Source: Ewingella americana ATCC 33852
Lineage (GTDB): Bacteria > Pseudomonadota > Gammaproteobacteria > Enterobacterales > Enterobacteriaceae
Assembly: GCF_000735345.1 (NCBI RefSeq)
Contig: NZ_JMPJ01000044.1
Coordinates: forward strand, 1-43,293
DNA length: 43,293 bases
Direction: 5' to 3'
The notes below the pieces were generated by a model. The model did not search any database. It saw nothing but the letters and a program-made list of their open reading frames with translations, and was not told where the DNA came from. Of the stretch, positions 1 to 43,293 are shown in pieces. Each line of letters starts with the position of its first letter. Position 1 is the stretch's first letter. A program made the translations under genes and the position numbers.

Positions 1-180
1 GAACCGCCTAAGCGGCGGCATTTCGTGGCGATCACTAAAGTGCCTGAAACACGTCCATTCCAACCCTGCGCAGCCTCGATCTCCCAGCAGCAAAAAACGC
101 AGGATTCCAAAGGGTTTCGTTTAAAACCCTTTGGGCCAGTGTGGGCGGCTAGCCCACGGTTTTGACCTTGACCTTAATTT
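1..180 (-). repeat. Intergenic hairpin repeat, copy A (cut by window edge)
   Basis: This is the partial first copy of a repeat family found again at 20850-21395, 33831-34235, 34249-34519 and 42924-43293. It reads in the opposite orientation to copies B, C1 and D. Visible modules are the CCGCC/GGCGG stem near 3-18, the block around 50-85 shared with all copies except D, a perfect 11-bp hairpin with arms CCAAAGGGTTT and AAACCCTTTGG at 107-134, and a GTGGGC/GCCCAC hairpin near 140-157. The unit continues off the left edge. No coding capacity is credible. Confidence 0.85.
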
Positions 181-311
181 AGACCTCAATCTTTCTAAAG
201 ATTGAAAAAGTTTCCGATGCTTTCCAAAGCATCAAAACCCCCTCCCACTGATAACGATATTCATTTACACTAGCGCACTTGCCCGCGCACGGGCCATTCC
301 AATGAGGATGC
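181..311. other. Intergenic tail with two tandem short-loop hairpins
   Basis: Between repeat copy A and the ABC exporter lie two perfect hairpins with two-base loops. The first has arms TCAATCTTT and AAAGATTGA (186-205); the second has arms GATGCTTT and AAAGCATC (216-233). They may be the end of the repeat or a terminator for a leftward transcript. A GAGG motif near 304-307 is a plausible ribosome binding site for the exporter. No clear promoter was found. Confidence 0.5.
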
Positions 312-2027
312 ATGATGCTCCGCCGGTTTTTCTCTTATTACGCGCCTTATAAAAAACTGTTTTACCTCGATTTCGGCTGCGCAATCCTCGGTGGGTTGTT
401 GGAGCTGGGTTTCCCTATGGCCATCAAAACCTTTATCGACAAGCTGCTGCCAGCCCACGATTTTGTGGTGATCCTGATTGCTACCGTCGGCCTGCTGTGC
501 ATCTACTTGATTAACACCGGGCTGATGGCGGTGGTGAACTATTGGGGACACGCGCTGGGGGTGGGGATTGAAACCGATATGCGCCGTCAGGCGTTTAGCC
601 ACTTGCAGAAACTCTCCTTCCGTTACTACGACAACACCAAGACCGGACACATTATTACTCATGTCACCAAAGACTTGGAGGAAGTGGGGGAAGTGGCGCA
701 CCACGGGCCGGAAGACCTGTTCATCGCGATCATGACCTTTATCGGTGCTTTTATCCTGATGGCGACGGTGCACTTGCCGCTGGCGCTGATGACCATCGTG
801 ATTGTGCCGTTTATGACCTATCTGGTCAGCCGCTATGGCGCGCAAATGACTGAAACCTGGCGCCGCCTGTTTGGTCAGGTGGGCAACTTCAACGCGCGCA
901 TTGAAGAGAGCATCGGCGGCATTCGCGTGGTCAAAGCCTTCGCCAACGAAGCTCACGAGAAAACCTTGTTTGCCTCGGATAACGAAAACTACCGCGTAAC
1001 TAAGCTCAAAGCCTATCGCATCATGACTGCCAGCCTGACGCTGAGCTACCTGAGTACGCGCCTGATCCAGATTGTGGTGATGATCGCCGGGACGTGGTAT
1101 GTGGTTAATGGCCAACTGAGCTACGGCGGTTTTGTCGGTTTCTTATTGTTGGTGGAAGTGTTCTTCCGCCCGGTGGCGAAAATCACCTCGGTGTTGGAAA
1201 GCTACCCGAAAGGTATCGCCGGGTTTAAACGCTTTACCCAACTGATTGATACCGCGCCGGATATCGTTGATCGCCCGAATGCGCAGGTGGTTGACCATCT
1301 GCACGGCGACATCAGCTATCGCGACGTGGTGTTTGGCTATACGCCAGCTAGCAAGATCCTCAATGGCATCAATCTCGAGATTAAAGCCGGGGAGACGCTG
1401 GCCTTTGTCGGGCCGTCGGGCGCGGGGAAAACCACGCTGTGCTCACTGTTGCCACGCTTCTACGAGCTGGATAGCGGTTCAATCACCATTGATGGCATTG
1501 ATATCCGCGATATGACGCAGGCGTCGCTGCGCAACAATATCGGCATTGTGCAGCAGGACGTATTCCTGTTCGGCGGCAGCATTCGCGAGAACATCGCCTA
1601 TGGCAAGCTGAACGCCACTGAGGCGGAAATCCGCGAGGCGGCTCGTCAGGCAAGGCTTGATGAAGTGATTGATGCCTTGCCACTGGGCATGGACACGGTG
1701 ATTGGCGAGCGGGGCGTTAAACTCTCTGGCGGGCAGAAACAGCGCCTGTCAATTGCGCGTATCTTCCTTAAGAACCCGCCAATCCTCATTCTTGATGAAG
1801 CGACCTCTGCGCTGGATACCGCCACCGAGCAGGCGATTCAGCAATCACTGGCCGACCTCTCTCAGGGCCGCACCACGCTGGTTATCGCCCACCGTCTGGC
1901 CACCATTCAAAATGCCGATCGCATCGTGGTGGTAGATAAAGAGGGAATAATTGAGCAGGGCACACATCAGCAGTTGCTGGAACAGCAGGGCCGCTACGCT
2001 CAACTCCACGCTGCACAGTTTAGATAA
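312..2027 (+). CDS. ABC exporter, fused membrane and ATPase domains (MsbA/BmrA-like)
   Basis: This is a 571-residue half-transporter expected to act as a homodimer in the inner membrane and to export lipids, drugs or other hydrophobic compounds. The first ~310 residues carry six predicted membrane spans. The ATPase domain follows, with Walker A (GPSGAGKTT, about residue 367), signature LSGGQKQR (about 471), Walker B with ILDEATSALD (about 492-500) and an H-loop in IAHRLAT. All ATPase motifs are intact and the length is normal for the family. The second Met, three bases on, is an equally possible start. It stands alone and is followed by a strong terminator. The substrate cannot be read from sequence; it is not obviously the essential lipid A flippase MsbA. 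Confidence 0.9.
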   Translation: MMLRRFFSYYAPYKKLFYLDFGCAILGGLLELGFPMAIKTFIDKLLPAHDFVVILIATVGLLCIYLINTGLMAVVNYWGHALGVGIETDMRRQAFSHLQKLSFRYYDNTKTGHIITHVTKDLEEVGEVAHHGPEDLFIAIMTFIGAFILMATVHLPLALMTIVIVPFMTYLVSRYGAQMTETWRRLFGQVGNFNARIEESIGGIRVVKAFANEAHEKTLFASDNENYRVTKLKAYRIMTASLTLSYLSTRLIQIVVMIAGTWYVVNGQLSYGGFVGFLLLVEVFFRPVAKITSVLESYPKGIAGFKRFTQLIDTAPDIVDRPNAQVVDHLHGDISYRDVVFGYTPASKILNGINLEIKAGETLAFVGPSGAGKTTLCSLLPRFYELDSGSITIDGIDIRDMTQASLRNNIGIVQQDVFLFGGSIRENIAYGKLNATEAEIREAARQARLDEVIDALPLGMDTVIGERGVKLSGGQKQRLSIARIFLKNPPILILDEATSALDTATEQAIQQSLADLSQGRTTLVIAHRLATIQNADRIVVVDKEGIIEQGTHQQLLEQQGRYAQLHAAQFR

Positions 2028-2050
2028 CCCGCTTGCTTTAACTCCGCAAA

Positions 2051-2095
2051 CCGCCGTTTTCCTCTCTGCAGAGGGGAAAGCGGCCCGCTTTTTAT
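2051..2095 (+). terminator. Rho-independent terminator after the ABC exporter
   Basis: A long imperfect stem has arms near CCGCCGTTTTCCTCT (2051-2065) and AGAGGGGAAAGCGG (2070-2083). It is followed shortly by a T run at 2089-2093, just after the exporter stop codon. Confidence 0.75.
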
Positions 2096-2468
2096 CCCTA
2101 CATTTATTACTTTCTTTACTTACCTTTCGCATTAAGAATAAAAAAACATCAAAACGGTCATGTGGCTAATAAATGGTTAACTGAAATTTGAATCAAGATC
2201 TCATTATTGCAATTTAATGAATCTTCGAAATTTGACTTATTATTTAACTAATCAGGAAAACTAAACAAATCGTGAAGTGTTCATAAAATTAGAATTACCT
2301 TTTCTATTTAATCGATATAACAAAAGCCCAAAAAATAGTTACCCTGCTATGCACTATAAAAAGGCATTACTACTATTCCGAATGTGTTTTTATTAATGAC
2401 TGTTAACATCTTGCAACTCCCACAGAACAGTGATCTCACTAACATAAAACATACATTACTAAACACAA

Positions 2469-2507
2469 ATTGCACCAAATGGATGCAATGCACTGTAATG
2501 GTGCAAT
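2469..2507. promoter_or_regulatory. Tandem NtrC-like dyads inside a 9-bp inverted repeat
   Basis: Two consecutive dyads fit the NtrC pattern TGCACY-N5-GGTGCA. Site 1 is TGCACC-AAATG-GATGCA (2471-2487, one mismatch). Site 2 is TGCACT-GTAAT-GGTGCA (2489-2505, full match). They are enclosed by perfect arms ATTGCACCA (2469-2477) and TGGTGCAAT (2499-2507). The site lies 20 bp upstream of a TATAAT hexamer. I found no sigma-54 -24/-12 promoter between here and the porin, so NtrC control is only a suggestion. Confidence 0.45.
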
Positions 2508-2526
2508 TCTTTATGCAAAAAACGCA

Positions 2527-2532
2527 TATAAT
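2527..2532 (+). promoter_or_regulatory. Candidate porin promoter -10 hexamer
   Basis: This is a perfect TATAAT. The region 16-18 bp upstream is a poor -35 and overlaps the right arm of the inverted repeat at 2469-2507, so transcription would probably depend on an activator or be blocked by a repressor bound there. It is 220 bp before the porin start; other promoters closer to the gene are possible. Confidence 0.35.
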
Positions 2533-2751
2533 CAGTGGTTTACGAAGCTCTCATTGAAACATAATGTTACAACTCTTTGCGTTAAATTAACGTTATCGCC
2601 CGAACTTTTCCATTTTAACTTTTCGTGCTTAATGCTAAGGTTCGAATCGTTTTACAGATAGAAGCATTTATAAACATTTAAAAAACTCACAGCTCGATAT
2701 TTAAAAGCGGGCATGAGAAATCCTTTATATAAAATCAAGGAATATAAAATA

Positions 2752-3855
2752 ATGATGAAGCGCAGTGTGCTGGCCGTAGTGGTCTCTTTAATCGTTGCAT
2801 CCTCAGCTGCTAATGCGGCAGAAATTTATAATAAAGACGGCAATAAATTAGACCTGTACGGTCGCGTGAACGGCAAACATGCCTTCAGCGATGACAAAGG
2901 TTCTGACGGCGACAAAACTTATGTCCGTTTTGGTTTTAAAGGGGAAACTCAAATTAATGACCAACTGACCGGTTACGGCCAGTGGGAATACAACGTTCAG
3001 GCTAACCACGCTGAATCAGCAGGCACCGAGGGCACTAAGACTCGTCTGGGCTTCGCTGGTCTGAAAGTGAAAGACTTCGGTTCATTCGACTACGGTCGTA
3101 ACTACGGCGTTGTTTACGACGCAATCGCGTTCACCGATATGATGCCTGAGTACGGCGGCGACACTGGTTACACTGATAACTTCATGGTTGGTCGTGCTAA
3201 CGGTCTAGCAACTTACCGTAACCAAGACTTCTTCGGTCTGGTTGAAGGTCTGAACTTTGCTCTGCAATATCAGGGTAAAAACGAAGGTGACGCTAACCGT
3301 CCAGACGGTAAAGCGAATGGCGACGGCTACGGCGCGTCATTGGATTATGAAAACATCGGCGGCACAGGTATCGGTGCAGCATTGGCAGGTTCTTCTTCTG
3401 ACCGTACCAATGGCCAAACTAACTCTACCTACGGCAAAGGCGACAAAGCTTCTGCATGGGCTACTGGTCTGAAATATGACGCTAACCAGGTATACCTGGC
3501 AGCGATGTATAACGAAACCCGTAACCAGACTCCAATCAGCGTTCCAGCGACTGGCGCGGTTGCAGCTCAATCTGGTTTTGCTAACAAAACCAAAGGCATC
3601 GAGTTTGTTGCACAGTACCAATTCGAAAACGGCCTGCGTCCTTCTGTAGGTTACGTACAGTCTAAAGCTCACGATATCGAAAACGGTATCGGCGATGCAG
3701 ACATCGTTAAATACTTCGAAGTGGGCGCAACTTACTACTTCAACAAAAACATGTACGTTTATGTTGACTACCTGATCAACCAACTGAACGACGACAACAA
3801 GCTGGGCCTGAACACCGACGATATCACTACCGTTGCCCTGACTTACCGTTTCTAA
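2752..3855 (+). CDS. Trimeric general porin of the OmpF/OmpC/PhoE family
   Basis: This 367-residue outer-membrane porin should form a 16-stranded beta-barrel trimer for diffusion of small hydrophilic solutes. The N-terminus is a typical signal peptide ([17 protein letters not shown], cleaved after ANA). The mature protein begins [16 protein letters not shown], the hallmark of enterobacterial porins. The constriction-loop motif appears as MPEYGGD where PEFGGD is usual. The protein ends in an aromatic residue (LTYRF), the BAM recognition signal. I chose the ATG at 2752 (next Met at 2755) because it begins the signal peptide and has AAGG upstream; the longer frame from 2713 adds an unlikely leader. 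Whether this is the OmpC, OmpF or PhoE counterpart cannot be settled here. Confidence 0.95.
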
Positions 3856-3905
3856 GTTGATTCAAAGCATTATTACCCGTTTCTGTGTCTGAAAATGGTA
3901 ATGGT

Positions 3906-3939
3906 AAAAGGCAGAGTTTCATTGGCTCTGCCTTTTTTT
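3906..3939 (+). terminator. Rho-independent terminator of the porin
   Basis: The hairpin GGCAGAG / CTCTGCC (3910-3916 and 3926-3932), extended by A-T pairs, is followed by seven T at 3933-3939. Confidence 0.9.
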
Positions 3940-4110
3940 CGTCTTGAATTTGCCTCGCTGGCCTTCAGTTCTCCTACCTTAAATTTCAATCGCTTAGCCT
4001 ATAGCCTTAGGGTATAGCGCTGCACTAAACAAGTATTCGCCAGCCTGCACCTCGCGTGGAATAGTCGTGCTTTCCTTTATTAGCTGTCCCTGCTGAGGAG
4101 CACCACGTCT

Positions 4111-5121
4111 ATGCAAAGCATTCCCAAACCGTATTTACTGTTTTTAGGTGATGTGACCGATCCGCTGGCGGTGAAGACGGCGCGCGGTATTCACCACTGG
4201 CGACCAGAAGCCTGTATCGGCCAGTTGCGTCTGGCGGAAGATTCCATTTCTCTCGGCTTGGAAGAAATGGATGTGGTGACGGCCAAGCAGCAGGGTGCGA
4301 AAACCATGGTGCTGGGCACTGCCAACTCAGGCGGCAAGCTTCCTGCGCACTGGCTGGTGACCATCAAAGCGGCGATCCGTGCCGGTTTAAACGTGGCGAA
4401 TGGCCTGCACCAAGGTTTGAATGACATCCCCGAGCTGGTGGAGTTGGCGAAAAAGCATCAGGTTGAGCTGTTCGACGTGCGCCACATGCAGCCCGCGCTG
4501 GACACCGGCACGGGCAAACGCCGCAGCGGCAAACGCATTTTGACCGTCGGCACCGACTGCTCGGTGGGCAAGATGTACAGCTCGCTGGCCCTTGAGGCGG
4601 CACTGCGCCAGCTGGATATTCAGGCAGATTTCCGCGCCACCGGGCAGACCGGTATTTTGGTTGCCGGGGCTGGGATTGCTATTGATGCGGTGATTGCTGA
4701 TTTTATCTCCGGCGCGGTAGAAGCCCTGGCTCCGGCCAATCAAGACAATCATTGGGACATTATTGAAGGACAGGGATCGCTGTTTCACCCGTCGTTTGCC
4801 GGGGTCAGCATGGGGCTTATCCACGGCGCGCAGGCCGATTTACTGGTGATGTGCCACGAGCTTGGTCGCCCGCACATGCGTCATTTACCCCATATGCCCA
4901 TGCCGAGCTTGCGCCAGTGCGTTGAAACCAACCTGATTGCTGCGCGGCTTACCAGTCCAAATGTTCGGCTGGCCGGTTTCTCCCTCAACACCTCGGCGGT
5001 GGATGAGCAACAGGCCAAAGCCGCGCTGGAGGAAATTAGCGCCGAGTTTGGCGTTCCGGCAACCGATCCGGTGCGCTTTGGCATGCAAGAGGTGGCGCAG
5101 TGGGTTAAAAATCTGGGCTAA
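4111..5121 (+). CDS. dgcN: DUF1611 enzyme, D-glutamate N-acetyltransferase type (DgcN)
   Basis: This 336-residue DUF1611 protein has an N-terminal Rossmann-like part and a C-terminal P-loop part. The phosphate-binding motif GTDCSVGKM is at about residues 146-154. Family members named DgcN acetylate D-glutamate as the first step of its catabolism, with an enolase-type partner, DgcA, acting next. No DgcA-like gene is present here. Instead a LysR regulator follows 88 bp downstream and an M20 deacylase lies convergent beyond it. The start ATG is preceded by GAGGAG (4095-4100) at good spacing. The family call is firm; the substrate is by analogy. Either the pathway is completed elsewhere in the genome or the acetylated product is handled by the adjacent M20 enzyme. 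Confidence 0.75.
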   Translation: MQSIPKPYLLFLGDVTDPLAVKTARGIHHWRPEACIGQLRLAEDSISLGLEEMDVVTAKQQGAKTMVLGTANSGGKLPAHWLVTIKAAIRAGLNVANGLHQGLNDIPELVELAKKHQVELFDVRHMQPALDTGTGKRRSGKRILTVGTDCSVGKMYSSLALEAALRQLDIQADFRATGQTGILVAGAGIAIDAVIADFISGAVEALAPANQDNHWDIIEGQGSLFHPSFAGVSMGLIHGAQADLLVMCHELGRPHMRHLPHMPMPSLRQCVETNLIAARLTSPNVRLAGFSLNTSAVDEQQAKAALEEISAEFGVPATDPVRFGMQEVAQWVKNLG

Positions 5122-5209
5122 TTTACTGTTTCTGAACACAGATATTGCAGCCAAGTGACAGCCTTTTTGCTACTTTCAGATATCAGATTTTGCGGGGAGT
5201 CACTGGCGC

Positions 5210-6109
5210 ATGCGTCTTCGTCACATTGAAGTTTTTCAAGCGGTTTTACAGGCGGGCAGCGTTAGCGGCGCGGCGCGTTTACTTAACGTGTCGCAGCCCA
5301 ACGTTAGCCGCGTGCTCAACCACGCCGAGCAGCAACTAGGCTTTGCGCTGTTCGAGCGCAGCCCGCAGGGGCTGATTGTGACGCCAGAAGGGCGGCGACT
5401 CATGCCGGAAATTGACGCTTTATTTAGCCATATTCAGACCATTTCTGCCTTGGCCGAGCAGCTGCGTCAGGGGGAAGGCCAGCACGTGCGCATGGGGTCG
5501 GCCCATACTCTCGGGCAGGTGATTATGGCGCCTGTATTAGCCAATTTCCGCCGTCAGACGCCCGGCGGCAGCGTCGAGCTGGTCACCACTCACTTCAACA
5601 CTCTGAGTCAGGATCTGCTGCAATATAAGATGGATTTTGCACTGACTTTCGCCGAACAGGTGCCCGGCGAGCTGATTGCTGAATCTGTTTATCAGGCCAA
5701 TATGGTGGCGCTGTTACCACTGGATAGCCCGCAGGAAGGCCCGGTTTCGCTGAGCTGGCTGTGTGACAACGAGCTATTAATGTTGCAGCAGCAGGACCCT
5801 TTGGGGCAGGTGCTAAATCGCGTTTTGCACGAGAATGGCCTGTCGCCGCGTTCGCAGCTGTATATCAAAACTTATTCGGTGATTGCCGATGTGGTGCTGG
5901 CCGGAGGTGGCGTCGGCGTGGTGGATACCTTCACCGCCAGCCGCTATCGCGGGCAGCTGAAAATCCTGCCGGTGGTGGAGTATCTGCCTTTTGAGGTGAT
6001 TTTGCTCAGCCGCAAAGACCAGCCTGCGTCACAGGCCGCGTTGAAACTTCAGCAGCTGATTCGCCATAAGCTGTGGGAGTTGGAAGGGCAACTGCTGAGT
6101 CATTCTTAA
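5210..6109 (+). CDS. LysR-type regulator downstream of dgcN
   Basis: A 299-residue LysR-family transcription factor. The winged helix-turn-helix occupies about residues 1-60 (GSVSGAARLLNVSQPNVSRV), followed by a periplasmic-binding-protein-like effector domain. The ATG has GGGGAG upstream. It lies in the same direction as dgcN, 88 bp later, and converges with the M20 gene whose stop is 28 bp away. In described D-glutamate clusters a LysR regulator accompanies dgcN, so control of dgcN is the simplest guess. It could also act on the M20/transporter operon. The effector is unknown. Confidence 0.85.
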   Translation: MRLRHIEVFQAVLQAGSVSGAARLLNVSQPNVSRVLNHAEQQLGFALFERSPQGLIVTPEGRRLMPEIDALFSHIQTISALAEQLRQGEGQHVRMGSAHTLGQVIMAPVLANFRRQTPGGSVELVTTHFNTLSQDLLQYKMDFALTFAEQVPGELIAESVYQANMVALLPLDSPQEGPVSLSWLCDNELLMLQQQDPLGQVLNRVLHENGLSPRSQLYIKTYSVIADVVLAGGGVGVVDTFTASRYRGQLKILPVVEYLPFEVILLSRKDQPASQAALKLQQLIRHKLWELEGQLLSHS

Positions 6110-6137
6110 AATCCACGCCTCGAGCAGTTTCCCTCCT

Positions 6138-7280
6138 TTATAGTGCGCCTTGTTCGATCAGCAGATAATAGTCCTCGATTATCTGCTGGTATAACCCCAC
6201 ACTCTCTTCCAGCCGTGAAACCCGGCAATACTCATCAGTCTGGTGAGCCATCGAGGGTTCGCCCGGCCCGAGGATCAGGCAGGGCGGATTGCCCAAGGCG
6301 TCAACCAACAGCGCGGCATCGGTGAAATAGGGGACGATTTTGGCCTCGACCGGCGTGTCATGCAGCGGCTGGCAGTCGGCAAATACCCGCCGCACCCAAG
6401 GATTTTGCCGCTCAGTCAGCACGGCCGGAAGGTCTACCAAAGTATTTATAGTGACAACGTCACTTAAGTGCTGCTGCAATCGCGATTTTAGGGTTGCATG
6501 GGTAAGCGTTGGGTCGGTGCGCATGTCCACATCGAAGCTGGCCTTGTCCGGCACCGAGTTAATGTTTAATCCGCCCTGAAAGGTGCCGACGTTCAGCGTC
6601 GGTTTCTTCATTAATGGATGTGGCGGGCCGGGATCGAAATGGCGAATCTTGCCAATCGCGTCCGCCGCCAGATAAATAGCATTGATCCCCAGCTCCGGCA
6701 TCGCGCCGTGGGCGGTTTTACCGTGGGTAGCACAACGCAGCCAGAGTGCGCCTTTGTGGCCTACCATCGGGTAATTATCCGTGGGTTCGCCGACAATCAG
6801 CGCGCCCGGCTGGGCCAGCGTCAGGTTTGGGTCATTAATCATGGCGCGCGCGCCGTCGCAGCCCGTCTCTTCGCCGCCGGTCAAAATCAACATCACGCCG
6901 CTGTTCTGCGCGATGACCTCTTGGCGATGAATGCAGGCGACAATAAAGGCCGCGATGGCCGCCTTCATGTCGCTGCTGCCTCTGCCGTAGAGCTTGCCGT
7001 CGGCTATTTCCCCGGCAAAAGGATCGAACTTCCACTGGGCATTTCCCAGCGGAACGGTGTCGAGATGGCCGGTAAACGCCAGAGGTTTACCCGCCGCCGA
7101 GCCTGCTAAGGTGGCAATCAGGTTGCAGCGCCGTTCGCCAAAATCGTGCAGCTTGACCTCAAACCCGGTGTCACTCAGAAAACTGGCCAGCCAGCTCAGG
7201 CACTCCACCTCGTCACCCGGCGGGTTAATCGTGTTGAAGCCAAGCAGGGCGCGGGTTAGGGCAATAACGTCTTGATCCAT
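6138..7280 (-). CDS. M20 family deacylase/peptidase (ArgE/DapE-like)
   Basis: A 380-residue zinc hydrolase of the ArgE/DapE/CPG2 type, which cleaves N-acyl or peptide bonds of small amino-acid derivatives. Metal and catalytic residues are visible: H72 and D74 in GHLDTVP, D104 in GSSDM, E137-E138 in GGEETG, E165 in GEPTD and a C-terminal His in MAHQTDEY. Length is typical. GGAGCG sits 7 nt before the ATG. It is the last gene of a minus-strand run (ABC ATPase, permease, PTE-family enzyme, this gene) with only 22 bp to the gene before it, so it is probably co-transcribed and used on the imported compound. Because dgcN is close, N-acetyl-glutamate is an alternative substrate. Confidence 0.85.
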   Translation of the reverse strand: MDQDVIALTRALLGFNTINPPGDEVECLSWLASFLSDTGFEVKLHDFGERRCNLIATLAGSAAGKPLAFTGHLDTVPLGNAQWKFDPFAGEIADGKLYGRGSSDMKAAIAAFIVACIHRQEVIAQNSGVMLILTGGEETGCDGARAMINDPNLTLAQPGALIVGEPTDNYPMVGHKGALWLRCATHGKTAHGAMPELGINAIYLAADAIGKIRHFDPGPPHPLMKKPTLNVGTFQGGLNINSVPDKASFDVDMRTDPTLTHATLKSRLQQHLSDVVTINTLVDLPAVLTERQNPWVRRVFADCQPLHDTPVEAKIVPYFTDAALLVDALGNPPCLILGPGEPSMAHQTDEYCRVSRLEESVGLYQQIIEDYYLLIEQGAL

Positions 7281-7302
7281 TGGGCGCTCCGAAAGGTAAT
7301 GC

Positions 7303-8400
7303 TTAGCGACTGAAAACGCGCTGCGGGTTGCCGATTAACAAGGTTTCCAGCTGTTCACCGGTCACGCCGTGGCGACGCAAGCGCGGCACGAAATGCTTGA
7401 GGATGTAACCATAACCGTGGCCGCCAAACTTGGTCAGCATGGTTTTGAGGAAAACGTCCTGCGACAGCAAAACTTGCTCGATAAAACCGTCATCAATCAG
7501 CTCACGAATCGCCCGTGCGTTGTCTTCATCAGAAGGAGATTGCGCGCTTTCGTCGGCATAAAAGTAGGGCATGCCAATCATGTCGTATTCGAGAAATGCG
7601 CCGCGCTCGGCCAGCGTTCGCTGATAATTTTTATCCGCAAAGCTTGGGTTCATGTGGCACAGCACCACGTGGCGCAGATTGGTGCCTTCTTCCGCCAGAA
7701 TATCTAACACTTTGTGGCCATAGCGCTCCCAGCCCGGCAGGTGGATTTGCATCGGCACCCCGGTTTTGGCGCTGGCGCGGCCCGCCGCCCGCAAGGATTT
7801 CTCCTCATTTGCAGTAAAGGCCGCCGACACGCCAATTTCGCCAATCAGCCCGGCCACCACCTCGGGTTTATCGCTAAAGCCGCCGACGTCATAAATAATC
7901 TGATCGGTCAGCGCTTCCAGCGAACGGCTTTTGACATAGTCAGGGTGGGACGGCTCAAGGTAGAAGCCGGTACCCATAATAATGTTCAAGCCGGTCAGCC
8001 TTGAGATGCGTTGCAAAGCTTTCGGGTCGCGACCGATGCCGATATTGGTCGGATCCACCACGGTTTCGCCGCCCAGCGCGCGGTACTTCAGTAACTCTTC
8101 CACGGCGAGGTCGGAATCAAACAGCTGGCAATTATCACGGCTCATCAATGGGTTAAGCTGCAACTCGCCGAGATTCTCGATTTTCACCGGCATCTCGGCG
8201 ATGTGTCGCTCGCTACAGCAGCAGGGCGGCACCCACTTGCCCGAAGCGTCGAGCAGAATATGCTCGTGCATCAGGGTGACGCCCAGTTTCTCCACCGCCA
8301 GCGGGCCGAGCACGGTCATGGCAAAGCCGCTCTCCGTGCCGAGCGGGAAGGGATCGGCATGTCTAAATAAAGAACCTGCGAAGCCGTCTTTAGAGGTCAT
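7303..8400 (-). CDS. Phosphotriesterase-family metal-dependent hydrolase
   Basis: A 365-residue amidohydrolase of the PTE/PhP family, whose members are mostly lactonases or esterases. The binuclear metal site is complete: H45 and H47 in MHEH, the bridging acid E188 in GEIG (Glu in place of the carboxylated Lys of true phosphotriesterases, as in PhP and related proteins), H220 in QIHLPG, H249 in LCHM and D315 in SQDVF. It starts 4 bp after the permease stop, so translation is likely coupled. A lactone or ester hydrolase step on an imported sugar derivative is a reasonable inference. The precise substrate is not known. Confidence 0.85.
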   Translation of the reverse strand: MTSKDGFAGSLFRHADPFPLGTESGFAMTVLGPLAVEKLGVTLMHEHILLDASGKWVPPCCCSERHIAEMPVKIENLGELQLNPLMSRDNCQLFDSDLAVEELLKYRALGGETVVDPTNIGIGRDPKALQRISRLTGLNIIMGTGFYLEPSHPDYVKSRSLEALTDQIIYDVGGFSDKPEVVAGLIGEIGVSAAFTANEEKSLRAAGRASAKTGVPMQIHLPGWERYGHKVLDILAEEGTNLRHVVLCHMNPSFADKNYQRTLAERGAFLEYDMIGMPYFYADESAQSPSDEDNARAIRELIDDGFIEQVLLSQDVFLKTMLTKFGGHGYGYILKHFVPRLRRHGVTGEQLETLLIGNPQRVFSR

Positions 8401-8404
8401 GGCG

Positions 8405-9412
8405 CTATCCCTTGGTACTTCGAACCGGGTTGAAAATGCGGGTGTTCAGCCAGATAGCCAGCAGAATGATTAAGCCCGTGGCGATTTGGGTATAGAACGG
8501 CGACATGTGCGACAGAATCAGGCCATTTTGGATAACCGCGATGGACAGCGCGCCAAGCAGGGTGCCGATAATGGTGCCGAAGCCACCAAACAGACTGGTG
8601 CTGCCGAGAACCACGGCGGCAATTACCTGTAATTCAAAGCCTTCGCCCTGATTCGACGAGCCACTGCCCAGACGCGCGGTAATGATCATCCCGGCCAAAG
8701 CCGCCGCCATTCCGCAAATCACATACACCCACATGGTGGTCGATTTGGTATTCACCCCGGCACGGCGCACCCCTTCGGCGTTAGCACCAATGGCGGTGAC
8801 ATAGCGACCAAAGCGCATATGGTTGAGCAGCACGTGCCCGAAAACTAACGCCAGCACGCCAAGAATGGCGGGCAGCGGCAGCCCCAACACCCAAGCGCGA
8901 CCCAGCAGCGTAAACGGACTATCGGCCGGAATTGGGATGGAGTAGCCCTGAGTGATTAACAGCGCCACGCCGCGAATAACCGCCAAAGTCGCCAAGGTGA
9001 CAATAAAGGCCGGGATGCCCTCATAGGCGATAAAGTAGCCATTGATGGCACCAATCAGACCGCCAAGCACCAGCCCGCCAATCAGCACCACGGGCCAAGG
9101 AAGTCCCCAGTTGTTCAAGGCGATAGCGGAAAGCGCGCCGACCAGCGCCAGCGTCGAACCGACCGACAAATCAATGCCGCCGGTGGTGATAACCAGCGTC
9201 ATGGCGGCCGCGACAATCAGCAGCGGCGCGCTTTGGCGCAGGATGTTTAACCAGTTGTATCCACTTAAGAAATTGTCCGTCGCGAAAGAGAACACCACGC
9301 AACAGAAGATGAAAAACACCGCAATGCTCACCACACCTGAGTGGTTGTGCAGCATGCGCCGGGTAACCGATTGTTTAATAAGTCGGGGACTGGACATGTT
9401 TATGATACTCAT
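8405..9412 (-). CDS. ABC sugar importer, permease (RbsC/FrcC type)
   Basis: A 335-residue polytopic inner-membrane protein of the ribose/fructose/xylose permease family. The family hallmark GGIDLSVGST is present at about residues 77-86, and hydrophobic segments run throughout. AAAGGG lies 7 nt before the first ATG. It partners with the ATPase gene 31 bp upstream and most likely with the periplasmic binding protein at 12042-13037. It is located inside an operon with two hydrolases, which implies the imported solute is modified by them. Confidence 0.9.
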   Translation of the reverse strand: MSIINMSSPRLIKQSVTRRMLHNHSGVVSIAVFFIFCCVVFSFATDNFLSGYNWLNILRQSAPLLIVAAAMTLVITTGGIDLSVGSTLALVGALSAIALNNWGLPWPVVLIGGLVLGGLIGAINGYFIAYEGIPAFIVTLATLAVIRGVALLITQGYSIPIPADSPFTLLGRAWVLGLPLPAILGVLALVFGHVLLNHMRFGRYVTAIGANAEGVRRAGVNTKSTTMWVYVICGMAAALAGMIITARLGSGSSNQGEGFELQVIAAVVLGSTSLFGGFGTIIGTLLGALSIAVIQNGLILSHMSPFYTQIATGLIILLAIWLNTRIFNPVRSTKG

Positions 9413-9443
9413 GGGTTTACCCTTTTAATTCACCAGACGGCGC

Positions 9444-10247
9444 TCAGTGGTGCACGGTTTCGCGTGCAGAGTGGGCTTCGAACTTCTGGCCGACAATCAA
9501 ATTCACAATGTCGGACAAGCTGGTTTCGGAGATTTGTCGGTCGGCAACGTTGGTCCCTTCGTACATCACCATGATGCGGTCGCAAACCAGGAACAGATCT
9601 TGCAGACGGTGAGTAATGAGGATCACGCTGACGCCGCGAGCACTGACTCGGCGAATCAGTTCGAGCACGGCTTCCACCTCGGCGACCGCCAGTGCGGCAG
9701 TAGGCTCGTCCATGATCAACACTTTTGGGTTGAAGGCGGCGGCGCGGGCGATGGCAATGGCCTGACGCTGACCGCCGGACAAATTGCGCACCAGCAGGCG
9801 AGTGTCAGGGATGGAGATCCCCAAGCCTTGCAGCATCTCGTGGGCCTCTTCGTGCATCTTTTTCTCGTCGAGGAAGGGGATGCCCAACACGCGAGTTTGT
9901 GGTTCGCGGCCCATAAACAGGTTGCCCGCCACGTTGACCGTGTCGCACAGCGAGAGATCTTGATAGACCATTTCGATGTGGCAGCGGCGGGCGTCAGACG
10001 GGTTAGCGAAATGGACATCCTGACCGTCAATACGCAGGGTTCCACCGGTCGGCACCACGGCACCGGCCAAAATTTTAGTCAGCGTGGATTTACCCGCGCC
10101 GTTATCACCGACCAGACCCAGCACTTCGCCGGGTGCCAAACTCAGGTTTACGCCGCGCAAAGAGCGGATTGAACCATAGGTTTTGGTGATATTTACCATC
10201 TCGACCCGGGGTGAACCAGATAAGTTTCTGGACATCTCTTGAGACAT
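9444..10247 (-). CDS. ABC sugar importer, single-domain ATPase (FrcA type)
   Basis: A 267-residue ATP-binding subunit with one nucleotide-binding domain: Walker A GDNGAGKST, signature LSGGQRQAIAIAR, Walker B VLIMDEPTAAL, and an H-loop in LITHRLQD. RbsA-type proteins have two such domains, so this is the shorter FrcA-like form and must dimerise. I start it at the ATG at 10247 (MSQEMSRN), with GGAGAG just before it. The longer open frame reaching 10364 would run across the LacI operator and lacks a ribosome site. It is the first gene of the ATPase-permease-PTE-M20 operon. Confidence 0.9.
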   Translation of the reverse strand: MSQEMSRNLSGSPRVEMVNITKTYGSIRSLRGVNLSLAPGEVLGLVGDNGAGKSTLTKILAGAVVPTGGTLRIDGQDVHFANPSDARRCHIEMVYQDLSLCDTVNVAGNLFMGREPQTRVLGIPFLDEKKMHEEAHEMLQGLGISIPDTRLLVRNLSGGQRQAIAIARAAAFNPKVLIMDEPTAALAVAEVEAVLELIRRVSARGVSVILITHRLQDLFLVCDRIMVMYEGTNVADRQISETSLSDIVNLIVGQKFEAHSARETVHH

Positions 10248-10653
10248 AATTGCTCTCCAACTGGTGAGGGGCTTGCGGGTGCAGCGCAAAAGTTCTGCCG
10301 CTGCTGACAATGCCGTCTTCTTGCCTCTTCCGATTTCTCTATCCTTGTAAACCGGTTTACCCAAAAGGCAAAAATAACGGCGATGTCTTTTCCCGCACCC
10401 GTAATGGTCAAAAATATTCTGAGTGTGGAACTCTGTGTCGCCGGTTTGAATCTAGCAGAATGTATGCCAGTTAATTCTGAGTGGAAAAGTGATCGGGTTC
10501 AAAAAATAAACAGGGGGTATGTTAAATCCATTAAGAATCAATGTGATGATTAAGTGACAAAAAGGCTAAAATTTTATTATTTGAGAGCTAATTCACATCC
10601 GTTCAGGAGGATTATGCAAGGTGGGCGATACAGGTGCAGGTTGTTAACTTGCA
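10248..10653 (-). promoter_or_regulatory. Promoter region of the importer operon
   Basis: This ~400-bp gap separates the lacI-type gene and its terminator from the ATPase gene. It is AT-rich in its right half and contains the LacI-family operator at 10347-10360. I see no convincing gene. A TGTGA-like motif near 10540 has a poor second half for CRP. The gap shows that the regulator and importer genes, although collinear, are separate transcription units. Confidence 0.55.
10347..10360. promoter_or_regulatory. LacI-family operator upstream of the importer operon
   Basis: GTAAACCGGTTTAC is a perfect 14-bp palindrome with the central CG typical of LacI/GalR-family operators. It lies 100 bp before the ATPase start and about 330 bp beyond the end of the LacI-type regulator gene, so local repression by that protein is very likely. 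I found no equally good copy before the binding-protein, pfkB or btpA genes. Confidence 0.8.
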
Positions 10654-10675
10654 CAAAAAAGGCGCAGTCGCGCCT
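10654..10675 (-). terminator. Terminator of the lacI-type gene
   Basis: Read on the minus strand, AGGCGC-GACT-GCGCCT is followed by TTTTTT, 16 bp past the stop codon. A second near-palindrome lies just beyond, at 10634-10654. Confidence 0.85.
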
Positions 10676-10691
10676 GATTCGTGCACTAAAA

Positions 10692-11720
10692 CTACTCAGC
10701 TGAGGATGGAGCCGGAGGGGCAACCGAGTCGCGCGAGATCCACTCCACCGGAATTCGCGACACCTGTGAGACATCGGGTTCATCGTTAAACAGCTTAATC
10801 AGCGTTTCAACCGCGACTCGGCCTAAATCCCTCGCCGACTGGCGAATGGTGGAGAGGCGCGGAGTGATCAAATCGGAGTAGATGGCGTCATCGAAACCGA
10901 CCAGAGAGAGTGAAGCCGGAACGGCCAGCCCGCGCTGGCGCATGCCATCGAGCAGTCCAAGGGCCAAATAGTCACTGGCGGCAAAAATGGCGGTCGGCGG
11001 TTGCGGCAGAGCCAGCAACTGGTCCAGCGCGGCGCGGCCAAAGGTGCGGCTGTAATCACCGTACAGCACCATGTCTGCGCTGTAGGGCAGGCCCGCGTTG
11101 ATTAATGCCTGACGAAAACCCTGATGGCGCTCGCGCACGCTCATCAATTCATCCGGTCCGCCGACAAAGGCAATACGCTGATGCCCGGCAGCAATTAGCT
11201 TGTTGGCCGCCAGTTCGCCGCCGTGGACATTGTCGGAAAAGACTTTTGGTACCGTGCTGCCGGGCACATCTTCATCCAGCAAAACCACGTGACGTTGGCC
11301 TTTCAACTGCTCGCGCAGCTGGCCGTTATCAGGGCGGTTAGTGGTGAACAGCAGGCCATCAACCTGACGGGTGTCCAGCCAGCGAATGAACTGACACTCT
11401 TTCTCCAGATTGTTGCGGGTAACGCACAGCACCAGACTGTATTTGTGCAGAGAGGCCGCTTCTTCAGCGGCATCGGCCAGCTCGGCGAAGAAGGGGTTGG
11501 CGATGTCCGGCAGCACCAGGCCGATGGTTTCACTGCCGCCCTTGCTCAATCTGCGGGCCAGACTGTTGGCGCGGTAGTCCAGCGCCTTAATGGCTTCCTC
11601 AATCCGCGCGACCGTGGGCTGGGGCAGAGAGATGCTTTTGTTGAGATAACGCGAAACCGTCGCTTTCGACAAACCGGCGTATTTCGCGACGTCGGACAAC
11701 ACTACCCGTTTTGTTCCCAT
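10692..11720 (-). CDS. LacI-family transcriptional repressor
   Basis: A 342-residue repressor. The N-terminal helix-turn-helix and hinge region (VVLSDVAKYAGLSKATVSRY, then a hinge helix ending in ARRLS) is classic, followed by a sugar-binding core. I start it at the ATG at 11720 with AAGGA ten bases upstream; an upstream in-frame GTG at 11738 overlaps that ribosome site and is less likely. It stands between the importer operon and the divergent binding-protein gene. The perfect operator at 10347 and the sugar-type importer make it the probable substrate-responsive regulator of this cluster. The inducer is unknown. Confidence 0.9.
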   Translation of the reverse strand: MGTKRVVLSDVAKYAGLSKATVSRYLNKSISLPQPTVARIEEAIKALDYRANSLARRLSKGGSETIGLVLPDIANPFFAELADAAEEAASLHKYSLVLCVTRNNLEKECQFIRWLDTRQVDGLLFTTNRPDNGQLREQLKGQRHVVLLDEDVPGSTVPKVFSDNVHGGELAANKLIAAGHQRIAFVGGPDELMSVRERHQGFRQALINAGLPYSADMVLYGDYSRTFGRAALDQLLALPQPPTAIFAASDYLALGLLDGMRQRGLAVPASLSLVGFDDAIYSDLITPRLSTIRQSARDLGRVAVETLIKLFNDEPDVSQVSRIPVEWISRDSVAPPAPSSAE

Positions 11721-12041
11721 TAACTTTTCATCCTTCACATAAGGGCTTCAGTTGACACGCTGCTCACAATGCCACGGATCAGATAAAATTTATACTTGAC
11801 AATTTTTTGACGTCGTTTAATTGTAATTAACAGTTTACCCGCATTACCAGCTTCAGCGAATACTCTCCGTTTGGAACGGTCTGTTTCGTTAAATCGACAT
11901 TCTGACGTGTGCCTCCCGCCAACATTCTCCTGAGTGTGCATATTTATATGCTTTCGTTCAGGTTTCAGCTGCTCAATGGCTTTCTAAAGTTGTTGCCGCC
12001 AGCTTATTGCATTGTCATCACCAAATCTTGAGGATGTCATT
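11721..12041. promoter_or_regulatory. Divergent promoter region between lacI-type and binding-protein genes
   Basis: This 321-bp region holds no gene. On the plus strand there is a consensus TTGACA at 11796-11801 with only a weak -10 (TAATTG) after 16-17 bp. A palindrome with arms GCATAT and ATATGC lies at 11938-11951, about 90 bp before the binding-protein start. No match to the GTAAACCGGTTTAC operator is present, so regulation may differ from that of the importer operon. Confidence 0.45.
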
Positions 12042-13037
12042 ATGTTGAACAACACCGGAAAGAAAAAATCACTTTCTCCTTTTAACGCTTTGAAATTAAA
12101 AAAAGCGGCCTACACAGCTATCGCTACTCTGACTCTTTCAATGTTCAGTTATTCTGCCTTTGCGGCGGATGCGCCAACCTATGCGTTGGTGCAAATTAAC
12201 CAACAGGCGCTCTTCTTCAATTTAATGAATAAAGGCGCGCAAGAAGAAGCCACCAAGTCTGGCGCGAAATTAGTTATTTTCAACGCCAATGACAATCCGG
12301 TTTCACAAAACGATGCGATTGAAACCTATATTCAGCAAGGTGTTAAAGGGATCATGGTGGATGCTATTGATGTGAACGGCATCATGCCAGCCATTAAAGA
12401 AGCTGCCGCTAAAAATATTCCGGTTATTGCTATCGACGCCGTATTGCCTGAAGGACCACAAAAGGCGCAGGTGGGCGTGGATAATAATAAAGGCGGCGCG
12501 CTGATTGGTAATTACTTCACCAAATACGTCAAAGACAATATGGGTGGGAAAGCCAAGCTGGGCATCGTCGGTGCCTTGAATTCCGCAATTCAAAACCAGC
12601 GCCAAAAAGGGTTTGAAGACACCCTCAAAGGCCACGATGGCATCAAAGTGGTGGGCGTGGTCGATGGCCGAAATATTCAGGATGACGCCCTGACGGCGGC
12701 AGAAAACCTGATCACCGGTAACCCGGATATGACCGCGATTTACGCCACCGGCGAGCCTGCTCTGCTGGGTGCGATTGCCGCAGTTGAAAACCAGGGCCGC
12801 CAGAAAGACATCAAAGTCTTTGGCTGGGATCTGACGGCTAAAGCCGTGAGCGGTATCGATCAGGGCTATGTGACGGCGGTATTGCAGCAAGACCCTGAGA
12901 ACATGGGCGTTTCTGCGGTTAAAGCCCTGAATACATTGGTAGTTGATGGCAAAACGGTCGAAAAAACCATTCAGGTTCCGGCCACTATCGTCACCAAAGC
13001 TAACGTGGATACTTTCCGCCCAATGTTTAAGCAGTAA
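12042..13037 (+). CDS. Periplasmic sugar-binding protein (RbsB-like)
   Basis: A 331-residue secreted binding protein for an ABC importer. The N-terminus has a lysine-rich region, a hydrophobic core and a cleavage site after SAFA, with the mature protein starting near ADAPTYALVQ. The remainder is a periplasmic-binding-protein fold of the ribose/allose/xylose type (family PF13407). The ATG at 12042 is preceded by TGAGGA at 8 nt; the longer frame from 12012 has no such site. It is transcribed away from the permease/ATPase operon, with the LacI-type gene between them. No other permease is nearby, so it should serve that system. Its first ~400 bp are AT-richer than the rest. Confidence 0.9.
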   Translation: MLNNTGKKKSLSPFNALKLKKAAYTAIATLTLSMFSYSAFAADAPTYALVQINQQALFFNLMNKGAQEEATKSGAKLVIFNANDNPVSQNDAIETYIQQGVKGIMVDAIDVNGIMPAIKEAAAKNIPVIAIDAVLPEGPQKAQVGVDNNKGGALIGNYFTKYVKDNMGGKAKLGIVGALNSAIQNQRQKGFEDTLKGHDGIKVVGVVDGRNIQDDALTAAENLITGNPDMTAIYATGEPALLGAIAAVENQGRQKDIKVFGWDLTAKAVSGIDQGYVTAVLQQDPENMGVSAVKALNTLVVDGKTVEKTIQVPATIVTKANVDTFRPMFKQ

Positions 13038-13090
13038 GCTTAATCAAGTGTGAAAAGCAGTGGCAAAAATAGTCGTTAAAAGTAGAAAGA

Positions 13091-13125
13091 AAAGAGCGGG
13101 TTACGTGACTTCTGCGTAACCCGCT
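13091..13125 (-). terminator. Shared hairpin between binding-protein and pfkB-family genes
   Basis: A perfect 11-bp stem AGCGGGTTACG / CGTAACCCGCT (13095-13105 and 13115-13125) has a T-rich tract after it only on the minus strand. It therefore terminates the pfkB-family gene, whose stop is at 13131, and may act weakly for the binding-protein gene. Confidence 0.75.
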
Positions 13126-13130
13126 AGCCG

Positions 13131-14045
13131 CTAGGCCAGAGGTGAATTTAGTATTTCCACCAGCTCGGTTTGGCTTGGAAATGCGCTAAAGGTGCCGGTG
13201 CGGCTGATGGTGATCGCCGCCGCCCGTGCGGCGCGTTGCAGGTCTAACTGCTGAGGGAAAGGCACTGAGCGGCGCAGCATTGAGGCCAGCATCACGGCCA
13301 AGAAGGTATCGCCAGCGCCGGTGGTATCCACCACTTTGCAAGGCGGCGTGGTGACATGCAACTGCTGGTCGGCAGTGGCGAAATAGACGCCGTCCGCCCC
13401 CAGTGTCACCACTACGGCAGAGGCTCCGGCACGCAGCAGTTCGCTGGCGGCTTCCACCGGAGGTAGATGAGACGCGGTGAAATAGCTTGCTTCGCCACGG
13501 TTGACTACCAGTAAGTCGACCAGTGGCCAGAGTTGTGAAAAGGCCGGTTTAACCGGCGACGGGTTGAAAACGGTCCGCAAGCTTAGGCGACGGGCCAGCT
13601 GGAAAACGGCGGCGGTTTTCTCTAATGAGAAATTCCCCTGCTGTAATACAACATCACCGGGCTGTGCATTATTTAATGCCAGCTCAATATCCGCTAATGA
13701 CAATGCATCGGCGGCAGTGGTGGTAGTAATAATAGAATTATCGCCGTCGGCGGTATTTAATATAAGTGAGGTGTCTGTGCGACAGTTTAATGATTCTTCC
13801 GGAAATAGTTTCAATAACTCTTGGGCTAATTGCTGGCGACACCATTGGCCCTGATTATCATTTCCGGTTGCGGCAATTAGCACAGTGCTCACTGCGCAAC
13901 GTGAAAGAATAACCGCTTGATTAGCGCCTTTTCCGCCCAGATCTTGATTTATTTTCTGGCCGTGAATCGATGCGCCTTTTTCAGGTATTTCATTTATTAC
14001 ATACGTTTCGTCAACGCCTGTATTACCTACGACGAATACACGCAT
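13131..14045 (-). CDS. PfkB-family (ribokinase-like) sugar kinase
   Basis: A 304-residue kinase of the ribokinase superfamily. Substrate-side motif GGKGANQA is at residues 37-44, NPSP at 161-164, and the C-terminal signature DTTGAGDTF at 240-248 includes the catalytic base D246. AGGGGA precedes the ATG at 8 nt. It would phosphorylate the sugar-like compound brought in by the neighbouring importer; the exact hydroxyl acceptor is unknown. Its start codon is only about 27 bp from the divergent BtpA-family start, so the two promoters must overlap each other's coding sequences. The 5' part of the gene is AT-rich compared with its 3' half. Confidence 0.9.
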   Translation of the reverse strand: MRVFVVGNTGVDETYVINEIPEKGASIHGQKINQDLGGKGANQAVILSRCAVSTVLIAATGNDNQGQWCRQQLAQELLKLFPEESLNCRTDTSLILNTADGDNSIITTTTAADALSLADIELALNNAQPGDVVLQQGNFSLEKTAAVFQLARRLSLRTVFNPSPVKPAFSQLWPLVDLLVVNRGEASYFTASHLPPVEAASELLRAGASAVVVTLGADGVYFATADQQLHVTTPPCKVVDTTGAGDTFLAVMLASMLRRSVPFPQQLDLQRAARAAAITISRTGTFSAFPSQTELVEILNSPLA

Positions 14046-14072
14046 AATTAATCCCCTAGAAGGTGAATGAAG

Positions 14073-14915
14073 ATGGCATCTATATCAGCAGGAAAACCAA
14101 GCGCGATTCAAGAAATATTTTCTCGTTCTAAAGCAATAATGGGTGTAGTACATTGCGAAGCATTTCCCGGCTCGCCAAATTATCAGGGTAAATCAATTAA
14201 TAAAATAATCGACGTGGCCTTAAAAGATGCTGATGCTTATTTAAAAGGGGGCATTCACGGGCTGATTATTGAAAACCACGGTGACATTCCTTTTTCTAAA
14301 CCAGAAAATATTGGTCATGAGACGGCAGCATTTATGTCGGTGATCACTGACCGAATTAAACAAGAGTTTGGCGTGCCGCTGGGCATTAACGTATTAGCCA
14401 ACGCGGCGATCCCGGCATTAGCCACGGCGTTGGCCGGTGGCGCAGACTTCATCCGCGTCAACCAGTGGGCCAACGCCTACATCGCCAACGAAGGCTTTAT
14501 TGAAGGCGCCGCCGCCACCGCGCTGCGCTATCGCTCCCAGCTGCGCGCCGAGCACATCAAAATCTTCGCCGACAGCCACGTGAAACACGGCAGTCACGCC
14601 ATTGTCGCCGACCGTTCAATCCCAGAATTAACCCGCGACGTCGACTTCTTCTTAGCTGACGGCGTGATTGCCACCGGCCAGCGCACCGGCGACAGCGCCA
14701 CCATGGAAGAGATCGACGAAATCCGCTCGGCCACCGAGCTGCCTCTGCTGGTGGGTTCAGGCGTTACGCCGGACAATATTTGCGCTATTTTACAGCGTAC
14801 GCAGGGGGTGATTGTTGCCAGCACGCTGAAGTTTGGCGGCGTGTGGTGGAATCAGGTTGAACTGGAGCGAGTTAAACACTTCATGTCTATCGCTCGCGCT
14901 GAGCTGGAGGACTAA
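14073..14915 (+). CDS. BtpA/SgcQ-family TIM-barrel protein
   Basis: A 280-residue protein of the BtpA family (relatives: cyanobacterial BtpA and E. coli SgcQ). The typical opening appears as KAIMGVVHCEAFPGSP, followed by barrel motifs such as HGLIIENHGD, LGINVLANA and LPLLVGSGV. SgcQ sits in a sugar-metabolism cluster, but no reaction is firmly established for the family as far as I know. I prefer the ATG at 14073, which has AAGGTG 7 nt upstream; the ATG at 14067 lies right against that site. It overlaps nothing, but the next gene starts one base after its stop, so the two are translated together. The first ~270 bp are AT-rich, the remainder GC-rich. Confidence 0.85.
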   Translation: MASISAGKPSAIQEIFSRSKAIMGVVHCEAFPGSPNYQGKSINKIIDVALKDADAYLKGGIHGLIIENHGDIPFSKPENIGHETAAFMSVITDRIKQEFGVPLGINVLANAAIPALATALAGGADFIRVNQWANAYIANEGFIEGAAATALRYRSQLRAEHIKIFADSHVKHGSHAIVADRSIPELTRDVDFFLADGVIATGQRTGDSATMEEIDEIRSATELPLLVGSGVTPDNICAILQRTQGVIVASTLKFGGVWWNQVELERVKHFMSIARAELED

Positions 14916-14916
14916 T

Positions 14917-15582
14917 ATGTCGACCGCAATGGGAAAAAGTCAGAATTCGTTTACCGATTGGCTGCTTGAGGAGCATCAGGAGGTCTGGCACGCCATGCAA
15001 TACCATCCTTTTGTCACCGGCATTGAAGACGGCAGCCTGCCTGCCAAGGTGTTCAATCAATATCTGGTGTATGAAGGGGATTTCGTGGCGACGGCCATTG
15101 GCATATTTTCCTATGCGGTCATTAAAGCGCCGGATATCCGCCATCAGCGCTGGCTGATTGGCGTGCTCGACGCGCTGGCAAATGAGCAAATTGCCTATTT
15201 CGAAAGAGTGATGGAGAAGCGCCACGTGACGCCGTCGGACTATCAGCGCAGTGCGCCGGACGTCTCGCGCTTTAGTCAGGGGATGCTGCGCACCGCGCAA
15301 AACGGCAGTTATGCCGAGATCCTCACGCTGATGTTCGGCGCAGAGTGGATGTACTACCACTGGTGTACCCGCGTTAGCCAGTCCGCCATTGCTGACCCTG
15401 AAGTGAAAGATTGGGTGGTGATGCATGCCGAAAAGACCTTTATCGATCAGGCAAGCTGGCTGAAGGCGGAGCTGGACAGCTGCGCCGCCACGCTGAGCGA
15501 GGAGCAGCGCCAGCACCTGTCGGTGCTGTACGGTCAGGTGTTGCAATGGGAGATTGATTTCCACAGCGCCGCCTTTGATTAA
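14917..15582 (+). CDS. TenA/PqqC-family protein lacking the catalytic cysteine
   Basis: A 221-residue TenA-like helical protein. TenA (thiaminase II) hydrolyses aminopyrimidines in thiamin salvage using a cysteine in a P-C-x-W context. Here the same place reads G141-A142-E143-W144, so that cysteine is absent. The C-terminal glutamate is retained (E212 in WEIDF), but the following FW pair is FH. The HPFVTGIEDGSLP opening is family-typical. The start ATG lies one base after the btpA stop, with GGAGG inside the btpA end. Loss of the cysteine and the sugar-catabolic setting argue against a standard thiaminase. It may act on another C-N bond or be non-hydrolytic. A heme-oxygenase-like fold is expected. 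Confidence 0.8.
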   Translation: MSTAMGKSQNSFTDWLLEEHQEVWHAMQYHPFVTGIEDGSLPAKVFNQYLVYEGDFVATAIGIFSYAVIKAPDIRHQRWLIGVLDALANEQIAYFERVMEKRHVTPSDYQRSAPDVSRFSQGMLRTAQNGSYAEILTLMFGAEWMYYHWCTRVSQSAIADPEVKDWVVMHAEKTFIDQASWLKAELDSCAATLSEEQRQHLSVLYGQVLQWEIDFHSAAFD

Positions 15583-15597
15583 CCCTTTGTTCAGTAA

Positions 15598-15633
15598 TAA
15601 AAAAGCCTTCCACTTGGAAGGCTTTTATCTTTG
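15598..15633. terminator. Bidirectional terminator between tenA-like and dap-like genes
   Basis: AAAAGCCTTCC / GGAAGGCTTTT (15601-15611 and 15616-15626) forms a perfect hairpin with A- and T-tracts on both sides. It serves both converging genes. Confidence 0.9.
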
Positions 15634-15647
15634 TGGCTCAGGCCAAA

Positions 15648-17216
15648 TTACTCTGACGGCTGCCAGCGCGCCCGACACTCATCGCGGCGGAAATTCAGCA
15701 CCCGGCTGCGGTTGGCAATCAGCTGCACATTATAGCCTTGGAAATAGAGGCAGAAGGTTTTCAGCCACGGGCCGTCGGGCATTTCTACCAATAACCGACC
15801 AAGCCCAATCGACTTCAGCTTGCCTTTGGCGCGCAGTGGGCCGATGCCCATCAGCAGATAATCATCTTCTATATCAAAGGCTGCCTGAGATTGCGGATGA
15901 AACCAGCGCCCCTGAACCAGTGATAAACACTGGGTTGGCGTCGCGGGCACAAAATAACGCGTCGCGTGGCCCATTTCGCCTTGCAGGTTTTTGCCGTCCC
16001 AGCGCAGGCGCATGGGCATATGGGCGGAGAGCGAAATGGCTTCGTTTTCATCCGTGCCCTGATAGAGCTTTTCGCTCGCGCCGAGATAATTGGCCACCCC
16101 TTGCTTAACTTCGAGCCAATAAGGCTCGGCAATGCTGGCGTAAACGCCGTCGGGGATGGCCTGACTGCGCGGCGGAAGCGGCGCGCCGAGCAGGGCGGAC
16201 ATCACTTCAAACGCGCAGCCGAAGGCTTGTGTATCTTCGCGGTTCGACACCATTGCCACGCCAACGTCCAACTGAGGATGCAGTAAAAAGTAGGTTTTGT
16301 ATCCGGCGTGTGAGCCGCCGTGACCAAAGACTTTATGCACGCCGACCTGCGTCGAGGAAATGCCCAAACCATAGGCGCTTGGCGTGCCGTCTTGCAAATA
16401 GCGCGGCTGGGTGAGTTTCTCCAGCACCTGTTCGCCCGGCCCCTGATTCGCCAGCAGGCTTTGCAGCCAAGTGGTCAGCGATCGCAGGCTGCCGGTGACG
16501 CTGCCGGAGGCGGAAAGATGCAGGCCCGCGCTGGCGGTTTTCCAGCTGTCGCCGTCGCGCCAATAGCCGGGCGTTAAGCCGGGAACCACGTCAAACCAGG
16601 TTTCAGGAGCGTGCAGGGCGATATCCAGCGGCGCGGCGATGTGCTCATGCAGCAGATCGTTAAAGAGGATGCCTTTACTCTTGAGGATGGCTTCAACCAG
16701 ACGGTAGCCCGTATTGGAGTAGGAAATCTCAGAACCGGCGGGGAAATTCAGTGCGCCGTCCTGAGCAAGAAAATCTAAGATAGGCTGTGGTTCAGTGGCA
16801 CTGTAGACCGACACCCCCAGCAGTGACAGGGTTTCGCGCACATCGGGCAAACCGCCGGTCATGTCCAGCGCCTGACCAATGGTCACGTCAGCCATCGGGG
16901 CTTTTAACGCAGGCAGGTGCTGCCCCAAAGTGTCTTGCAGCGATAACCCGGCATGGCTACGAAACAGAGCCAGAGTAGCAAAAATATGCTTGGTTATTGA
17001 GGCATAGCGCACCACGTTGTCGAGGGTGAAAGGCTCTCCCGTGCTGAGATTCGCCAGTCCGCCCGTAGCACTGCCTTTGATTTCATCACGCGTAAACAGG
17101 CTGATAGCCCCGCCGGGTTCTCCTGCAGAGTCCCATTGGCCGGTGATTTTTTTCGCTGTTTCCAGCGCCGCGTCCCACTGCAAAGGCGTCCGTGGTTCGC
17201 GTAGGGTGAATGTCAT
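15648..17216 (-). CDS. Penicillin-recognising serine hydrolase, D-aminopeptidase (DAP)-like
   Basis: A 522-residue class C beta-lactamase-fold hydrolase. The three active-site motifs are S73-x-x-K76 (SITK), Y166-S-N168 and H299-G-G301. Their spacing and the total length closely follow the Ochrobactrum D-aminopeptidase DAP (about 520 residues, SxxK/YxN/HxG), which releases N-terminal D-residues. The last ~180 residues would be the two beta-barrel domains. No signal peptide is visible, so it is probably cytoplasmic. AAGGGGAA precedes the start. It is divergent from an M19 dipeptidase, which fits a role in degrading D-residue-containing peptides. A generic esterase or beta-lactamase-like function remains possible. 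Confidence 0.75.
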   Translation of the reverse strand: MTFTLREPRTPLQWDAALETAKKITGQWDSAGEPGGAISLFTRDEIKGSATGGLANLSTGEPFTLDNVVRYASITKHIFATLALFRSHAGLSLQDTLGQHLPALKAPMADVTIGQALDMTGGLPDVRETLSLLGVSVYSATEPQPILDFLAQDGALNFPAGSEISYSNTGYRLVEAILKSKGILFNDLLHEHIAAPLDIALHAPETWFDVVPGLTPGYWRDGDSWKTASAGLHLSASGSVTGSLRSLTTWLQSLLANQGPGEQVLEKLTQPRYLQDGTPSAYGLGISSTQVGVHKVFGHGGSHAGYKTYFLLHPQLDVGVAMVSNREDTQAFGCAFEVMSALLGAPLPPRSQAIPDGVYASIAEPYWLEVKQGVANYLGASEKLYQGTDENEAISLSAHMPMRLRWDGKNLQGEMGHATRYFVPATPTQCLSLVQGRWFHPQSQAAFDIEDDYLLMGIGPLRAKGKLKSIGLGRLLVEMPDGPWLKTFCLYFQGYNVQLIANRSRVLNFRRDECRARWQPSE

Positions 17217-17521
17217 TGCTGTTCCCCTTGTCTAATAGTCATGTGTGATAGGGAGCGATGCTGCCACTCCGTCATTGTTACTCACTTCTCCCAGAAGCCA
17301 GCTCATTTCAACACCATTTTGCGCCACAATTCTGGCTCAAAGGTGCGTAATGCTGGCCTTGACTTGTGAGCGAGCCGATGGTTTTAATGAGAGACAGGCT
17401 TTTGAAGCCATCTTTATGCATCTCATTGAAATCCTAAGATGAAAATGTACTTAGCCGGTCGTTTTTAGCGCCGATAAATGCCGTTATGCTTTTTTCATAA
17501 TTAACCAGAGTAGACCCTTTT
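17217..17521. promoter_or_regulatory. Divergent promoter region between the DAP-like and dipeptidase genes
   Basis: A 305-bp gap with no supported gene; a 65-codon open frame inside has no ribosome site or recognisable product. It must contain promoters for both flanking genes. I could not pick out a clear -10/-35 pair or operator. Confidence 0.4.
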
Positions 17522-18631
17522 ATGAATAACACCGAACGCGGAACGCAAACGTTTATCCCCGTTTTTGACGGCCATAATGACGTTTTACTGCAACTGTGGG
17601 AGCAGCATCGCCAAAACCCCGAGCAGGCTTTTCTCCAAGGCCCGGCCAGCGGCCAGATGGATTTACCTCGCTGCCAGCAGGCCGGTTTTGCCGGTGGCCT
17701 GTTCGCCGCGTGGGTGCCATCCCCCCGTTTTGATGCAGCAAGCGTGCCGGATCCGCAAATTGACGCGCGTTTTTTGCTGGAAGGTACTCAAAAACATCCT
17801 GATTTTTCCCCGACGCCGTCGTTTGAATCGGCCCGCGACACCACTCTCGCCATGATGGCTTTCCTGCTGCGTATTGAGCAGCAGTCGCAGGGCGCGGTGA
17901 AAATTTGCCGCAGCGCCGCCGATATTCGCGGTGCGCTGGCGAGCAAGGCGCTGGCGGTGGTGATGCACATAGAGGGCGCTGAGGGCATCGATCCTGACCT
18001 TTATACTCTCGACGTGTTGTATGAAATGGGCCTGCGAACGCTCGGTCCGGTGTGGAGCCGTCCGAATATCTTCGGCCACGGCGTGCCTTTCAAATTCAAT
18101 ACCTCGCCAGATTTCGGCCCCGGCTTGACCGACTTAGGCGTGAAACTGGTGCAAGCCTGTAACCGCAAACGTATTTTGATTGATTTGTCGCACCTCAATG
18201 AGCAGGGCTTCTGGGATGTGGCAAAACACTCCGACGCGCCGCTGGTGGCCAGCCACTCCAACGCCTTTGCGCTGTGCGCCCAGTCTCGCAACCTGACGGA
18301 CAAACAGCTTGCCGCCATCAAAGAAACGCAAGGCTTTGTCGGCGTGAACTTCGCCACGCCGTTCCTGCGCGAAGACGGCAAAAACAGCCCGGACACCGGA
18401 ACCGAGGACTATTTGCGCCATCTGGATTATCTAGTGGAAAAACTGGGTGAGGATCACGTGGGCTTTGGTTCAGATTTCGACGGCGCGCCGATGGCTCCCT
18501 TTATGCGTGACGTCAGCGGGCTGCCGGTGTTGATTGAGGCGATGCGTAAATCGGGGTATGGCGAGCCGCTGATTGCCAAGATTGCTCATCAGAACTGGAT
18601 TAACGTGCTGGAAAGAACCTGGGGCGAGTAA
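17522..18631 (+). CDS. Membrane-dipeptidase-family (M19) dipeptidase
   Basis: A 369-residue renal-dipeptidase-type zinc amidohydrolase. Metal ligands are visible: H18 and D20 in DGHND, bridging E151 in HIEGAEG, H224 in LSHLN, H245 in VASHSN, and an Asp in GFGSDFDGA. Family members cleave dipeptides, several accepting D-amino acids at the C-terminal position. No signal peptide is seen, so cytoplasmic action is likely. The ribosome site is weak. It is paired head to head with the DAP-like aminopeptidase, which suggests joint use on D-amino-acid dipeptides, perhaps cell-wall derived. That link is inference. Confidence 0.88.
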   Translation: MNNTERGTQTFIPVFDGHNDVLLQLWEQHRQNPEQAFLQGPASGQMDLPRCQQAGFAGGLFAAWVPSPRFDAASVPDPQIDARFLLEGTQKHPDFSPTPSFESARDTTLAMMAFLLRIEQQSQGAVKICRSAADIRGALASKALAVVMHIEGAEGIDPDLYTLDVLYEMGLRTLGPVWSRPNIFGHGVPFKFNTSPDFGPGLTDLGVKLVQACNRKRILIDLSHLNEQGFWDVAKHSDAPLVASHSNAFALCAQSRNLTDKQLAAIKETQGFVGVNFATPFLREDGKNSPDTGTEDYLRHLDYLVEKLGEDHVGFGSDFDGAPMAPFMRDVSGLPVLIEAMRKSGYGEPLIAKIAHQNWINVLERTWGE

Positions 18632-18654
18632 TGCGCTAAACAGGTGGGAAGGAG

Positions 18655-18691
18655 TGGCTCCTTGGGCAGTTCGCCTCAGGAGCCATTTTTT
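18655..18691 (+). terminator. Terminator of the M19 dipeptidase gene
   Basis: Stem TGGCTCCT / AGGAGCCA (18655-18662 and 18678-18685) is followed by six T. The converging uxuA stop codon begins four bases later. Confidence 0.85.
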
Positions 18692-18695
18692 ATGA

Positions 18696-19880
18696 TTAAT
18701 CAGCGAACAGAGTTTGTTTCAGGGCGCGCTCCACGCCGCGCAACTCGGCTAAACCGCGCAAACGGCCAATGGCCGAATAACCCGGATTGGTCTTTTTGTG
18801 CAGGTCGTCGAGCATCTGGTGGCCGTGGTCCGGGCGCATCGGAATAGGGCGCAGATCCCCCGCGCGGCGGCGAGTCTGTTCTTCGGTCAAAATGGCTTTG
18901 ATAATCGCCACCATGTCGACATCGCCGTCCAGATGATCCGCCTCGTGGAAGCTGCCCGGCGTGGCTTCGCGCTGGGTGGCGCGCAGATGGACGAAGTTCA
19001 CGCGGTCGGCGTACGTGGTCATCATCTTCACTAAATCATTGTCTTCGCGGACGCCATAAGAGCCTGTGCAGAAGCAGAAGCCGTTGTGCAGGCTATCAAC
19101 CGTTTCTTTCAGCCACTGCATATCTTCAATAGTAGAAATAATGCGCGGCAGGCCGAGGATTGGGCGCGGTGGGTCATCAGGATGCACCGCCAGTTTCAGA
19201 CCGTGCTGCTCAGCGACTGGCACGATGCTGCGCAGGAAGTGCGCCATATTCTCGCGCAGTTTGGCCTTGTCGATGCCATCATAGGTCGCCAGTCGAGCGC
19301 GGAACTGATCCAGCGTGTAACCCTCTTCGGCACCCGGCAAACCGGCAATAATATTGGCGGTGAGGGTGGCGATTTCGTCTTCGCTCATGGCGGCAAAATA
19401 GTCGCTGGCCTGCTTTTGCTCTTCGGCGGAGTAGTCCTGCTTAGCCCCGGCGCGTTGCAGGATATGCAGCTCGAAGGCGGCAAAGGCAATTTGATCAAAA
19501 CGCAGCGCCCGCGAGCCGTCCGGCAGCAAATAGCCGAGGTCGGTACGGGTCCAGTCGAGGATCGGCATAAAGTTGTAGCAGACGGTATCGATGCCGCAGG
19601 CCGCCAGATTGCGCAGCGACTGCTGATAGTTAGCAATGTGCTTCTCGACATCGCCGCTGCGAGTTTTGATCTCTTCGTGAACCGGAATGCTTTCCACCAC
19701 CGACCACGTCAGGTTTTTCTCCGCCAGTTCGGCCTGACGTTTCTTAATCTCTTCGACTGTCCACACTTCGCCATTAGGGATGTGATGCAGGGCAGTAACC
19801 ACCCCGGTAGCCCCGGCCTGTCTGACATCGTCCAGCGACACGGGATCTTTCGGGCCATACCAGCGCCATGTTTGTTCCAT
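18696..19880 (-). CDS. uxuA: Mannonate dehydratase
   Basis: A 394-residue protein whose start ([26 protein letters not shown]) and body match enterobacterial UxuA. UxuA removes water from D-mannonate to give 2-keto-3-deoxygluconate in glucuronate catabolism. Metal-binding features such as HPDDPP, the conserved Cys/His segment FCTGSYG, and RPDHGHQ are present. Length equals the family norm. GGAA lies just before the ATG. The usual partner uxuB (fructuronate reductase) is not in this window. A FadR-type regulator is divergent from it, 278 bp away. The gene is single and ends facing a terminator. Confidence 0.95.
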
Positions 19881-20010
19881 GTGAAATTCCTTGTTTGCGA
19901 CCTAAGTCTGCTTATGTGCGAGGAAGCGTGAAAAGGGACAATCTGTGACGCGGGCTGTTTTAGTTTTCTTGACGTCAGACAGCTTGCCAGTTCACTCTAT
20001 TAACATTACA

Positions 20011-20043
20011 GGTCAGGTGGTAGGGTGGTCAGGCCACCTGACC
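20011..20043. promoter_or_regulatory. Inverted repeat between uxuA and the GntR gene, candidate operator
   Basis: Perfect 10-bp arms GGTCAGGTGG (20011-20020) and CCACCTGACC (20034-20043) are separated by 13 bp. A second copy of GGTGGTCAGG overlaps the spacer. It lies about 130 bp before uxuA and 115 bp before the regulator, where an autoregulated operator would be expected. It does not resemble the known ExuR/UxuR half sites of E. coli. Confidence 0.5.
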
Positions 20044-20158
20044 GACATATCATTCAGGATGCTCAGGATCATTAATGTGATCCAGTCGACAGTTTTGCTA
20101 ACGCCAGCGATTTTTGTCTCAGGCTAGCCAGACTTCGCCGCACCAGCCGGAGAGAACC

Positions 20159-20845
20159 ATGGAACTACCTACGCTAAAAGTGGAAAGACTTTACCGCCAG
20201 ATTTCGAACGTGCTGATTGGCTGCATCAAAAACGGCCAGTTTGCCCCGGGCGAGATGATCCCGTCAGAGCGCGATTTGTCGAAGCAGTTTGGCGTCAGCC
20301 GCTCGTCGATTCGCGAGGCATTGATTGCCTTAGAGATCACCGGCTGGATTGAAATCCGCACCGGCAACGGCGTCTACGTCAACAACCCCTTACCCGAGCA
20401 GCCTGCGACGCCGAGCGAAGAGGAGTTCAGCCTCGAGTCACTACTCAAGGCGCGGCAGATTTTCGAATGCACCACCGCAGAGCTTGCGGCAATCAACGGC
20501 ACCGCCGAGCAGCGCCAGAAACTCGCCGAGATCAATCAGTCGCTGACCCAGTTAAACATCAATAACGACAGTTTTCTGGAAGAGGATCGCCGTTTCCATC
20601 TGATGATCAGCGAAATGACCGGCAACGAAGTGCTGCGCGATATGATGGAATACCTGTGGGATAAGCGCAGTTCGCGGCGTTTCGTGCGCCTCGAGCGCCA
20701 CTACAGCGAGAGTGATTTCGCCCGCGAGATGAACACCGACCATCAGGGGATCACTGACGCCATTCTGGCGAGGGACGCAGTTAAGGCGAGGGTGGCGATG
20801 CAGGCGCACCTGCAACATGTTTATGATCAATTGTTGGAGGGGTGA
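20159..20845 (+). CDS. GntR-family (FadR subfamily) regulator, probable uxuA control
   Basis: A 228-residue regulator with an N-terminal winged helix (GEMIPSERDLSKQFGVSRSS) and a C-terminal all-helical FCD ligand domain with conserved residues in DRRFHLMISEMTGN and a closing His-rich helix. I start it at the ATG at 20159, with GGAGAG close upstream; the longer frame from 20114 lacks a site. Position and family (like ExuR/UxuR) suggest hexuronate-responsive control of uxuA. The N-terminus differs clearly from E. coli UxuR and ExuR, so I give no symbol. Repeat copy B begins directly after its stop. Confidence 0.85.
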   Translation: MELPTLKVERLYRQISNVLIGCIKNGQFAPGEMIPSERDLSKQFGVSRSSIREALIALEITGWIEIRTGNGVYVNNPLPEQPATPSEEEFSLESLLKARQIFECTTAELAAINGTAEQRQKLAEINQSLTQLNINNDSFLEEDRRFHLMISEMTGNEVLRDMMEYLWDKRSSRRFVRLERHYSESDFAREMNTDHQGITDAILARDAVKARVAMQAHLQHVYDQLLEG

Positions 20846-20849
20846 CGTT

Positions 20850-21395
20850 TTTTTGGGAAAAAGCTGGCAAAAAGGGTTTTGAAATCAACTTTAAGGTCAA
20901 GGTCGTGGGCTCACCGCCCACACTGGCCTTAAGGTCAAAACCTTGCGTTGCCACGCAAACTGGCCCAAAGGGTTTTAAACGAAACCCTTTGGAATCCTGC
21001 GTTTTTTTGCTGCTGGAATATCGAGGCTTCGCAGGGTTGGAATGGACGTGTTTCAGCAGCCACGGTGTTCGTCGCGAAGTGCCGCCGCTTAGGCGGTTCC
21101 CGAATTTCAGGCTTCGAGCCATAGGTCTCGAACCATTCATTCGGCGTCACTTCTGAACGCGACCTACTGGCATTTACACCGTGCCGTTTCAGTGAGGGTT
21201 TTGGTTTACTCCTTCTCCTCTCAGAGGAGAAGGCAGGGATGAGGAGTGGTTCTAAATCACGCTCAATGCAACTCACCCCACACCCCATCCCAACCTTCCC
21301 CTCCTGAAAGGGGAAGGAGTAAAACCGGTTCGCTTCTCCCCCTGGTAAGGGAGGGCTGGGAGGAAATATTGCAGCAAACTCAGTGATTTAAATAA
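20850..21395 (+). repeat. Intergenic hairpin repeat, copy B (interrupted by a nested element)
   Basis: This copy starts in the T run just after the regulator stop. Modules in order: GTGGGC/GCCCAC stem (about 20905-20925); TTGCGT/ACGCAA stem (20943-20958); CCAAAGGGTTT/AAACCCTTTGG stem with loop TAAACG (20965-20992); a conserved block including AGGGTTGGAATGGACGTG (about 21033-21050); CCGCC/GGCGG stem (21082-21096); bulged GGCTTCGAGCC/GGTCTCGAACC stem (21110-21134); a CCGTGCCGTTTCAGTG end block; and, after the nested element, the tail ATTGCAGCAAACTCAGTG also seen in copy D. Open frames across it resemble those in copies C1 and C2 only because the DNA repeats. Confidence 0.88.
21208..21320. mobile_element. 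Nested MITE-like inverted-repeat element in copy B
   Basis: A 113-bp unit with imperfect terminal inverted repeats: left ACTCCTTCTCCTCTCAGAGG (from 21208), right ending GAAAGGGGAAGGAGT (to 21320). Each end can also fold into its own small hairpin. It carries no gene. Copy D runs from the same end block to the same tail without this unit, so it appears to be an insertion. A related C/T-G/A-rich fragment (21334-21363) follows. It is too short to move by itself; any transposase would be elsewhere. Confidence 0.55.
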
Positions 21396-21435
21396 GGCTT
21401 TGCAAAAATGAGAAGTGATTTAACTCAGCGCAAAA

Positions 21436-22263
21436 TCATCGCCCATATACCTTAGCTCCCCACGAAATCATCCCCTCCAGCATTGGCTTCAGCACTCCCT
21501 GCAAAACAACGGCTTTATCCTCGATATACGGATAGGGCTCAAACTCATCCATGTAGTTGCATTGCGCCAGTTCGAGCTGGACGGCGTGCTGATTGGCCTG
21601 CGGTTGGCCGTAGGCGCGGGTGATGTAGCCGCCTTTAAAGCGGCCGTTCAGCACGTGGCTGAAGGTGGATTGCTGCTTGCACAGCGCGTCGAGCATGTCG
21701 CTCAACTCTGGAGCGCAGCTCGCGCCGCTGTTGGTGCCGATGTTCAAATCGGGCAGTTGACCGTCGAACAGGCGTGGGATCACCGAGGCGATGGAGTGCG
21801 CATCAAACAGCAGCGCGTAGCCGAACTCCTGCTTCATGCGGGCCAGTTCGGACTCAATCTTCTGATGATAAGGCTGCCAAATCTCATCCAGATAGCGCTG
21901 GCGCGTTGCGGCGTCGGGCTGGCCGTCAGCTTTAAAGGTTGGGCGGCCGTCGAACAGCGTATCGGGGAACAGGCCGGTGGTGGCAGTGGTGTACAGCGGC
22001 TGATCGTCTGCCGGGCGATTAAGATCAATCACGAAACGCGAATACTGCCCGACAAGAATATTGGCTCCGAGAGATTGCGCGAAGGCGTAAAGCTGCGGAA
22101 TGTGCCAGTCGGTGTCTGACAGCGGCAGCGCATCGTCGCTCAAACCACTGGCGACTTCGGGCGTCAGCCGGGTTCCGGCGTGAGGGATGCTTATCAATAA
22201 CGGGCTGCGGCCCGCGCTAAAATGGTAAGGATCGGCAATGGTTGGTGCGCTATTCAGACTCAT
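21436..22263 (-). CDS. hutG: N-formylglutamate deformylase (HutG)
   Basis: A 275-residue N-formylglutamate amidohydrolase, last step of the five-step histidine pathway, giving glutamate and formate. Family motifs include [12 protein letters not shown] near the start, DTDWH, the RFVIDLNRP segment, LLFDAHSI and GYITRAYG. I start it at the ATG whose ATGA overlaps the hutI stop (four-base overlap), which implies translational coupling. The longer open frame upstream lies inside hutI. This is the formylglutamate-type HutG, not the arginase-type formiminoglutamase HutG of Klebsiella and Salmonella. Confidence 0.93.
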
Positions 22264-23510
22264 GAACGAACATCTCCTCGATAAACCACGGTACAGGGCA
22301 GTTGACCACCCAGCCAATAAACTAACTCTGCCGGACGCTCGACCGGCCAGTGCACAAAATCAGCCACTTTTCCCACTTCTAACGAGCCGTGAGTCTGTTG
22401 CAAACCCAGCGCCCGCGCGCCGTGGCAGGTAACACCGGCCAAAGCTTCCTCGGGCGTCATGCGGAACAGGGTACAGGCCATATTGAGCATTAAACGCAGA
22501 GAAAGCGCGGGAGAGGTGCCGGGGTTGGCGTCGCTGGCAATGGCCATCGGCACGCCGTACTGGCGGAACAGCGCCACTGGCGGAGCTTGGGTTTCGCGCA
22601 GCATGTAGTACGCACCGGGCAGCAAAACGGCCACCGTGCCGGACTCGGCCATGGCCTTAACATCTTGCTCGGTGGCGTATTCCAGATGATCGGCAGAGAG
22701 TGCGCCGTATTGTGCCGCCAGTTGGCTGCCGTGCAGGGAAGAGAGCTGCTCGGCGTGCAGTTTCACCGGCAAGCCGAGCTTTTTCGCCGCCTTGAACACC
22801 CGTTCAATCTGTTCGGGGGAGAAGGCTAAATGCTCGCAAAAGCCGTCAACGGCATCGGCTAAGCGTTCAGCCGCCACCTGTGGAAGTAAGTTTTGGCAGA
22901 TATGCTCAATGTATTCATCGGCGCGGCCATGATACTCAGGCGGCAGAGCGTGGGCGGCGAGGCAGGTGGCTTTGACTCTAACGGGCTGGGTTTCGGCCAG
23001 CTCGCGGATCACCCGCAGCATCTTCAGTTCGCTTTCATCACTCAAACCATAGCCGGACTTAATCTCGATGCAGGTCACACCCTCGGCCAGCAAAGGGGCG
23101 AGGCGAAAACGCGCCTGTTCAAACAAGGTTTTCTGGCTGGCGGTGCGGGTGGCATTCACCGTCGACAAAATCCCGCCGCCCTGAGCCGCTATCTCGGCAT
23201 AGCTGACGCCGTTCAAACGCTGCTCAAACTCGGCGCTGCGGTCACCACCAAAAACCAGATGCGTGTGGCAATCGATCAAGCCGGGCGTCACTATGCCGCC
23301 CTCGAAGTGGTGGCGGGAACCGGCGACAAATTTCGGGCTATCTTCCTCGCTGCCAATCCAGGCTATCTTGCCATCTTTGACGGCTAACACCCCGTTTTCT
23401 ATCAGGTTATAGCTTCCATCTCGCATGGTGACCAGCGTCGCGCCGGTCCACAGGCTGTCGCAAATCAGCTTATCTGAAGCAGTGTTCAAAGGAGAAATCG
23501 ATGACGACAT
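22260..23510 (-). CDS. hutI: Imidazolonepropionase (HutI)
   Basis: A 416-residue amidohydrolase that opens imidazolone propionate to formimidoyl-glutamate. The metal motif is [20 protein letters not shown], with H..., HAEQ and a later [12 protein letters not shown] segment typical of HutI. I chose the ATG at 23510 (MSSSISPL), with GGAG 7 nt upstream; the frame upstream of it crosses the HutC operator at 23535-23546. It forms a two-gene operon with hutG and has its own operator, separate from hutC. Confidence 0.93.
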
Positions 23511-23534
23511 GTAGGGCTCCTGACCGCGTTTATC

Positions 23535-23546
23535 TTGTATAGACAA
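23535..23546. promoter_or_regulatory. HutC operator before hutIG
   Basis: TTGTATAGACAA is a palindrome 24 bp before the hutI start. It is nearly identical to the sites at 24669-24680 and 26762-26773, and matches the CTTGTATA-like half sites known for HutC in enterics and pseudomonads. Confidence 0.85.
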
Positions 23547-23652
23547 CTCTAGTCAACCTAACGTATTCATCGAAAAGCGGCAAGCCATCGCCAGAGGTTT
23601 TTAATTTTTTTCGAGGTGTATTCCAGAAACAGACACTGCCATTAGACGGAGT

Positions 23653-23672
23653 GCCTGTTTATTTATACAGTA
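23653..23672. promoter_or_regulatory. LexA-like (SOS) box between hutI and hutC
   Basis: The plus strand shows CTG-N10-CAG (CTG 23655-23657, CAG 23668-23670). The complement reads TACTGTATAAATAAACAG, 16 of 20 positions identical to the LexA consensus. It overlaps a plus-strand promoter-like pair TTAGAC (23642) - 16 bp - TATACA (23664). A possible ribosome site AGGGAG and ATG (23705) follow, but that frame runs antisense through hutC. No recognisable SOS gene adjoins. It could also be a chance match within the adjacent hairpin (23627-23660). Confidence 0.45.
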
Positions 23673-23719
23673 CCCCGCAAAAAGGGCACTTTAGGGAGAA
23701 GGGAATGGCAACAGGGAGA

Positions 23720-24505
23720 TTAGCCGTGGCTGGTAAAACGACCAAACAGCTGGTAGCGAGAGCCGGGGTAAACCAGACGCGCAGAAGTGACGACGCGGTT
23801 TCCGCTCCAGGTGCGGCGGTGGATCAACAAACAAGGCTCATGCTCTTTCAGTTGCAGCAGTTGGCGCTGGGTGTCACTGGCGCTAATGGCTTCGACGCGA
23901 TGCTCGCCTGCAGTCAGCGGGGCGATGCGCATCAAATAGGTGTAAGGCGTGGCGTTGTTCATCACGTTTTGCAGGTAATCCGGCGCGGCCTGCGGGTTCA
24001 CATAGCGGTCTTCAATCTGTACCGGCACGTCATTTTCAAAATGGACGATTTGCGAATAAAACAGCGATTCGCCGGGTTTAATCTCCAACTGCAATGCCTG
24101 TTCGGCGTCGGCTTGACGGGTTTCACAGGCCATGACCACGCTGCTGTGGCGGTGGCCGCGCTGAGCGATTTCGTCAGCGATATTATGCACTTCCAGCATC
24201 GGCGTATAGGCCTTGGCCTCGGCGACAAAGGTGCCGACGCCCTGCATGCGCATCAAAAAACCTTCGTTGGTGAGTTCCCGTAAGGCGCGGTTGATGGTCA
24301 TACGGCTGACGCCCAGCTCGTTAACCAGCTCGCTTTCTGAGGGGACGCGTTGATGGGGCTTCCACACGCCGTCGCGGATCTGCCCGACGATGGCCTGTTT
24401 CACGCGCTGATAAATCGGCGCTGGCGTGTCGCTAATGGCGGCGGCCAGCTCAGATAATCGCTGCTGTGAAACACCCTGTTGGGACAACGGTGTGGATTCA
24501 GACAT
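23720..24505 (-). CDS. hutC: Histidine utilisation repressor (HutC)
   Basis: A 261-residue GntR/HutC-family repressor. The winged helix (VPSESELVNELGVSRMTINRAL, about residues 55-77) is followed by a UTRA ligand domain with typical motifs YSQIVHFENDVPVQIEDRYVN and LLIHRRTW. It represses the hut genes until urocanate binds. GAGGT precedes the ATG. It lies between hutI and the divergent hutF, and the three operators listed here are its evident targets. The extended N-terminus (about 30 residues before the winged helix) is longer than in several relatives. Confidence 0.93.
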   Translation of the reverse strand: MSESTPLSQQGVSQQRLSELAAAISDTPAPIYQRVKQAIVGQIRDGVWKPHQRVPSESELVNELGVSRMTINRALRELTNEGFLMRMQGVGTFVAEAKAYTPMLEVHNIADEIAQRGHRHSSVVMACETRQADAEQALQLEIKPGESLFYSQIVHFENDVPVQIEDRYVNPQAAPDYLQNVMNNATPYTYLMRIAPLTAGEHRVEAISASDTQRQLLQLKEHEPCLLIHRRTWSGNRVVTSARLVYPGSRYQLFGRFTSHG

Positions 24506-24668
24506 AACACTACCTCATTAAGAAAAATCAACCGGGTACGGGCAGAGCCACTCACCAACGCCGACAGAGTAAACGAACGCTAAATGCGCGTCACCAATGC
24601 GTGATGAAAAACGAAAATATTAAAAAAAACGCTCGACTAAGTTTACAGCGCAATTGGGCATATGTATA

Positions 24669-24680
24669 TGTATAGACAAG
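24669..24680. promoter_or_regulatory. HutC operator between hutC and hutF
   Basis: ATGTATAGACAAG reads like the other two hut operators, with the half site AGACAAG conserved. It is positioned between the divergent hutC and hutF starts, so it can control both. Confidence 0.8.
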
Positions 24681-24756
24681 TAGCCGGAACGTTTCGCAAT
24701 TGTTTCTCATAAATTGCATTTGTAGACCTTCAATCACCCGATTTAGGACTGTCTCT

Positions 24757-26130
24757 ATGCCTGCTTATTTCGCCACACGCGCACTGTTGCCACAGGGTTG
24801 GGCGAGTCACGTGCGACTTACCCTTGATGATCAGGGCGTGCTGACCTCGGTAGAGGCCAATGCCCAGCCGGAAGGGGCTTATCGCCTCAACGGGCCGATT
24901 GTGCCGGGAATGCCAAACCTGCATTCGCACGCTTTCCAGCGGGTTATGGCCGGGCTGGCTGAAGTGGCGGGCAACCCGCAGGACAGTTTCTGGACTTGGC
25001 GAGATCTGATGTATCGGCTGGTTGGCCGTTTGACTCCTGATCAGGTGGGGGTAATTGCCCGCCAGCTGTATATCGAAATGCTCAAAGGCGGCTATACCCA
25101 AGTCGCCGAATTTCACTATCTGCACAATGACCTCAGCGGCCAGCCTTATAGCAACGTTGGCGAGATGGCCGCCGAGCTTAGCAACGCCGCCGAGCAGGCG
25201 GGCATTGGCATGACGCTGCTGCCGGTGCTTTACAGCTATTCGGGTTTTGGTGCACAGCCTGCCCAGCCGGGGCAGAAACGCTTTATTCAAGACGCAGAGG
25301 GTTACCTCAATCAGCAGCAAGTGATTGCCTCGCAGCTGCAAGATAAACCGCTGCAAAATCAGGGGCTATGCTTCCATTCGCTGCGCGCGGTGTCTCGTGA
25401 ACAAATTCAACAAGTGCTGGCGGCCAGTCCACAGGATCTGCCGGTGCATATTCACATCGCCGAGCAGCAAAAAGAGGTGAATGACTGTCTGGCGTGGAGC
25501 GGGCAACGGCCTATTGCGTGGCTGTTCGACAACATCGACGTGGACGCGCGCTGGTGCTTGATCCACGCAACGCATCCTGACCGTTTCGAACTGGCAAGCA
25601 TTGCGGCAAGTAACGCGGTGATTGGCCTGTGTCCTACCACAGAGGCAAATCTCGGCGACGGGATCTTCCCCGGCGTCGACTATCTGGCGCAAAAAGGGCG
25701 CTGGGGCATTGGCTCCGACAGCCATGTGTCCCTCAACGTGGTGGAAGAGCTGCGCTGGCTGGAGTACGGCCAGCGGCTGCGCGACCTGCGCCGTAATCGC
25801 CTGACCAATGCCGAACACGCCTCTGTTGGCGATCTGCTTTATACCCAAGCTTTACAGGGTGGCGCTCAGGCCTGTGGCGTGGCTATCGGCCAGCTTGCCG
25901 TGGGGTACCGCGCCGACTGGCTGGTGTTAGACGGAGAAGACCCATACCTCGCGGCGGCGTCAGACAGCGAACTGCTTAACCGATGGATTTTTGCCGGCAG
26001 CGCCGCGCAAATCCGAGACGTTTTTGTGGCGGGCAAGGCCAAAGTGGTCAATGGCCGCCATCCGCAACAGTCACAGGCCAGCGCTGACTTCCTCGCTCTG
26101 CTCCAGCAACTGGCCAAGGACACGGCATGA
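24757..26130 (+). CDS. hutF: Formimidoylglutamate deiminase (HutF)
   Basis: A 457-residue amidohydrolase that converts N-formimidoyl-glutamate to N-formyl-glutamate plus ammonia. Metal ligands: H56 and H58 in NLHSHAFQR, H in HIHIAEQ, H in LIHATH and the Asp in GIGSDSHVSLN. It defines the five-step branch of histidine breakdown. The ATG at 24757 (MPAYFATRALLP) has AGGA nine bases upstream; the longer frame from 24700 starts inside the operator region. It overlaps hutD by four bases. Confidence 0.93.
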   Translation: MPAYFATRALLPQGWASHVRLTLDDQGVLTSVEANAQPEGAYRLNGPIVPGMPNLHSHAFQRVMAGLAEVAGNPQDSFWTWRDLMYRLVGRLTPDQVGVIARQLYIEMLKGGYTQVAEFHYLHNDLSGQPYSNVGEMAAELSNAAEQAGIGMTLLPVLYSYSGFGAQPAQPGQKRFIQDAEGYLNQQQVIASQLQDKPLQNQGLCFHSLRAVSREQIQQVLAASPQDLPVHIHIAEQQKEVNDCLAWSGQRPIAWLFDNIDVDARWCLIHATHPDRFELASIAASNAVIGLCPTTEANLGDGIFPGVDYLAQKGRWGIGSDSHVSLNVVEELRWLEYGQRLRDLRRNRLTNAEHASVGDLLYTQALQGGAQACGVAIGQLAVGYRADWLVLDGEDPYLAAASDSELLNRWIFAGSAAQIRDVFVAGKAKVVNGRHPQQSQASADFLALLQQLAKDTA

Positions 26131-26699
26131 GCGGATTAACCCGATTCTCCTTCGCTAGCCTGCAGGTTAGCCCGTGGCGCAATGGCGGCGGAGAAACCCG
26201 TGAAATCATCAGTTGGCCTGCGGGACAAAGCGATTTCGAGTGGCGAGCCAGCATCGCCACAATCGCGGCGGACGGGCCTTTTTCATTGTTTACGGGAATT
26301 GACCGCTCGATCACCTTATTAAGCGGCGAGGGCGTGAACCTGCACACTGAGCAGGGGAGCGACCACGCCTTAACCCAGATTGGCGCGCCTTACTCCTTTG
26401 CCGGAGAAGTGCCTATCTCCGCCACGCTGGTGGGCGGCGTCACAACGGATTTCAACGTCATGACCCGTCGCGGCAGCTGCACGGCGCAGGTCAGGGCGCA
26501 AAGCCATGATTTTGACGTCAACTGGTACACCGCCGGGCTGCTGTACGTTTTGCGCGGAGAGTGGCAGGTCACTGCCTCCATCACACTCTCCGCTGAACAG
26601 GGCCTGCACTGGGCTTTTGCATCGAACCAAGAGAGCCACCTGCCAATCCGCGCTTTGCAGCCGGACGCGCAGCTGCTGTGGGTAGAAATTACCCGCTGA
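26127..26699 (+). CDS. hutD: HutD family cupin protein
   Basis: A 190-residue cupin-fold protein of the HutD/Ves family, commonly found in hut loci. It is thought to set an upper limit on hut activity, possibly by binding formylglutamate; no enzymatic role is established. Family features: VSPWRNGGGETREI near the start and DRSITLLSGEGV. Its ATGA overlaps the hutF stop, so the two are translationally coupled. Confidence 0.88.
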   Translation: MSGLTRFSFASLQVSPWRNGGGETREIISWPAGQSDFEWRASIATIAADGPFSLFTGIDRSITLLSGEGVNLHTEQGSDHALTQIGAPYSFAGEVPISATLVGGVTTDFNVMTRRGSCTAQVRAQSHDFDVNWYTAGLLYVLRGEWQVTASITLSAEQGLHWAFASNQESHLPIRALQPDAQLLWVEITR

Positions 26700-26761
26700 T
26701 TTAGCGATTTCAATAATGGGCCCGGCAATCTCCAGCGTGTCGGGCGTTGTTTGCACCTAAC

Positions 26762-26773
26762 TTGTCTATACAG
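26762..26773. promoter_or_regulatory. HutC operator before hutHU
   Basis: TTGTCTATACAG is the same motif on the opposite strand, located 10 bp before the hutH start and overlapping the AGGA ribosome site by two bases. It implies a separate, HutC-controlled promoter for hutHU at the end of hutD, or a roadblock to read-through from hutFD. Confidence 0.8.
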
Positions 26774-26782
26774 GATTAGATT

Positions 26783-28363
26783 ATGTCTTCTGCATCTCAT
26801 GACAGTCGCGTCTGCCATCTGCATCCCGGTCAGGTTGACCTTGCCACGCTGCGCGCCATTTACTCCGCCGAAAAGCGCGAAAACCAGCAACAATACTGGA
26901 GCGTTCGCGTTGAACTGGCCGAGGAGGCGCGCGCAGGCGTGCTGGCGTCACAGGAAACGGTGAACCGCATCGTCGAGTCCGGCAAGGTGGTTTATGGCAT
27001 CAACACTGGCTTTGGCAAGCTGGCGCAAACCCGCATTCCGGCAGAGCGTCTGGCCGAGTTGCAGCGCAATTTGGTGTTGTCGCACAGCGTCGGGATTGGC
27101 AAAGAGCTGGCCGATAACGTGGTGCGTTTGGTGATGACCACCAAGATCCTCAGCCTGTCGCGCGGTCATTCAGGCATTCGCATGGAGGTGATTGATGCAC
27201 TCATCAGCTTGCTCAATGCGGGCGTGCTGCCGTGCATCCCAGAGAAAGGTTCAGTGGGCGCATCAGGGGATTTGGCTCCACTGGCACACCTCTCGCTAAT
27301 GCTGATTGGCGAAGGGGAAGTCACCGCGCAGGGCGTGCGCATGTCGGCGGTAGAAGGGCTGGCGACCGTTGGCTTGAAACCTATTGAGCTAGGGCCGAAA
27401 GAGGGGCTGGCGCTGCTTAACGGCACGCAGGTTTCTACCTCTTTGGCGCTGGCCGGGCTGTTCGAAGCCGAAAGAGTCTTCTCAGCAGGCTTGGTGGCCG
27501 GGGCATTGTCACTGGAAGCAATCAAAGGCTCGGTGAAACCTTATGACGCGCGAATTCATCAGGCACGCGGCCAACTGGGGCAAATCTCCGTCGCCGCGGC
27601 GGTGACCGCATTACTCGAAGGGAGTGACGTTGTCACCTCTCACGCCGACTGTGGCCGAGTACAAGACCCTTATTCTATCCGCTGCGTGCCTCAGGTAATG
27701 GGCGCATGCCTTGATAACCTGCAACACGCCGCTCGTGTCCTGCAAATCGAAGCTAACGCCGCTTCGGATAACCCGCTGGTGTTTGCCGAGAATGGCGATG
27801 TTATCTCTGGCGGTAACTTCCATGCCGAGCCGGTGGCCTTCGCCGCCGACATTATTGCGCTGGCGGTGGCTGAAATTGGGGCTATTTCCGAGCGCCGTCT
27901 GGCATTGCTGCTCGACACCGGGCTGTCCGGCCTGCCGCCGTTCCTGGTTAATGACGGTGGGGTGAACTCTGGCTTTATGATTGCTCAGGTCACTGCCGCC
28001 GCGCTGGCCTCTGAGAACAAATCGCTGGCGCATCCGGGCAGCGTGGACAGCCTGCCAACCTCCGCCAATCAGGAAGATCACGTCTCCATGGCGACCTACG
28101 CCGCCCGTCGCCTTGGCGATATGTGTTTCAACACCTCCGTGGTGGTGGGCATTGAGGCGATGGCCGCCGCGCAGGGTATCGACTTCATTCGCCCGCTGAA
28201 AAGCTCTCCGCTGCTGGAGAAAGAGTTACAGGCTATTCGCCAAGACGTGGCCTATTTGGAAAAAGATCGCCTGATGGCACCCGACGTAGAAGCCATGCGT
28301 CTGTGGGCTAGCCGTGGGCAGTGGCCGTCGGTCATTGAAGCTTTGTTACCGAGTTTTAACTGA
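26783..28363 (+). CDS. hutH: Histidine ammonia-lyase (HutH)
   Basis: A 526-residue aromatic amino-acid lyase. It removes ammonia from L-histidine to give urocanate, using the MIO cofactor formed from A160-S161-G162 in [17 protein letters not shown]. Other hallmarks are YGINTGFG and the NQEDHVSMA segment. Length fits, with about 15 extra N-terminal residues relative to the Pseudomonas enzyme. AGGA precedes the ATG at 7 nt. It is followed 17 bp later by hutU. Confidence 0.96.
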
Positions 28364-28380
28364 TTAATAAGGAATTCAAC

Positions 28381-30063
28381 ATGAATGCACCTCAGAAAAC
28401 GGCGGTTGCTCGCGCGGTTCGCGCCCCTCACGGCACACAATTGAGCTGTGAAAACTGGCTGATTGAAGCCGCCTACCGCATGATTCAGAACAACCTTGAC
28501 CCCGACGTAGCCGAGCGCCCGGAAGATCTGGTGGTTTATGGTGGTATTGGCAAAGCGGCGCGTAACTGGCCCGCCTTCGAAGCCATTTTGGACAGCCTGC
28601 GCAAGCTGCATGCTGATGAAACGCTGCTGGTGCAGTCTGGCAAGCCGGTGGGGATTTTCCGCACCCACGCTGATGCGCCGCGCGTGCTGATTGCCAACTC
28701 TAACCTCGTGCCGCACTGGGCCAACTGGGACCATTTCCACGAGTTGGATAAAGCCGGATTGATGATGTACGGCCAGATGACCGCCGGTTCTTGGATTTAC
28801 ATCGGAGCGCAGGGCATCGTGCAGGGAACCTATGAAACCTTCGCCGAAGCAGGTCGCCAGCACTACAACAGCAATCTGCGCGGTAAATGGATCCTGACTG
28901 CCGGTCTTGGCGGCATGGGTGGTGCACAGCCTCTGGCTGGCGTATTAGCGGGAGCCTGCGTGCTGGCAATTGAGTGCCAAGAGTCGCGGATTGATTTCCG
29001 CATTCGCACCCGTTATTTGGATTACAAGGCGTACAGCATTGAAGAAGCCTTGGTGATGATTGAGAAAGCCTGCGCGGAAAAACAGGCGATTTCCGTTGGT
29101 CTGCTGGGGAACGCGGCAGAGCTGATGCCGCAGTTGGTGGCACGCGCCAAGCAGGGCGGCCTTCGCCCGGATATCGTCACCGACCAGACGTCGGCCCATG
29201 ACCCGCTGAACGGCTACCTGCCGGAAGGCTGGACGCTGGAGCAGTGGCAGGATAAACGCGTCTCTGACCCGCAGGCGGTAGTCAAAGCCTCTCGCGCGTC
29301 GATGGCCAAGCACGTGCAGGCGATGTTGGATTTCCACGCGATGGGCATTCCAACCGTGGATTACGGCAACAATATTCGTCAGGTGGCGAAAGAGGAAGGC
29401 GTGCTGAATGCCTTTGATTTCCCAGGGTTTGTTCCAGCCTATATTCGCCCGCTGTTCTGCGAAGGCAAAGGTCCATTCCGCTGGGTGGCGCTCTCCGGCG
29501 ACCCGGAAGATATCTATAAAACCGACGCCAAACTGAAAGAGCTGTTCCCCGACAATGCCAATCTGATCAACTGGTTGGATATGGCTCGCGAGCGTATCGC
29601 GTTTCAGGGGCTTCCGGCGCGTATCTGCTGGCTGGGCCTCGGCGAACGTCATATCGCCGGACTGGCGTTTAACGAAATGGTGCGCAACGGTGAGTTAAAA
29701 GCACCGGTGGTGATCGGCCGTGACCATCTGGATACCGGCTCGGTGGCTTCGCCAAACCGTGAAACCGAAGCGATGAAGGATGGCTCCGATGCCGTTTCCG
29801 ACTGGCCGCTGCTCAACGCTCTGCTCAACACGGCGGGTGGCGCGACGTGGGTCAGCCTGCACCATGGTGGCGGCGTAGGCATGGGCTTCTCGCAACACGC
29901 GGGGATGGTGATTGTCTGCGACGGCACCAAAGAAGCCGACGCCCGCCTGTCACGCGTACTGTGGAATGACCCGGCCACCGGCGTTATGCGCCATGCCGAC
30001 GCGGGCTATCAGCAAGCCATCGACTGCGCCAAACGCAATGATCTGAATTTGCCGATGGTGTGA
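28381..30063 (+). CDS. hutU: Urocanate hydratase (HutU)
   Basis: A 560-residue urocanase that hydrates urocanate to imidazolone propionate with tightly bound NAD+. The NAD-binding segment [13 protein letters not shown] is at about residues 172-184. Other conserved stretches are [14 protein letters not shown] and [17 protein letters not shown] precedes the ATG. It ends at a terminator and is the last gene of the hut locus; no hutT-type transporter is in the window. Confidence 0.96.
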
Positions 30064-30083
30064 GTAAGCTAAGTTAGAAAGAC

Positions 30084-30111
30084 AAGGGTAGGCGCGAGCT
30101 TGCCCTTTTTT
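30084..30111 (+). terminator. Terminator after hutU
   Basis: A ten-pair stem AAGGGTAGGC / GCTTGCCCTT with a GCGA loop (30084-30107, two G-T pairs) is followed by T residues to 30111. Confidence 0.85.
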
Positions 30112-30121
30112 ATGGCGAAGA

Positions 30122-30970
30122 TTAAACCGGCACGTGAACGTGCTTTTTGATGTTTTTCAGCCAGGTGATCATGGTGAAAGTCATGATAACCAGCAGCGCC
30201 CAGGAGCTCCATTTACCCAGATGCACGCCGGACCAGCTGCTGAGCTGATTAGGGTAGCGCCAGATAGTAAAGAAGGTGCTGATGTTCTCCGCCAGCCAGA
30301 TGAAGAGGCCAATCAGAATAAATGCAAGAATCAGCGGCATGCGGCGTGGGGTATCGTAGGGAGTGAACACCACATAGCTGCGGGCGTAAAGCCCCAGTAC
30401 CAGCGCGGTGATGTACCAGCGGAAATCGCCAATGTAGTGATGGGTGAAGAAGTTCACGTAAATCACCAGCGAGCAGATAGCGGCCAGCGTATAGGGCGGG
30501 TAGTTGCGCACTTTAACGTCCAGTAGCCGCCAGCACTGAATCATATAACTGCCCACCGCCGCGTACATGAAGCCGGAAAACAGCGGCACGCCGAACAGCT
30601 TGGTGTAGGCGAAATCCGGGTAGCTCCACGAGCGAATGCCCGACGAGGTTTTAAAAACTTCCAGCGCAAAACCGACCACGTGGAACAGCATGATGGCTTT
30701 AAACTCATCCAACGTTTCAAGCTTGCTGGTCAGCATCCACACCTGAATAAACAGCGCGACCAGCAGCAAAACGTCATAGCGCGGGACATGGAATATGCCG
30801 TCGCGCGGCACCAAAAACACCGCCAAAAAGAACAGTCCGACGAAGATACAGGCGCGCGCCTCTTTCACCCCGAAGAAAATAAATTCGGTTAAAAAGCGGC
30901 GAACTCCGCGAATTGGCTGCTTTTCGCGGGGTTGAGTCAGAAATAAATCCAGTCGTTGTAAAGGGCCCAT
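30122..30970 (-). CDS. DUF817 family membrane protein
   Basis: A 282-residue polytopic membrane protein of the DUF817 family; about eight hydrophobic segments can be seen (for example VGLFFLAVFLVP, YDVLLLVALFIQVW, LILAFILIGLFIWLA). The function is unknown. AAGGACG precedes the ATG. It lies 44 bp after the fetB stop in the same direction, so it may be part of a fetA-fetB-DUF817 operon, and it converges with hutU. Aromatic and charged residues in IRSWSYPDFAYTKLFGVPL are probably the family core. Confidence 0.8.
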   Translation of the reverse strand: MGPLQRLDLFLTQPREKQPIRGVRRFLTEFIFFGVKEARACIFVGLFFLAVFLVPRDGIFHVPRYDVLLLVALFIQVWMLTSKLETLDEFKAIMLFHVVGFALEVFKTSSGIRSWSYPDFAYTKLFGVPLFSGFMYAAVGSYMIQCWRLLDVKVRNYPPYTLAAICSLVIYVNFFTHHYIGDFRWYITALVLGLYARSYVVFTPYDTPRRMPLILAFILIGLFIWLAENISTFFTIWRYPNQLSSWSGVHLGKWSSWALLVIMTFTMITWLKNIKKHVHVPV

Positions 30971-31014
30971 GGTCGTCCTTGAATAAAATCCCCATTGCAG
31001 GAAAGCCGCTAAAT

Positions 31015-31782
31015 TTACTTCATCACGCGCAGCTGCGCACGCTCATTATAGAAACGGCGGTAGGCGAGGTAGCCGGCGATAATGGTGGAAACGCTGGCGG
31101 TGCCGAGCAGCATAAAGGTGACCATTATCTGGTACTTAATGGCTTTTACCGGATCGATTCCGGCGAAAATCATCCCTGACATCATGCCCGGCAGGCTGAC
31201 GATGCCGACGGTTTTGGCGGCATCGACGGTGGGGATCATCGCGGCGCGAATGCTGTCGCGGATGATTGACCCAGACGCCAGCTTGGTTGAAGCGCCGAGG
31301 CTGAGCATCTCGAGGATCTTTTGCTGGTTATCCATAAAGCGCTGATTGAGGTTGCTGTAGCACAGGCCGACCGCCACCATGGCGTTGCCCGCAATCATGC
31401 CGGAGACGGGGATCACCTGCATCGGCAAGAACTCAATCGAGCGGCTGAGGATCAGAATAACCAGCGTTAGCGCGGTGCTGGCGGTTATCGCGATAAACGA
31501 AATCGCGAAGCCATTATCAATGTTCCGGCTGCGCTTTTTGGCGTTAAAGGCGGCGTTGAAGCAGATAAACAGCACCATCAGCACGGTCAGCCAGCCGTCA
31601 TTGAGGTCGAAAATGTACTTGAGCACATAGCCGACCACCACCAGTTGCACGATAGCCCGCGCGACGCTCCAGATGATGTCCTTCTCCAGCCCGAGCTTCT
31701 CGCGTTTGCTGACCAGCAGGGCGACGACGACCAGAATTAGCGCCAGCGCCAGTGATTCATTGGTGATGTTATGCTGGCTCAT
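31015..31782 (-). CDS. fetB: FetB, permease of the FetAB iron exporter
   Basis: A 255-residue membrane protein with the clear E. coli FetB (YbbM) pattern: NITNESLALALILVVVALLV at the start, LMVLFICFNAAFNAKKRSR, PMQVIPVSGMIAGNAMVAVGLCY and SLPGMMSGMIFAGIDPVKAIKYQ. In E. coli, FetAB raises resistance to oxidative stress linked to excess iron and is thought to export iron. Its start overlaps the fetA end by 14 bp, a typical coupled pair. The C-terminus is slightly shorter than in E. coli. Confidence 0.95.
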   Translation of the reverse strand: MSQHNITNESLALALILVVVALLVSKREKLGLEKDIIWSVARAIVQLVVVGYVLKYIFDLNDGWLTVLMVLFICFNAAFNAKKRSRNIDNGFAISFIAITASTALTLVILILSRSIEFLPMQVIPVSGMIAGNAMVAVGLCYSNLNQRFMDNQQKILEMLSLGASTKLASGSIIRDSIRAAMIPTVDAAKTVGIVSLPGMMSGMIFAGIDPVKAIKYQIMVTFMLLGTASVSTIIAGYLAYRRFYNERAQLRVMK

Positions 31783-32440
31783 GGTCGGTGCTCTCGGCGG
31801 CGTGGTGGCTTAGGGTGATGACGTTTTTAGCGTGGCGAATCTCATTACTGTCGTGGCTGACCCACAGCACGGCGAGGTTTTGCTGCTCGACCAGATTGGC
31901 GATGATCTGGTTGACGTTCAGCTTGTTCTCTTCGTCAAGGGCGCTGGTGATTTCATCCAGCAGCAGAATGTCGGGCATAAATTGCAAATTACGCAGCAAC
32001 GACACGCGCTGTTTCTCGCCGCCAGACAGCTCTTGAGCTTTCTTATCCAGCATATCCGTTGGCAAATTGACGCGCTCTAGCCACTGTTTCACCTTGGCTT
32101 CATCCATCTTCTGGCCGCGAATTTGATAAGGCAGCGCCAGATTATCGCGCACGGTATCGCCAAACAGCGAAGGGGTCTGGAAGCAGTAGGAGACCTGCTG
32201 GCGATATTTCTCGGTTTTTAAGCGAGTAATATCTTCGCCTTTGAACTTGATGGCCCCGCCGGTCTGGGTTTGCAGCGCAGCAATGATCTTCAGCAGCGTG
32301 CTTTTGCCACTGCCCGAAGGCCCGGTCAGCAGCGTGAATTCACCCGGATTGAGGGTGAAAGAGACGGGTTCCAGCAGGGGGCGTTGATTAAGGGTAAAGC
32401 TGACGTCCTGAAGTTCTAAAAGAGGCGCTGACTGCGGCAT
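31769..32440 (-). CDS. fetA: FetA, ATPase of the FetAB iron exporter
   Basis: A 223-residue ABC ATPase: Walker A GPSGSGKST (about residues 40-48), Q-loop in SYCFQTPSLFGD, signature LSGGEKQRVSL, Walker B DILLLDEITSALDEE and an H-loop in VSHDSNE. It powers FetB. Upstream is a strong inverted repeat (32482-32511) that may regulate it. Confidence 0.95.
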   Translation of the reverse strand: MPQSAPLLELQDVSFTLNQRPLLEPVSFTLNPGEFTLLTGPSGSGKSTLLKIIAALQTQTGGAIKFKGEDITRLKTEKYRQQVSYCFQTPSLFGDTVRDNLALPYQIRGQKMDEAKVKQWLERVNLPTDMLDKKAQELSGGEKQRVSLLRNLQFMPDILLLDEITSALDEENKLNVNQIIANLVEQQNLAVLWVSHDSNEIRHAKNVITLSHHAAESTDHEPA

Positions 32441-32481
32441 GGCGTCTTCCTTGGTGGTCCATTGAATGCGCGCATAATACC

Positions 32482-32511
32482 ACTCAGTTTGTGTCAGGTT
32501 ACAAACTGAGT
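32482..32511. promoter_or_regulatory. Perfect 11-bp inverted repeat between fetA and the monooxygenase gene
   Basis: Arms ACTCAGTTTGT (32482-32492) and ACAAACTGAGT (32501-32511) are separated by 8 bp. It lies about 42 bp upstream of fetA and 50 bp after the stop of the collinear monooxygenase gene. There is no T tract on either strand, so an operator or a leader hairpin is more likely than a terminator. No known motif is recognised. Confidence 0.6.
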
Positions 32512-32560
32512 TGCATCAAATAGTTTACCGAAGAAGTTTACAGCACGGAGGCGGGCTGAA

Positions 32561-33769
32561 TCACAGCCCCTTGGGGATTTCCCGATAGAAACCAATACCA
32601 ATCAGCCGACCAAACAGGAAGGGGATAAACTTGCGTTGGCGCAGCCAAAGCTCCATACGGCCCGGCGGCTTGGTTCTTTTCTTCTGGCCCGCTTTGCTAA
32701 TCATGATTTGCAGCGACTGGGTGGCCCAAGTCGGGAATGTGCGGCGGCGCTGGACTCGCTGCAAGTGCTTCAACTGCAATGTACCGTTGAGTAGCGGGGC
32801 GCTGATGATGTTAGCGGTAGCGACGGCGTCCTGAATCGCCAGATTCACCCCGACGCCGCCAATTGGCGACATGGCGTGAGCGGCGTCGCCAATGCACAAG
32901 ATGCCCGGCTTGGCCCACTCTTTCAGGCGGTCGATGCGGATTTTCAGCAGTTTGACCTGATCCCAGTCGGTAATGTCGTTTTGCAGGCGGCTCAGCTCGA
33001 AAGGCGACACCTCAGCGATAAGCTCCACAAAGGGCTGTAAACCTTTCTCGCGCAACGCGTCGAGGCTGTCTTTGGCGATGGAGTAGCCGCACTGCCAGTA
33101 GTCGCCACGGTCAATCATGATGAAATTCTTCTTCGGCCCGCGATGGCCCATCGACCACTGCGGGTCATCCGCCAGTTTGTGAATTTTCAGCCACAGCACG
33201 TCACGTGGCGCGCCGAAACGGCGGATTTCCATCCCAGCCTGCTCGCGCACAATAGAGTTACGCCCGTCACAGCCAATCACCAGCGTAGAGTCAATTCGCC
33301 GCGACTCGCCGTTAATCACCGCGTTCACGCCTTTCACCACGCCATTCTCTTCAATCAGACCCTTCACCTCAGCGTTATGCAGCAGGGTGAAGTTAGGCAG
33401 CATTGCGGCCTTGCTGCTGATGAAATTGAGGAAATCCCACTGCGGCATAAAGGCGATGAATTTGCACTGAGTCGGCAAATGGCTGAAGTCCGCCAGCGTG
33501 GTCTCCTTGCCGTTGATTTCGCCATAAAGCTTCTCAGCGCGCTGATGAGGTAGCTGCAAAAACTCGTCGAGAAAGCCTAATCGCCAGATGATTTCCAGCG
33601 TCGAGGGATGGATGGTGTCACCGCGGAAATCACGCAGGAAATCAGCGTGTTTCTCTAAAACGGTGACTTCGATGCCTTGGCGAGCAAGCAGATAACCCAG
33701 CATCAAACCCGCAGGGCCGCCGCCAACGATGCAACATGAAGCGGAAGGGTGTTCAGAATTAAAGCTCAT
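32561..33769 (-). CDS. FAD-dependent aromatic-type monooxygenase (UbiH/PHBH family)
   Basis: A 402-residue flavoprotein monooxygenase. The dinucleotide fold GGGPAGLM is at residues 16-23, the DG motif in IGCDGRNSIVR near residue 165-175, and the GD motif in GDAAHAMSPIGGVGVNLAIQDA near residue 295. It should hydroxylate a small, probably aromatic, substrate using NAD(P)H and oxygen; which one is unknown. AGG precedes the start. A Fur-like palindrome 30 bp upstream suggests iron control, and the iron exporter genes fetAB follow in the same direction. The two facts together hint at a role in iron metabolism, for example on a siderophore or chelator, but that is inference. Confidence 0.85.
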   Translation of the reverse strand: MSFNSEHPSASCCIVGGGPAGLMLGYLLARQGIEVTVLEKHADFLRDFRGDTIHPSTLEIIWRLGFLDEFLQLPHQRAEKLYGEINGKETTLADFSHLPTQCKFIAFMPQWDFLNFISSKAAMLPNFTLLHNAEVKGLIEENGVVKGVNAVINGESRRIDSTLVIGCDGRNSIVREQAGMEIRRFGAPRDVLWLKIHKLADDPQWSMGHRGPKKNFIMIDRGDYWQCGYSIAKDSLDALREKGLQPFVELIAEVSPFELSRLQNDITDWDQVKLLKIRIDRLKEWAKPGILCIGDAAHAMSPIGGVGVNLAIQDAVATANIISAPLLNGTLQLKHLQRVQRRRTFPTWATQSLQIMISKAGQKKRTKPPGRMELWLRQRKFIPFLFGRLIGIGFYREIPKGL

Positions 33770-33797
33770 GGAACCTGTCCGGCAGAAAATGATTTAC

Positions 33798-33814
33798 ATG
33801 ATAATAATTATCAT
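33798..33814. promoter_or_regulatory. Fur-box-like palindrome before the monooxygenase gene
   Basis: ATGATAATAATTATCAT contains the 7-1-7 core TGATAAT-A-ATTATCA, as in the Fur consensus repeat, centred about 37 bp upstream of the monooxygenase start. It sits in the short unique stretch between that gene and repeat copy C1. Confidence 0.75.
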
Positions 33815-33830
33815 TTGGAGGGGTGGCGGT

Positions 33831-34235
33831 CAATCTTTTGACCGCTTTTAAATTCAACTTCAAGGTTGAAATTGTGGGCACCGGCCCACACCGGCAAGGG
33901 ATGCCGCCTCCACACCGGCCCCAAGGTCAAAACCGTGGGCTCGCCGCCCACACTGCTAAAACCTTGCGTTGCCACGCAAACTGGCCCAGAAGGCGCGTAA
34001 GCGCGCGCCCTCTGGACACCCGCGCTTTTTGTTGCTGGAAGATCGAGGCTGCGCAGGGTTGGAATGGACGTGTTTCGGCGACTTTTGTGATCGCCGCGAA
34101 ATGCCGCCGCTTAGGCGGTTCCCTCGCTGCGGGATTACAACCCGCGTAAAAAGACACGCGGTTTTCCACCTCTTGCTCGGCGTCATTTCTGAACGCGGCC
34201 TATGGGCATTTACACCGAACCGTTTCATTCCAATT
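33831..34235 (+). repeat. Intergenic hairpin repeat, copy C1
   Basis: Same orientation as copy B and more diverged. Modules: two successive GTGGGC/GCCCAC stems (from about 33874 and about 33936), TTGCGT/ACGCAA stem, the variable stem CCAGAAGGCGCG / CGCGCCCTCTGG with loop TAAGCG (33986-34015), the shared AGGGTTGGAATGGACGTG block (about 34056-34073), CCGCC/GGCGG stem (34104-34118), a replaced distal stem GCGGG/CCCGC, and the GGCATTTACACCG end block. The variable stem differs from B in nearly every inner base but still pairs. Confidence 0.85.
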
Positions 34236-34248
34236 CAAAAAACAATCC

Positions 34249-34519
34249 TGAAACTACTGAAACGGCACGGTTGAAATGCCAGTAAGTCGCGTTTAGAAGT
34301 GACGCCGAATGAATGGTTCGAGACCCAAGGCTCGAAGCCTGAAATTCGGGAACCGCCTAAGCGGCGGCACTTCGCGACGAACACTGCGGCCGCTGAAACA
34401 TGTCCATTCCGACCCTGCGAAGCCTCAATCTACCAGCAGCAAAAAACGCAGGATTCCAAAGGGTTTCGTTTAAAACCCTTTGGGCCAGTGTGGGCGGCGA
34501 GCCCACGGTGTTGACCTTA
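34249..34519 (-). repeat. Intergenic hairpin repeat, copy C2
   Basis: Inverted relative to C1, and close to copies A and B in sequence. It contains CCGTGCCGTTTC end block, distal stem GGCTTCGAGCC/GGTCTCGAACC with loop TTG, CCGCC/GGCGG, the shared block, the CCAAAGGGTTT/AAACCCTTTGG stem (34456-34483) and a GTGGGC/GCCCAC stem. C1 and C2 face each other across about 15-30 bp, so the pair forms a large imperfect inverted repeat. Confidence 0.85.
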
Positions 34520-34530
34520 AGATGCAATTG

Positions 34531-34564
34531 AAAAAAAAGGCCGGTCAGCTTTCCCTGACCAGCC
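34531..34564 (-). terminator. Terminator of rnb
   Basis: On the minus strand GGCTGGTCAG / CTGACCGGCC (34555-34564 and 34539-34548) is followed by eight T (34538-34531). Confidence 0.9.
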
Positions 34565-34590
34565 CTTCTAACTATCGCTCAAGCGAAACC

Positions 34591-36534
34591 CTAAACTGCT
34601 GGTTTAGCGATCACGTTGCGGTTTTCCATGCGAACTTCGGCGATCTGCACGTCGATGATATCGCTCTGACGGTAGGCGACTTCGCCCTTAATCAGCACGG
34701 TGCCGGTGTCGGCGCTGCATACCAGCTCGTCGCGCACGCTGTGCAGGAACGGAGCAGGGATGAAGGCGACGGCGCCGATGTCTTGCAGGCGAACGCGCAG
34801 GCCACCGCGGGTGACGTCGATGATTTCGGCGCTGAACTTGGTGTCAGTACCGACTTTATCTTCTAAGTAACGCGCGTACAGCCAATCACCGACATCACGT
34901 TCGGCCATGCGGTTGGCGCGGCGGCGTTCTGCCAGTTGCACGGTCATCTCGTCCTGTGGCTTCTCAGCGGCCTGCTTGGTGATCATCGCTTTCAACAGGC
35001 GGTGGTTGACCATATCGCCGTATTTACGAATTGGCGAAGTCCAAGTGGCGTAAGCTTCCAGACCCAGACCAAAGTGCGGACCGGGAACGGTGCTGATTTC
35101 GGCGAAAGTCTGGAAACGACGAATGCGGCTGTCGAGGAACTGCGTTGGCATCGCGTCAAGTTTACGGCGCAGCGCGCAGAAACCTTGCAAGGTCAGCAGC
35201 TCTTCGGCATTGGCTTCAACGTCGTTGGCTTGCAACACGGTGATGGCGTTCTCAACCAGCAGAGGGTCGAAGCCGGTGTGGACGTTGTAAACGCCGAAAC
35301 CAAGAGTGTCGCGCAGGGCGATGGCGGCACAGACGTTAGCCGCGATCATGGATTCTTCAACGATGCGGTTAGCAATGCGGCGGTGCTCAGCGACGATTTC
35401 CAGCACGTTGCCTTTCTCGCCCAAAATGAAGCGGAAGTCAGGGCGGTCTTTGAACACCAGCGCGTTGGCGGTACGCCATGCGCTGCGCACGTCACAGACG
35501 CGTTTCAGCAGGCGAATCTGGTCAGCAATCACGTCACTCTGTGGCTGCCATGCGCTTTTCTCTTCCTGCTCAATCCAGTCGGAAACATCGTCATAGGCCA
35601 GTTTGGCTTTTGACTCAATAGTTGCCGCGAAGAAACGAATGTCGCTACCCAGCGCGCCATCGGCGGCGAGGGTGACGCTACATGCCAGCACCGGGCGCTG
35701 AACGTCCGGCCACAGTGAGCACAGGTCGTCAGACAGCTCACGCGGCAGCATTGGGATGTTGAAGCCCGGCAGGTAGTTGGTGAATGCGCGTTTTTTGGCG
35801 ATGTTGTCCAGCTCTGTGCCTTCGGCCACGTAAGCTGTTGGATCGGCAATCGCGATATTCAGTTGCAGAGTGCCGTCGCCGTTGTCTTTCACATACAGCG
35901 CGTCATCCATGTCCTGCGTGCTGCCACTGTCGATAGTGACAAACGGCAGGGCGGTCAGGTCTTCACGAGTCAAACCTTGATCGAGGATTTCTGCAATTTC
36001 GGATTTAGGGGCTTCGCGTTCCAGATTATGGCGCGCCAGCGTGACCCACCAAGGGGCCAAGTCGTCATCACCGGTGGTGATCCACTCGGTCAATTCGGCC
36101 TGAAAACCACGATCGCCTTCTTTCAGCGGGTGGCGGCGCATCTCTGCTACACACCAGTCGCCGTCATTGACTTCATGATTGATGTTGCGCGCGGTGCGGC
36201 ACTGGATGGCGTCACGCAGCAAAGGATGGTCCGGCACGATAGACAGGCGGTCATCTTTCTTGGTTACGCGGCCAACAAAGCGCGTGAGGAAAGGCTCAAC
36301 CAGCGTCTCAGGCTGAACCACTTCGCGGTCCTTCTCGGTCTGTAAAGAGGCAATCACGCGGTCGCCGTGCATGACTTTTTTCATGTACGGAGGCGGAATG
36401 AAGTAACTTTTTTGACCGTCTACTTCAAGAAAGCCAAAGCCTTTCTCAGTTCCTTTAACGATGCCTTCAAGGCGAGGAGTCTGAGAGTGAAGTTGCTGTT
36501 TTAGCTGCGCGAGCAGCGGGTTATCTTGAAACAT
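34591..36534 (-). CDS. rnb: Exoribonuclease II
   Basis: A 647-residue RNase II, a processive 3'-5' exoribonuclease degrading unstructured RNA. Order: cold-shock domains ([18 protein letters not shown], about residues 30-50), the RNB catalytic domain with D202, D208, D210 and D211 in [15 protein letters not shown], and a C-terminal S1 domain. These acids are one position beyond those of the 644-residue E. coli enzyme. The start is close to GGA. It is a single gene with its own terminator. Confidence 0.96.
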
Positions 36535-36617
36535 ATCGTCCAGGGAGTGGGGTTAAAGTGGCTCGATTAGCGGCAGACAGTTTTACGCGAAATGGCCGCG
36601 TGCGGCAAGCAATAACC

Positions 36618-36653
36618 CCCTCTTTCACGACATAACCTTGCCGCGAAAGAGGG
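36618..36653 (-). terminator. Hairpin between the ydeP-like gene and rnb, possible terminator
   Basis: Arms CCCTCTTTC (36618-36626) and GAAAGAGGG (36645-36653) are perfect. No T tract follows on the minus strand, so termination would be weak or factor-assisted; it could also be a leader element for rnb. Confidence 0.4.
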
Positions 36654-36670
36654 AATAGCAGACTTGAAGA

Positions 36671-38977
36671 TTAGGCGATGCGTTGCAGATCGACTTTCTG
36701 CTCGCAGCGGCGGATAGCCACCGGGATCGCTTTAGAGGTAGGGGTGTGAGTTTGGTCACCGAAGCTGGACATCGGTACCAGCGGGTTGGTTTCCGGGTAG
36801 TACGCCGCCAGATTGCCACGTGGGATATCGTAGCTCACCAGTTTGAAGCCGGTCACTTTACGCTCGACGCCGTCGGTCCACAGGGTTTCGATTTCTACCA
36901 GTTCACCATCCTTCATACCCAATGCAGCCAAGTCGTCAGGGTGGATGAACAGCACTTCGCGCTGGCCGTAAACGCCACGGTAACGGTCATCAAGGCCGTA
37001 AATAGTGGTGTTGTACTGGTCGTGGGAACGCAGGGTTTGCAGCGTGAACGGCGCATCCTGATTGCCCTGCGGGATCAGCTGTTCTGGCAGGTTTGCCGCG
37101 CTGAAGTTGGCCTTGCCAGTTGGCGTGTTGAACTTCAACTCGGCCGCGGCGTTACCCAAGTAAAAACCGCCTTTGATGTCGCAACGGGCGTTGAAATCGG
37201 TGAAGCTTGGGATAGTGGCTTCGATATGGTCGCGGATCAGGTTGTAATCGTCCGCCAGCGCCATCCAGTTGAGGTATTTGTCGCCCAGCACGGCGTTAGC
37301 AATGCCGCAGACGATCGCGGTCTCGGAACGCTGCTCTGGCGATAACGGGATACCCACACCTTCGGAGGCGTGAACCATGCTGAAGGAGTCTTCAACGGTA
37401 ATAAATTGTGAACCTGTAGCCTGCATGTCCAGCTCGGTACGGCCAAGGGTAGGCAGGATCAGCGCTTCGCGGCCCGGCGTTAAGTGGCTGCGGTTCAGCT
37501 TGGTGCTGATTTGCACTGACAGGTCGAGATTGCTCAGCGCTTTCTCGGTGCGCAGGGTGTCTGGTGCTGCTGCGGCCAAGTTACCGCCGAGGCAGATAAG
37601 CACTTTGGCGTCGCCCTTCAACATAGCTTCCAGCGCTTCAACCGTGTTGTGGCCCGGGTTGCGCGGTGGGGTGAATTTGAAGTGGGCTTCCATGGCGTCG
37701 AGCAACGCTTTTGGCGCTTTTTCGTCGATACCCATGGTGCGGTTGCCCTGCACGTTACTGTGACCACGAACCGGGCACAGGCCCGCGCCCGGCTTGCCGA
37801 GCTGGCCGAACAGCAGTTGCAGGTTGGTGATTTCACGCACCGTTGCTACAGAGTGCTTGTGCTGAGTGATACCCATCGCCCAAGTACAAATCACGCGTTC
37901 AGCCTGCACGTAGATTGAAGCTGCTTCGCGAATTTCTTCTTCGGAAAGGCCAGACTGCTCGACGATTTTCTCCCAAGAGGTGGCATCAACCACCGCCAGA
38001 TACTCATCCACGCCCGCGGTGTTCTGGGCGATAAAATCTGCGTCGAAGATGGTGCTCAGGCCGTTGGATACGCGGTCGCGGTCGGCTTCCAGCAGGGCTT
38101 TAACAATGCCGCGAACCGCCGCCATGTCGCCGCCAAGGTTTGGCTGGTAGTAGGCGGAACTGATGCGGCCTGACTTGGTGGTGACCACTTCCAGCGGTTT
38201 TTGCGGGTCAGCAAAACGCTCAAGGCCGCGCTCGCGCAGGGTGTTGAAACTGACCACTTTCGCGCCGCGATCTGCCGCGTGACGCAGGCTGTGCAGCATG
38301 CGCGGGTGGTTAGTGCCGGGGTTTTGGCCAAAGACGAAAATGGCATCTGCCTTTTCGAAGTCGTCGAGACGAATAGTACCTTTACCCACGCCGATGCTCT
38401 GCTTCAAGCCAACGCCGCTGGCCTCGTGGCACATGTTGGAGCAGTCAGGGAAGTTGTTGGTGCCGAACATGCGGCCAAAGACTTGATACAAGTAAGAGGC
38501 TTCGTTACTGGCGCGGCCTGAGGTGTAGAAGTCGGCCTGATCCGGGCTTTCCAGACCTTTCAAATGGCTGGCGATCAGCGAGAAGGCGTCGTCCCAGCCA
38601 ATTGGCTCATAGTGGTCAGTGGTGCGGTTATAGCGCAGGGGCTGGGTCAGGCGGCCTTGATATTCAAGGAAATAGTCACTCTGCTCGCGCAGTTTGCTCA
38701 CGCTGTGCTGGGCAAAGAACTCAGGCTCCAGCGCTTTACGCGTGGCTTCCCAACTGACGGCTTTGGCGCCGTTTTCGCAGAAGCTGAAGGTACTGTGGTT
38801 GTCGTCGCCCCATGCGCAGCCCGGACAGTCGAATCCACGGCCTTTGTTAACGCGCATCAGGTTGCGCAGGTTAGAGAGGACTTTCTTGCTGTCGAAAACA
38901 TAACGGGTGGTGGCTTCTAACGATCCCCAACCACCGGCAGCACCGGTATAAGGCTTGATCTCAGTTTTGAATTTCAT
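36671..38977 (-). CDS. FdhF/YdeP-family molybdopterin oxidoreductase
   Basis: A 768-residue protein of the formate-dehydrogenase-alpha-like family, nearest in layout to E. coli YdeP (759 residues), which is connected with acid resistance. N-terminal features: GAAGGWGSL, GFDCPGCAWGDDNHSTF and FCENGAKAVSWE. The CPGC pattern is not the usual four-cysteine iron-sulfur motif. Molybdopterin-binding regions (FGQNPGTNHPRMLHSL, GGNLAAAAPDT, RGVYGQREVLFIHPDDL) are present. There is no selenocysteine-like in-frame stop. No signal peptide is visible, so cytoplasmic. Electron partner and substrate are unknown. Confidence 0.85.
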   Translation of the reverse strand: MKFKTEIKPYTGAAGGWGSLEATTRYVFDSKKVLSNLRNLMRVNKGRGFDCPGCAWGDDNHSTFSFCENGAKAVSWEATRKALEPEFFAQHSVSKLREQSDYFLEYQGRLTQPLRYNRTTDHYEPIGWDDAFSLIASHLKGLESPDQADFYTSGRASNEASYLYQVFGRMFGTNNFPDCSNMCHEASGVGLKQSIGVGKGTIRLDDFEKADAIFVFGQNPGTNHPRMLHSLRHAADRGAKVVSFNTLRERGLERFADPQKPLEVVTTKSGRISSAYYQPNLGGDMAAVRGIVKALLEADRDRVSNGLSTIFDADFIAQNTAGVDEYLAVVDATSWEKIVEQSGLSEEEIREAASIYVQAERVICTWAMGITQHKHSVATVREITNLQLLFGQLGKPGAGLCPVRGHSNVQGNRTMGIDEKAPKALLDAMEAHFKFTPPRNPGHNTVEALEAMLKGDAKVLICLGGNLAAAAPDTLRTEKALSNLDLSVQISTKLNRSHLTPGREALILPTLGRTELDMQATGSQFITVEDSFSMVHASEGVGIPLSPEQRSETAIVCGIANAVLGDKYLNWMALADDYNLIRDHIEATIPSFTDFNARCDIKGGFYLGNAAAELKFNTPTGKANFSAANLPEQLIPQGNQDAPFTLQTLRSHDQYNTTIYGLDDRYRGVYGQREVLFIHPDDLAALGMKDGELVEIETLWTDGVERKVTGFKLVSYDIPRGNLAAYYPETNPLVPMSSFGDQTHTPTSKAIPVAIRRCEQKVDLQRIA

Positions 38978-39376
38978 ATTTTCGCTTCGCAGGTGTCATT
39001 CGAAAGGCCGAATGTGATAAGTGACATGCAATCGGCGGCGCTGAATTGTTAAACCGATTGTTAATTTTATGTCACAAGTTTAGGGCTGAAGAGGGATTTG
39101 GTCTAATCGAATGGCGCAATCGTGAGATAGAGCGCGTTTATCGCGGAAAATATCAACAAATTGTAACTAAACCGTTTCATTATGAAACGCTTAGAAAAAT
39201 AAACAGGGTTTTGCTGGGCCCTTTATTGGTGCACCCTATGCGCCAATCCGTTTTCTCCCACAAATTTCGCTGTTTTTGCCCTCGCGGAACAAGGTTTGGG
39301 GAGTATTGAATCTATTTTAGCCACATGCCGAGCCCAAAGGCGGCCTGTGGCGTTTGGCGTTATAAAGGAACAAGCC
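38978..39376. promoter_or_regulatory. Divergent promoter region, ydeP-like / dacD-like
   Basis: A 399-bp region with no supported gene; an 87-codon open frame beginning with TTG has no ribosome site. It contains the perfect palindrome at 39173-39189. Promoters for both genes should be here, but I cannot place them with confidence. Confidence 0.4.
39173..39189. promoter_or_regulatory. Perfect 8-1-8 palindrome, candidate operator
   Basis: CGTTTCATTATGAAACG is fully symmetric around a single base. It is about 190 bp upstream of the dacD-like start and about 195 bp upstream of the divergent oxidoreductase gene. I do not recognise the regulator; the half-site order is the reverse of KdgR-type sites. 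Confidence 0.55.
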
Positions 39377-40546
39377 GTGAAACGTAGCGTATTGAGTGTA
39401 TTGACTGGCGTATTAATGTTATCAGCAGGCGCGGCGAAAGCCGTAGCACCCTTAGATTTCCCTGTAGCCCCGCCAAGTATCGACGCAGAGTCCTACGTAT
39501 TAATGGATTACGGCAGTGGTGACGTGCTGGCAGCGGGCAATCCGGACGAGCGCCGCAACCCGGCCAGCCTGACCAAACTGATGACCGGTTATGTTATCGA
39601 CCGCGCGCTGGATAAACACAAAATCACCATGGATGACGTGGTTACCGTGCCGCAAGAAGCCTGGGTCGCAGGTAATAAAAGTCTGGCCGGTTCTTCCCTG
39701 ATGTTCCTCAAGCCGGGCGACCGCGTCACCGTGCGCGACCTGATTCGCGGCATTATTGTGACTTCGGGTAACGACGCCTGTGTGGCAATGGCCGACTACG
39801 TGGCTGGCAGCCAAGACGCTTTTGTTGGCATGATGAACCAATACGTCACGTCAATGGGTCTGACCAACAGCCACTTTGAAACCGTTCACGGCCTCGACGC
39901 GCCGGGCCAGTACACCACATCTTATGACTTAGCCAAGCTGTCTCGCGCCATTATCGGCGGCGAACCTGAGGAATATCATATGTATAGCGAGAAGTCGCTG
40001 ACCTATGACAACATCACTCAGCAGAACCGTAACGGCCTACTGTGGGACAAAAACCTGCAAGTTGATGGCTTGAAAACCGGCCATACCGAAAGCGCTGGCT
40101 TCAACATCATTGCTTCTGCCACCGAGGGCAACCGCCGTCTGATCGCCGTGGTGATGGGCGGTAAAAGCTCGAAAGGGCGCGAAGAGCAGGCGCGCAAGTT
40201 GCTGACGTGGGGCTTCCGCGAATACACCAGCAAGCAGATTTTCAAAGCCGGTCAGACCGTGTCGACGGAAAAAGTCTGGTTCGGCGACCATCAGGACGTG
40301 AAAGTAGGTTCACTGGATGACGTGTTCATCAGCGTGCCGCAGTCCGACGCGGACAAGCTGAAAGCGCAATACGTGCTGACTAACCCGCAGATCGACGCGC
40401 CGCTGAAAAAAGGCCAAGAGCTGGGTAGCATCAACATTGTTGATAATGGCAAAACCATCAAAACCATTCCGCTGGTGGCGCTGGAAGATGTCGCTAAAGG
40501 TGGGATGTTCAGCCGCTTAGTGGATTACGTGAAGTTGAAGATCTAG
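39377..40546 (+). CDS. dacD: D-alanyl-D-alanine carboxypeptidase, PBP6b-like
   Basis: A 389-residue low-molecular-weight penicillin-binding protein. It removes the terminal D-Ala of peptidoglycan pentapeptides at the periplasmic face. The signal peptide (VKRSVLSVLTGVLMLSAGAAKA) is followed by S64-x-x-K67 (SLTK), S130-G-N132 and K233-T-G235. FETVHGLDAPGQ, HMYSEKSLT and QNRNGLLWDK match DacD more than DacA/DacC, and the length equals E. coli DacD (388). The C-terminal KLKI end should anchor it as an amphipathic helix. I use the GTG at 39377, preceded by AAGGAA at 6 nt, because it begins the signal sequence; an upstream ATG frame from 39296 lacks support. Confidence 0.85.
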   Translation: MKRSVLSVLTGVLMLSAGAAKAVAPLDFPVAPPSIDAESYVLMDYGSGDVLAAGNPDERRNPASLTKLMTGYVIDRALDKHKITMDDVVTVPQEAWVAGNKSLAGSSLMFLKPGDRVTVRDLIRGIIVTSGNDACVAMADYVAGSQDAFVGMMNQYVTSMGLTNSHFETVHGLDAPGQYTTSYDLAKLSRAIIGGEPEEYHMYSEKSLTYDNITQQNRNGLLWDKNLQVDGLKTGHTESAGFNIIASATEGNRRLIAVVMGGKSSKGREEQARKLLTWGFREYTSKQIFKAGQTVSTEKVWFGDHQDVKVGSLDDVFISVPQSDADKLKAQYVLTNPQIDAPLKKGQELGSINIVDNGKTIKTIPLVALEDVAKGGMFSRLVDYVKLKI

Positions 40547-40573
40547 TACAGCGCACTGTGGTGAATGACTTGG

Positions 40574-40600
40574 GGGAGGCATGAAAATGCCTCCCTTTTT
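40574..40600 (+). terminator. Terminator of the dacD-like gene
   Basis: GGGAGGCAT / ATGCCTCCC (40574-40582 and 40587-40595) with a GAAA loop is followed by five T. Confidence 0.92.
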
Positions 40601-40630
40601 GTTTGGATTCAAAAAATTACTTTAGCAGTT

Positions 40631-41197
40631 CTACTCTCTGACCAAACGGCTTGAGACTTGCAGCATGCCACCATGGCTGGCGCTGCCGGTGAATTGCAAC
40701 GCTGAGTGCCCGGCCAGATTATCGAAAAGCCTGACACCTTGTGAGAGCAGGACAGGAATGTAAGTCAGGGTCATTTCATCAATCAGTGACGCAGAAAGCG
40801 CCTGTTGAATCATATTCCCGCCATCAATATAAACGTCTTTGCCATTCGCCAGCGTCGTGGCTTGGGCAATCAGCGCGTGGATATCGCCAGACACTGCCTT
40901 GATGGTCGCAGAAGCAGGGCGCGCAATAGCTCGCGAGGTGGCGACCAGTACTGGAACATCGCCATAAACCCAATGGCCCATGGCTTCCAGAACATCATAG
41001 GTGTTGCGGCCCATCAGCATGCATCCCACTTGTTCCATAAAGGGATCAAATTGCAGGAAGTTGGCGTCATCCGCTAAATCGCCGGCGCGGGAATGATCCT
41101 TATTCAGCCATTCAAGGTCGTGATTAGGGCCTGCGATATAGCCATCGAGTGAGCTGGCCATATAAACTCTTACTTTGCTATGCGACTGATTAGCCAT
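40631..41197 (-). CDS. RibD C-terminal/dihydrofolate-reductase-like protein
   Basis: A 188-residue protein of the RibD-C/DHFR-like reductase family: VRVYMASSLDGYIAGP at the start and the NADPH-binding DVYIDGGNMIQQAL near residue 125-140. Such small proteins are widespread and mostly uncharacterised. Strong AAGGAG at 8 nt before the ATG. It is divergent from the LysR gene at 41378, which may control it. Confidence 0.8.
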   Translation of the reverse strand: MANQSHSKVRVYMASSLDGYIAGPNHDLEWLNKDHSRAGDLADDANFLQFDPFMEQVGCMLMGRNTYDVLEAMGHWVYGDVPVLVATSRAIARPASATIKAVSGDIHALIAQATTLANGKDVYIDGGNMIQQALSASLIDEMTLTYIPVLLSQGVRLFDNLAGHSALQFTGSASHGGMLQVSSRLVRE

Positions 41198-41377
41198 CTT
41201 TTTCTCCTTAAAAGTTGCGGCTAAGAATAGTCATTTTTTACAAAATGTCACACTTTTCCGTACAAGACTGATTGGCCACGGTTATCTTTAGCAATCGGCC
41301 CTTCACGACTTTCATCCGCTACGCCGTTATACTCTCTACCATTACTCCTATCTATCACGGCGCACCTTCACCAGCTT

Positions 41378-42292
41378 ATGGACATCAAGCAACTCATTTA
41401 TCTTTGCAATTTGGAACGCGAGCGGCATTTTGGTCGGGCGGCGGAGGCCAGTTTTGTCAGCCAGCCAACGCTTTCTATGCGATTGAAAAACCTTGAGAAA
41501 GAGCTTGATCTCAACTTGATCAATCGCGGGAATAATTTTGAGGGTTTTACGGCGGAAGGCCTGCGGGTGCTGAGCTGGGCGCGTGAAATTGTTGCGGTAT
41601 ATGAAGGGTTGAAGTTGGAAGTCGAGTCCCTGAAGCAGGGGCTGAGCGGCACGTTGCGCATTGGCGTGATGCCGCAGTGCAGCATCTCTCTGGCGCGATT
41701 GATAAAGGCGGTGAATGATACCCATCCGGGGCTGGATTATCGCGTGGCGGAAGTCAGTGCCGATCAGCTGATTGAAGCCCTGAGCAGCCACGCGGTGGAC
41801 GTCGGCATCGGCTTCTTTGAGTTTTCCACCCTTAATGAGCTGCGTTTCCAAGTTGCGCCGATTGACGATGGCGGCGTTGACGTGGTGTATCACCCCGACC
41901 ACTTCCCGCAGTTGCAAAACGCCACGCTGCTTACCGCCGAGCAGGCCGTAGAGCTGCCTCTGTGCCTGTCAGAGCCGAGCCGCTATTTCCGCCGATATCT
42001 GGATAATCACTTCCGTCAGGCTGGCTTGGTGCTGCACCCGACCCTTGAAAGTACCTCGATTTTCCAACTGATGCAGGGCGTTTTTGTCGGTCTGGGCTGC
42101 GCGCTGGTGCCGCGAGGCCATTTGATTGAAGAGATGCACCCGGCGCTGAAACGCTGCCCGCTGGAAATCCCGCCAATGAGCCGCCACGCCGCGCTGGTGG
42201 TGGCCGAAGCAGGGCGCGCCACGCCGCTGGCCCAGCACTTCTTCAACGCCGCCGCGCTGTGGATAGCGCAGCAGCCTGACCTTCAATCCTAA
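41378..42292 (+). CDS. LysR-type transcriptional regulator
   Basis: A 304-residue LysR protein: DNA-binding helix-turn-helix in RHFGRAAEASFVSQPTLSMRL (about residues 15-36) and an effector domain beginning near SGTLRIGVMPQCSISLARL. The conserved pattern is complete. The ribosome site is weak. It stands 180 bp from the divergent RibD/DHFR-like gene. The target is unknown; autoregulation and control of that neighbour are the default expectations. Confidence 0.85.
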   Translation: MDIKQLIYLCNLERERHFGRAAEASFVSQPTLSMRLKNLEKELDLNLINRGNNFEGFTAEGLRVLSWAREIVAVYEGLKLEVESLKQGLSGTLRIGVMPQCSISLARLIKAVNDTHPGLDYRVAEVSADQLIEALSSHAVDVGIGFFEFSTLNELRFQVAPIDDGGVDVVYHPDHFPQLQNATLLTAEQAVELPLCLSEPSRYFRRYLDNHFRQAGLVLHPTLESTSIFQLMQGVFVGLGCALVPRGHLIEEMHPALKRCPLEIPPMSRHAALVVAEAGRATPLAQHFFNAAALWIAQQPDLQS

Positions 42293-42418
42293 GGCTAGGC
42301 CTGTAACATTACGAGACGTTTTCCTATTGATGAAATGAGTGATTAAGACCAAGCTTTACTGGCTTATTTTTCATGAAGCGACAATCAAAGCCCGTAAGAG
42401 ACATTAATGGAGTTATAC

Positions 42419-42919
42419 ATGAAAGCATTAAAGACAGTGTTGTTAGCCATCGCGGCAAGTGGTGTGTTGGTTGCCGGTGGTGCGCAGGCAAATAATCTGT
42501 TGAGTTCATTGCAGGACGCAGCCAATCAGCAATTAAACGGCAGTAACGGTGCCACCGCAGGCTCCGGCGCAAATTCAGGTGCTTCTTTGATGTCGTTGCT
42601 CAACGGCAGTGATAGCGCGCTGACCTCGAAAAGCGCCACCAACGTCGCGGGCGTTTTGCAGTACTGCGTGAAGAATAACGTATTGTCGCAAGCCAGCACC
42701 GAGAATGTGAAAGACAAGCTGTTAAGCAAGCTGGGCATCGAAAGCGCCGCTGGCGCACAGAGCCAGGATTACCAAAACGGCCTCGGCGGCTTGCTGCAAA
42801 CCGGCAAAGGGCAGAACGTTGATCTCAACAATTTGGGTAACGGGTTGTCGCAAGTGAAAGAGAAAGTGAAACAAAAAGCCTGTGATGTGGTGTTGAAGCA
42901 GGCGAAATCCTTTATTTGA
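42419..42919 (+). CDS. yjjA: DUF2501 secreted protein, YjjA-like
   Basis: A 166-residue small secreted protein of the DUF2501 family. A signal peptide (MKALKTVLLAIAASGVLVAGGAQA) is followed by a low-complexity Ser/Gly/Asn/Ala region. The conserved part holds AGVLQYCVKNNVLS and a C-terminal KQKACDVVLKQAKSFI, whose two cysteines may form a disulfide in the periplasm. E. coli YjjA is about the same length. I start it at 42419, with GGAG about 7 nt upstream, rather than at 42407, which overlaps that site. Function unknown. Repeat copy D begins right after the stop. Confidence 0.8.
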   Translation: MKALKTVLLAIAASGVLVAGGAQANNLLSSLQDAANQQLNGSNGATAGSGANSGASLMSLLNGSDSALTSKSATNVAGVLQYCVKNNVLSQASTENVKDKLLSKLGIESAAGAQSQDYQNGLGGLLQTGKGQNVDLNNLGNGLSQVKEKVKQKACDVVLKQAKSFI

Positions 42920-42923
42920 TTTT

Positions 42924-43293
42924 TGGGTGTGCGGCCCAATTCCGCTAAGGTCTTGGGCGGCTGCCCAAACCCGCTTTTAAAATCTTTAAATTCAAAACCG
43001 TGCGCTGCCGCCACACCGGCCTCAAGGGGCGCCTATCGCCGCGCCCCTTGAGAATCCCCGGCTCTGAATTGCGCGCTCCGCTCGCTGGGCGGACGTGTTT
43101 CAGGTACACCTGTTCTCCACCGCAAAATGTCGCCGCTTAGGCGGTGCCTTCGCTGCGGGATTCAAGCCTTAGGTCTTGAACCTCTTGCTCAGCGCCATTT
43201 TTGAGCGCGGTTTTGAGGCATTTAAACCGTGCCGTTTCAGTGGGATTTGTCTTGGGGGCGGGTATTGCAGCAAACTCAGTGGTTTAGATTGGG
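42924..43293 (+). repeat. Intergenic hairpin repeat, copy D (most diverged, complete tail)
   Basis: The same architecture with different stem sequences: TTGGGC/GCCCAA stem (about 42952-42967), perfect 12-bp stem CTCAAGGGGCGC/GCGCCCCTTGAG (43021-43052), a GGGCGGACGTGTTTCAGG block replacing the usual GGAATGGACGTG, CGCC/GGCG stem around 43131-43144, the distal stem GGATTCAAGCC/GGTCTTGAACC (43158-43182), the CCGTGCCGTTTCAGTGGG end block, and the tail ATTGCAGCAAACTCAGTG. It lacks the nested element of copy B. It begins a few bases after the yjjA stop, as B begins after its upstream gene, and is cut by the window end. Confidence 0.82.

Follow-up and report, generated by a model that had tools for sequence, protein, structure and literature searches.

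What is the repeat, rich in hairpins, that recurs between the genes of this stretch of Ewingella DNA, and what might a structured element of this kind do where it stands? The window analysed here, 43,293 nucleotides long, is an entire draft contig (G000:C44) of a 4.87-Mb genome. The initial annotation had listed five copies in it, A, B, C1, C2 and D, and all of them are present and related, with the stems quoted for them found in the sequence (see the table below). The count of five held as far as relatedness goes, but C1 and C2 belong together as a single tail-to-tail pair, one arm each, and are not separate copies; likewise, A and D are real copies, but their truncation by the contig ends, a consequence of the window being a whole contig, had been missed. 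B lies between convergent genes and the C pair between two same-strand genes, D starts after the stop of a DUF2501 gene at 42919, and A and C1 face gene starts. In B, the place of the second arm is occupied by an unrelated, CTCC-type hairpin pair, and both arms are present at the orthologous locus L053 of genome G001. A ribonuclease II-like (RNB) gene retains a classic terminator at 34534-34569, just outside arm C2, meaning that at the C site the terminator was not replaced by the element.

Positions of the repeat arms and of the adjoining hairpin pair in the window
Feature	Position	Strand	Parts and basis
A, partial arm cut by the contig start	1..183	-	main stem 107-134; profile match; core match 1-56, cut off at its end
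B, one complete arm	20893..21193	+	profile match; outer tract 20846-20892; outer hairpins 20905-20921 and 20943-20958; main stem 20965-20992; branched core 21044-21164
CTCC-type hairpin pair joined to B	about 21205..21323		self-inverted match
C1, first arm of a complete pair	33958..34229	+	main stem 33986-34015; core 34066-34200
C2, second arm, paired with C1	34256..34523	-	main stem 34456-34483; core 34285-34405
D, one arm beside the contig end	42946..43241	+	main stem 43021-43052; core 43091-43212

The repeat is abundant well beyond this contig. Against its own draft genome, B gave at least 85 blastn matches, with 40 of 101 first-look candidates scored; the own-genome matches correspond to 40 places, and D, found by profile search, brings these to 41. 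A contig end is touched by 22 of the 41 repeat places, suggesting that the draft breaks at the repeat and that neighbouring halves have been lost.

Profile searches of loci from six genomes of the Ewingella genus revealed an organisation that the initial annotation had overlooked: the repeat unit is an inward-pointing arm of ~250-300 bp, and arms are mostly arranged tail to tail, with a + arm and a - arm set apart by some tens of bases, with the inward polarity kept in nearly all loci, arrays included. From the gene side to the inside, an arm has first an outer tract, then one or more outer hairpins of ~6 bp each and a main stem of ~11-14 bp. A linker and a GGACGTGTTTC-like block lead on to the core, where hairpins P3 and P4 sit within stem P1/P2, and a tail follows. 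The arms of one genome sort into a few classes, and several modules come in discrete alternative alleles. The outer tract often holds CAANNT hexamers, and the base composition of 89 such tracts, considered for Rho utilisation, is A 33, C 26, T 26 and G 15%. Ahead of some arms we also observed tandem hexamers (CAACTT, CAAATT, AAGGTC; for example at L010, L046 and L112), in a copy number that varies by locus, and heptamers, GAAGTTT, ahead of an arm at L113. When a complete pair is folded as one strand, the predicted pairing runs mostly from arm to arm, and local arm folds would therefore face competition from it.

The repeat is a real structured family without a match in Rfam at gathering thresholds (window and eight loci searched), and, in keeping with the initial annotation, which recognised no named repeat in it, neither the core nor the arm profile had an nhmmer match to YPAL/RU-2 or RU-3. 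The 12 relaxed Rfam hits fall on the CTCC module and involve microRNA models, at scores well short of gathering, while blastn to YPAL gave weak hits of 16 and 35 nt (E 0.056 and 0.2) that fall outside the arms. Among open-licence papers, searched by title or abstract opening, none describing the repeat was found. Its closest likenesses are instructive all the same. As with REP/BIME sequences (PMC3733652), it is intergenic, present in many copies and built of hairpins in opposite orientations; REP units are given there as 20-40 bp palindromes, in contrast to the 250-300 bp arms with a branched core seen here, which moreover pair two different arm alleles. By eye, no unpaired GTAG or CGTC tag of the REP/BIME kind was seen next to the main stems. 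YPAL/RU-2 of Yersinia (168 bp) and ERIC-type sequences are likewise intergenic palindromic repeats of enterobacteria, and YPAL as printed can also be folded into a long stem with two hairpins inside it, but set against YPAL the unit described here is longer and has a two-arm organisation. A coding origin was rejected, the frames in B and C1 (104 and 108 aa) having no Pfam match and the stems varying with compensation, as was a tRNA or tmRNA, none being present in the window.

The claim that selection acts on structure had been made from the five window copies, which alone would not prove covariation because part of the differences of C1 and D are differences between discrete arm classes. Collecting copies by blastn in this and related genomes, as had been proposed, yielded matches in three genera, and a covariance model was built and searched, with strong covariation and with cores recovered outside the training genus. 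The first core alignment, made from sequence only, comprised 46 cores of the Ewingella genus (48 from the thinning of 102 arms, minus L069+ and L046-), on which we placed the 24 pairs used for covariation scoring. Standard pairs occupy 93.3% of its cells, compared with 87.4% when shuffled and 38-48% when slid, and double-change cells number 81 vs 26.6 in shuffles, though further pair types were no more numerous than in shuffles (441 of 500 as high). Covariance model R1, built from this alignment, recovered cores from Rahnella and from a third genus, none of which had been used in building it. In a larger set of 105 distinct cores from 51 sources, whose alignment is model-fitted and biased towards the model in a way that the 46-core alignment is not, 91.9% of cells pair, vs 74.7% when shuffled and at most 46.6% when slid, with 393 double-change cells vs 136 in shuffles and both-side changes in 21 of the 24 pairs. 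Core covariation is strong by these shuffle and slide controls, which ignore kinship, and its extent across three genera supports the view that the structure has been under selection.

The main stem lies outside R1. Its 103 distinct sequences, of which at least one (L058) is probably a wrongly chosen hairpin, contain 1165 Watson-Crick, 59 A-C, 8 G-U and 7 other cells. Since the search always takes the top-scoring hairpin, shuffled sequence served as the control: upstream of the core, that hairpin scores a median of 28 (12 pairs), vs 15 (8 pairs) after dinucleotide shuffling (a sample of 80 out of 265 upstream stretches), and the presence of a hairpin there is not chance. The non-Watson-Crick cells are mostly A-C on the arm + strand, also when counted by distinct contexts (27 vs 8, p 0.002). 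An A-C on the + strand, the strand continuous with the transcript of the neighbouring gene, is a G-U on the opposite strand. The outer pair of P3 is opposite in bias, being G-U in 93 of 105 cores, and G-U and A-C counts are 13 and 7 in P2, 2 and 6 in P1, 31 and 28 in P4, and 115 and 92 in the outer hairpins, the last counted along with much unrelated sequence. As the helices disagree, we dropped the argument that strand-specific wobble proves which strand works; the strand signal settles neither RNA vs DNA nor the working strand.

Strand signals that favour no single transcript strand would suit an element acting at the DNA level between convergent genes, either as a cruciform or as a binding site for gyrase or another protein that handles positive supercoils, as proposed for BIMEs. 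The location between convergent genes and the near-palindromic character of the arm pairs would suit it too; the arms within a pair, however, are only about 60% identical, poor material for a whole-element cruciform, and a conserved G-U outer pair such as that of P3 is more to be expected of RNA, and we regard a DNA-level role as improbable.

The distribution of the repeat is narrow. Part of B matched by blastn in all six genomes of the Ewingella genus, its own included, and in none of 34 other relatives (40 genomes), and the R1 search, run under stricter filters with 8 candidates per genome scored, had hits in at least 14 genomes out of 392, representing 3 of the 154 genera sampled. Other queries gave matches in 14 of 14 Rahnella genomes and in five of six genomes of the third genus, while in the sixth, G309, the element part of other queries is matched only weakly and in part. 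Rahnella is named as one of the element genera because a region of the Rahnella plasmid pRAZF7 is 100% identical to G339; twelve Rahnella plasmid records match the repeat. An E. coli or phage origin was ruled out by the absence of B matches in the E. coli and phage records searched. In G238 the pair is found at several dozen sites, about 83-93% identical to each other's query, and in arrays of up to seven arms, such as +----- and +++---- (among L137-L156 and L112). With so many highly similar sites and arrays, the expansion in G238 looks recent. L145 and L176 look like two neighbouring elements.

Copy numbers and arrays of this sort introduce the main rival reading, that of a selfish, non-autonomous BIME- or MITE-like repeat whose hairpins would be kept because a putative enzyme recognises them, possibly as single-stranded DNA, and which would survive at gene 3' ends as the least harmful places for insertion. 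The high copy number and the many similar sites and arm arrays of G238 are consistent with it, as are the presence on Rahnella plasmids, the restriction to three sampled genera, the presence and absence inside one genus and the strand bias of main-stem mismatches. Looked at for MITE features, the G238 copies have inverted CTTAAATGGCAATTTT-like sequence in common between their two ends, but no clear target-site duplication was seen by eye. The Y1 transposase of the RAYT family (PF01797, E 0.001), moreover, was found in G002 and G004 but not in G000, G001, G238, G339, G413 or G135, six of eight element-bearing genomes, which leaves a RAYT-driven REP unsupported. Taken with the junction evidence described below, a selfish repeat seems to us a possible though somewhat unlikely account.

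Gene context bears on most of these readings. With neighbours assigned by the longest flanking ORF, convergent genes flank 33 of the 46 Ewingella-genus loci for which both neighbours were assigned (70 examined) and 34 of 51 in the other two genera (53 examined). Counting L109 and L173 once, as they are the same, 66 of 96 distinct places are convergent, and 30 are not, 6 being divergent; orthology links many of the 96. For comparison, about 89 junctions in two stretches of E. coli K-12, each 50 kb long, include 16 convergent ones, and the inputs to the Fisher test were 67 of 97 element places vs 16 of 88 E. coli junctions, a contrast overstated by the inclusion of within-operon junctions in the baseline. 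REPs are likewise described as favouring gene 3' sides and convergent genes (PMC3733652), a further likeness, and one that a selfish repeat would share.

The same junctions can be compared with and without the element. We examined four by eye (L148, L140, L054 and L056), chosen because G238 or G001 carries the element there. At the L148 junction, the gap is 106 bp in G309 and 111 bp in G418, and each contains one long hairpin, with sequence differing between the two and pairing kept; in G238 the element leaves only a few bases before either stop codon, the long hairpin of the relatives being gone, and in G135 there is an array of about 2 kb. At the L140 junction, gaps of 230 and 262 bp in G135 and G417 hold a 10-bp inverted repeat followed by T-rich sequence, the gaps are longer in G309, G418 and G368 (about 1.9, 1.9 and 3.9 kb), and G238 carries the element. 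That the element replaces rather than adjoins the relatives' hairpin at these two junctions argues against a selfish repeat, as does the sharing of L054-junction sites between different genera. In the L054 comparison, which excludes seven further genomes having the junction, the element is present in G004, G413 and G339 and partially in G135; G309 and G418 have one CTCC-type hairpin and G009 an unrelated spacer. In G014 and G022 the genes nearly abut by eye, with almost no spacer, and thus no spacer element is required at this junction. At the L056 junction, G004 and G413 carry the element, G408 and G014 a CTCC-type pair, G238 a classic terminator, G309 and G135 other inverted repeats and G009 other sequence, while in G002 a collapsed element has its two main stems fused into one hybrid hairpin. 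L212 (G002:C7:106100-106700) is a collapsed pair from which the interval between the main stems has gone, with the outer half-stems forming the hybrid hairpin. The CTCC...GGAG hairpin module is itself a second repeat, often found as inverted pairs. It is seen beside B and at L213, L220, L203 and L204, and it occurs at element-less versions of the same junctions in other genera.

Folding is constrained, the arms point inward at a characteristic location, and the element interchanges with other sequences at four junctions. On account of the location and the interchange with other hairpins at the compared junctions, we lean towards a bidirectional 3'-end element, a terminator or insulator for converging genes that would act as folded RNA. 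A transcript running past a stop codon would enter an arm, with its outer hairpins, main hairpin and stem enclosing two hairpins, and would then meet the second arm in the opposite sense. Such a string of stable stems would end transcripts and/or protect their 3' ends, thereby shielding each gene from antisense read-through of the other, and the element would thus serve in place of the plain hairpin that relatives have there. A role of this kind appears to fit both the position and the interchange with ordinary hairpins; action as RNA, and the termination or protection of transcripts, are what we infer. The element shares with bidirectional terminators and hairpin clusters its convergent junctions, where these are found in relatives, but differs from them: it is a dispersed homologous family of much greater length, its single-stranded blocks are conserved and its two arms have diverged. 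An intrinsic terminator with a U tract was rejected as its identity: no canonical one (GC-rich hairpin then U tract) was found above shuffle level inside the arms of B, C and L148, and the terminator-like hits, no more than shuffles give, were placed within a gene, at the edges of arms or at the middle of L148. It has been argued that clusters of hairpins close to stop codons terminate transcription, with a U tract not always needed (PMC8355165). Counting against a 3'-end role are this lack of a canonical terminator in the arms, the nearly abutting genes at the L054 junction in G014 and G022, the 30 places that are not convergent, the gene starts faced by A and C1, main-stem mismatches that are A-C, not G-U, on the transcript-continuous strand, and the choice of the four junctions for carrying an element.

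The branched, covarying core could also belong to a free-standing small RNA gene with its own promoter. A sigma-70-like promoter, however, was found neither within B nor within the L148 pair, the one promoter hit of the C region lies at its outer edge, and the arms are tied to gene ends, in pairs and arrays, making this a very improbable reading. If the 3'-end role is correct, dozens of junctions per genome in three genera would share a modular, covarying 3'-end device in place of the simple hairpins of relatives, and individual junctions would offer a natural series of interchangeable solutions. The insulation of converging genes would be directly testable, as would the question of whether selection keeps long inverted repeats imperfect.

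The last point arises from how the arms evolve. For 15 of the 17 fetched G001 loci there is a counterpart among the fetched G000 loci, and the 16 orthologous arms that could be compared split into 8 with 92-99% identity and 8 with only 61-86%; the 8 diverged arms match another arm elsewhere in the same genome at 84-95%, indicating that element sites persist while arms are exchanged. Identity between the arms of one element averages 61.2% and 60.2% (15 and 13 elements), vs 70.0% and 69.4% when the opposite arms are taken from different elements, which rules out a perfect palindrome. A main-stem allele common to both arms occurs in none of 40 pairs (L025 and L058 having an incomplete stem) and in none of 73 distinct pairs (97 before deduplication), where about 8.2 would be expected from random pairing within five groups; the five group probabilities are 0.108, 0.116, 0.384, 0.153 and 0.162, with a product of about 1e-4. 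Arms may have diverged because two identical ones would make a long and unstable palindrome, yet we only infer such anti-palindrome selection, because descent from one two-class ancestor gives the same pattern without it. In Rahnella, mean within-pair identity is not below random (0.57 vs 0.58), and the arms of pair L217 differ at only four positions. More speculatively, the pairs could represent a new class of bidirectional transcription-end element, a heterotypic dyad with one fold and two arms barred from sharing sequence, in which the fold would be selected while stems diversify (about 100 main-stem sequences), the main hairpin of an arm would work mainly in transcripts coming from the opposite gene and each arm would guard its adjoining gene from antisense read-through; we regard this as doubtful but worth stating. 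A minor feature of the window lies just ahead of the C pair, where GATAATAATTATCATT, at about 33795-33815 upstream of a gene for an FAD-binding oxidoreductase, resembles a Fur box.
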